Origin: Flavobacteriaceae bacterium
Lineage (GTDB): Bacteria; Bacteroidota; Bacteroidia; Flavobacteriales; Flavobacteriaceae
Assembly (NCBI GenBank): GCA_024644725.1
Contig: JAHEHE010000015.1
Location: 1 to 40,774, forward strand
DNA: 40,774 nt
Reading direction: 5' to 3'
In this document: piece after piece, positions 1 to 40,774 of the stretch
How positions within the stretch are numbered: the first letter of the stretch is position 1
Layout of the letters: each line of letters starts with the position of its first letter
Made by a program: the position numbers and the translations under genes
The notes under the pieces: generated by a model
What the model was told of the DNA's origin: nothing
The model's input: only the letters and a program-made list of their open reading frames with translations
The model's database searches: none

Positions 1-1
1 T

Positions 2-328
2 GGCAATGCCAAGCTGATCGTTGGGAACAAAGGTTTTGACTTTGACAATTCGGACGTCAGTTGGGGTGGAGATATATACATTGACAATGACAATAGGGAC
101 TCAGACTTTGGAAACGAAGTCGGCCAGGGAAACAGCACGGATATCTTTATCGCGGATATTCAGGCAGGGTATGTGGTGAACCCCGTGACGAATCTGCAAC
201 TCTTCGGAGGATTTACGTTTAGGAACTTCTCTCCCTCTGTCAGTGGAAATGTAGTTTCTGAAGACAATACGACATGGTTTACCATTGGTCTGAGAGCAAG
301 CCTCTTCAACTGGTATTTTGATTTCTAA
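2..328 (+). CDS. C-terminal part of an outer-membrane beta-barrel protein (possibly RemB-like)
   Basis: An open frame enters from the left edge and ends at TAA 326-328, giving the last 108 residues of a larger protein. The visible part has alternating polar and hydrophobic stretches, an Asp/Asn-rich loop (DNDNRDSDF) and an aromatic C-terminus ending in WYFDF. A terminal aromatic residue is the usual signature of an outer-membrane barrel strand recognised by the BAM machinery. The tail resembles, from memory, that of the flavobacterial gliding protein RemB, but this cannot be confirmed from 108 residues. It converges on the DUF5686 gene with only 13 bases between the stops. The start and N-terminal domains lie outside the window. 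Confidence 0.6.
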   Translation, partial: GNAKLIVGNKGFDFDNSDVSWGGDIYIDNDNRDSDFGNEVGQGNSTDIFIADIQAGYVVNPVTNLQLFGGFTFRNFSPSVSGNVVSEDNTTWFTIGLRASLFNWYFDF

Positions 329-341
329 CTGAATTCGATTT

Positions 342-2822
342 CTAGAAGTAGAATCCCAAACCGATCTTAACGGCGAAATTCTCAGAGCCCGGGGTATCCA
401 AATAACTTCCGCGGTATTGAAAATCGACACGCAACAGCTTAAAGATGTTTCCGATACCAAAATGGTATTCCCAATAGACGTTCTCCGGAGCCACATAAAT
501 GAGATCCGAGGCGTTGATGTCCCGGTTCGCCTGTGAAATACTTCCGACCACCCCGCGTATTCCAATGATCTCTCGCCAGTTGAGGTCCCTGAGCACCGGG
601 ATACGCGAAAATATCTTACCCTGAAAATTGTGCTCCAGGTGAAGGGACACGTATTCATCCGTTATAAATTCGTAGTAATTGAGAAGGTCAAATAGCTTTC
701 TCGAGGTAAAGAAAGTCTGGTTACCCGGCACGATATTCAACAGCTGCAGTGGGACCGGGTTAAAGGTCTTTCCCACCTCAAACGTGGATCGCATGCGTCC
801 AAACAAGCCCAATTGAATAGGCTGCTCATAAAAGAACTGAACTTTGTGATAGTCAAAATCACTGTTCATGGGTCCTTTGATTCCACGGGTGTAGCCCAGG
901 AAAAACGTCGGAAATCGATTATTGTTGCTTATACTTCGTTCCACTCCAAAACCATAGGCTTTCCTGTTGGGTGTGAATTGCAGCCCTACACTCACATCCA
1001 CCTGTTCTATGGAGGACTGAATCTCACCATTCTCGTCGAAGTAGTCCACGTTGAACAAGTCAGGATTGGCCGATTCAAGGGTCTTGTAGGTGGTACCCAA
1101 TGTCAATTCAAGATTTTTAACAGGCTCCATGGAAATCTTGAGATTGGTCAGGTCAATATTTGAGAGTTTGGTGTTGTCACCACGGGTAAAAATCGAGGTT
1201 GTTGCGAAGCTCCTTTCCAACACCTCGTTTGCGGTGGTCAAACTGACCCCAAGTTGTTCGATATCCTTACGGGTTCCAAGGGAAACTATCCACCGCTTGT
1301 TGTTTTTGAACATCCATTTTCCTTCGATGCCGTATTTGAACCGGGTGTCCATAAAACCATAGGCCAGGTATCCCTTGACTCGCCACTTGTCGTTTTGGCT
1401 GAAGTAGGTCCTCCCACCAGCTTTGAGACGCAATCCCTCGATATCATTGTATCCGATCGATGAGAAGACCGGTCCATAGTCCCAGCCCCTGGCAAAATTC
1501 CAATAGCCGGAAGCCAGAATTTCTCCAATGGTGTTGATCTGTTGAAATCGCCTTACATTCTGCAACGTATCCAGCATCTTGTAAATGCCCAGTTCATTCT
1601 CGGATAGCTGCTCCTGGCGGCTGCGTGCCCAAAAATCATCAGGCTGATTGTAAATCTGGGGGTCATCCTGGACCTGCTCCTTGTAAAATTCATCGGGTCT
1701 TCGAACATCAAAGACGTGATTATCATAAAGAGTGGTTCTCTTTCCGTACACGCCTTTGGAAGCATCCTTTTGATTCAGGGCAAAATCCGTCATGATGTAA
1801 TCCCGCTTCAACAGAAAAACAGAATCGTTGACCACATCAAATTCCTGCTCGATGTATATGTCTTTGACCCAGTTTACATTCGCATTCTTATTGGCATACA
1901 TTTGGATCTCCTTGATGGCAAAAGTGGTATCATTCACCCAGAAATCCCCCTTGAAAGTCAGTTCACTCTTGCGTCTGGGGTAAAAAAGTATGTTGTAACA
2001 CCATTTCCCCTCGATGTAGCTGCTGTCGGTCAGCACATAGTTGTAAACTTCAGGACCGAGACGCGAAAGCGGGCTCGAAAACTTCTTGTCAAAAAAGAGG
2101 AGATAATTGTCGTAGATGTCGAAATCCACATAAAGCTGTTTGAGGAAAGCTATCAGGGCCTGGTTATCGGAGTAGCCTGAATTCTTGTTGGCCACGAGTT
2201 TCGAACTTTCCTTTTTCGGATAGATATTCTTTCCGTAGGTTTTGTAAACAGACTCGTTGATGAAGATCGGGAGGTATACTTTGCCGGTGATATTGGAGGT
2301 GTCAATCTGATCGAAAACCATTTCCAAACCGTCAAAAACTTTGCGGTTCATCAATTTCTCATCAATGTTGTTCAGGTCGAATTGGATCTTTTCGTACTTG
2401 TCGTATTCATAGCGATCGTAGAGATACAGACCATTGCGGCGTTTCTTTCTCCATATCTTCTTAAGTATGTCTACCGCCGGATTGTTCTTCTTGGGCATCT
2501 TGCCCGTATAGATAGTGACCTCGTCGAGTTGATCCCGAGCCTCACTTAGTTCAATGCGCAAGTTCAAATTACTGGCCTCCAAGGAAACCAAAAGCGTCTC
2601 AAAACCGACAAAGGAAACCTCAAGCTCTTTATAAGTTTGATCCGATTCCAGGTAGAATTTACCGTTCTCATCGGATATAGTCCCCTGGGTGGAGCCCTTG
2701 AAAATAATGTTGGCAAAGGGTACCGGAGCATCTTCCTCATCCACAATGATTCCGCTTACCCGGACCTGAGCATGGATACCCAGGCTTATAAACAGCAATA
2801 TGTAGCAAATTCTTTTGATCAT
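342..2822 (-). CDS. DUF5686 / carboxypeptidase-regulatory-like domain outer-membrane protein
   Basis: Encodes 826 residues. The chosen ATG at 2822 opens directly onto a signal peptide (MIKRICYILLFISLGIHAQ). A longer reading from 2855 adds 11 residues in front of it and is less likely. Residues about 20-100 form a carboxypeptidase-regulatory-like beta-sandwich (VSGIIVDEEDAPVPFANI, then an SDENGKF turn), as found at the N-terminus of TonB-dependent receptors. The remainder matches the DUF5686 family and ends in a predicted barrel with terminal phenylalanine (IGLGFYF). No TonB plug is evident. The family is widespread in Bacteroidota outer membranes; its role is unknown to me. A -7 element TACTTTTG (2870-2877, minus) lies about 50 bases upstream, so the gene appears to be transcribed alone. 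Confidence 0.9.
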   Translation of the reverse strand: MIKRICYILLFISLGIHAQVRVSGIIVDEEDAPVPFANIIFKGSTQGTISDENGKFYLESDQTYKELEVSFVGFETLLVSLEASNLNLRIELSEARDQLDEVTIYTGKMPKKNNPAVDILKKIWRKKRRNGLYLYDRYEYDKYEKIQFDLNNIDEKLMNRKVFDGLEMVFDQIDTSNITGKVYLPIFINESVYKTYGKNIYPKKESSKLVANKNSGYSDNQALIAFLKQLYVDFDIYDNYLLFFDKKFSSPLSRLGPEVYNYVLTDSSYIEGKWCYNILFYPRRKSELTFKGDFWVNDTTFAIKEIQMYANKNANVNWVKDIYIEQEFDVVNDSVFLLKRDYIMTDFALNQKDASKGVYGKRTTLYDNHVFDVRRPDEFYKEQVQDDPQIYNQPDDFWARSRQEQLSENELGIYKMLDTLQNVRRFQQINTIGEILASGYWNFARGWDYGPVFSSIGYNDIEGLRLKAGGRTYFSQNDKWRVKGYLAYGFMDTRFKYGIEGKWMFKNNKRWIVSLGTRKDIEQLGVSLTTANEVLERSFATTSIFTRGDNTKLSNIDLTNLKISMEPVKNLELTLGTTYKTLESANPDLFNVDYFDENGEIQSSIEQVDVSVGLQFTPNRKAYGFGVERSISNNNRFPTFFLGYTRGIKGPMNSDFDYHKVQFFYEQPIQLGLFGRMRSTFEVGKTFNPVPLQLLNIVPGNQTFFTSRKLFDLLNYYEFITDEYVSLHLEHNFQGKIFSRIPVLRDLNWREIIGIRGVVGSISQANRDINASDLIYVAPENVYWEYHFGIGNIFKLLRVDFQYRGSYLDTPGSENFAVKIGLGFYF

Positions 2823-2869
2823 GAAAATCAATGAATGCAAACCTCCATCATCCAACGTCTAACAGCGAA

Positions 2870-2877
2870 CAAAAGTA
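2870..2877 (-). promoter_or_regulatory. Putative -7 promoter element for the DUF5686 gene
   Basis: On the minus strand the octamer reads TACTTTTG and fits the Bacteroidota consensus TAnnTTTG. It sits about 48 bases before the chosen ATG at 2822, which places the longer alternative start (2855) close to the transcription start. I see no convincing -33 TTG at the usual distance. Confidence 0.4.
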
Positions 2878-2974
2878 TTATATTCACCTCACTTATCTTA
2901 GTGGAGGGACATTAAATTGGGTTCAAACTCAATTAGGGATTCAATCGTAAATCTGTGAGGGGTGTCGCAAGGGC

Positions 2975-3853
2975 CTAAAGACTGCTCATGTAACGTTTTG
3001 GAGTCACACCGTATTTTTTCTTGAACGCCGCGATAAAATGGCTTGGGGTGCTGTATCCAACTTCGAAGCTCACCTCAGCAATATTGTATTTCTTGGTGGC
3101 CAGCAGTCGTCTGGCGAATTCCATTTTGTAATTCAACAAGTAAGCGTAAACGGTTTCGCCATAGATGTGCTTGAAGCCTTCTTTGAGGTGAGCAAGTGAC
3201 AGGTTGATCATATCTGACAATTCGCTTAAACTCGGAGGTTCAGTCATACGCTCAATGAGGATGCTTTTGGCCTTCTGAATTTTTTCCACATTCACTTCAT
3301 CCTCCAAAAACGGGCAATTTTGAGCACCTTCATTGTCCGATTTGTGAAAATACAGACTGATCAGCTCATAGACCTTGCCTTTGGTGTAAAGCTTCTCCAG
3401 CGAAGAGTGAAGGCCGTAATGAAATATCTGGTTCAACACCATGATCTCATTGGGATTCAATTCCTTGTCCCGGTAACATTTTTTATTCATGTTCTCCCCA
3501 CTTAAGAAGTGAATCAATCCGGCTTCCTGCGAGAAAAAGGTATGGAACTTCTCAATGGCAATCAACAGAATGATCATTTTGGAATCCGCTTCCAGGCTGA
3601 TATCAATAGGCAAATCCTGTTGCGGGTTGTAAAGGAGAAAGGATTTGTTTTCCGGCACATCAAGAGCGTAATTCCCACCGTTGAAAAGTAGTTTGGCCTT
3701 ACCGGACAAACAAAAATGAAGTTGAATGAATGATTTGTCCACACTTCGGTTGAATCGCTCATTCGACTTTTCGCGATTGTGTAATTTGAGTAAAAAGAAA
3801 CCTTCCTCTACATGATTGTCTGCCAGTAAACTTTTATCGATACTTTTTATCAT
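2975..3853 (-). CDS. AraC-family transcriptional regulator
   Basis: Encodes 292 residues. The last 100 or so form the two helix-turn-helix AraC DNA-binding domain: first helix pair around LSELSDMINLSLAHLKEGFK, second around IAEVSFEVGYSTPSHFIAAF, then the usual YGVTPKRY closing motif. The N-terminal 180 residues are a cupin-like sensing region (FIQLHFCLSGKAKLLFNGG) without an obvious ligand signature. The overall layout resembles PchR-type regulators common in flavobacteria. It stands alone between the DUF5686 gene and pdhB, with its own -7 element and a palindrome at the predicted transcription start, which suggests autoregulation (inference). The inducer and targets cannot be read from the sequence. 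Confidence 0.92.
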   Translation of the reverse strand: MIKSIDKSLLADNHVEEGFFLLKLHNREKSNERFNRSVDKSFIQLHFCLSGKAKLLFNGGNYALDVPENKSFLLYNPQQDLPIDISLEADSKMIILLIAIEKFHTFFSQEAGLIHFLSGENMNKKCYRDKELNPNEIMVLNQIFHYGLHSSLEKLYTKGKVYELISLYFHKSDNEGAQNCPFLEDEVNVEKIQKAKSILIERMTEPPSLSELSDMINLSLAHLKEGFKHIYGETVYAYLLNYKMEFARRLLATKKYNIAEVSFEVGYSTPSHFIAAFKKKYGVTPKRYMSSL

Positions 3854-3893
3854 CCCATTTCAATTTATCAGCTCCAATTACGGCATAAATTCT

Positions 3894-3928
3894 TGTAAAC
3901 ATTGACTTTACAGAACCTGTCAAAGGTA
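3894..3928 (-). promoter_or_regulatory. Promoter -7 and overlapping palindrome upstream of the first AraC regulator
   Basis: On the minus strand TACCTTTG (3921-3928) matches the TAnnTTTG -7 element. Seven to ten bases downstream, around the expected transcription start, lies the inverted repeat TGTAAA-N7-TTTACA (3894-3899 and 3907-3912). The position of this palindrome on the initiation site suggests a repressor or autoregulator site. The promoter call rests on the -7 match; the operator call is inference. Confidence 0.4.
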
Positions 3929-4010
3929 GTAATTCTTTCTCAACCAAATACTCTAAAAAACATTTACGCGACATTTTTCAGGCAGCGCCCTGTACATGGA
4001 CCCTGTCCCT

Positions 4011-4043
4011 GAAAAAAGAAAAGCCACCTCTGAGCGAGGTGGC
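4011..4043 (-). terminator. Rho-independent terminator downstream of pdhB
   Basis: The stem GCCACCTC (4023-4030) pairs perfectly with GAGGTGGC (4036-4043) around the loop tgagc. Reading on the minus strand, the hairpin is followed by the complement of the A-rich run 4011-4022, giving an uninterrupted T-rich tract. It begins about 50 bases after the pdhB stop and ends that transcript. Confidence 0.85.
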
Positions 4044-4091
4044 ATTTTAAGTTATGTAAAAACCGGGTATCTATGTCTTGATCAAAAACGT

Positions 4092-5069
4092 CTAAACATA
4101 CATGACTTTCTTCACCGCATTGATCACATCGTCCTTGTTGGGCAGCCATTCCTCCAGAAGGACCGGAGAGAATGGAGCCGGTGTATCGGCTGTTGTGATG
4201 CGCTGAATCGGAGCATCCAGAAAGTCAAATGCATTTTCCTGTACCTGGTAGGTGATCTCGCTTGAAACACTTCCAAAGGGCCATGCCTCTTCGAGAATAA
4301 CCAAACGGTTTGTCTTTTTAACAGAGTTCAGAATCGCATCATGGTCCATGGGGCGCACGGTGCGAAGATCGATGACCTCAACCGAAATGCCTTCCTTTTC
4401 CAGTTCATCAGCAGCTTTGTAGGCCTCTTTGATGATTTTTCCAAAACTCACCACGGTAACGTCTTTACCTTCTCTTTTAATATCTGCAACGCCTATTGGA
4501 AGAATGTATTCTCCTTCAGGCACCTCGCCCTTATCCCCGTACATCTGCTCTGACTCCATGAAAATCACCGGGTCGTCGTCGCGGATGGCCGCTTTGAGAA
4601 GACCCTTGGCATCATACGGATTCGAGGGTACAATGACTTTAAGTCCGGGCGTATTGGCGTACCAACTCTCAAAGGCTTGAGAATGCGTTGCACCCAACTG
4701 ACCAGCCGATGCTGTGGGTCCGCGAAAAACAATGGGTATATTGAATTGGCCTCCTGACATCTGCCGCATTTTTGCAGCATTATTGATGATTTGGTCAATA
4801 CCGACCAAGGAGAAATTGAAGGTCATGAACTCGACAATGGGACGGTTCCCATTCATGGCGGATCCGACTGCAATCCCTGAGAAACCCAATTCCGCGATCG
4901 GCGTGTCGATGACCCGCTTCGGACCGAATTCGTCCAGCATGCCTTTCGAGGCCTTGTAGGCTCCGTTGTACTCGGCTACTTCTTCTCCCATGAGGTAGAC
5001 CGCTTCATCTCGTCGCATCTCCTCACTCATGGCTTCGGCAATGGCTTCCCTAAATTGTATTACTTTCAT
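4092..5069 (-). CDS. pdhB: Pyruvate dehydrogenase complex E1 component, beta subunit
   Basis: The 325-residue product matches the transketolase-like E1 beta subunit (pyrimidine-binding half) of 2-oxoacid dehydrogenases. Features visible: N-terminal EAMSEEMRRDEAVYLMGEEV, the GPKRVIDTPIAELGFSGIAVG segment that contacts thiamine diphosphate, then the C-terminal transketolase domain (EVIDLRTVRPMDHDAI, LEEAWPFGSVSSEI). With the alpha subunit it would decarboxylate pyruvate and acetylate the lipoyl arm of E2, feeding acetyl-CoA to the TCA cycle. No alpha subunit or E2 gene is adjacent, so these must be elsewhere. A 2-oxoisovalerate dehydrogenase beta subunit is the alternative, but the sequence reads like PdhB. 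It has a downstream terminator and is divergent from etfB. Confidence 0.95.
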   Translation of the reverse strand: MKVIQFREAIAEAMSEEMRRDEAVYLMGEEVAEYNGAYKASKGMLDEFGPKRVIDTPIAELGFSGIAVGSAMNGNRPIVEFMTFNFSLVGIDQIINNAAKMRQMSGGQFNIPIVFRGPTASAGQLGATHSQAFESWYANTPGLKVIVPSNPYDAKGLLKAAIRDDDPVIFMESEQMYGDKGEVPEGEYILPIGVADIKREGKDVTVVSFGKIIKEAYKAADELEKEGISVEVIDLRTVRPMDHDAILNSVKKTNRLVILEEAWPFGSVSSEITYQVQENAFDFLDAPIQRITTADTPAPFSPVLLEEWLPNKDDVINAVKKVMYV

Positions 5070-5089
5070 ATTAACTGTTTAAAGGCATG

Positions 5090-5097
5090 CAAAAATA
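5090..5097 (-). promoter_or_regulatory. Putative -7 promoter element for pdhB
   Basis: The minus strand reads TATTTTTG, a full match to TAnnTTTG, 20 bases before the pdhB ATG at 5069. No clear TTG -33 element is present at 17-23 bases further upstream. Confidence 0.4.
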
Positions 5098-5283
5098 GTT
5101 AATTTAGCTGAATATTTTTTCACGGCCTGCCACTAATTTGAGTTCATTCGGGCATAATTAAGGAAGGTATTCACTTTGGTATGAGAGCGAGAGAAAAATA
5201 AATTATATTATGCATGCATAGTATATTGAAAATAATTGTTAAATTCGTCACTGAAAATCAATGCAATTCACAATCGTAAAAAA

Positions 5284-6030
5284 ATGAAGATATTAGTTTG
5301 TATTAGTCACGTTCCTGACACTACTTCGAAGATCAACTTCACCGAAAATGATACAAAATTTGACACCAACGGCGTTCAATTTGTGATCAATCCGCTGGAT
5401 GAGTTCAGCCTGACACGAGCCATGTGGTTCAAGGAGAAGCAAGGAGCATCCGTCACCGTAGTGACGGTTGGAAACATTGCTGTTGAGCCGACCCTGAGAA
5501 AGGCGCTGGCCATTGGTGCGGATGATGCCATCCGCGTGGATGCAGAAGCCACAGATGGTTTTTTTGTGGCCAAACAACTTGCCGAGGTCATAGACAGTGG
5601 TGGGTACGACCTGGTTCTCGCTGGAAAAGAGTCCATAGATTACAATGGTGGGATGGTCCCAGGAATGGTTTCGGAGCTTTGTGGTTTCAACTTTGTCAAT
5701 GCATGCATTGGCCTGGAAGTCAATGACAATGGATTTGTCGCCCAGCGGGAAATTGACGGGGGCAAGGAAACCTTGGAAGGGCAACTGCCTGCAGTCATTG
5801 CTGGTCAGAAAGGAATTGTGGAAGAAAAGGACCTTAGAATTCCAAATATGAGAGGGATCATGATGGCGAGAAAAAAACCCTTGCAAGTCTTGGCGCCAGT
5901 TGAGGTTTCGGCCATCACACGAACTGAAAAATTTGAGAAGCCGGCAGCGAAAGGCGAATGTAAAATGGTAGATGCGGGGGATCTCGATCAACTGATAGAT
6001 TTGCTCCACAACGAGGCCAAAGTCCTATGA
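5284..6030 (+). CDS. etfB: Electron transfer flavoprotein, beta subunit
   Basis: Encodes 248 residues from the ATG at 5284 (MKILVCISHVPDTTSKI). An upstream in-frame start at 5236 would add 16 residues before this conserved N-terminus and is rejected. The sequence has the ETF beta landmarks: an N-terminal nucleotide-binding fold, the DEFSLTRA helix, a GADDAIRVD segment, a DLVLAGKESIDYNGG segment and a late MRGIMMARKKP segment. The heterodimer with EtfA carries FAD and AMP and passes electrons from acyl-CoA dehydrogenases towards quinone. It is followed by etfA after a 93-base gap with two small hairpins; both are probably on one transcript. Confidence 0.96.
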   Translation: MKILVCISHVPDTTSKINFTENDTKFDTNGVQFVINPLDEFSLTRAMWFKEKQGASVTVVTVGNIAVEPTLRKALAIGADDAIRVDAEATDGFFVAKQLAEVIDSGGYDLVLAGKESIDYNGGMVPGMVSELCGFNFVNACIGLEVNDNGFVAQREIDGGKETLEGQLPAVIAGQKGIVEEKDLRIPNMRGIMMARKKPLQVLAPVEVSAITRTEKFEKPAAKGECKMVDAGDLDQLIDLLHNEAKVL

Positions 6031-6098
6031 TCCGTTGGGATCACAGTATCGATCAAAACCCGAGTAGCAGATATAAAGATGAATCGTTTTCTCGATTC
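6028..6098 (+). other. Two small hairpins in the etfB-etfA gap
   Basis: TGATCC (6028-6033) pairs with GGATCA (6038-6043) around gttg, and the stem includes the etfB stop codon. A second stem, GAATCG (6081-6086) with CGATTC (6093-6098), has a six-base loop. Neither is followed by a T-tract, so these are not intrinsic terminators. They could affect mRNA stability or the ratio of the two subunits (inference). Confidence 0.35.
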
Positions 6099-6123
6099 GC
6101 ACAAATCATAAAAATAAAGAAAT

Positions 6124-7089
6124 ATGTCAGTTTTAGTTTTTGCTGAACAATCAGAAGGAAAGTTTAAAAAGACAGCCCTGGAAGTAGTCTCCTATGGAAA
6201 GGAAATCGCCAGCCAAAAGGGTACAGAGCTTGTGGTTCTGACCATTAATGCAGAGGACATCTCCGCCTTGTCGAATTACGGAGCAGACAAAGTCCTGAAG
6301 GTTAAGGACCCGAGACTGGATACGTTCAGTGCCAAAGCATTTGCTGATTGCGTCAGCCAGGCGGCGATAAAATCCAATGCCGATATTGTAGTGGTGGATT
6401 CTTCAAGTGATGGGTTGTATTTGGCGCCGTTGCTCGCAATCAAACTGCAGGCAGGATTTGCAGCCAACGTGATGGCCCAACCGGAGAGTCTGGAACCCTT
6501 CATAGTCAAAAGAAAGGCATTCTCCTCCAAGGGATTCAACTTCTCAGAGATCAGCACACCAGTCAAACTCATCGGACTCTCAAAGAATTCCTTTGGTTTG
6601 AAAGAGAATCCAAGCAGCCCTGCCGAAGAAGAATTTCAGCCCGATCTGAAAGAGGAGGATTTTGCCGTTAAGGCGACTTCGACCGACAAGAGCACGGGTA
6701 CGGTTACCATTGCGGACGCAGATATCGTGGTATCGGGCGGCCGAGGGCTCAAAGGACCCGAGAATTGGGGTATGGTTGAAGAACTCGCAGATATTCTCGG
6801 TGCCGCGACAGCCTGCTCAAAACCGGTTTCGGACTTGGGGTGGAGACCTCATAGCGAGCACGTCGGACAAACCGGTAAGCCAGTCGCTTCAAACCTTTAC
6901 ATCGCCATCGGAATTTCCGGGGCCATTCAACACCTCGCAGGAGTAAACTCCTCAAAAGTCAAAGTCGTTATCAATACAGACCCGGAGGCCCCTTTCTTCA
7001 AAGCGGCCGATTACGGAATCGTCGGTGACGCCTTTGAAGTAGTGCCCCAGCTGATCGAGAAAGTAAAAGAATTTAAAGCTTCAGCTTAA
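6124..7089 (+). CDS. etfA: Electron transfer flavoprotein, alpha subunit
   Basis: Encodes 321 residues, the normal length for EtfA. Residues 1 to about 180 form the N-terminal ETF domain. The C-terminal FAD domain (about 195-315) carries VVSGGRGLKG, ATACSKPVSDLGW, EHVGQTGKPV, the GISGAIQH loop and INTDPEAPFF, all conserved positions around the isoalloxazine ring. It pairs with EtfB directly upstream. The nearby pdhB suggests a local cluster for central oxidative metabolism. No ETF-quinone oxidoreductase or acyl-CoA dehydrogenase is encoded in the window. Confidence 0.97.
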   Translation: MSVLVFAEQSEGKFKKTALEVVSYGKEIASQKGTELVVLTINAEDISALSNYGADKVLKVKDPRLDTFSAKAFADCVSQAAIKSNADIVVVDSSSDGLYLAPLLAIKLQAGFAANVMAQPESLEPFIVKRKAFSSKGFNFSEISTPVKLIGLSKNSFGLKENPSSPAEEEFQPDLKEEDFAVKATSTDKSTGTVTIADADIVVSGGRGLKGPENWGMVEELADILGAATACSKPVSDLGWRPHSEHVGQTGKPVASNLYIAIGISGAIQHLAGVNSSKVKVVINTDPEAPFFKAADYGIVGDAFEVVPQLIEKVKEFKASA

Positions 7090-7122
7090 AAGGCTGCAAA
7101 AATTTATTAACTTGTCCCCAGC

Positions 7123-7189
7123 AAAAGACTAGCGGAATTGCCGGATGTCAAAAGTCCTGAATTTTGCTAGTCTTTCGCGATTAAATTTG
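7123..7189 (+). promoter_or_regulatory. Inverted repeat and -7 element before the bifunctional nuclease gene
   Basis: AAAGACTAGC (7124-7133) has a perfect inverted copy GCTAGTCTTT (7166-7175), extendable by three bases with one mismatch, with 32 bases between. There is no T-run, so it is a poor intrinsic terminator. TAAATTTG (7182-7189) fits the TAnnTTTG -7 element and lies 17 bases before the GTG start at 7207, allowing a separate promoter for the downstream genes. Confidence 0.4.
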
Positions 7190-7206
7190 TAACTTGTCAT
7201 CTAGTC

Positions 7207-7815
7207 GTGAGTTTAGTACGTTTGAATATAAAAGGCATCTCCTACAGTCAGACCCAAAGTGGAGCGTATGCGCTTGTACTGAGTGAAGAAGACGGAGAGA
7301 GAACGCTGCCGATCATCATCGGGGCCTTCGAGGCTCAATCCATAGCGATTGCCCTGGAAAAGGAAATCAAACCACCCAGACCCCTTACCCATGACCTGTT
7401 CAAAAGCTTTGCGGACCGTTTCAATATCGTGGTCAAACAGGTGATCATACACAAACTTGTCGATGGCGTTTTCTATTCGAGTTTAATCTGCGAATGCGAC
7501 AAGATCGAAGAGATCATTGATGCCAGAACATCAGATGCCATAGCACTTGCCACAAGATTCAAGGCGCCTATTTTTACCTTTGAGAATATTTTGGACAAAG
7601 CCGGGATCATCCTGAAGATAAAGGATGAGACAAAGCTTTCAAAATCCAAGTTCAAAATGGAGGACCTCGTGGCCAATGTTGTTGAGGAACCTTCCTCGTT
7701 CAAAGATGAAAAGCTCGAGGACCTTTACAAACAACTCGAACAGGCTGTGGCCAATGAAGACTACGAACTCGCTGCCAAACTCAGGGACGAAATCTCCAAG
7801 CGGGATAAAAAATGA
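7207..7815 (+). CDS. Bifunctional nuclease (DUF151) with C-terminal UVR motif
   Basis: Encodes 202 residues from a GTG start. Residues 1 to about 135 are a bifunctional nuclease (BFN/DUF151) domain: VRLNIKGISYSQTQSGAY, then LPIIIGAFEAQSIAIALE, then IDARTSDAIALATRFKAPIF. A low-complexity linker leads to a C-terminal UVR-type helical hairpin (about 168-200: LYKQLEQAVANEDYELAAKLRDEI), the module found in UvrB/UvrC and in ClpC adaptors. This BFN plus UVR layout is, from memory, common in Bacteroidota. Nuclease activity is known only from a few homologues, so function here is inferred. The nucleoside transporter gene follows after seven bases. Confidence 0.92.
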   Translation: MSLVRLNIKGISYSQTQSGAYALVLSEEDGERTLPIIIGAFEAQSIAIALEKEIKPPRPLTHDLFKSFADRFNIVVKQVIIHKLVDGVFYSSLICECDKIEEIIDARTSDAIALATRFKAPIFTFENILDKAGIILKIKDETKLSKSKFKMEDLVANVVEEPSSFKDEKLEDLYKQLEQAVANEDYELAAKLRDEISKRDKK

Positions 7816-7822
7816 TTCCTCC

Positions 7823-9217
7823 ATGAAGAAATCGCTTGGATTCCTTTTTTTCTTCTTTTTACTGCCATTCATTGCCTTAGCACAAGACACCAATCTTACG
7901 ATACATCCCAATGAAGGCGCTTCCATGCATTCAATAATGCGGGGTGTCCTGGGCATGATCGTTTTAATCGCCCTGGCCTATGCATTCAGCTCGAATCGAA
8001 AGGCAATCCGCTGGAGGACCGTGGGCATAGGACTGGCCTTTCAACTCCTGATCGCAATTGGAGTCCTGAAGGTGAGATTCATTCAAGGAGCCTTTGAAGC
8101 TGTCGGGAAAATTTTTGTGAGTATCCTCGATTTTACTCGGGCCGGAAGTCAATTCCTGTTTGAGGGACTGGTGGCGGACATGAACACCTTCGGATACATC
8201 TTTGCCTTCCAGGTGCTGCCCACAATCATCTTCTTCTCTGCCCTAACCTCTTTGCTCTATTACCTGGGAGTGATCCAGAAGATCGTAAAGGGACTGGCCT
8301 GGCTCTTGTCGAAAAGCCTGGAAATCTCAGGGGCCGAGAGCCTCAGCGTGGCAGGGAATATTTTTCTCGGGCAGACAGAAGCGCCCCTGTTGATCAAGGC
8401 CTATCTGGAGAAAATGAACCGCTCGGAGATTCTCCTCGTTATGATTGGCGGCATGGCAACCGTAGCAGGAGCCGTTCTTGCGGCTTATATCGGATTTCTC
8501 GGTGGGGATGACCCGGAAATGAGACTTCAGTTTGCGAAACACCTGCTGGCTGCCTCGGTAATGGCAGCGCCCGGAGCGATTGTGGTTTCCAAAATACTGT
8601 ATCCGCAGACTCATCAGATCAATACGGATGTTAGCGTTTCCAATGAAAAAATTGGATCGAACATCCTGGATGCCATTTCCAACGGGACCACCGAAGGCTT
8701 GAAGCTGGCAGTGAATGTCGGGGCCATGCTCCTGGTCTTTGTCGCATTTATCGCCATGATCAATGGGATATTGGGATGGTTCGGAGACTTCACGCACATC
8801 AACACATGGATGGAGGCCAATACGCCCTATCCCAAACTTACGCTAGAATCCATTTTGGGTACTGTATTTGCTCCGCTGATGTGGCTGATCGGTGTTGCCC
8901 GAAACGACATGATGATGATGGGGCAGCTCTTGGGGATCAAGCTCGCAGCAAGCGAATTTGTAGGATACATCCAGCTGGCAGAGCTCAAGGATGTCAGCAA
9001 TGAGCTTCACCTCAACAACGCCAAATCAGTGATCATGGCTACTTATATGCTGTGTGGGTTTGCGAACTTTGCATCCATTGGCATTCAAATCGGTGGGATC
9101 GGGTCCCTTGCACCCGGACAGCGCACCACTCTGTCGGAATTCGGGATGAAGGCGCTGATTGGAGGTTCCATTGCTTCCTTGATGTCGGCTACAATAGCCG
9201 GAATGATCATCGGCTAG
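7823..9217 (+). CDS. NupC-type concentrative nucleoside transporter
   Basis: Encodes 464 residues from the ATG at 7823; an overlapping longer frame starting at 7625 reads through the previous gene and is an artefact. The protein begins with what looks like a signal peptide (FLFFFFLLPFIALAQ), then a short polar stretch, then the transporter core. Family landmarks are NIFLGQTEAPLLI, the GGMATVAGAVLAAYIG segment and LMWLIGVARNDM. Concentrative transporters move nucleosides with H+ or Na+ across the inner membrane. The position ahead of thyA suits pyrimidine salvage. The start is only seven bases after the nuclease stop, so the two genes are probably co-transcribed. Confidence 0.93.
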   Translation: MKKSLGFLFFFFLLPFIALAQDTNLTIHPNEGASMHSIMRGVLGMIVLIALAYAFSSNRKAIRWRTVGIGLAFQLLIAIGVLKVRFIQGAFEAVGKIFVSILDFTRAGSQFLFEGLVADMNTFGYIFAFQVLPTIIFFSALTSLLYYLGVIQKIVKGLAWLLSKSLEISGAESLSVAGNIFLGQTEAPLLIKAYLEKMNRSEILLVMIGGMATVAGAVLAAYIGFLGGDDPEMRLQFAKHLLAASVMAAPGAIVVSKILYPQTHQINTDVSVSNEKIGSNILDAISNGTTEGLKLAVNVGAMLLVFVAFIAMINGILGWFGDFTHINTWMEANTPYPKLTLESILGTVFAPLMWLIGVARNDMMMMGQLLGIKLAASEFVGYIQLAELKDVSNELHLNNAKSVIMATYMLCGFANFASIGIQIGGIGSLAPGQRTTLSEFGMKALIGGSIASLMSATIAGMIIG

Positions 9218-9222
9218 AATTA

Positions 9223-9255
9223 TTGTTTATAATTCCCCGGAAAACTTTATCTTTG
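9223..9255 (+). promoter_or_regulatory. Putative thyA promoter
   Basis: TTG at 9223-9225 and TATCTTTG at 9248-9255 are separated by 22 bases, within the spacing accepted for Bacteroidota sigma-A promoters. Initiation near 9262 would give an 86-base leader. The -33 element sits in a small AT-rich hairpin (GAATTAT/ATAATTC, 9217-9235) that starts on the nupC stop codon. Confidence 0.5.
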
Positions 9256-9347
9256 AAACGCTTCTTGCAGACTGTTGCTATGCGGATCTGTGAAGCATTC
9301 CCCTTGCTGATTCAACTGATGATTTTGAACGAATAATCAAATTATTG

Positions 9348-10172
9348 ATGAGACAATACCTAGACCTGATCCAACATGTGATCGACAACGGAGTGACCAA
9401 AGAAGACCGAACAGGTACCGGAACGCGAAGTGTTTTTGGCTATCAAATGCGTTTTGATCTCAATGAGGGTTTCCCAATGGTGACCACGAAAAAGTTGCAC
9501 CTGAAATCGATCATTCACGAATTGTTGTGGTTTCTTAAGGGCGACACCAACATTGGCTACCTCAATGAGAACGGGGTCAAAATCTGGGATGCCTGGGCCA
9601 ACGAGAATGGTGACCTGGGGCCGGTCTACGGATATCAGTGGAGAAACTGGAACGGAGAGGGTATCGATCAAATCAGTGAGCTCGTCGAGACCATCAAGAC
9701 GAATCCCGACAGTCGAAGAATGATCATCAGCGCCTGGAACCCAAGTGTTCTTCCGGATACTTCGGTGAGTTTTGAAGAAAATGTAGCCAATGGCAAAGCT
9801 GCCCTTCCTCCCTGCCATGCCTTTTTTCAATTTTATGTGAGCGAAGGAAAGCTGTCCTGCCAGCTGTATCAGCGTAGCGCCGATATTTTTCTTGGCGTTC
9901 CTTTCAACATTGCCTCTTACGCCTTGCTGACCATGATGCTTGCCCAGGTGACAGATCTCGGCTATGGTGACTTCGTGCACACCTTCGGAGATGCTCATAT
10001 TTACAGCAATCACATGGATCAGATACGTTTGCAGCTCAGCAGGGACCCCAGACCTCTCCCGCAGATGATCCTGAATCCTGAGGTCAAAAATATCTTTGAA
10101 TTTACATTCAAAGACTTTAACTTAGTAAATTATAATCCGCATCCGCACATTAAAGGCGCTGTTTCGGTATAA
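9348..10172 (+). CDS. thyA: Thymidylate synthase
   Basis: Encodes 274 residues from ATG 9348; a TTG one codon upstream is less likely. The enzyme methylates dUMP to dTMP with methylene-tetrahydrofolate, producing dihydrofolate. The catalytic cysteine is C156 in [10 protein letters not shown]. Other landmarks are [13 protein letters not shown] (phosphate loop), [10 protein letters not shown], the arginine pair in DSRRMI and [13 protein letters not shown]. Compared with the 264-residue E. coli enzyme there is a roughly ten-residue insertion just before the catalytic cysteine (around [10 protein letters not shown]). The dihydrofolate it makes would be recycled by folA, encoded two genes downstream. 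Confidence 0.98.
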
Positions 10173-10193
10173 TCCCCCAAAAAAAGAGATATT

Positions 10194-10412
10194 ATGAATG
10201 CTTTGGAGTTGAAATTGAACCTGATCAAACACATAACACAAATTGAGGATGTGAGCCTCTTGCAGCGCATGCAGGCTTTCTTGAACACCTCAGGAACCCT
10301 TTATAACAAGACATTGAATGAAATTCCGTCTTTGAGAAACAACAAAGACAAAGAATTCAATGACAAAGAGGATTTCACGGACTACATCAAGGAATGGGTC
10401 AAGGACATGTAA
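10194..10412 (+). CDS. Small hypothetical protein (72 residues)
   Basis: I do not recognise a named family. The N-terminus (LELKLNLIKHITQIEDVSLLQRMQAFL) resembles the small helical proteins common in Bacteroidota that sometimes act as antitoxins, but no toxin gene lies beside it. The second half is polar and rich in Lys, Asp and Glu (NNKDKEFNDKEDF). It lies 21 bases after thyA and 11 bases before the 2TM gene, so it is probably part of the thyA-folA transcript. A purine-rich stretch (AAAAAAGAGAT) precedes the ATG. It is a good coding candidate by position and composition; function is unknown. Confidence 0.75.
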   Translation: MNALELKLNLIKHITQIEDVSLLQRMQAFLNTSGTLYNKTLNEIPSLRNNKDKEFNDKEDFTDYIKEWVKDM

Positions 10413-10423
10413 ACTGAATCGTT

Positions 10424-10789
10424 TTGAATTCAAACCTGGACCACGAACTCTACGAAAAAGCCCGGAAAAGGACCAAACAGAAAAAACGACTGTATTTTCA
10501 TTTTGTATTTTTCCTGGTCGGCTCGGTTTTTCTTGTCGTGCTGAACAAAGTCGTAAAATTCCATGAAGAGATTGACTGGTATGTTTGGGGTATTCTGGTT
10601 TGGTTATTTTTCCTTGTCATTCATGCTGTAAGAGTTCTGTTTATGAATCGCTTTTTCGATAAAGACTGGGAGCGTATTCAGACAGAAAAACTCATTCAAA
10701 AGCACGAAAAAAAGGTAGTCAAACTAGAGAAAAAACTCACCAAAGAAGGGCTGATTCCCCCTCCGGAAGAAACAGAATCAAATTCCTGA
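10424..10789 (+). CDS. 2TM domain-containing protein, TTG start
   Basis: Encodes about 121 residues. The core is a 2TM domain: basic N-terminus (YEKARKRTKQKKRLYFHF), a first membrane helix (FVFFLVGSVFLVVL), a short turn, a second helix (WYVWGILVWLFFLVIHAVRVLF), then a charged coiled-coil-like tail (LIQKHEKKVVKLEKKLTKEG). The family is frequent in Bacteroidota, sometimes fused to LytTR regulators; alone its role is unknown. No ATG lies in frame between the upstream stop (10415-10417) and the membrane region, so the TTG at 10424 is the only reasonable start. It is followed by folA after three bases. Confidence 0.85.
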   Translation: MNSNLDHELYEKARKRTKQKKRLYFHFVFFLVGSVFLVVLNKVVKFHEEIDWYVWGILVWLFFLVIHAVRVLFMNRFFDKDWERIQTEKLIQKHEKKVVKLEKKLTKEGLIPPPEETESNS

Positions 10790-10792
10790 CAC

Positions 10793-11278
10793 ATGGTAAC
10801 AATCATTGCAGCGGTGGGTCGTAACAGGGCCCTCGGAAAGGATAATGACCTCATATGGCACATACCGGCAGATCTTCGTCGCTTCAAAAGCCTGACACGG
10901 GGTCACCACGTCATCATGGGCAGAAAGACCTTTGAGTCCCTGGGGCGGCCACTTCCCAAAAGAACGAATATCATTGTGAGTAGAAATCCGGATTACAAGG
11001 CTGAAGGATGCATCGTGGTAAATTCACTGGAAAAAGCCCTCGTAATTGCTCAATCTGATCCCAACCCTTTCATACTGGGAGGTGCCGAAATCTATAAGCA
11101 GGCCCTCTCATTTGCAGACGCAATGGACCTCACCTATGTCCATGAGGATTTTGAAGCCGATGCCTTTTTCCCTGAATTCGATCCTCAGGAATGGGAATTA
11201 ACGGGTCAGGAAGACTTTAAGAAAGATGATGAGAACCCTTATGATTACAGTTTCGTTCAGTACAAAAAAAGAAAGTGA
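10793..11278 (+). CDS. folA: Dihydrofolate reductase
   Basis: Encodes 161 residues, close to the E. coli length of 159. Landmarks are the N-terminal strand and Met20-like loop (IIAAVGRNRALGKDNDLIW), the catalytic acid D27 in IPADLRRF, the NADPH motif MGRKTFESLGRPLPKR, and ILGGAEIYKQAL. It reduces the dihydrofolate made by thyA, two genes upstream, back to tetrahydrofolate. The last codons lie in the T-tract and stem of a terminator belonging to the opposite-strand gene. Confidence 0.97.
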   Translation: MVTIIAAVGRNRALGKDNDLIWHIPADLRRFKSLTRGHHVIMGRKTFESLGRPLPKRTNIIVSRNPDYKAEGCIVVNSLEKALVIAQSDPNPFILGGAEIYKQALSFADAMDLTYVHEDFEADAFFPEFDPQEWELTGQEDFKKDDENPYDYSFVQYKKRK

Positions 11279-11300
11279 GCTCGAAAAACTCCGAACTCAC
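11263..11300 (-). terminator. Terminator of the secreted-protein gene, overlapping the folA stop
   Basis: GTGAG-C-TCG (11275-11283) pairs with CGA-A-CTCAC (11292-11300), one mismatch. Read on the minus strand it is followed by the complement of the A-rich stretch 11263-11274, giving a strong T-tract. It therefore terminates the minus-strand gene, and the stem contains the folA TGA (11276-11278). Confidence 0.65.
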
Positions 11301-11338
11301 TCTCAAATCACTGGACAATAACTAATTAATAATCACAC

Positions 11339-11929
11339 TTAGATCTTTACCGATTTGACGTATTTCCTTCCGTTGGATCGGAAAACAAACAGGTATTCAC
11401 CTTTTTTAGAGCTTGAGAAATCATAGACTCTTTCTATAAAAGGTTCTTTTTCAAATTTTTCGGAGAGAACAACATCCGAATTCGACGCGTAATAGATCTT
11501 GAAATCCATTGGAGCCGCTTCAAAAGAAGTTCTGGAAACGAAAACCATGTCATCTTTCACGCGAACCATTGGTTTGAAAATTGTAGCTTTCTCCTCCTTG
11601 CGGAAGTTGACCTCGCTTGATTCTACATCGAACGGGATGACTACAATCTCCAACTCTGTGTCGAGCTCGAAATAATACTCTCCATTGGGCAATGATGTCA
11701 GATCAAAACCCTTTGAATACTCACCGGTCTTCTGAATGGCCTCTTTGTAGAGCACGAGACCGTTGAAATCCTTGATAAGAAGCATTGAACCCTTGCTCAC
11801 TTTGGCAAAGCTCATACTGGTTACTTTTGGTTCCTTTTCTTTTACCGGTTCTTTCAGGTCATTGGCAAAGCCCAATAAGGAAACCGAAAGAGCACATGCA
11901 ATCAGACCTTTTTTAGTTAATTTTTTCAT
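11339..11929 (-). CDS. Secreted protein with two related beta-sandwich repeats, unknown function
   Basis: Encodes 196 residues. A signal peptide is clear (basic MKKLTKKG, hydrophobic LIACALSVSLLGFA). The mature part appears to hold two copies of one fold. Copy 1 (about 45-105) runs IKDFNGLVLYKE to FDLTSLPNGEYYFEL. Copy 2 (about 140-196) runs YYASNSDVVLSEKF to YDFSSSKKGEYLFVF. The pattern resembles the type A C-terminal sorting domain of type IX secretion, although here it forms the whole protein. A -7 element and a terminator frame it as a single-gene unit. It is divergent from the second AraC-type regulator, which might control it (inference). Confidence 0.8.
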   Translation of the reverse strand: MKKLTKKGLIACALSVSLLGFANDLKEPVKEKEPKVTSMSFAKVSKGSMLLIKDFNGLVLYKEAIQKTGEYSKGFDLTSLPNGEYYFELDTELEIVVIPFDVESSEVNFRKEEKATIFKPMVRVKDDMVFVSRTSFEAAPMDFKIYYASNSDVVLSEKFEKEPFIERVYDFSSSKKGEYLFVFRSNGRKYVKSVKI

Positions 11930-11957
11930 GATAATATATTATTAAAATTAGACACTA

Positions 11958-11965
11958 CAAATGTA
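11958..11965 (-). promoter_or_regulatory. Putative -7 element for the secreted-protein gene
   Basis: The minus strand reads TACATTTG, matching TAnnTTTG, 28 bases before the ATG at 11929. No clear -33 TTG is seen. Confidence 0.4.
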
Positions 11966-11991
11966 TGGCCAAATGAAAGCGCAGAAAACAA

Positions 11992-12028
11992 CACTATTAA
12001 TCAGTTTATGCACTATATTATCAGTTTA
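11992..12028 (+). repeat. Tandem imperfect direct repeat, possible AraC-type operator
   Basis: CACTAT-TA-ATCAGTTTA (11992-12008) recurs as CACTATATTATCAGTTTA (12011-12028). The 9-base core ATCAGTTTA is identical, and the cores start exactly 20 bases apart, two helical turns. Such tandem half-sites on one face of the helix are typical for AraC-family dimers. The repeat lies in the AT-rich gap between the secreted-protein gene and the AraC-type regulator. Confidence 0.5.
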
Positions 12029-12052
12029 CAATAATTTAACATTAATAATAGT

Positions 12053-12115
12053 TAATTTTGTATATTATATGGTTAAATTCGCATAGAAGTTAGCCTTTTA
12101 AAACCTTTACTTTTG
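12053..12115 (+). promoter_or_regulatory. Two -7 elements upstream of the second AraC regulator
   Basis: TAATTTTG (12053-12060) and TACTTTTG (12108-12115) both match TAnnTTTG. The second predicts initiation near 12122, just before the ATG at 12133, and shows that the in-frame GTG at 12115 is upstream of the message and not a start. Confidence 0.4.
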
Positions 12116-12132
12116 TGAGAAACAGGACAAAC

Positions 12133-13005
12133 ATGATTAACAAAAAGCCGAGTTTCGAGAAGATAAGCCCGAGTTTTGGAAGCTCTATCCTGGTGAAACA
12201 GCATAATAATGAAGTTCAGATGACCAACGCTTTCTGGCATTTTCATCCGGAAGTCGAATTGGTCTACGTCAACAAGGGAGAAGGCAAAAGACATATAGGC
12301 AATCACCTTTCCTATTTCAACAACAGCATGTTGATTCTGATTGGGGCCAATCTGCCACACAATGGGTTTGTCGATCGACTCACGACAACTGGGAAGGAAA
12401 CTATCGTGCAATTCAAATTGGATTTTTTGGGAAACACCTTTTACAATATCCCTGAAATGGTCAATATCAATGCACTTTTTGAAAGGGCGAAGAAAGGGAT
12501 ACTCTTCAAACCCGACACGAAGAAGCTGGTAGGCCCTAAAATAGAGGAACTGGTTGAAATCGATGGAATGGCACGAGTCATCAAGCTACTGGAAATACTC
12601 AATGATCTTTCGCAGGCCAATGACTACTCACTATTGAATGCAGATGGGTTTGCCTTTGAGACCGAGCCACAGGACAGTGAAAAAATCGATATCATCTTCA
12701 AACACGTCAATAAAAACTTCAAAAGACACATCAGCCTGGATGAGATCGCAGACAAAGTGAGCATGACGACGCCCGCTTTTTGCAGGTATTTCAAAAAAGC
12801 TACGGGCAAAACTTTCACCAAGCTTGTCAACGAGTACCGCGTGGTTCACGCAACAAAATTGCTTCAGGAAAACCAGGCGAGCATTACCGACATTTGCTTC
12901 GAATGCGGCTTCAACAACTTTTCACATTTCAATCGCCTGTTCAAGGAATTCACCGGAAAGAGCGCCTCAAAATACCGAAGCGAGATGAAAAGGATAATTC
13001 AGTAG
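12133..13005 (+). CDS. AraC-family transcriptional regulator with N-terminal cupin
   Basis: Encodes 290 residues from the ATG at 12133, preceded by AGGA six bases upstream; a GTG at 12115 overlaps the probable -7 element. Residues about 20-110 form a cupin sensor: FWHFHPEVELVYVNKGEG, then a GNHLSYFNNSMLILIGANLPH segment with the His/Glu pattern seen in sugar-sensing members. The C-terminal 100 residues are the AraC helix-turn-helix pair (ISLDEIADKVSMTTPAFCRYF and ITDICFECGFNNFSHFNRLFK). The gene is divergent from the secreted-protein gene and converges on sppA with one base between stop codons. The ligand is unknown. Confidence 0.93.
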   Translation: MINKKPSFEKISPSFGSSILVKQHNNEVQMTNAFWHFHPEVELVYVNKGEGKRHIGNHLSYFNNSMLILIGANLPHNGFVDRLTTTGKETIVQFKLDFLGNTFYNIPEMVNINALFERAKKGILFKPDTKKLVGPKIEELVEIDGMARVIKLLEILNDLSQANDYSLLNADGFAFETEPQDSEKIDIIFKHVNKNFKRHISLDEIADKVSMTTPAFCRYFKKATGKTFTKLVNEYRVVHATKLLQENQASITDICFECGFNNFSHFNRLFKEFTGKSASKYRSEMKRIIQ

Positions 13006-13006
13006 A

Positions 13007-14773
13007 TCAATTGATCTCGATGAGAAACGGCAAACGTGTCTGAATTCCTTTCAATTCACTGAATTCTTTGATTCTTTGCAGGGCTTGATAATTTGATTCC
13101 CCGAGCTCAGTCTTCAGCATGTTCTCTTTGACTTTTGCGAACGGACCCTTGAAGATATCCTTGAACTCCTTTTCGTAGTCTGGGTAATTACGGACGCGGT
13201 ATTCTGTGATGCCCACCAGGTCGGCAGCTGTCCGAACCGCGTCTTCCAGGCTCCCCAGCTCATCGACAAGACCCTTTTCCAGAGCTTCTTTTCCGGTCCA
13301 TACCCGGCCCTGAGCTATACTGTCCACCTCTTCAAAGGTCATCTTTCTTCCTTCCGCTACTTTCGTGACAAACGTATTGTATACACGCTCTATGCCTTCA
13401 CGGGTCACCATATAGAAATCCTCATTCATAGGCTCGAAAATGCTGTATCCAACTGATCGCTTGTTGGTTCCGATTTGCTCGGCATTGATTCCGATTCGCT
13501 TGCTGAATTCACTGATATTGGGGATTGCACCAAATACCCCTATGCTACCTGTAATTGTTGTAGGTTCGGCGATTATCCGGTCGGCATTGCAGGAGATGTA
13601 ATATCCTCCTGAAGTTGCGTAGCTTCCCATGGAAACCACTACTGGCTTTTCTTCCTTGGTAATTTCAATTTCTCTCAATATGATATCAGACGCTAACGCG
13701 CTACCCCCTGGGGAATTCACTCGGAGCACAATGGCTTTGACATCTTTTGCCGCTTTGGCCTTCTGCAATGCCTCTTTAATAAGCTCCTGTCCGATGATCC
13801 TTTCGTCACCCTTGCCATACATGATCTCCCCCTGGGCATAGATCACGGCAATTTTATCTTTAGCCGTTGACATGATTCGACCTTTTCCCGACTTGATATA
13901 ATTTTCAACTGAGATTCGACTCAATTTACTGTCTTCATTCACCTCTGAGAGGTTTTTGAGCAACTTGATGTACTGATCTTTTGGCATCTGTCCGGTTAGC
14001 AATCCGTTCTCAATGGCGAGATTAGGATTTCTGGCCAGAAGGCTATCTGCAATCTCATTGATTCTTTCTGATGTCATTCCGCGGTTCTCTCCCATGTCTG
14101 CGACCAGCTCCCCCCAAATTGAGTTTAGGAAAGCGAAGGTCTGCTCCCGGTTGGCCTCGCTCATTTCATTGGCCAAAAAGGGTTCCACCGCACTTTTGTA
14201 TTTGCCATGACGGATGACCTCCATTTTGATTCCGTACTTGTCCTGAAAGTCCTTGAAGAAAAGAATTTCACTCGAGAGCCCTTTGAAATCAAGGCCGCCT
14301 TCCGGGTAGATATAGATGGAATCCGCCACCGAGCTCAAATAGTAATTCTTCTGGTCATAGTAATCCGCATAAGCGACTATGAATTTGCCCGATTCCTTAA
14401 ACTCGTTAAGCTTGTCTCTTATTTCCTGCACCTGGGCAATTCCTGCCCGCAAAAACATCGATTCAATGCTGATACCCTTTATTTTCTCATCGTATTTGGC
14501 ATTGTCAATTGCGTTGATGACCGTGTTCAAACCTATACGCTCATCTTCGAAACCCAGAAGCTGTTCAAAGGGATCATCACTTTTCGGAGCGAAGTCCCGG
14601 ATTTGCTTGTCCAATCTGAGAACAAGTACTGAATTGTCCTTCACTAAAATCCTCTCTTCTTCCATAAAGCTCGAGCTGAGAGCCGAGCCAATTGCAAAGA
14701 ATATGAAGAACATGATAAAAAATGAGATGAATACACCAAGTATCACCGCCAGCAGTTCTCGTAAAAATGTCAT
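13007..14773 (-). CDS. sppA: Signal peptide peptidase SppA, long (67 kDa) type
   Basis: Encodes 588 residues from the ATG at 14773 (MTFLRELLAV); a start ten codons earlier is possible. An N-terminal membrane anchor (about 11-32) is followed by two tandem S49 domains, as in the E. coli 67-kDa enzyme. The catalytic lysine is K193 in GKYKSAVEPF in the first domain and the nucleophile is S388 in YATSGGYY in the second, so the Ser/Lys dyad is intact. NSPGGSAL and the TITGSIGVFG segment are also conserved. It cleaves signal peptide remnants in the inner membrane with its active site facing the periplasm. It is divergent from the folK fusion. Confidence 0.96.
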   Translation of the reverse strand: MTFLRELLAVILGVFISFFIMFFIFFAIGSALSSSFMEEERILVKDNSVLVLRLDKQIRDFAPKSDDPFEQLLGFEDERIGLNTVINAIDNAKYDEKIKGISIESMFLRAGIAQVQEIRDKLNEFKESGKFIVAYADYYDQKNYYLSSVADSIYIYPEGGLDFKGLSSEILFFKDFQDKYGIKMEVIRHGKYKSAVEPFLANEMSEANREQTFAFLNSIWGELVADMGENRGMTSERINEIADSLLARNPNLAIENGLLTGQMPKDQYIKLLKNLSEVNEDSKLSRISVENYIKSGKGRIMSTAKDKIAVIYAQGEIMYGKGDERIIGQELIKEALQKAKAAKDVKAIVLRVNSPGGSALASDIILREIEITKEEKPVVVSMGSYATSGGYYISCNADRIIAEPTTITGSIGVFGAIPNISEFSKRIGINAEQIGTNKRSVGYSIFEPMNEDFYMVTREGIERVYNTFVTKVAEGRKMTFEEVDSIAQGRVWTGKEALEKGLVDELGSLEDAVRTAADLVGITEYRVRNYPDYEKEFKDIFKGPFAKVKENMLKTELGESNYQALQRIKEFSELKGIQTRLPFLIEIN

Positions 14774-14958
14774 CTGAGTCTTTTTAATATGAGTCGCTAT
14801 CAAACCCTTATTGTTACAGGCCTCAAAAAGGCTTTACACATTAGGTGTTTTTAGAACATTGTTTGTTTCTTTGTACTCGTAAATGGTAAAGTTTGAACGG
14901 CGTTGCAAGATACTGCCTTTCCCCATAATAAACAATGCCTTTCGGGGCCTATCCACGG

Positions 14959-16107
14959 ATGAAAATAGTGCGCACAACCTACTTCTCTATAGGCAGCAAT
15001 GTCGGGAATCGGCTGGATCACCTGCAGGCAGCAGTGGATCAGCTGGGAGAACACGTCGGACACATTGTTCGCCTGTCTTCTGTTTACCGATCCAGCTCCT
15101 GGGGCTACCAGGGAAGTGAGTACCTGAACATGTGCGCAGAGGTCTCAACCGCGTTGAGTCCGGAACTGGTTTTGGAAAATATCCTGCGGATTGAAAGCAA
15201 TCTTGGACGAAACAGAGTTGACGGCCAAAAGAGTAAGAAGAATGGACCGTATGAGGATAGAATCCTGGATATAGACCTTCTTTTTTTTGAAGACGAGATC
15301 ATTTTCTACAACGACCTGAAAGTGCCTCACCCGAGAATGCTCGACCGAAAATTCGTACTGTTGCCCCTGAGCGAAATTGCATCTGAATTCATTCATCCCA
15401 TCGCGAAAAAATCAATTCGCACATGTCTTGAGCAATGCCCCGACGATGGCCTGGTTGAGAAAATCGATCAGAAAGTCAATAAACCTCCCTCACTTCTCGA
15501 TCAGTACAATTACATCGCCATTGAAGGAAATATCGGATCGGGCAAAACGAGCCTGGCCAGGAAAATGGGTGACGATTTCAATGCAAAGCTCGTGCTTGAA
15601 AGGTTTGCCGACAATCCATTTTTGCCCAAATTCTATGCCGATGAGGAGCGCTATGCCTTTCCCCTGGAGATGAGCTTTCTGGCAGATCGTTATCACCAGC
15701 TGAGCGACGATCTCGGGCAGTTCGATTTGTTCAAGAACTTTATCGTATCGGACTACTACATCTTCAAGTCACTGATCTTCGCCCAGGTGACCCTGCCCCT
15801 GGAAGAGTTCAAACTGTACCGAAAAATGTTTGACATTATGTACAAGGAAATTCCCAAACCCGATGTGTATGTTTACCTCTATCAGGATACGGACCGACTG
15901 TTGGAAAACATTAAAAAAAGAGGGAGAACCTATGAACAGAACATCAAGGAACAGTACCTGGAAAAAATCCATCAGGGTTACCTGGCCTTCATCAAATCAA
16001 CAGAAGGCCTCAATCCTCTGATCATAGACGTTTCCGACATGGACTTCGTGGCGAGTGAAAAAGACTACCGCTCGGTATTGAATCAGATCCTCAACTTTTA
16101 CAAGTAG
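14959..16107 (+). CDS. folK: Fusion: HPPK (FolK) with a C-terminal deoxynucleoside kinase
   Basis: Encodes 382 residues from ATG 14959 (390 if the ATG at 14935 is used). Residues 1 to about 150 are hydroxymethyl-dihydropterin pyrophosphokinase: FSIGSNVGNRLDHL, YRSSSWGYQG, and the Mg-binding acid pair in YEDRILDIDLLFFE. From about 180 to the end is a deoxynucleoside kinase: P-loop IEGNIGSGKTSLA, LERFADNPFLPKFY, and the arginine lid NIKKRGRTYEQNI. The first domain makes the pterin pyrophosphate for folate synthesis; the second would phosphorylate a deoxynucleoside, probably a purine one. I recall the same fusion in other flavobacteria. It converges on gldC. Confidence 0.94.
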   Translation: MKIVRTTYFSIGSNVGNRLDHLQAAVDQLGEHVGHIVRLSSVYRSSSWGYQGSEYLNMCAEVSTALSPELVLENILRIESNLGRNRVDGQKSKKNGPYEDRILDIDLLFFEDEIIFYNDLKVPHPRMLDRKFVLLPLSEIASEFIHPIAKKSIRTCLEQCPDDGLVEKIDQKVNKPPSLLDQYNYIAIEGNIGSGKTSLARKMGDDFNAKLVLERFADNPFLPKFYADEERYAFPLEMSFLADRYHQLSDDLGQFDLFKNFIVSDYYIFKSLIFAQVTLPLEEFKLYRKMFDIMYKEIPKPDVYVYLYQDTDRLLENIKKRGRTYEQNIKEQYLEKIHQGYLAFIKSTEGLNPLIIDVSDMDFVASEKDYRSVLNQILNFYK

Positions 16108-16125
16108 CTTCTGCGGCCGCTGACA

Positions 16126-16464
16126 CTAATCACGCTTGATTCCCATTTTTTCGGCGTAGTAGTCGCAAAAGTCACGCATGGTGTCTGCCATTTTGTTGTC
16201 TCCGGTCGATGTTTCAAAAGTATCCGCCATCGACACAAGGGTCTGGTGAAAGAACTGTATCATTTCGTTGACAGGCATCTCCTTGGTCCAAAGATTGATC
16301 TTGTAGGTGTCTTTTTCTCTGGAATCCCAAACCGAAAGCAAGAGCGCCTTGGATTCCATGTTTTCAATCGCGCCATCATCGGCCGACCAAAAAAGCTCTT
16401 CCGGCACCCTGTTTTCGTCGAGCCCGACTTTTATATTGATCTCAGATCTGTGTTTTACTGCCAT
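16126..16464 (-). CDS. gldC: Gliding motility protein GldC
   Basis: Encodes 112 residues, the family's normal length. The sequence reads as GldC throughout: HRSEINIKVGLDENRVPE, FWSADDG, the INLWTKEMPVNEMIQFFHQT segment and a C-terminal DFCDYYAEKMGI. There is no signal peptide, so it is cytoplasmic. In Flavobacterium johnsoniae gldC is next to gldB and improves but is not absolutely required for gliding; the molecular role is unknown. Here it follows gldB after 43 bases on the same strand, so gldB-gldC form an operon. Confidence 0.95.
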   Translation of the reverse strand: MAVKHRSEINIKVGLDENRVPEELFWSADDGAIENMESKALLLSVWDSREKDTYKINLWTKEMPVNEMIQFFHQTLVSMADTFETSTGDNKMADTMRDFCDYYAEKMGIKRD

Positions 16465-16507
16465 ATTCTTGAATTTTCACTCCGATCCCCTTTGTTGGGA
16501 GTCGACT

Positions 16508-17470
16508 TTATTTCGCGGGTTTGTATTTTGATCGCTTAAACAGCTCTTGGTTATCTATAGTAATGAGCCCACGCATCCCAGGATCGGCATTCAACCAGTA
16601 GGCCTCGGCTATGCGCCATCCGAACCAGGAGCCTATTCTTCCGGGAGAATCTCGATCCACTTCGAGGTAAAACTTGGAAAAGGGAGCCTCTTCGATAAAG
16701 CGTCTGGACAATTCCGGATCCGTGCTGTACAAAAGTTCATTTTGAACAAAATACTTCCACATGTTGCTCTCACTCATCTCCGCCCAGTTCCACTCCTCCT
16801 GGGTGTAGCCCATGATCTCCTCCTTTGAGACATTAGGAAGCAAAAGACTCAGAATTTCAAGCCGTTTTCCGTCCTGTACTATCCTCGATATAAAAGAATT
16901 GTCTGGAGGGGTCCCCAGCAAAGGGCGGACCATTGCATCGGCAATGTCCACTATCAGGTGATCCTTGTGATAGTTCTGTTTCACGTATCCAGGAAAATCG
17001 GCATACACTTCGTGATCCTTGCCCAGATAGAGGTCGAGACCCACAAAGAGCAAACTGTCGGCATAAAGCACCCTGTTATTGTAATCCACCTGAGTGACCA
17101 TGGTGATTATCCGCGGCTCCTCGAAGGTTGGGAAATAGTATTTCATGTGTTTGAAAAGCGACTCCATCCTTCTTCTCTGATCCGAGAAATCAGCAAATTG
17201 CTTCTGAGTTTCCGCATAGAGATACTGCTCGTCTTCATCTTGAATCTTGTTGACCCAAACCGAATCTGCATTACCCGCCGGAAACAGGAAGGGAAACTGA
17301 GCTTTGAGAGCCGGGAGTCCATCTGCCGACGACTCATAAAATAGTTGCTCGAAGCGGATGATCTCAGGTTCTGAACTGATCCCACTCAAATCCGGGGTGT
17401 TTTGCCTTTCTTTCGAACACGAAAGGAGAAAGCAAATAAAAATCGACGAAGCGACCAGGAGAATACGCAT
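16508..17470 (-). CDS. gldB: Gliding motility lipoprotein GldB
   Basis: Encodes 320 residues with a lipoprotein signal (hydrophobic stretch, lipobox LLSC, lipidated Cys18). The body matches GldB: FEQLFYES near the N-terminus, YYFPTFEEPRIITMV, LDLYLGKDHEVYADFP, an MVRPLLGTPPDN segment, and a C-terminal PGRIGSWFGWRIAEAYW. GldB is essential for gliding and for type IX secretion in F. johnsoniae. It heads the gldBC operon; on the minus strand TAGTTTTG (17514-17521) is a likely -7 element. Confidence 0.95.
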   Translation of the reverse strand: MRILLVASSIFICFLLSCSKERQNTPDLSGISSEPEIIRFEQLFYESSADGLPALKAQFPFLFPAGNADSVWVNKIQDEDEQYLYAETQKQFADFSDQRRRMESLFKHMKYYFPTFEEPRIITMVTQVDYNNRVLYADSLLFVGLDLYLGKDHEVYADFPGYVKQNYHKDHLIVDIADAMVRPLLGTPPDNSFISRIVQDGKRLEILSLLLPNVSKEEIMGYTQEEWNWAEMSESNMWKYFVQNELLYSTDPELSRRFIEEAPFSKFYLEVDRDSPGRIGSWFGWRIAEAYWLNADPGMRGLITIDNQELFKRSKYKPAK

Positions 17471-17498
17471 TTAACGAGAATTAGCGGATAAATTATAC

Positions 17499-17521
17499 TA
17501 TTTTTGTGAAACGCAAAACTA
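17499..17521. promoter_or_regulatory. Divergent -7 elements between gldB and nadE
   Basis: On the plus strand TATTTTTG (17499-17506) faces nadE (ATG 17539). On the minus strand TAGTTTTG (17514-17521) faces gldB (ATG 17470). Both fit TAnnTTTG. The two promoters overlap face to face, so they may interfere with one another. No strong -33 elements are evident. Confidence 0.4.
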
Positions 17522-17538
17522 CTAAATAGTTATCAATA

Positions 17539-18336
17539 ATGAACGTCCAAAAAGTTGCAGATCACATCACCAGTTGGCTCAAAGAATACGCCGTTAATGC
17601 CCGGGTTGAGGGCTTCGTCGTGGGCGTGTCGGGAGGGGTTGATTCTGCGGTGACTTCAACCCTATGTGCCAGAACGGGTTTGCCCGTCCTTTGCCTCGAA
17701 ATGCCCATTCACCAGGCTGAGAGCCAGGTAACCCGGGCCAATGAGCACATGGATCAGTTAATGAAAAGATTTTCCAATGTTCGTTCCGAACGCATTGATC
17801 TGACTCAGACCTTTGAGACTTTTGTCGCATCCTGCCCGGATACCGATGAAATAGATCGACGGGATCTTTCACTTGCAAACACTCGCGCACGCCTGCGGAT
17901 GACCACCCTCTATTATTTTGCAGGATTGAAAGGTTTGCTTGTGGCCGGAACAGGTAACAAGGTTGAAGATTTCGGCGTGGGCTTCTACACGAAATACGGA
18001 GACGGCGGAGTCGACCTCAGCCCGATAGCAGACCTCGTCAAATCTGAGGTTTTTGCCCTGGCAGAATACCTCGAAGTACCTCAATCGATTCGTGTCGCGC
18101 AACCCACGGACGGATTGTTTGGAGATTCCAGAACGGATGAGGATCAACTCGGTGCGAATTACGACGAGCTCGAATGGGCCATGGCCCGGCACGATGCAGG
18201 AAAATCACCTGAAGACTTCTCAGGACGAGATCGCGAGGTCATGGAAATTTACCTGAAGCTGAACCGATCAAACCGCCACAAAATGGAACCCATTCCGGTT
18301 TGTGAAATCAGTGACGACATCAAAGCACCCGATTGA
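17539..18336 (+). CDS. nadE: NAD+ synthase, ammonia-type
   Basis: Encodes 265 residues with the ATP-pyrophosphatase P-loop SGGVDS at 31-36. Other landmarks are NTRARLRMTTLYYFA, GTGNKVEDFGVGFYTKYGDG and DLSPIADLVKSEV. It amidates deamido-NAD to NAD+ as the last step of NAD synthesis. There is no N-terminal glutaminase (nitrilase-like) domain, so it should use free ammonia. Its position beside gldB/gldC is, as I recall, conserved in flavobacteria. The 3' end overlaps the 3' end of dnaG on the other strand by 17 bases. Confidence 0.96.
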   Translation: MNVQKVADHITSWLKEYAVNARVEGFVVGVSGGVDSAVTSTLCARTGLPVLCLEMPIHQAESQVTRANEHMDQLMKRFSNVRSERIDLTQTFETFVASCPDTDEIDRRDLSLANTRARLRMTTLYYFAGLKGLLVAGTGNKVEDFGVGFYTKYGDGGVDLSPIADLVKSEVFALAEYLEVPQSIRVAQPTDGLFGDSRTDEDQLGANYDELEWAMARHDAGKSPEDFSGRDREVMEIYLKLNRSNRHKMEPIPVCEISDDIKAPD

Positions 18337-20293
18337 GTTTTTCAAAAAGAAGTTGCTTAAGAGAGGTGTAATCTCGGATAGCCTCCAATGATTCCTGACT
18401 GGCTTCAAGACCGTTGGGCTCGTCACCATCTGTCACGAGCTCCGTTTGCAGCTCCTGTATCTTTTCGGCGATCAGCAAGCGCCTCAAATTGTAGAGAACA
18501 TCTGTGACAAGCTTTGAGAGATAAGACTTTTTCCCGTTGACATAAATGTTGTGTTTCTCCCAGTTGCTCAAGCTGTATTTCTCCTCATCCATCAACAGAT
18601 CGGTCACTGCCGAGGCTATTTCATCATCCCCGTGATTGGTGAAGAAATCGGCACTGATCTTTTCTTTCTGATTCAGCAAATGAATGATCTCATAGTAGAT
18701 TTTGAGAAATACAGGATCGGTAAATTCGATCTCGTCCTCTTGCAAATGCATGTAAATCTCATTGGACACCGTATTGGAATACTGCTGCCTGACAATTCTT
18801 TTTCGTCCTTCCTCATCGATTTCTGAGGTGAAATCCACAAACTCAATCTCCTCGTTGCCATAGAGCATCAAAATCTCAATGATCTTTCTTTCCAGGAGCT
18901 TGAGGGGATCGACTTTATCGACTTGCTTGGTTTCCTTTTTGACACCTGTGAAGGGAGTTCGCTGCGCAGAAGTCGTCCTGGAGTCCCTGTTTTTTCTTTT
19001 TAAGATTTGAGAAAGCTCATTGAAAAGCACCTGCTCCGAGATGTTCATGATGCTCGCGCACTCCTGGATGTAGACTTCTTTATGTATGTTATTGGGGATC
19101 TTGGAGATGCTCGAGACGATGTCCCGAATGAGTTCCGCCCGCTTGACCGGATCCTTCTTCGTCTGCTCCAGGAGGATGGAGGTTTTGAACTGAATAAAAT
19201 CCTGGCTCTCCTCGGTCAGGTATTCGATCAAATCCTGAGAGGTTCTCGACCGTGCAAAACTGTCCGGATCCTCACCTTCCGGAAAGGCCACGACTCTCAC
19301 ATTCATTCCTTGTTCCAGGATGAGGTCAATACCCCGGAAGGAAGCTCTTATACCTGCTGCGTCACCGTCAAAGAGAACGGTGATGTTGTTGGTCAACCGG
19401 TTGATCAAGCGGATTTGATCCGGAGTGAGCGCCGTACCCGAGGAGGACACGACATTGGTCACCCCTGACTGGTACAGGGAGATCACATCGGTGTAACCTT
19501 CTACAAGATAGCAGTTATCCTCTTTGGCTATGGTCTGTTTCGCCTGGTAGATGCCATAGAGCACTTTACCCTTGTGGTAAATGATACTCTCCGGTGAATT
19601 CAGGTATTTGGCAACCTTTTTCTCAGAAGAGAGGGTCCTTCCTCCAAAGCCAAGAACCCGTCCGCTCATGCTGTGGATCGGGAACATGACCCGTCCCCTG
19701 AAACGATCGAATTTTTTGGTCTCATTGACCACAGTCAGGCCCGTTTTCTCCAGGAATTCAAGCTCATATTTCTTAGAGATGGCCTCATCGGTCAGGGCGG
19801 TCCAGTCTTCGGGGGAATAGCCCAACTCAAATTTCTTGATGGTCTCATCCGTAAAACCCCTTTCCCTGAAATAGCTCAGTCCGATGGCCTTGCCCTTTTC
19901 GGTCTCCCAAAGAATCTGCGAAAAGAAATTTCGGGCGAATTCAGAGACAAGAAACATACTCTCCCGTTCATCGGCTCGCTGTTTCTGCTCATCGCTCTGC
20001 ACGGTCTCTTCAACTTCGATCTGGTATTTTCTGGCCAGGTATCTGATCGCCTCCGGATACGAGTAATGCTCGTGCTCCATCAAAAAGGTAACGGCATTTC
20101 CACCCTTGCCTGTACTGAAATCTTTCCAGATTTGCTTGACCGGAGACACCATGAAGGAAGGGGTCTTCTCATCGGCAAACGGGCTGAGACCCTTGAAGTT
20201 GGCTCCTGCCTTTTTCAATTGAACAAAGTCTCCGATGACCTCCTCAACACGGGCGGTTTCGAACACCTTGTCAATGGTTTCTCGACTGATCAT
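18320..20293 (-). CDS. dnaG: DNA primase DnaG with a degenerate zinc-binding domain
   Basis: Encodes 657 residues. The N-terminal domain aligns with the CHC2 zinc finger, but all four metal ligands are replaced: S37 and A40 (LSPFADEKTPSF) and D58 and T61 (WKDFSTGKGG). The fold and the TPSF and GGNAVTFLM segments remain. The primase core is intact: a YLVEGYTDVIS motif with the TOPRIM glutamate, SSSGTALT, and FDGDAAGIRAS with the metal-binding aspartates. The C-terminal 200 residues would be the helicase-interaction domain. Primase makes RNA primers for replication. I recall this finger loss in other Bacteroidota. It follows clpX by 29 bases and is probably co-transcribed with it. Confidence 0.96.
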   Translation of the reverse strand: MISRETIDKVFETARVEEVIGDFVQLKKAGANFKGLSPFADEKTPSFMVSPVKQIWKDFSTGKGGNAVTFLMEHEHYSYPEAIRYLARKYQIEVEETVQSDEQKQRADERESMFLVSEFARNFFSQILWETEKGKAIGLSYFRERGFTDETIKKFELGYSPEDWTALTDEAISKKYELEFLEKTGLTVVNETKKFDRFRGRVMFPIHSMSGRVLGFGGRTLSSEKKVAKYLNSPESIIYHKGKVLYGIYQAKQTIAKEDNCYLVEGYTDVISLYQSGVTNVVSSSGTALTPDQIRLINRLTNNITVLFDGDAAGIRASFRGIDLILEQGMNVRVVAFPEGEDPDSFARSRTSQDLIEYLTEESQDFIQFKTSILLEQTKKDPVKRAELIRDIVSSISKIPNNIHKEVYIQECASIMNISEQVLFNELSQILKRKNRDSRTTSAQRTPFTGVKKETKQVDKVDPLKLLERKIIEILMLYGNEEIEFVDFTSEIDEEGRKRIVRQQYSNTVSNEIYMHLQEDEIEFTDPVFLKIYYEIIHLLNQKEKISADFFTNHGDDEIASAVTDLLMDEEKYSLSNWEKHNIYVNGKKSYLSKLVTDVLYNLRRLLIAEKIQELQTELVTDGDEPNGLEASQESLEAIRDYTSLKQLLFEKLNRVL

Positions 20294-20322
20294 GGATTAG
20301 TACTGGAAAATAGGGTGTCGCA

Positions 20323-21561
20323 TCAAGAGACGGCCTTGAGTTTCTTGATGGTTGACTTGCTTATTTTGCTTTCAGCGTATTTACGGGTGACTTTGAGCGT
20401 ATCTTCTTCACCTCCTGGCATCTCGAACATGGCGTCCGTCAAGATCTCCTCGCAAAGCGACCGCAGACCTCTCGCGCCCAATTTGTATTCTACAGCCTTG
20501 TCGACGATGAAATCAAGTGCCTCATCGTCAATGCTGAAATCAATTCCATCCATATCAAACAACTTGGTATATTGCTTGATTATGGCATTTTTGGGTTTTG
20601 TTAAGATCATGCGCAGCGTCTTCCTGTCGAGTGGTCTCATAAAAGTCAGCGCCGGAAGTCTTCCGATGATCTCCGGAATGAGTCCGAAACTCTTGAGATC
20701 GGTAGGAAGCACGTATTGCAGGAGGTTTTCTTCGTCGATCCTCTCGCCAGAAATGGAGGCTCCGTACCCTACGGCTTGCATGTTCAGCCTCTTACTGATT
20801 ACCTTGTCGATTCCGCTGAAGGCTCCACCGGCGATGAACAGGATGTTCCGGGTGTCAACCTCTACGAATTTCTGATCGGGATGCTTTCTTCCTCCTTTGG
20901 GTGGAACGTTGACGACGGTTCCTTCAAGCAGTTTGAGCAAAGCCTGTTGAACGCCTTCCCCTGAAACATCTCTTGTAATGGACGGATTGTCACTTTTTCT
21001 CGCGATCTTGTCAATCTCGTCGATAAAAACTATGCCCCGCTCCGCTTTGTCCACCTTGTAGTCAGCTGCCTGAAGCAGTCGTGTCAGGATAGTTTCGACA
21101 TCTTCACCAACGTATCCTGCCTCCGTGAGTACCGTGGCATCGACAATGGCGAAAGGAACGTCAAGCATCTTTGCTATCGTTCTGGCAATTAATGTTTTAC
21201 CAGTTCCTGTCTCTCCGACGAGCACAATATTGCTCTTTTCGATCTCGACATCCTCATCCTTCGACTTGGGCTTCTGCAGCAAGCGCTTGTAGTGATTGTA
21301 AACCGCTACCGCCATAACCTTCTTCGCCTGGTCCTGGCCAATGATGTATTGATCGAGGAACTCTTTGATCTCTTTCGGTTTTTTCACCAGAAAATCCGAA
21401 CTGCTGCTGTTGCGCTCATTGATCGATTCCTCCATGACAATCCCATGCGCCTGCTCGATGCATTTATCGCAAATGTGCGAATCGATACCTGCGATGAGTA
21501 AATTTGTCTCTTCCTTTTTACGCTTGCAAAAAGAGCATTCTAATTCCTCTTTTTTTGCCAT
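20323..21561 (-). CDS. clpX: ClpX, ATP-dependent unfoldase of ClpXP
   Basis: Encodes 412 residues. The N-terminal zinc-binding domain has its four cysteines (C9, C12, C31, C34). Then comes the AAA+ core: Walker A GETGTGKT, the pore loop GYVGED, Walker [12 protein letters not shown], the [21 protein letters not shown] segment, sensor regions, and [13 protein letters not shown]. ClpX selects and unfolds substrates and feeds them to ClpP, whose gene lies 36 bases upstream on the same strand. Confidence 0.98.
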
Positions 21562-21597
21562 TCCAATTCGTTTTTATCTGGCCAAGTCTTTCTCTTC

Positions 21598-22260
21598 TCA
21601 GCTGTTTCTAGTCAATATCTCATCAATCATGCCATATTCCTTGGCCTCTTGTGCAGTCATCCAATAATCGCGATCCGAATCATCGTGCACCTTTTTCTTT
21701 TTCTGCCCGGAGTGTTTCGCAATAATGGCGTAGAGCTCATCCTTTAACTTGAGAATTTCGCGAGCCGTGATCTCAATGTCTGAAGCCTGGCCCTGGGCAC
21801 CTCCCAAAGGCTGATGGATCATGACCCGAGAATGAGGCAATGCGGATCTCTTTCCTTTTTCGCCTGCACACATCAGGACAGCTCCCATGGAAGCCGCCAT
21901 TCCGGTACATATGGTCGCGACCTCAGGCTTGATGAACTGCATCGTATCATAGATCCCGAGCCCGGCATAAACACTTCCGCCCGGGGAGTTGATGTAAATG
22001 GAGATATCCTTGGAGGAGTCCACACTTTCCAGGAAAAGCAATTGGGCCTGGATGATGTTGGCCACCTGATCGTTGATTCCCGTACCCATGAAGATGATCC
22101 GGTCCATCATCAACCTGGAGAAAACATCCATCTGAGCCACGTTCAACTGTCTTTCCTCAATTATATAAGGGGTTACGCTGCTTACAAGCTGATCGACATA
22201 GAGACTGCTTATGCCCTGATCCTTGACAGCGAAATTTTTAAACTCGTTTCCGAAATTCAT
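21598..22260 (-). CDS. clpP: ClpP, proteolytic subunit of ClpXP
   Basis: Encodes 220 residues. The serine protease triad is complete: S124 in [11 protein letters not shown]149 in [10 protein letters not shown] and D198 in DRDYWM. The [14 protein letters not shown] and MSTF-like [15 protein letters not shown] segments are typical. It forms the double-heptamer chamber that degrades substrates delivered by ClpX. A short N-terminal extension of about 20 residues precedes the conserved core. It lies between trigger factor and clpX, all on the minus strand, which is the classical tig-clpP-clpX order. Confidence 0.98.
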
Positions 22261-22365
22261 ACTGTTTTATTTGAACATTAGGTCTGTAAATATACTAACT
22301 AATTGACAATAATCGGGAGCGTCTCATCGATCAAATCCACGATCTCCAAATAGATGCGCTTAAAG

Positions 22366-22402
22366 ACAAAAAAACTCCATAAAGGCAATCCTCTATGGAG
22401 TT
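22366..22402 (-). terminator. Terminator downstream of trigger factor
   Basis: AACTCCAT (22373-22380) pairs with ATGGAGTT (22395-22402), and the stem extends inward (AAAGG with CCTCT, one mismatch) to a caat loop. On the minus strand it is followed by the complement of agacaaaaa, a T-tract. It ends about 20 bases after the tig stop, which suggests that clpP has a separate promoter or receives only read-through. Confidence 0.8.
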
Positions 22403-22423
22403 AAGCGAATCTCTCGCTACTCG

Positions 22424-23749
22424 TTACTTATAGACTTCTTTGATGAAATCCTCGTAGGTTACCTCCTTGTTCTTCATCTTTACGTTCTCCCTGAAGAATT
22501 TGAGGAGTTTTTCATTTTTTAACTGATCCGAAAGACGCTTTACCTCTTCCTGGTTCGACAGCACCCGCATTACGATGTCATCAAGCTCCTTTTCACCGAT
22601 TTGATTGTCCCCGAATTGAGACATCTGCTGCTTGACAAAACCTTTGGTGTATTCTTTAAGGTCCTCAAAGTTGTATTGAAGCTCCTTGTGGTTCTGCATG
22701 AGCTTGGATTCTATCAACTGGTATCTCAATCCTTTTTCAGAACGCTCGTATTCATCTTTAGCCTGTTCTGTCGTCATAGGCTTTTCACCCGAAACGGCCA
22801 GCCATTTTTTCAGGAATTCAGCGGGAAGCTCAAATTTTGTGTTTTCGATCAGGCTCTCCGTGACCGCATTGAGAAATTGCTGATCAGCCTGGGACGCAAA
22901 TTGCTTTTCAGCGTCTTCCTTCAACTTCGTTCTGAATTCAGCTTCTTCTTTGACCATGTCGGCCCCGAAAATCTTGTCAAAAAGCTCCTGGTTCAGCTCG
23001 GCCAATTCCGTTTTGCTCACCTCATCGATCTTGAGCGTCAAAGACACATTCAAGTCATGCGCCTCATCGTGAGTGATTCCCAATACGTTCATCAGGAGAT
23101 GATCATCGGTAAACAAGCCCTTGGACTTGAGCTCTACCTGATCACCTGCCTTCAATCCGATCAACTTCTTCTGGTTGGTCTTTCCTTTGACCTTTTCCAT
23201 TTTGAAAGTTGATTTCTTTTCAATCTCTTTCTCTTCATTGATGAAGGTTGCGGTTACATTGGAGTCCGATTCGATCTCAGATTGACTCACCAGCTTGCCG
23301 TACTGCTCCCTGATGTTCTCAATCTGGGTATCTATCATCTTTTTGTCAGCTACAATCTCATAAGCTGTTATGGCTTTTTTTGGATTGAGATTGACCTCAA
23401 ACTCCGGCGCAAGACCAAGCTCGAACTCAAAGGAAAAGTCATCACCTTCCCAGGAAAAATCCTCGCTCATTTTTGGCAGCGGATTCCCTAGCACATCCAA
23501 TTTCTCTTCCGTCAAAAATTTGTTGAGCGACTCCTGAAGAAGCTTGTTGACCTCATCGATCATGACCGATTTGCCGTATTGCTTTTTCACCAGGCTCATG
23601 GGCACGTGACCTTTCCTGAATCCCGGAATATTCGCCTTCTTTCTGTAATCTTTCAGCTGAGTGTCTACTTTCTCCTGGTAGTCATCTGCTGAAATATCAA
23701 TTTTCACCACCGAGTTCAGTGCATCAATGTCTTCTTTCGTAATCTTCAT
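22424..23749 (-). CDS. tig: Trigger factor, ribosome-associated chaperone
   Basis: Encodes 441 residues from the ATG at 23749 (MKITKEDIDALN); a longer frame from 23791 is rejected because it runs through the likely promoter region. The ribosome-binding domain carries the signature YRKKANIPGFRKGHVPMSLVK. A middle domain in the FKBP position (about 150-245) is followed by a long charged helical C-terminal domain. It shields nascent chains at the ribosome exit and has peptidyl-prolyl isomerase ancestry. On the minus strand TATTTTTG (23789-23796) lies 40 bases upstream as a putative -7 element. Confidence 0.95.
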   Translation of the reverse strand: MKITKEDIDALNSVVKIDISADDYQEKVDTQLKDYRKKANIPGFRKGHVPMSLVKKQYGKSVMIDEVNKLLQESLNKFLTEEKLDVLGNPLPKMSEDFSWEGDDFSFEFELGLAPEFEVNLNPKKAITAYEIVADKKMIDTQIENIREQYGKLVSQSEIESDSNVTATFINEEKEIEKKSTFKMEKVKGKTNQKKLIGLKAGDQVELKSKGLFTDDHLLMNVLGITHDEAHDLNVSLTLKIDEVSKTELAELNQELFDKIFGADMVKEEAEFRTKLKEDAEKQFASQADQQFLNAVTESLIENTKFELPAEFLKKWLAVSGEKPMTTEQAKDEYERSEKGLRYQLIESKLMQNHKELQYNFEDLKEYTKGFVKQQMSQFGDNQIGEKELDDIVMRVLSNQEEVKRLSDQLKNEKLLKFFRENVKMKNKEVTYEDFIKEVYK

Positions 23750-23788
23750 CGTATATCTATTTAACGCTTTTGCAAATTTTTGAGGGTG

Positions 23789-23796
23789 CAAAAATA
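23789..23796 (-). promoter_or_regulatory. Putative -7 element for tig
   Basis: The minus strand reads TATTTTTG, an exact fit to TAnnTTTG, about 40 bases before the tig ATG. The -33 region has no clear TTG at 17-23 bases. Confidence 0.35.
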
Positions 23797-23875
23797 ATCA
23801 AAAACTATCAATATATCGCTATGGAATCTATCGATTCCAGATAAGGAAATGCAAAGGATGTGTTAAAATTAAATG

Positions 23876-23901
23876 CAGGGCTCTCGTGTCTTCAAGCCCT
23901 G
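23876..23901 (-). terminator. Possible weak terminator after the 4TM protein gene
   Basis: CAGGGCT (23876-23882) pairs with AGCCCTG (23895-23901), loop of 12 bases. On the minus strand, where the 4TM gene ends at 23903, it is followed by a T-rich but interrupted tract. It is plausible as the end of the pdxJ-hydrolase-4TM transcript. Confidence 0.45.
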
Positions 23902-23902
23902 A

Positions 23903-24238
23903 TCATTCAATAAGCTTGTATAAAATCGACTCAAACAGGGTAAGGAGTATGCTGAACAGAAGAGCTGTCCAGAATCCTGCAATGTGGAATCCGTCTATCC
24001 AATTCCCGGCGAGAAGAACCAGCGCGGCATTGATCACGAATAAAAAAAGCCCCAGGGTAAGAATGGTCACAGGAAGCGTGAGCACGACCAAAATCGGTTT
24101 GAGAATGGAAAACAACAGCCCCACCACAACCGCGACCCAGATTGCAGTTACGTAATCATCAACCTGCACTCCAGGAAGAATGTAGGCTATGGCCAGTACC
24201 GCCAAAGCGCTCAGCAAAATTTTGAAAATGAAATTCAT
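23903..24238 (-). CDS. Small four-helix membrane protein (phage holin superfamily IV type)
   Basis: Encodes 111 residues that are nearly all membrane helices. Four segments are visible: ILLSALAVLAIAYILPGV, YVTAIWVAVVVGLLFSIL, VTILTLGLFLFVINAALVLLAG, and FWTALLFSILLTLFESIL. The DGFHI segment between helices 3 and 4 and the KPIL(V/L) turn after helix 2 are family hallmarks. The family name comes from phage holins, but chromosomal members like this one are common and of unknown role; nothing phage-like surrounds it. It follows the hydrolase gene after 29 bases on the same strand. Confidence 0.88.
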   Translation of the reverse strand: MNFIFKILLSALAVLAIAYILPGVQVDDYVTAIWVAVVVGLLFSILKPILVVLTLPVTILTLGLFLFVINAALVLLAGNWIDGFHIAGFWTALLFSILLTLFESILYKLIE

Positions 24239-24267
24239 AAGAAGATTTTTTGGACAATCAATCCAAA

Positions 24268-25038
24268 TTAGTGATTCTCGAGAAACTGAACAACATTCTT
24301 GTAAAAATCTTCCGGGTTCTCTGCATGAAGCCAGTGCCCTGCCCCTTCGATGTCTACCACGGTGCTTTCGGGAAAATGATTGCGGATCAGTGTTTTGTCC
24401 TGCTCGGTGACATAACCCGAGTTGACACCTCGCATGAACAAGGCCGGGACATCGGAGACCGATTGAGGCGGCAGCTCCACCCCCACTTCGTGGATGTTCT
24501 CTTCAAGACTTTCCAGGTTGAATCGATAGGCCAACTGGTCGCGTTCCTTTCGATAGACATTCTTGAGCAGGAATTGTCGAATGCTGTACTCGGGAATGTG
24601 TTTTTTGAAAATGTCGTCTATCTCAGTCCTGGAACTCACACTGGAGAAGTCCACTTCGTTCAAGGCCTCGAGGATGAACTGATGATGAGGCGGATAGAAT
24701 CTCGGTGCGATGTCAGCGACGATCATCCGATCGACGCGCTCCGGGTATTCCACCGACATCAGCATGACGGTTTTCCCTCCCATGGAGTGTCCGAGCATGA
24801 TTGCCGTTGGAATATCGTAGTGATCCATATAGTGAACCAGGTCCTCAACCATATGCTCATAGGAGAAATCCTCAGAATGAAAGCTGCGGCCGTGGTTCCG
24901 CTGATCGATCAGGTGCACCTCGTACTGCGAGGAAAAAGCATTGGCCAATGACTTCCAGTTGTCACCCATGCCAAAAAATCCATGAAGAATAAAAAACGGA
25001 TGGCCTGAGCCCTGAATCCGGGAATGCAGCAAACTCAT
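24268..25038 (-). CDS. Alpha/beta-hydrolase (YbfF-like esterase)
   Basis: Encodes 256 residues. The oxyanion segment FILHGFFGMGDNW, the nucleophile elbow GHSMGG (S85) and the late histidine H235 in GAGHWLHAE are all present. The IDQRNHGRS motif and the DIAPRFYPP segment are characteristic of the YbfF-type esterases. It has no signal peptide and should be cytoplasmic. The substrate cannot be read from the sequence. Its ATG overlaps the end of pdxJ by four bases (25035-25038), so the two are translationally coupled. Confidence 0.93.
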   Translation of the reverse strand: MSLLHSRIQGSGHPFFILHGFFGMGDNWKSLANAFSSQYEVHLIDQRNHGRSFHSEDFSYEHMVEDLVHYMDHYDIPTAIMLGHSMGGKTVMLMSVEYPERVDRMIVADIAPRFYPPHHQFILEALNEVDFSSVSSRTEIDDIFKKHIPEYSIRQFLLKNVYRKERDQLAYRFNLESLEENIHEVGVELPPQSVSDVPALFMRGVNSGYVTEQDKTLIRNHFPESTVVDIEGAGHWLHAENPEDFYKNVVQFLENH

Positions 25039-25751
25039 CGCACCAGTTTTTGGAGATACATGCCAATGACATTCTCGAGACCGAAATAAAGGGCTTCCGA
25101 AATAAGCGCATGCCCGATCGACACTTCCAGCACGTCGGGAACTTGCGAAACAAAAAAGTTAAGATTGTCGAGATTCAGATCGTGCCCCGCGTTGACACCC
25201 AAACCGGATTCGGCAGCTGTTCGGGCGGCATCAGCGTATTTTTGAGCTTCGCCTTTGTTTCCTTTTGCGTATTCCACCGCGTAAGACTCCGTGTATAATT
25301 CGATGCGATCCGTGCCGGTCTTTGCCGCATTTTCAATTAGCAAAGGAACCGGATCCATAAAAATTGAGGTTCGGATTCCATTTCTTTTGAATTCACCCAC
25401 GACCTCCGTCAAAAATGAGGCGTGCTCAGAGGTATCCCATCCTGCATTGCTCGTAATGGCATCTACCGCATCGGGTACCAGGGTAACCTGATCCGGTTTG
25501 ATGTCGAGAACAAGATCGACAAACTCGGGAATGGGATTGCCTTCAATGTTAAATTCCGTGCTTACCACCTTCTTGAGATCCCTTGCATCTTGATATCGAA
25601 TGTGCCTTTCGTCGGGCCTGGGATGTATTGTTATCCCCTGACCTCCATAGGATTGGATGTCTGCAGCAGCTTTTAAAAGGTCAGGGATATTTCCTCCCCG
25701 GGCATTTCGCAAAGTTGCAATTTTATTGATGTTGACACTGAGTTTGGTCAT
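25035..25751 (-). CDS. pdxJ: Pyridoxine 5'-phosphate synthase
   Basis: Encodes 238 residues, normal for PdxJ. Landmarks are LSVNINKIATLRNARG, the GITIHPRPDERHI segment with the catalytic histidine and phosphate-contacting arginines, FNIEGNP, a VTLVPD segment, the DRIELYTE segment, and the GLGVNAGHDL stretch with a conserved histidine. The enzyme condenses 1-deoxyxylulose 5-phosphate with aminoacetone 3-phosphate to form PNP, the precursor of pyridoxal phosphate, so the DXP-dependent B6 route is indicated. It is the first gene of a three-gene minus-strand unit. Confidence 0.97.
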   Translation of the reverse strand: MTKLSVNINKIATLRNARGGNIPDLLKAAADIQSYGGQGITIHPRPDERHIRYQDARDLKKVVSTEFNIEGNPIPEFVDLVLDIKPDQVTLVPDAVDAITSNAGWDTSEHASFLTEVVGEFKRNGIRTSIFMDPVPLLIENAAKTGTDRIELYTESYAVEYAKGNKGEAQKYADAARTAAESGLGVNAGHDLNLDNLNFFVSQVPDVLEVSIGHALISEALYFGLENVIGMYLQKLVR

Positions 25752-25864
25752 CTGGAATTCTTTTAATTTTTAAAACCGAAACTTATATTATCTTTACACA
25801 AAGAAAGAGTTTTGAATCGCGCAAAATTACAACATTAATTTAGGATATTTCGCAACAGGTAACA

Positions 25865-26524
25865 GTGCAAACCTCGAATTACATATTGAATGACGTCAAA
25901 CCCCTGGCCCTGAATTCTGCTTTGAAACCGATGCAGGAAGCATTCCGAAAAACCACCTTTTCGCACCTTCTGGTCGTGGATGACGAAATTTATTACGGGG
26001 CTATGAGACGAAGCGAATTTGAGCTGATCAAAGATGCTGACTTCAAATTGCAGGACCACCGGGCCCTGTTGGAGCCTTTTTATGCCACAGATACCATGAA
26101 CTGGTTCGAGGTACTCCAGTATTTTGCCAATTACAACACCAATGTCATGCCCGTTCTCAATGGTGAAAAAGCCTACATCGGGTATTTTGAGCTGGACGAC
26201 TTCTTAAATCTCTTCAAGTGCACGCCTTTTCTGCATGAAGAAGGTGTCATCCTGGTCGTTGCCAAAAAGGGTACTGACTATTCCTTCAGTGAGATTTCTC
26301 AGATCGTTGAATCGAATAACGCTACACTCTTTGGCGCCTTTGTTTCCAAAGTCAAGGAAGACATTGTGCAGATCACATTGAAGCTGAGCCTTCACGACAT
26401 CAACAACACTCTGCATTCATTCAGAAGATACAATTACGAGATTGTCAATGAATTTGAAAAGGACAAATACCTCGATGAGCTCAATCAAAGATCTGAATAC
26501 CTCCAGCGTTACCTGAACATTTAA
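25865..26524 (+). CDS. CBS-domain protein with C-terminal ACT-like region
   Basis: Encodes 219 residues from a GTG start preceded by CAGGTAAC. The N-terminal half looks like a CBS pair: an ALKPMQEAFRKTTFSHLLVVDD motif and a second copy around WFEVLQYFANYNTNVMPVL. The C-terminal part (about 130-195) looks like an ACT-type fold: ILVVAKKGTDYSFSEISQIVE. CBS domains usually sense adenosyl nucleotides. It stands directly before nadK with 11 bases between, so it may sense the adenylate or NAD state (inference). No catalytic domain is present. Confidence 0.85.
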   Translation: MQTSNYILNDVKPLALNSALKPMQEAFRKTTFSHLLVVDDEIYYGAMRRSEFELIKDADFKLQDHRALLEPFYATDTMNWFEVLQYFANYNTNVMPVLNGEKAYIGYFELDDFLNLFKCTPFLHEEGVILVVAKKGTDYSFSEISQIVESNNATLFGAFVSKVKEDIVQITLKLSLHDINNTLHSFRRYNYEIVNEFEKDKYLDELNQRSEYLQRYLNI

Positions 26525-26535
26525 TTCGCCTTGCA

Positions 26536-27414
26536 ATGAAAGTAGGGATCTATGGCCAGACCAATAACGAAACTACCATAAAGTACACAGAATACCTGAT
26601 TGAGATTCTTCAGGACAGGAAAATTGACTTTTTTCTCGAGAATAATTTCTGTGAGGGATTTGAAGATGCCTCGGGAACCGGTTATCCGATCTTTGATGGC
26701 TACGAGGGGCTCGATAAGTCATTCGACGTCTTTTTCACCGTAGGAGGAGACGGGACCTTCCTGCGATCTGTTACCCTTGTTAGGGATCTGGAGATCCCTA
26801 TTATCGGGATCAACACAGGGCGTCTTGGCTTTCTTGCGACGGTTCCTAAGGAGAACATCAGCGTGGCGGTCGAACAGATATGCAAAAAAGAATTTCGAAT
26901 CGGAAAGAGATCCCTGCTCAGCGTTAGTTCGTCTGATGAGAATGATGATTTTGGCGCTTTGAATTTTGCTTTGAACGAGGTCTCGGTAAGCCGAAAGAAC
27001 ACAGCCTCGATGATCAAGGTTGATACCTATCTGGACAAAGAATTTTTGACCACTTACTGGAGCGACGGGTTGATTGTCTCAACAGCGACGGGATCAACGG
27101 GGTACTCAATGAGCTGTGGCGGGCCCATCATCTCGCCAAACTCCAAAAGCCTGGTGCTAACCCCCATAGCTCCGCACAGTCTGGCGGTAAGACCGCTGGT
27201 AATTCCGGAGCAAACCAAAATTGAACTGAATATCGACAGCAGGGTCGATGAAGTACTGCTGACCCTTGATTCGAGAATGTACACGATTGGAAACAAGTCC
27301 AGGGTATTTATCGAACGTTCCAAATTCTCCATCCGAACGATTCATTTGAAGAACCAAACCTTTATCAAAACGCTCAGGGAGAAATTACTCTGGGGTGAAG
27401 ACAAACGCAACTAA
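26536..27414 (+). CDS. nadK: NAD kinase
   Basis: Encodes 292 residues. The NAD kinase motifs are complete: GGDGTFLRSV (catalytic Asp), GINTGRLGFLA, LNEVSVSRK (the NE/D motif), and TATGSTGYSMSCGGP. It phosphorylates NAD+ to NADP+ with ATP or polyphosphate. It follows the CBS protein gene by 11 bases and is probably co-transcribed. The nadE gene is also in this window, but 8 kb away and not in an operon with it. Confidence 0.97.
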   Translation: MKVGIYGQTNNETTIKYTEYLIEILQDRKIDFFLENNFCEGFEDASGTGYPIFDGYEGLDKSFDVFFTVGGDGTFLRSVTLVRDLEIPIIGINTGRLGFLATVPKENISVAVEQICKKEFRIGKRSLLSVSSSDENDDFGALNFALNEVSVSRKNTASMIKVDTYLDKEFLTTYWSDGLIVSTATGSTGYSMSCGGPIISPNSKSLVLTPIAPHSLAVRPLVIPEQTKIELNIDSRVDEVLLTLDSRMYTIGNKSRVFIERSKFSIRTIHLKNQTFIKTLREKLLWGEDKRN

Positions 27415-27487
27415 TAACGAGGCTATTACACAATTTTACTCACATTTTTCTGTTAATCAAAAAAGACCGTTTTAACAATTCTAAACC

Positions 27488-27517
27488 AAATGGTTTTTTT
27501 ATATTTGCAAACCATTT
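27488..27517 (+). promoter_or_regulatory. Promoter -7 inside an inverted repeat, before the DUF6089 gene
   Basis: TATATTTG (27500-27507) matches TAnnTTTG. It lies in the loop of a perfect 9-base inverted repeat, AAATGGTTT (27488-27496) and AAACCATTT (27509-27517). Initiation near 27514 would leave only about ten bases of leader before ATG 27524. The symmetrical arms on both sides of the -7 element suggest an operator or a structure-dependent promoter (inference). Confidence 0.45.
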
Positions 27518-27523
27518 TTTGTG

Positions 27524-28201
27524 ATGAAAAAATTTGTAATTGCCTTCATATTTTTCACTGTTTCTCTGACTTCATTTTCACAGATCAATGAACTTGGCGT
27601 GTTTGCTGGAGGAAGCAACTACATCGGTGACATCGGGAGAACCAACTACATTTATCCAAACAGCTACGCAGTGGGGCTCATCTACAAATGGAACATGCAC
27701 CCCCACTATTCTCTTCGGGCCAATTACACGTATTCACCGGTCAAGGGAGACGACGCCGAATCGGATAACTCTTTTCGCAAAGTGCGTGGACTGAGCTTTT
27801 CAAACGACGTTCATGAGCTTTCTGCAGGAATAGAATATCATTTTTTCAAATACAACCTGTCAAAAACCGGGCACACCAACACACCCTATCTTTTTGCAGA
27901 GCTGGGAGTTGTGAATTATGGATCTTTTGATTCGGATACCCTTGAATCGAATAGAACTTTCAATTTCACTATGCCCTTTGGAGCGGGTTTCAAAACCATT
28001 CTCGCTCAGGGTGTGGGCATCGGCTTTGAGGTGGGTTTCCGATATACCTTCAAGGATGACATTGACGGATATCCTTTTCTCGAATACGATCCGGGCAGCA
28101 ATGTCCAGATCAACCCGAACAATAATGACTGGTACGTCTTCACCGGCGTAACGCTGGTCTTCGCCTTTGGCAGAGAAGGTTGTTACACAGGCAGTTTTTA
28201 A
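27524..28201 (+). CDS. DUF6089 family outer-membrane beta-barrel protein
   Basis: Encodes 225 residues with a signal peptide (MMKKFVIAFIFFTVSLTSFSQ). The mature part is an eight-strand-like barrel: ELGVFAGGSNYIGDIG, then YSLRANYTYSPVKGDD, HELSAGIEYHFF, and YLFAELGVVNYG. From memory this family sits just before uppS and bamA in many flavobacteria, which suggests a part in outer-membrane construction, but no function is established. A GTG one codon before the ATG (27521) is an alternative. The uppS ATG lies four bases downstream of the stop. Confidence 0.9.
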   Translation: MKKFVIAFIFFTVSLTSFSQINELGVFAGGSNYIGDIGRTNYIYPNSYAVGLIYKWNMHPHYSLRANYTYSPVKGDDAESDNSFRKVRGLSFSNDVHELSAGIEYHFFKYNLSKTGHTNTPYLFAELGVVNYGSFDSDTLESNRTFNFTMPFGAGFKTILAQGVGIGFEVGFRYTFKDDIDGYPFLEYDPGSNVQINPNNNDWYVFTGVTLVFAFGREGCYTGSF

Positions 28202-28205
28202 TAAA

Positions 28206-28958
28206 ATGGACTTGAAATCTCAAATAGATCAGAATTGCATTCCCAAACACGTTGCCGTGATTATGGACGGAAATGGCCGTTGGGCCAGCAAACAAGGTCT
28301 GAAAAGAGTTTTAGGCCATCAGAAAGGTGTCGAATCCGTTCGTCAGACGGTCGAGGCAGCGGCAGAAATCGGAGTGAAGGCCCTTACCCTTTATGCTTTC
28401 TCCACAGAGAACTGGAAAAGGCCGCAATATGAAGTGGACACCCTGATGACGCTCCTTGTCAAATCGCTGAAGAACGAACTGGAGACACTACAGAAAAACA
28501 ACATCCGCCTGCAGGCGATCGGCCGACTGGAGCAACTTCCCAAAAAAGCGAGAAAGCAACTTCTAGAAGTCATTGACCAGACTAAGGACAATGACCACAT
28601 GATCCTGACACTGGCCCTTAATTACGGAGCAAAAGAGGAGATTGTGAATGCAGTAAAATGCATTTCTAAAAAAATTGTTAATAATGAATTGAAGGCGGAA
28701 GAAATTGATGAAAAAGTTATAAATAATCATTTATATACATTTACTTTGCCCGTCGTTGATTTTTTGATACGAACCAGTGGCGAAAAACGCATAAGTAACT
28801 TCCTTTTGTGGCAGATTGCTTATGCCGAACTTTATTTTACAGATGTTTTGTGGCCGGACTTTAGGAAGAAGGATTTCTATGAAGCCATACTCAATTATCA
28901 AAGCAGAGAAAGACGATTTGGAAAAACGAGTGAACAAATTGAGAGCAGCAGCAAGTAG
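28206..28958 (+). CDS. uppS: Undecaprenyl (isoprenyl) diphosphate synthase
   Basis: Encodes 250 residues from ATG 28206; the longer frame from 28167 runs into the DUF6089 gene. The catalytic aspartate D21 is in IMDGNGRWASKQG. Other landmarks are LTLYAFSTENWKRP, TLALNYGAKEEIV and RTSGEKRISNFLLWQ (substrate arginines). It condenses isopentenyl units onto farnesyl diphosphate to make the C55 lipid carrier for peptidoglycan and other envelope polymers. Its 3' end overlaps the bamA start. Confidence 0.97.
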   Translation: MDLKSQIDQNCIPKHVAVIMDGNGRWASKQGLKRVLGHQKGVESVRQTVEAAAEIGVKALTLYAFSTENWKRPQYEVDTLMTLLVKSLKNELETLQKNNIRLQAIGRLEQLPKKARKQLLEVIDQTKDNDHMILTLALNYGAKEEIVNAVKCISKKIVNNELKAEEIDEKVINNHLYTFTLPVVDFLIRTSGEKRISNFLLWQIAYAELYFTDVLWPDFRKKDFYEAILNYQSRERRFGKTSEQIESSSK

Positions 28959-31524
28959 ACTCAGACACTTCTTCCTGCTTATAGCCTTCCTCTCTGCCGC
29001 CTCCTTCCATGCACAAGGGAACGATCCTGACACCACCTCACCTTCTGACAGCATTCCGACAGCACAGGTGATCGATTCTGTGGCTCAAACAGCTGTGGAC
29101 ACGATAATTCCTGCGGGGCCGATTGTCCTGGAAAAAAACAAGAAGTACATGATTGGCGGGATTGCGGTGAGTGGCAACGAAACCATTTCCGAGCAATCGA
29201 TACTCATTTTCTCCGGACTTGGCACCGGACAGAGACTAAAAATCCCGGGAGACAAACTATCATCGGCCATTAAAAAGCTTTGGACTTCAAAACTCTTCAG
29301 CAATGTAGACGTCTTTGTGACGAAAATCGACGGTGACGCCATTTACCTGGAAATTGCCGTTAGGGAACTGGACAAAGTGGGTGACGTTACCATCACCGGA
29401 CTGAAAAAGTCAAAAATTGAGGAGATCGAAAAGGAGATCGAATTTCAAAATGGATCGATGCTCACCGAAAACCTCATCAAAACAACAGAGAACTATATCG
29501 TAGACAAGTACCGCGAGAAGGGATATCTCAGGACCAAGGTTACGATTACGACCCGCAGGGATACCGCGCAGGCCAATGTGCAGGACGCACTGATCGTCAT
29601 TGACCGGGGAGATAAAATTGGAATCAAAAACATTCGGTTCCATGGAAACACGGCCCTGAAAGACTCGAAACTGAAAAAGACGATGAAGAAGACCAAAGAA
29701 AAGGGAATCACCCGGATCTTTTCTCCTTCGAAATTCGTCGAGGACCTGTACCAGGAGGATCTGGAAAAAGTTGTGGAGGCTTTTCAGGAAAAAGGATTTC
29801 GTGATGCCCTGGTCGTCAAGGATTCGCTCTCCTGGAATGAAGATAACACAATAAATTTGGACATTTTCCTCAATCAGGGAGAGCGCTATAAATTTGGCGA
29901 TATTGCATTTCTGGGTAACAGCGTATTCACTGACGAACAGCTGATGAGCCTTTTACGCATTGAAAAAGGCGTTACTTACAACGGTAAAGCTCTGAATGAA
30001 AGAGTTTATGGTGACGGCTCACCCGAGTCCCAGGATCTCACGAACACCTATCTCGACAATGGGTACCTTTTCTCAAGGGTCACAGCTGTGGAGACCAGTG
30101 CCGAAAACAACACCATTGACCTCGAAATACGTATTATTGAGGACGAACCGGCCACAATCCGGAAAGTGACCCTGAAAGGGAATGACGTCACCAATGATCA
30201 TGTGCTGTTCAGAGAAATTCGAACCAAACCGGGTGACCTCTTCAGCAAGAGCGACATTGTGCGTTCGATCCGTGAGCTTGGTCAATTGGGCTTTATCGAT
30301 CCTGAAAACATTGTGCCTGACGTGCAACCGAATTTTGCCGACAAAACAGCAGACATAGAATATATCGTTTCGGAGAAAGGAGCGAGCCAGATCGAGCTGC
30401 AGGGAGGATATGGCGGTGGAACTTTCGTCGGTACCCTCGGACTCTCTTTCAACAACTTTTCGATCAAGAATCTCTTCAAATGGTCAGAGTACAAGCCAGT
30501 TCCTCGCGGAGACGGGCAGAGCATCGCTTTGAGAGCCCAGCTCAGTCGATTCTATCGAACTTACAGTATTTCATTCTCGGAACCCTGGTGGGGTGGCAAA
30601 AAGCCAAAAGGATTCAGCTTTTCGCTTTACAACTCCAGTCAGTTTGGCTTTGATCCGATTGAGAATGACGTGGACAAGGACCAGTTGCTCGATATTCTAG
30701 GGGCTTCCGTAGGATTGAGTCAGAGGTTGAAATGGCCGGATGACTTCTTCACCCTTTCAACATCTTTCAACTATCAACGATTCAAGCTCCAAAACTACAC
30801 GATAGCGGCATTTGATTTTAGGGATGGGATATCCAACAACTTCAACTTTGCCGTGAACTTCGGAAGGAGCTCAGCCGGGCCAAACCCTATTTTCCCATCA
30901 GGAGGGTCCCAGTTCAACCTCCTGCTCAAACTGACACCTCCCTACTCGCTATTAAACAACAAGGACTATTCAAATCTGACGGATGACGAGCTATACGAAT
31001 GGATCGAGTTTTACAAGATCGTATTTACGGGAAGGTGGTTCAGCCCGATTGTCGGCAAGCTGGTTTTGATGTCGAATGCGGAGCTCGGTTTTCTGGGAGC
31101 TTACAATGACGAAATCGGAGCGCCTCCTTTCGAGAGATTCTATGTCGGGGGTGACGGAATGCAGCAGGGAAGATTTGATGGTAGAACGGTTATTGCCCTG
31201 AGGGGATACCCGAACTCAAGTCTCTCATCCCAGACGGGAGGTACCATTTACAACAAGGTGGCATTTGAACTCAGGTATCCGATTACACTGAAACCATCTG
31301 CCTCTATTTATGCACTTACTTTCCTGGAAGCTGGGAATTCCTGGAACGAGTTTAGAGAATACCGTCCTTTTAACCTGAAAAGATCAGCTGGAGCGGGTAT
31401 TCGAGTATTCATGCCGGCATTCGGATTGCTTGGTGTTGACTTCGGTTATGGGTTTGATACTATACCCGGAACCAACCTGATTTCGGGGTGGCAAACACAT
31501 TTCATAATTGGTCAACAATTTTAA
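28879..31524 (+). CDS. bamA: BamA, outer-membrane protein assembly factor
   Basis: Up to 881 residues. The ATG at 28879 lies 80 bases inside uppS and gives a long, charged leader before the signal peptide. An in-frame GTG at 28930 would yield a cleaner signal peptide (MNKLRAAASRLRHFFLLIAF) and may be the true start. The N-terminal half contains POTRA repeats (IGGIAVSGNETISEQSI, GDVTITGLKKSKIEEIE, GIKNIRFHGNTALKDSK, FGDIAFLGNSVFTDEQL and IRKVTLKGNDVTNDHV), and the C-terminal half is the 16-strand barrel ending in FIIGQQF. It inserts barrel proteins into the outer membrane. Two periplasmic chaperone genes follow. Confidence 0.96.
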   Translation: MKPYSIIKAEKDDLEKRVNKLRAAASRLRHFFLLIAFLSAASFHAQGNDPDTTSPSDSIPTAQVIDSVAQTAVDTIIPAGPIVLEKNKKYMIGGIAVSGNETISEQSILIFSGLGTGQRLKIPGDKLSSAIKKLWTSKLFSNVDVFVTKIDGDAIYLEIAVRELDKVGDVTITGLKKSKIEEIEKEIEFQNGSMLTENLIKTTENYIVDKYREKGYLRTKVTITTRRDTAQANVQDALIVIDRGDKIGIKNIRFHGNTALKDSKLKKTMKKTKEKGITRIFSPSKFVEDLYQEDLEKVVEAFQEKGFRDALVVKDSLSWNEDNTINLDIFLNQGERYKFGDIAFLGNSVFTDEQLMSLLRIEKGVTYNGKALNERVYGDGSPESQDLTNTYLDNGYLFSRVTAVETSAENNTIDLEIRIIEDEPATIRKVTLKGNDVTNDHVLFREIRTKPGDLFSKSDIVRSIRELGQLGFIDPENIVPDVQPNFADKTADIEYIVSEKGASQIELQGGYGGGTFVGTLGLSFNNFSIKNLFKWSEYKPVPRGDGQSIALRAQLSRFYRTYSISFSEPWWGGKKPKGFSFSLYNSSQFGFDPIENDVDKDQLLDILGASVGLSQRLKWPDDFFTLSTSFNYQRFKLQNYTIAAFDFRDGISNNFNFAVNFGRSSAGPNPIFPSGGSQFNLLLKLTPPYSLLNNKDYSNLTDDELYEWIEFYKIVFTGRWFSPIVGKLVLMSNAELGFLGAYNDEIGAPPFERFYVGGDGMQQGRFDGRTVIALRGYPNSSLSSQTGGTIYNKVAFELRYPITLKPSASIYALTFLEAGNSWNEFREYRPFNLKRSAGAGIRVFMPAFGLLGVDFGYGFDTIPGTNLISGWQTHFIIGQQF

Positions 31525-31543
31525 GCTACATTTGCTATATTTG
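31508..31543 (+). promoter_or_regulatory. Tandem -7 elements at the end of bamA
   Basis: TACATTTG (31527-31534) and TATATTTG (31536-31543) both match TAnnTTTG and start nine bases apart. A TTG at 31508-31510 is upstream at 16 and 25 bases, so neither spacing is ideal. They could give skp1 and skp2 a promoter independent of bamA, with a leader of about 40 bases. Confidence 0.4.
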
Positions 31544-31588
31544 CCCCCAATCAAGGATTGGCACGGTTTTTTCTTGAAGAAGAAGAGA

Positions 31589-32503
31589 ATGAGAGTGACG
31601 AGCGTATTATTAATTGTTCTTTTAGGTTTTGGCTTCATGCTCAGTGCACAGAAACCCCAACGGGTGGCCTACATTGACATGAATTACATTCTTGAGAATA
31701 TTCCGGAATACCAAAATGCACAGTCACAATTGAATTCCAAGGTCAAGAAATGGCAGGAAAAACTGGACGAGCTTTCGGCTGAAATAGACCAGTTGAAGAC
31801 AGACCTCAGCAATGAGAAACCGTTGTTGACCAATGAACTGATAAGAGAAAGAGAAGAAGACATTGACATCAAAGAACAGGAACTGAAACGGCTCCAGCAG
31901 GCCTATTTCGGACCGACCGGAGACCTGTTTCAACTGAGAAAACAACTGGCCACACCCGTACAGGATCAAGTCTATAATGCGATACAGGACATCTCGAAGA
32001 AAAAACGATATGATTTCGTATTCGACAGGTCGAGTGATTTGATCATGCTGTACAGCAACCCGAAATTTGACATAAGTGAGCTTGTTTTGAATTCCATTGT
32101 CAAAAACAGAAAAAGACAGGCGATTCAGGACATGAAGAACGAGCGAATTGCCAAAGCCGGGGCAGCTGTTCCACCGACCGTGCTAGAAGGAGATGATGAA
32201 GGAGCAGAAGAAGAGGGTGTTGAAATGGCTTCAGAAGAAAATGCCGAAGCCGGAACCGAGGAAGAGATCTTGACAGATGGGGATGCAGAGGTGGAAGTTC
32301 AGAAGACTGAAGAGCAGTTGAAGCTCGAGGAGAGAATCCGAAAAAGAGAGGAGCTCAAGGCTCGAATCAAGGAGCAGCAAGAAGCGAGAGCACGTATGCG
32401 GGATTCATTGAAGCAGGTCGCAGAAGAGAAAAGAGCAGCCAAACTCAAGGAAATAGAGGAAAGAAAGAAACAAAGAGAACAAGCAATTCAAAATAACAAT
32501 TAA
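31589..32503 (+). CDS. Skp/OmpH-family periplasmic chaperone with long charged tail
   Basis: Encodes 304 residues from ATG 31589. A signal peptide (MRVTSVLLIVLLGFGFMLSAQ) precedes an OmpH domain: VAYIDMNYILENIPEYQNAQ and the long coiled-coil KVKKWQEKLDELSAEIDQL, closing with KKKRYDFVFDRSSDLIMLYSNP. Beyond about residue 170 is an extra region: an acidic linker (EGDDEGAEEEGVEM) and a charged coiled coil (LEERIRKREELKARIKEQQE) to the end. Skp holds unfolded outer-membrane proteins in the periplasm. The second, shorter copy follows after 44 bases. Confidence 0.93.
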   Translation: MRVTSVLLIVLLGFGFMLSAQKPQRVAYIDMNYILENIPEYQNAQSQLNSKVKKWQEKLDELSAEIDQLKTDLSNEKPLLTNELIREREEDIDIKEQELKRLQQAYFGPTGDLFQLRKQLATPVQDQVYNAIQDISKKKRYDFVFDRSSDLIMLYSNPKFDISELVLNSIVKNRKRQAIQDMKNERIAKAGAAVPPTVLEGDDEGAEEEGVEMASEENAEAGTEEEILTDGDAEVEVQKTEEQLKLEERIRKREELKARIKEQQEARARMRDSLKQVAEEKRAAKLKEIEERKKQREQAIQNNN

Positions 32504-32547
32504 ACAGAGAAGAAAAAAGAACATTATTAATTACAAATTATTAGAAA

Positions 32548-33051
32548 ATGAAATTATTTAGGAATTTATTTGTTGCAATGGCATTGATGTTGGCCTTTAA
32601 CACGGTACAGGCTCAGGGAGTGGCACATATTGACAGCGAGCAACTACTCATGGCCATGCCGGAGACGAAAGCCATGGAAGACGAGTTGAAGAAAGTGCAG
32701 CAGACCTATGCGGATGAATACAATGCACAGGCCACGGCACTTCAAGCCAAGTTGAAAAAATACGACGCTGAAGCTCCTACTCAGACGGATGCAAAAAACG
32801 AAGAGCGAAGAGTTGAAGTTGAAGGGTTGAAAAACAAGATCCAAAAATATGCTCAGACGGCAGATCAGGAGATCCAGAAAAAACGTTTTGACCTCCTCAA
32901 GCCCATTGTCGAGAAAGCCCAGAAAGCAGTAAGCGACGTCGCTGCTGAAAAGGGAATCAAGTACGTGCTCGATTCCTCTCCTGGAAAAGGCTTGATCGTC
33001 TTTGAAGGTGAAGACCTTATGCCTGCTGTAAAGAGCAAATTAGGCATCTAA
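32548..33051 (+). CDS. Skp/OmpH-family periplasmic chaperone, short copy
   Basis: Encodes 167 residues, the usual Skp size. Signal peptide MKLFRNLFVAMALMLAFNTVQAQ, then VAHIDSEQLLMAMPETKAME, a central charged coiled coil (DELKKVQQTYADEYNAQATA) and the closing beta strand EKGIKYVLDSSPGKGLIVFEG. It should form the trimeric jellyfish-like chaperone that carries outer-membrane clients to BamA. It is the last gene of the uppS-bamA-skp run and is followed by a strong terminator. Confidence 0.95.
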   Translation: MKLFRNLFVAMALMLAFNTVQAQGVAHIDSEQLLMAMPETKAMEDELKKVQQTYADEYNAQATALQAKLKKYDAEAPTQTDAKNEERRVEVEGLKNKIQKYAQTADQEIQKKRFDLLKPIVEKAQKAVSDVAAEKGIKYVLDSSPGKGLIVFEGEDLMPAVKSKLGI

Positions 33052-33073
33052 ATCGTGAAAAATTCGTACAATT

Positions 33074-33109
33074 AAAAAAACCGGAAGCTCAGTTGCTTCC
33101 GGTTTTTTT
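33074..33109. terminator. Strong bidirectional terminator after skp2
   Basis: CCGGAAGC (33081-33088) pairs perfectly with GCTTCCGG (33095-33102), loop tcagtt. It is flanked by seven A on the left (33074-33080) and seven T on the right (33103-33109), so it works in both directions. It closes the bamA-skp transcript and, on the minus strand, the carbonic anhydrase transcript. Confidence 0.93.
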
Positions 33110-33123
33110 ATTCTCTGTACCAG

Positions 33124-33636
33124 CTATTCCTTGTACCAGCCGGCGTATTTGATGTAGCTATCTGCAATACGCTCCACTTCTCCCGTGAGCAGTTCAGGAT
33201 CAATGTCCTTGATTTTCTTCGCAGGCATCCCGGCATAGACCGATCCGGACTCGATAATGGTCCCTTTGGTAACGACAGCTCCGGCCGCAATAATGCTATT
33301 GCTGTTCACGATGCAATCATCCATCAAAATCGCCCCCATTCCGATGAGCACATTGTCGTGCACCTTGCATCCATGCACCAATGCATTATGACCGATCGAT
33401 ACGTTGTTTCCGATCTCCGTGGGCGACTTTTTATAGGTGGCGTGAATCACCGCTCCATCCTGCACATTGACTTTATTTCCCAATCGAATGTAATGAACGT
33501 CTCCTCGAATTACCGCATTGAACCATACACTGCACTGATCTCCCATGATCACATCTCCAACCACAGTTGCAGTCTCCGAAAAGTAACAGTCTTTGCCCCA
33601 CTCGGGCGTCTTCCCAAGTACCGTCTTGCATATCAT
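33124..33636 (-). CDS. Gamma-class carbonic anhydrase family protein
   Basis: Encodes 170 residues forming a left-handed beta helix of hexapeptide repeats (VVGDVIMGDQCSVWFNAVIRGD). The three zinc-type histidines are present: H65 (VIHAT), H83 (IGHNA) and H88 (VHGC), spaced as in the gamma carbonic anhydrase family. The RGD and DGAVIH segments are also typical of YrdA/PaaY-like members. Carbonic anhydrase activity has been shown only for some members, so the enzyme function is inferred. It is a single-gene unit. Confidence 0.93.
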   Translation of the reverse strand: MICKTVLGKTPEWGKDCYFSETATVVGDVIMGDQCSVWFNAVIRGDVHYIRLGNKVNVQDGAVIHATYKKSPTEIGNNVSIGHNALVHGCKVHDNVLIGMGAILMDDCIVNSNSIIAAGAVVTKGTIIESGSVYAGMPAKKIKDIDPELLTGEVERIADSYIKYAGWYKE

Positions 33637-33663
33637 ATTTTAGGATGTTTTTAACGAATGGCT

Positions 33664-33704
33664 CAAAAGTAAGCAAAAATACTTTCGTAAATTTGTCCTT
33701 CAAA
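33664..33704. promoter_or_regulatory. Divergent promoters between carbonic anhydrase and nfu genes
   Basis: On the minus strand TTTG (33701-33704), 19 bases of spacer and TATTTTTG (33674-33681) form a full match to the Bacteroidota -33/-7 promoter; a second -7 TACTTTTG is at 33664-33671. On the plus strand TAAATTTG (33688-33695) is the -7 element for nfu (ATG 33716). The three elements interleave within 41 bases, so the two directions should compete for polymerase. Confidence 0.6.
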
Positions 33705-33715
33705 TTTGAACCGTC

Positions 33716-34600
33716 ATGAACAATATCAAAATAGAAAAAACTGGCAGTCCGGCCATCATCAAATTCGTATTCGACAAAATGCTCACCGAAGGCAGTTTTG
33801 AATACAACTCGATCGATGATGCGAAGAACTCTACCCTGGTGCAGCAGCTGTTTCACCTGCCTTTTGTAAAAAAGGTTTTTGTTACGGCCAACTTCATCGC
33901 CCTTGAAAAGTTTGACATCCTGGAATGGTCGGAAGTTCAAGATGAATTGAAAGACATTCTCGGGGCTTTTGTGGCACAGAACGATTCGATTTTCATAGAA
34001 GAGAATACAAGCGCCCTGGTGGAAGTCTATGCGGAGAGCACACCGAACCCAAACGTGCAGAAGTTCGTCACGAATCAGCTGTTGACCAATCAACACATCG
34101 AATTGAGCTCGCCGGAACAGGCGGTAGCCGTCCCTTTGGCAAAAGAGCTTTTTGAGTTTCCATTTGTCAAGGAGGTTTTTCTATCTGACAATTATGTGTC
34201 TATCCAGAAAACCGGGGATCTCGATTGGTTCGAGATCAATACTACCCTCAGGGATTTTTTGAAGGAATATCTCCAGAGTGACCGCCGGGTAGTCGCTGAA
34301 AACTATGTTCCGACGTCCTCTTCGGATGGGAAGCGAAAGACGGAGTACACCCCCACCAATGATGACGTCTCAAAGCAGATCATCGGGGTGTTGGAAGAGT
34401 ATATCAAACCGGCTGTAGCAGGAGACGGTGGCAACATCCAGTTTCTCTCCTACGCTCCAGACACCAAAGAAGTCAATGTGCTCCTACAGGGGGCCTGCAA
34501 TGGATGCCCATCATCGACAATTACTTTGAAAAACGGAATAGAATCCACTTTGAAGCAACTTCTGCCCGGCAAGGTTGAAATCGTCAATGCCATCAACTGA
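33716..34600 (+). CDS. Nfu-type iron-sulfur cluster carrier with duplicated N-terminal domain
   Basis: Encodes 294 residues. The C-terminal NifU-like domain (about 215-290) has the cluster-binding pair C261 and C264 in GACNGCPSSTITLK. Before it are two copies of the Nfu N-terminal domain: residues 1 to about 95 and about 105-195. Both contain an LPFVKKVF/FPFVKEVF segment, followed by a DILEWSEV/DLDWFEI segment. The second copy has the family's TPNPNVQKFVT start; the first is divergent there (TGSPAIIKFVF). The protein would pass Fe-S clusters from the SUF system to target enzymes. It is probably co-transcribed with the prolyl oligopeptidase gene 41 bases downstream. Confidence 0.93.
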   Translation: MNNIKIEKTGSPAIIKFVFDKMLTEGSFEYNSIDDAKNSTLVQQLFHLPFVKKVFVTANFIALEKFDILEWSEVQDELKDILGAFVAQNDSIFIEENTSALVEVYAESTPNPNVQKFVTNQLLTNQHIELSSPEQAVAVPLAKELFEFPFVKEVFLSDNYVSIQKTGDLDWFEINTTLRDFLKEYLQSDRRVVAENYVPTSSSDGKRKTEYTPTNDDVSKQIIGVLEEYIKPAVAGDGGNIQFLSYAPDTKEVNVLLQGACNGCPSSTITLKNGIESTLKQLLPGKVEIVNAIN

Positions 34601-34641
34601 CAGGGCCTGATCCCGTAAGATCCAACAAGAATTCCAGATAA

Positions 34642-36774
34642 ATGAAAAAGAAATCAATCCTGACGCTGATGGCCCTGACAGTCATTTCGTTGTCAAATCT
34701 CAACGCACAAAAATCAACCATGCAGTACCCTGAAACCCGCAAGGGAGAAGTCACTGACACGTATTTTGGAAACCGGGTGGCCGACCCATACCGTTGGCTT
34801 GAAGATGATCGTTCCGCGGAGACCGAAGCCTGGGTGGCAGAGCAGAACAAAGTCACGCAAGGCTATCTCGAAACGATTCCATTTCGGGAAGAAATCAAGC
34901 AGAGGCTGACCACCCTGTGGAATTATGAAAAGTACTCGGCTCCAACCAAACACGGCGACTACAATTACTTTTATAAAAATGACGGGCTGCAGAACCAATA
35001 TGTGCTTTACAGACAAAAAGATCAGGATGATCCGGAGGTTTTCCTGGACCCGAATACCTTCTCCAAGGACGGCACAACCTCGCTGGGAACTGTTTCCTTC
35101 AGCAAGGACGGATCGAAGTTAGCGTACAGCATCTCGGAAGGAGGCTCTGACTGGAGGAAAATCATCGTCATGGATGCTCGTTCCAAGGAGATCATGGAGG
35201 ACACCCTGGTCGATGTCAAATTCAGTGCCATTTCCTGGTACAAGAACGAAGGCTTCTACTATTCAAGCTATGACAAGCCTGAGGGGAGTGAGCTATCCGC
35301 CATGACGGATCAGCACAAGCTCTACTATCACAAACTCGGGACCACACAGGACGAAGATCAGCTTGTCTTTGGGGGGGATTTAAAGCGAAGATATGTATTT
35401 GGTACGGTCACGGAGGACCAGAACTACCTGGCGATCACGGCGGCGAATTCCACTTCGGGAAGCGAACTGTACGTCAAGGACCTCAGGAACAAAAAGTCCG
35501 GGTTGCAAACCATGGCCGGTAATTTTGACGGGGACCACACTGTCATCTACAGCGAAGGCAACACCCTTTTCATATCTACCAATCACAACGCGCCCAATAG
35601 GAAACTGGTCAGGGCCGACATCGACAAACCGGGCCAGGAATATTGGCAGGACGTGATCCCGGAGACCCAGAATGTGTTGAGTCTTACCACAGGGAGTGGC
35701 TATTTCTTTGCCGAGTACATGAAAGACGCCTTGTCTTTGGTGCTTCAATACGACACGAAAGGAAACCGGGTACGAGAGGTCAAACTGCCTGGCATCGGTT
35801 CGTCTTCAGGATTCAGCGGAAAGAAAAAAGACGACAAGGTTTTCTATTCTTTTACCAACTACGTTCAGCCATCAACCATTTACGAATTCGACCCGTCGAA
35901 TGGGACTTCTAAGGTCTACAAAAAGCCTTCGGTGGATTTCATTTCTGACGATTACGAGTCGAAGCAGGTATTCTATACTTCAAAGGATGGGACGCGCGTG
36001 CCCATGATCATTACCTTCAAAAAGGGGCTGGAACTCAACGGTAAGAATCCGACGATGCTTTACGGATACGGGGGCTTCAACATCAGCCTGACCCCTGGTT
36101 TCGGCATAACGACGGCAACCTGGCTCGAAATGGGAGGTGTCTATGCCGTTGCCAACCTTCGTGGAGGCGGTGAGTACGGCAAAGACTGGCACGATGCCGG
36201 AACACAAATGAAAAAGCAGAATGTTTTTGATGATTTTATCGCTGCAGCGGAATATTTGATCGAGGAAGACTACACTTCTTCCGATTATCTGGCCATACGA
36301 GGCGGCTCCAATGGCGGGCTTCTGGTGGGAGCTGTAATGACCCAACGGCCTGAACTGATGAAAGTTGCTCTCCCGGCTGTAGGTGTCCTGGACATGCTAA
36401 GGTATCACACGTTCACTGCGGGAGCGGGTTGGGCGTACGATTATGGAACCTCCGAGCAAAGCGAGGAAATGTTTGAATATCTGTATGGCTATTCTCCGGT
36501 TCACAATGTGAAAAAAGGGGTTGAATACCCTGCAACTCTGGTGACAACCGGAGATCACGATGACCGCGTGGTCCCGGCACATTCCTTTAAATTCGGTGCA
36601 GAATTACAGGACAAGCAAGCAGGAACCAACCCGGTTTTGATTCGCATTGAAACGAAGGCGGGTCATGGAGCGGGAACACCTGTATCCAAGATCATCGATC
36701 AGTACGCGGATATTTTCAGCTTCACGCTATTCAATATGGGCTATGAGAATTTAAATTCTGAAGTAGTCAACTGA
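34642..36774 (+). CDS. Prolyl oligopeptidase (S9A family), exported
   Basis: Encodes 710 residues, the length of canonical POP. A signal peptide ([23 protein letters not shown]) makes it periplasmic or secreted. The N-terminus carries [11 protein letters not shown], then the seven-bladed propeller, then the hydrolase domain with S556 in RGGSNGG, D641 in DHDDRVVP and H675 in KAGHGAG, so the triad is complete. It cleaves after proline in short peptides. The gene follows nfu by 41 bases. A lipoprotein DPP III is encoded 1.2 kb further on, so the two may work together on external peptides (inference). Confidence 0.96.
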
Positions 36775-36794
36775 CTTTAAAGAATCTATAGTGT

Positions 36795-37853
36795 TCAGGA
36801 ACCCGGGGGTGAGAATCCCTGGGTGCCGGGCTTCAATCTCACCGGTATGAAAATCTCAGTAATCCATTCTGCCGGATTCGGGGTGTCATCCACCTGTTTG
36901 ACGTAAATTTCGAAGGGCTCCCCATTCTCAATGGCTTCATAGGCACCCAGTTCAGCGGCCCCTGCTATGGCGCTCTCCCAGGCTTCCTTCGAATGATCGT
37001 AGCTTCCGGTGAGCACCGTTTTATAATAGCTGCCGCGCTTCATGAATCCAGATACCACCTCGGAATCCGATTCGACAATGACTCGTTCGCTGACCGGGTA
37101 GCCCACGGAGAACATCGCAGTGCCGTGTTCCTGGTTGAATTTGTGATAAATGGCGAAAGGACTGCCCGTGAGTCTGATGCCGTTCGTTTCTGCGTAGTCG
37201 AGAACCTGTTGCATCATCATCCTGAATTTCGGATTCATGTCACTGATCTGGCTGCTGGCGGTCACATAGAGGTAAAAGCCTCCACTGTAGTCGGTTACCC
37301 CTTTGTTTTCTATGCTGTATACTCCCATCTTCTTTTTGATGTTCGCTTCAAAAAGCTCGAGCCCGCGCTCCTCCATCGGCCCCATTTGCTCCTCCATGGT
37401 ACTGGCCATGAACCGCGTCAAAAAAGGCATTTCTCCCTTCATCCCCCAGGTCAAATCCGTTCCTCCTTCTTTCTCCTCGAGGATCCAATACACATCCGAT
37501 CTCATATCCCCGAAAGGGGTCTTGAAAAGGATCTCCGATTGAATCCGTTCATTCGGAGCACTTACCAGGCGCCGCATCTCCCCTTCTCCATCCATCGAAG
37601 TCCAGGAATAGGAACCTCCCACGCCTACGGTGTTTTCGGCATAGGTGGCTACAATGGTGCTGTCTTCCTCGTACCAGGGACCCCAGTCCGCCCAGTTCCT
37701 GTAATCATTCAGGTCGTTGAACACCACCTCGGGGTCTGCCGGGATGAACCGGGTCCGCTTTACGTCATAGGTTCCGTCAAGGGAAGCGAGATAGATTGAG
37801 GCCGCCACGACGACGATGAGCAAGAACAGTAAAAAGTACTTGAGAAATCGCAT
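36795..37853 (-). CDS. Membrane-anchored SRPBCC and GyrI-like domain protein
   Basis: Encodes 352 residues from ATG 37853. A single N-terminal membrane helix (FLLFLLIVVVAASIYLASL) is followed by a SRPBCC (START-like) ligand domain, about 35-185 (IPADPEVVFNDLNDYRNWADWGPW), and a GyrI-like effector-binding domain, about 200-345 (NGIRLTGSPFAIYHKFNQE, VSERVIVESD). Both domains are small-molecule-binding pockets; no catalytic residues or helix-turn-helix are seen. The signal-anchor start suggests that the domains sit in the periplasm. A longer reading from 37883 would start inside the promoter. Role unknown. Confidence 0.88.
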   Translation of the reverse strand: MRFLKYFLLFLLIVVVAASIYLASLDGTYDVKRTRFIPADPEVVFNDLNDYRNWADWGPWYEEDSTIVATYAENTVGVGGSYSWTSMDGEGEMRRLVSAPNERIQSEILFKTPFGDMRSDVYWILEEKEGGTDLTWGMKGEMPFLTRFMASTMEEQMGPMEERGLELFEANIKKKMGVYSIENKGVTDYSGGFYLYVTASSQISDMNPKFRMMMQQVLDYAETNGIRLTGSPFAIYHKFNQEHGTAMFSVGYPVSERVIVESDSEVVSGFMKRGSYYKTVLTGSYDHSKEAWESAIAGAAELGAYEAIENGEPFEIYVKQVDDTPNPAEWITEIFIPVRLKPGTQGFSPPGS

Positions 37854-37880
37854 AGTTAACAAGTTTGATCCATTGTGTAT

Positions 37881-37913
37881 CAAATATAAGAATTAAATCC
37901 CAAGGCTTTCAAA
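37881..37913 (-). promoter_or_regulatory. Promoter of the SRPBCC/GyrI-like gene
   Basis: On the minus strand TTTG (37910-37913), a 21-base spacer and TATATTTG (37881-37888) give an almost ideal -33/-7 pair. Initiation near 37874 supports the ATG at 37853 and excludes the longer frame. Confidence 0.6.
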
Positions 37914-37939
37914 CAGAAGCACTTAATATCCTTCTGAAG

Positions 37940-37971
37940 TTTGGTAAAACAGCGCCTTTTGGCTACATTTG
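37940..37971 (+). promoter_or_regulatory. Promoter of the dipeptidyl peptidase III gene
   Basis: TTTG (37940-37943), a 20-base spacer and TACATTTG (37964-37971) match the Bacteroidota promoter consensus closely. Initiation near 37978 places the ATG at 38001 about 23 bases into the message and excludes the longer in-frame TTG at 37941. Confidence 0.65.
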
Positions 37972-38000
37972 AGCATTCATTCACAAACAAAATTTACCCT

Positions 38001-40037
38001 ATGAAAATCAAGTATTTAATACACATTTTACTCGTGGCTTTTCTCGTATTCGCCTGCCAGGGCAAACAGGAGCAACCCGAGGTGGCAGAGACACAAAAAA
38101 CAGAGTCAATAGACTTCGAATTTCTGTCTGAGCAGTTCGCAGACCTGAAGATCCTGAGATATCAGATCCCCGGCTTTGACCAGTTGAGCCTGCAACAGAA
38201 AAAATATGTGTACTACCTTACCCAGGCCGGACTTGCCGGAAGGGATATCATGTACGATCAAAACTACAGGCATAACCTGAAAATAAGAAGGGCGCTTGAA
38301 AAAGTGTACACGGGCTTCTCAGGAGACAAGACCACCGAGGATTGGAAAAATTTTGAGGTCTACCTCAAGCGCATTTGGTTTTCCAACGGCATTCACCATC
38401 ACTATGCCAATGACAAATTCGAACCTGGATTCAGCAGAGCTTACCTGGAAGAAATAATGAGCACAACCGGAACAGAGCTCGAGGGTGAGGCACTGGAAGT
38501 TATATTCAATGACGCCGACAGCAAAAAAGTGAATCTCGATCCGGAGAAAGGCCTGGTGGAAGGCTCAGCGATCAATTTCTATGCACCCGACATCACAACG
38601 GCTGATGTCGATGCCTTTTACGGCGCCATGAAAGTCGACGCCAAACAGCCCATAGAAAAAGGCCTGAATTCCAAACTGGTGAAGGAAAATGGAAAGTTAG
38701 CGGAAAAGGTTTGGAAGAGCGGTGGCCTTTACGGAGCTTCCATCGACAAGATCATCGAATGGCTCGAAAAAGCTAGAGAAGTCGCAGAAAATGAGACCCA
38801 GAAAAAACAGTTGGGTCTTCTCATCGACTACTACAAAACGGGTGATCTCAAGACCTGGGATGATTACAATATCGTCTGGGCAAAATCCACCGAAGGGGAT
38901 GTTGACTATATCAATGGGTTTATCGAAGTCTATAACGATCCGAAGGGTTACAAGGGTTCATACGAATCCGTGATACAGATCAAGGATTTCGAAATGTCCA
39001 AGAAAATGGCCGTCCTGGCTGAGAATGCTCAGTGGTTTGAAGACAATTCGACGCTACAAGAGGAGCACAAGAAGAGCAATGTCGTGGGAGTTTCCTACAA
39101 AACGATCAATGTAGCCGGGGAAGCCGGAGACGCCTCTCCTTCAACTCCGATTGGAATCAATTTGCCCAATAATAACTGGATCCGCGAGCAGCACGGCTCC
39201 AAATCGGTTTCCTTGGGAAATATCATCTACGCCTACAACAATGCAGGCAGCAGTGGCAGGTTGCAGGAATTCGCCTATGACGAAGAAGAAGTCAAATATG
39301 AGGAAGAATATGGTCAGCTGTCAGACAAATTGCATACAGCGCTTCACGAGGTCATCGGTCATGCCAGTGGCAAACTGAACGAAGGAATAGGAACTCCCAA
39401 AGAGACCCTGAAGAATTATGCCTCTACCCTGGAAGAAGCACGTGCCGATCTGGTTGGGCTCTATTACCTGCCGGATGAAAAGCTCGTTGAAATCGGGATT
39501 TCTCCTGATGCCAAGGCCATTGGAAAAGCATCTTACGATGGATATATTCGCAACGGATTGATGATGCAGCTCATCCGTTTGAACCTCGGAGATGACATCG
39601 AGGAAGCTCATATGAGGAACCGCCAGCTTGTGGCGGCCTGGGCCATGGAAAAAGGACAGGCGGACAACGTCATTGAAAAAGTCGAAAAAGACGGCAAAAC
39701 CTATTTCAAAATCAATGACTATGACAAGCTGCGAGTTCTCTTCGGGGAATTGCTCAGCGAAATCCAAAGAATCAAGTCGGAAGGAGATTTCGAAGCGGGC
39801 CGTGACCTCGTTGAAACCTATGGCGTAAAAGTGGATCAGGAGCTTCACAAAGAGGTTTTGCAAAGAAATAGCAAGTTCAAATCGGCGCCTTACTCAGGAT
39901 TCATCAATCCTGACCTGGTTCCGGTAATGGACGAACAGGGAGAAATCACCGACGTCAAGGTCGAGCAGCCAGAGAGCTTTGCAGCCCAGATGCTGCGTTA
40001 TGCCAAGGATTACACCACGCTTCCGGAGGTTAACTGA
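38001..40037 (+). CDS. Dipeptidyl peptidase III (M49), lipoprotein
   Basis: Encodes 678 residues. The N-terminus is a lipoprotein signal with lipobox VFAC. The zinc site has the M49 motif HEVIGH (449-454) and the second motif EEARAD (478-483), supplying the third ligand. DPP III removes dipeptides from the N-terminus of short peptides. The lipoprotein start places it in the envelope, whereas well-studied relatives are cytoplasmic in eukaryotes. I recall Bacteroidota homologues being mislabelled as dihydrofolate reductase; the motifs here make M49 clear. It has its own promoter and terminator. Confidence 0.95.
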   Translation: MKIKYLIHILLVAFLVFACQGKQEQPEVAETQKTESIDFEFLSEQFADLKILRYQIPGFDQLSLQQKKYVYYLTQAGLAGRDIMYDQNYRHNLKIRRALEKVYTGFSGDKTTEDWKNFEVYLKRIWFSNGIHHHYANDKFEPGFSRAYLEEIMSTTGTELEGEALEVIFNDADSKKVNLDPEKGLVEGSAINFYAPDITTADVDAFYGAMKVDAKQPIEKGLNSKLVKENGKLAEKVWKSGGLYGASIDKIIEWLEKAREVAENETQKKQLGLLIDYYKTGDLKTWDDYNIVWAKSTEGDVDYINGFIEVYNDPKGYKGSYESVIQIKDFEMSKKMAVLAENAQWFEDNSTLQEEHKKSNVVGVSYKTINVAGEAGDASPSTPIGINLPNNNWIREQHGSKSVSLGNIIYAYNNAGSSGRLQEFAYDEEEVKYEEEYGQLSDKLHTALHEVIGHASGKLNEGIGTPKETLKNYASTLEEARADLVGLYYLPDEKLVEIGISPDAKAIGKASYDGYIRNGLMMQLIRLNLGDDIEEAHMRNRQLVAAWAMEKGQADNVIEKVEKDGKTYFKINDYDKLRVLFGELLSEIQRIKSEGDFEAGRDLVETYGVKVDQELHKEVLQRNSKFKSAPYSGFINPDLVPVMDEQGEITDVKVEQPESFAAQMLRYAKDYTTLPEVN

Positions 40038-40075
40038 TACGAAGATCTGAACTGAAATCAGGAAAAATAGAATTC

Positions 40076-40114
40076 AAGGGCATAAGGCAGATTATTGAAT
40101 TGTCTTATGCCCTT
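40076..40114 (+). terminator. Terminator after dipeptidyl peptidase III
   Basis: AAGGGCATAAG (40076-40086) is perfectly complementary to CTTATGCCCTT (40104-40114), and the stem continues inward by five further pairs with two G-T wobbles to a nine-base loop. Only a short TTTT follows on the plus strand. The hairpin ends 16 bases before the rsgA ATG, so it separates the two genes. Confidence 0.65.
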
Positions 40115-40130
40115 TTCATATCTTAGACCC

Positions 40131-40774
40131 ATGAATGGTGTTGTAACCAAATCAACCGGAAGCTGGTACTGGGTGCGCACCCAGCAGCACAAGGTCTTCC
40201 AGTGCAGAATCCGCGGCAAGTTCCGAACACGGGGTATCAAAAGCACGAATCCAATCACGGTTGGAGATCATGTAGAATTCGAAATTGATCCGGCTGAGGG
40301 CAACGGAATCATCACCAATATCCACGACCGCAAGAATTACATTGTTCGCAAATCCGTCAAGCTTTCCAAACAGACCCATATTATTGCAGCCAACATCGAT
40401 CAGGCCTTTTTACTGATCACCCTGGAACATCCCAAAACTTTTCCGGCTTTTATCGATCGTTTCCTGGCCACGGCAGAAGCCTACCACATTGAGACTGTGC
40501 TCCTCTTCAACAAAGTTGACCTGCTGGACAAAGATCTCGAAGATCAGAAGAACGAGCTGAAGGAACTTTACGAAAAGATTGGATATACCTGTATCGATAT
40601 CTCTGCTACGGAAGGTCTCCATGTGGATCGGGTAAAAGACTTGATGATCGGCAAGACCAGCATGTTTTCAGGGCATTCGGGGGTTGGAAAATCAACCCTG
40701 ATCAATGCGATCTCTCCGGGCCTGAACCTTAAAACCGCGGCGGTTTCGGAACAGCACCGCCAGGGTCAGCACAC
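40131..40774 (+). CDS. rsgA: Ribosome small-subunit GTPase RsgA (3' truncated by window)
   Basis: The visible 214 residues are the N-terminal OB fold (SWYWVRTQQHKVFQCRIRG, PITVGDHVEFE) and the start of the circularly permuted GTPase domain, in which the NKVD motif comes before the P-loop GHSGVGKS. That order is diagnostic of the YjeQ/RsgA family. It helps late maturation of the 30S subunit by checking the decoding centre. The C-terminal zinc domain lies outside the window. Confidence 0.96.
   Translation, partial: MNGVVTKSTGSWYWVRTQQHKVFQCRIRGKFRTRGIKSTNPITVGDHVEFEIDPAEGNGIITNIHDRKNYIVRKSVKLSKQTHIIAANIDQAFLLITLEHPKTFPAFIDRFLATAEAYHIETVLLFNKVDLLDKDLEDQKNELKELYEKIGYTCIDISATEGLHVDRVKDLMIGKTSMFSGHSGVGKSTLINAISPGLNLKTAAVSEQHRQGQH

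Follow-up and report, generated by a model that had tools for sequence, protein, structure and literature searches.

A conserved mirror-image pair of tandem operators predicted between an AraC-type regulator gene and a secreted-protein gene in Flavobacteriaceae

What is the short direct repeat that lies in the 203-bp gap between an AraC-type regulator gene and the divergent gene of a secreted-looking protein? The DNA analysed here (the window) is a 40,774-nucleotide stretch from a member of the Flavobacteriaceae. A first-pass annotation of it had proposed that a 9-base core, present twice exactly 20 bases apart and each time preceded by CACTAT, is a candidate operator at which the AraC-type protein binds same-face tandem repeats, two helical turns apart, on behalf of both genes. 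The features needed below, several of which are predictions, are as follows.

11258–11341, minus strand: diverged RNA element at the 3′ end of sec, ATTATTAATTAGTTATTGTC, with a hairpin and T-run (fold −26.6 kcal/mol, z −5.55)
11339–11929, minus strand: sec, the secreted-protein gene, an ORF of 196 aa with an N-terminus that looks like a signal peptide by eye
11958–11965, minus strand: predicted sec −7 box, TACATTTG, a TAnnTTTG 23 bp from O1, with a predicted +1 near 11953
11989–12022, plus strand: putative operator O1, tandem half-sites 11989–12001 and 12010–12022 in a 21-bp register, lying within the predicted sec promoter from about −36 to −69
12000–12028, plus strand: the repeat of the first-pass annotation, two copies of ATCAGTTTA, running into the ends of both half-sites of O1
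12023–12050, no strand: inter-operator gap of 28 bp, conserved in length and little in sequence
12051–12084, minus strand: putative operator O2, an inverted copy found with a matrix built from O1 only, half-sites 12051–12063 and 12072–12084 in a 21-bp register
12108–12115, plus strand: predicted araC −7 box, TACTTTTG, 23 bp from O2, with a predicted +1 near 12120
12133–13005, plus strand: araC, the AraC-type regulator gene, 290 aa, with a C-terminal HTH_18 and a weak cupin match at the N-terminus

The repeat and the conserved element around it

The ORF map agrees that the site lies between these two divergent genes. The regulator carries the C-terminal double helix-turn-helix of the AraC/XylS family (HTH_18, E 3.3e-22, 79 bits against a cut-off of 33.6), and its matches to solved chains fall in the DNA-binding part. 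At the N-terminus the matches to Cupin_2 (E 0.013) and AraC_binding (E 0.095) are both weak and below cut-off. The structure model of the regulator was too poor (mean pLDDT 57.9) and was discarded as evidence. ATG 12133 is likely to be the start of araC rather than GTG 12115, because the latter falls inside the predicted −7 box. The sec protein is predicted to consist of two β-sandwich domains (mean pLDDT 85.2). The best VIA-align row for this model is the DUF3244 structure 3sd2 (Z 11.2, rmsd 4.5, 84 residues), and Foldseek gave a TM-score by target of 0.74 over 77 columns. The modelled fold therefore resembles 3sd2 and may be called DUF3244-like, yet the protein stands outside the family, scoring 17.3 bits against the Pfam gathering score of 25 for DUF3244 (PF11589). 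Elsewhere in the window, a gene at 14935–16107 joins HPPK (folK) to a deoxynucleoside kinase, and the genes of thymidylate synthase (9345–10172) and DHFR (10793–11278) are nearby.

The repeat itself is real: ATCAGTTTA occurs at 12000–12008 and 12020–12028, with no third exact copy within the window. CACTAT does precede both copies, at 11992–11997 and 12011–12016, which is 19 apart and not 20, and the spacing to ATCAGTTTA is accordingly 2 bases in the first copy and 3 in the second, a one-base slip. Among 2000 dinucleotide shuffles of the 203-bp gap, 128 contained an exact 9-mer direct repeat 9–25 bp apart and 9 contained one at exactly 20 bp; the window as a whole holds 11 exact 9-mer direct-repeat pairs spaced 9–25 bp, in 8 places. 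By itself the ATCAGTTTA repeat is weak, borderline evidence, and the strong evidence is conservation of the element that surrounds it.

A search of 199 genomes of the family with the AraC-type protein gave a match at E ≤ 1e-30 in 146. For the footprint sample, sequence upstream of araC was taken from the 90 highest-scoring matches only (L001 and L009–L097; 89 genera by genus labels), and the matrices and models were trained on those same loci. A divergent sec homolog was found in at least 66 of the 90 by single-sequence tblastn, with only 700 bp fetched for 60 of them. Two copies of ATCAGTTTA are present in one locus (the window's own), one copy in another and none in the remaining 88, which rules out the literal 9-mer as the binding unit. 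An iterated matrix instead found one element, O1, in 88/90 loci. Its strongest positions recur with a 21-bp period: C7 and C28 (75 and 66 of the 90 loci), TT12–13 and TT33–34 (T12 and T33 in all 90), and C16 and C37 (79 and 89). O1 thus has the form of an AraC-type tandem operator across the 90 loci, with two direct-repeat half-sites in a 21-bp register; the 20 bp seen in the window, which had been read as two turns, is a one-base slip from this register. The conserved half-site resembles TRTGCTAWWTTAAC in the inner copies and is looser in the outer ones.

When the O1-only matrix was run on the opposite strand, the best site lay 28 bp beyond O1 in 77/90 loci and 27–29 bp beyond it in 82/90. 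In the window the half-sites of this inverted element, O2, are ATGCGAATTTAAC and ATACAAAATTAAC, 21 bp apart. In almost all of the 90 loci, O2 has a lower score than O1. Mean information per column over 77 aligned loci is 0.96 bits in O1, 0.83 in O2 and 0.26 in the gap, and column conservation is far higher in the operators and −7 boxes than in the gap. The distance from O1 to the matched araC start takes 28 different values (126–164) among loci with this layout, and spacing is therefore free outside the operator pair.

The layout recurs beyond this sample. In a named set of 80 loci (79 long enough; species partly shared with the 90), the gap is 28 bp in 75/79 and the −7 box lies 23 bp from O1 in 78/79. 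Three close relatives with both genes (L098–L100), including Lutimonas saemankumensis, whose regulator is 90% identical, retain it as well. In a second family of the order, 13/14 loci have a gap of 28 or 29 bp, but O2 itself scores poorly in them and is often around zero or negative. A divergent ORF of 188–220 aa with a similar start is present in 13/14 of these loci, and the window's protein matches 8/14 weakly by tblastn. The fixed 28-bp gap is not universal, because 8/90 loci have no gap of 27–29 bp and, among six less closely related loci from the window's own family, five (L326–L330) do not show it and one keeps it. Within a single genus (g127), the best O1 match in L326–L328 lies 391 bp before araC and is followed by CGAAACCGTTATAGGTTAAAATTTG, recurring in L327, and L331 retains the gap of 28.

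The first-pass annotation had named, as the observation that would speak against an operator, a repeat region unconserved in relatives that keep both genes. This was checked by the footprinting, and the operator reading survived. The earlier interpretation is therefore partly supported: conservation bears out a candidate AraC-type operator with same-face tandem repeats in this gap, acting for both genes, so that it was right in kind, but it was wrong in the unit and also incomplete. The repeat marks O1 only, which is placed for the sec promoter, and the predicted araC promoter has an inverted operator of its own.

Predicted promoters and sites elsewhere

In a flavobacterium, TAnnTTTG has been described as the −7 box, occupying −12 to −5 (PMC9723704). 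This box occurs exactly 23 bp outside O1 on the sec side in 79/90 loci. On the araC side it stands 22–24 bp outside O2 in 64/90, leaving 26/90 with no strict box near O2. With 23 bp between operator and box on both sides in the window, O1 and O2 are each predicted to span roughly −36 to −69 of their own promoter, which is where class II activators of the AraC family bind. The fixed placement of a class II operator, just upstream of the −7/−10 box, is thus found here for promoters that are themselves predicted. TTG at −33 is rarer than expected in araC promoters (2/63 against 7.2 expected). In sec promoters, TTG at 17–23 bp (the −33 region) exceeds expectation (21/75 against 12.2), and activator dependence is accordingly less clear there.

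Sites away from the locus were sought with a model, R1, built from 80 sites without structure; its training rows include the window's O1 and not its O2. In the window's genome R1 gave 26 bits to a site on contig C131, 17.2 to O1, 16.4 to O2 and 11.2 to the next (150 of 672 candidates scored). The C131 site lies, by eye, 23 bp from TTACTTTG, ahead of a small CBM48-type gene; this contig shares sequence with the end of C106, on which the gene is complete. Across 120 genomes, searched with stricter filters, R1 matched in at least 66 at E ≤ 0.02, and the best among the matches listed are nearly all O1 or O2. A match is present in 59/66 genomes with araC against 7/54 without a clear ortholog, orthologs having been assigned by hand from the protein search; this co-occurrence is partly circular, since the sites behind R1 come from araC-bearing genomes.

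We read 27 distal sites. A strict −7 box stands at 23 bp in 10 and a one-mismatch box at 23 bp in six more, and the genes that follow boxed sites encode sec paralogs, an MFS transporter (twice), a DUF5004 lipoprotein, CBM48 proteins, PQ-loop/MtN3 (SemiSWEET) proteins and a family of about 185 aa. One locus (L219, G014:C1:760000-772500) holds five sec paralogs within 9 kb, four of them about 1 kb apart and the fifth 5.6 kb off, each with an operator and TAnnTTTG at exactly 23 bp. Another (L229, G026:C4) contains a second, diverged sec/araC-like divergent pair with both operators, in which the araC-like frame is only 159 aa. L217 has a one-mismatch box by eye, with no ORF found after it. Six sites lack a strict −7 box where one was expected and are probable chance hits: L222 (peroxiredoxin by eye), L220 (ThuA), L233 (LpxD-like by eye), L226, L228 and L234.

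Three families were then considered as wholes. A high-scoring site precedes 6/6 genes of the unassigned family of about 185 aa found in 120 genomes (L265–L270), with a −7-like box at 23 bp in five of the six; two of the six are not among the R1 hits. Members of this family carry an N-terminal YP motif. SemiSWEET genes have the site in 5/30 cases, which are the five closest to the query, three of them not among the R1 hits. CBM48 genes have it in 1/29 testable cases, and additionally in the window genome's own gene and in one in G113; CBM48 was therefore rejected as a core target and is lineage-specific. Given these three results (6/6, 5/30 and 1/29), regulon membership beyond sec and araC is small and lineage-specific.

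A proposed switch and its alternatives

Starting from what the computation established, namely the element and its inverted copy, their registers and spacings, their conservation and the distal sites, we propose with a probability of roughly 0.78 that the AraC-type protein activates both its own gene and sec through a bidirectional O1/O2 switch. O1 and O2, each a pair of tandem half-sites 21 bp (two helical turns) apart, would each be bound by one AraC-type dimer, and would point toward each other across the 28-bp gap. The four half-site centres are 21, 41 and 21 bp apart, and because these spacings approximate whole turns the half-sites are expected to lie on one face of the DNA, where the two dimers may cooperate. 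Each operator would abut one promoter at the class II position, so that the regulator, presumably with a ligand bound, could recruit RNA polymerase in both directions, to sec with its Ig-fold product and to araC. Activation of araC by its own product would amount to positive autoregulation. Further genes could join the regulon by carrying one such operator with a −7 box at 23 bp.

The same protein might act in the opposite sense, sitting near the −33 regions and blocking polymerase at both promoters until a ligand relieves the block. Many AraC relatives do repress at some sites, both promoters here are abutted by operators, and the sec promoters retain some −33 TTG (21/75), all of which would suit repression. 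It is nevertheless unlikely in our view, since −33 TTG is depleted at the araC promoters and the 22–23 bp to the −7 box are near the activating geometry of AggR, for which 22 bp from the activator site to the −10 is given as optimal in the part of that study consulted (PMC6392122). We consider it less probable still that the conserved element belongs to another regulator, an AraC paralog or a global factor, and adjoins araC by accident. The window's genome does hold four further AraC relatives at E ≤ 1e-30, and the seven of 54 genomes with an R1 match and no clear ortholog include G026, which has its own divergent sec/araC-like pair; but tandem repeats with a 21-bp period are characteristic of AraC proteins, and the best-scoring sites among the matches listed for the 120 genomes are nearly all in the gap of this very araC. 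To the idea that the repeat arose by chance in an AT-rich gap we give almost no weight: a comparable repeat does arise in 128/2000 shuffles, but the conservation of sequence and spacing in 90 loci (about 89 genera) and in a second family already contradicts it.

A conserved RNA and the relation to known systems

In 12 relatives, sec starts 560–730 bp from the matched araC start. In 11 of these, a predicted operator-driven promoter is followed by a near-invariant ATTCATTAATAATTAGTTTAATGTCTTATTTAGTTTAGTTGGTAAA, a terminator hairpin and a T-run; the copy in L020 has diverged. The stretch before sec in L020 opens, by eye, with an apparent broken signal peptide, and resembles a sec copy whose reading frame is gone but whose promoter and 3′ end were retained. 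A leader peptide was considered for the long upstream stretch and rejected, as 11 readable leaders of the 12 (L015 left out) contain no ATG-started ORF of over 33 aa.

We surveyed 109 loci with overlapping species (L009–L037 and L098–L177) for this RNA, and found 82 copies in 55 of them. All 82 have an upstream operator (>8 bits, counted without a shuffled control) and a −7-like box. The element is about 80 nt long and near-invariant, lies on the sec strand and ends in the terminator (examples are L024:2665-2745, L036, L120 and L141). By placement, 45 copies follow an ORF of at least 120 aa, 36 stand alone 70–254 nt from the operator and one is placed otherwise; in 29 of the 45 the stop codon falls 2 nt before TAATGTC. 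Changes on both sides of the terminator stem were seen at two pairs (AU 15 / GC 15; UA 29 / CG 3). A model built from the RNA copies, R2, run with stricter filters, had matches at E ≤ 0.01 in at least 17/120 genomes, and in 13 of these E was no higher than 2e-11. Of 31 matches, 26 fall at the araC locus; a strong one lies elsewhere (G072:C49).

Rfam 15 gave no match at gathering score in five loci holding RNA copies, and only matches below gathering in seven sources, six of them with copies or their neighbours. Two such candidates were set aside: L20_leader, whose gathering score is 58.7, reached 30.3 and 24.9 bits in the two L023 copies and left the other sources unmatched, and rseX matched one L023 copy and no other source. 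The likeness of the window's sec 3′ end to this RNA was recognised by eye and in an alignment (A4), and R2 did not report it at E ≤ 0.1.

The element, with its intrinsic terminator, would form the 3′ end of a sec mRNA under AraC-type control. In several genera the stand-alone copies, in which a predicted operator and promoter lead into the RNA without any ORF, look as if sec copies had shed their coding part and kept the promoter and RNA. It is a tentative but serious possibility that a main product of the regulon in many Flavobacteriaceae is an RNA outside any Rfam family, a putative functional small RNA derived from the 3′ UTR that has passed into stand-alone genes under one AraC-type switch.

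In its action the predicted site would resemble the class II tandem operators of AraC/XylS proteins, with a second, mirror-image copy. It shares tandem half-sites beside the promoter with the class II operators of E. coli AraC (araI1–I2) and XylS/Pm, and araI1–I2 has the same 21-bp period. Compared with those two systems, the half-site sequence here is different and the box is the Bacteroidota −7 box; there are two complete mirror-image operators, one per promoter, with a fixed gap; and the targets are unrelated to arabinose or benzoate. A 21-bp period is also given by the XylS formula as quoted in part of PMC4514859, and by direct repeats in Bacteroides AraC-family motifs in the section of PMC3870299 that treats them. 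The Bacteroides rhamnose regulator among these belongs to the same phylum, but has its own motif and rhamnose genes as targets, and the text on that motif mentions no mirror pair (PMC3870299). AggR promoters, as far as the part of PMC6392122 consulted describes them, share a fixed distance from activator site to box; a single site suffices there, whereas here two tandem half-sites are combined with TAnnTTTG at 22–24 bp. In E. coli rhaSR-rhaBAD, the activators are likewise of the AraC family and the regulator genes are self-activated, according to the passage on them in PMC3870299. That system uses two regulators and 17-bp inverted repeats with a 17-bp spacer, in contrast to one regulator and tandem half-sites here. 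Among open-licence PMC papers, searched by titles and the starts of abstracts, we found no publication on this regulon or RNA.

A borderline repeat has thus led to a precise promoter grammar for a predicted AraC-type regulon that extends over many genera of the Flavobacteriaceae and into another family of their order. Its mirror-image operators with their fixed gap raise the question of whether two AraC dimers cooperate on one face of the DNA. In some lineages the regulon would tie a secreted Ig-fold protein to sugar-related genes (SemiSWEET, CBM48). It is also linked to a conserved RNA with no entry in Rfam, and this group would then offer a small RNA under the control of a transcription factor.
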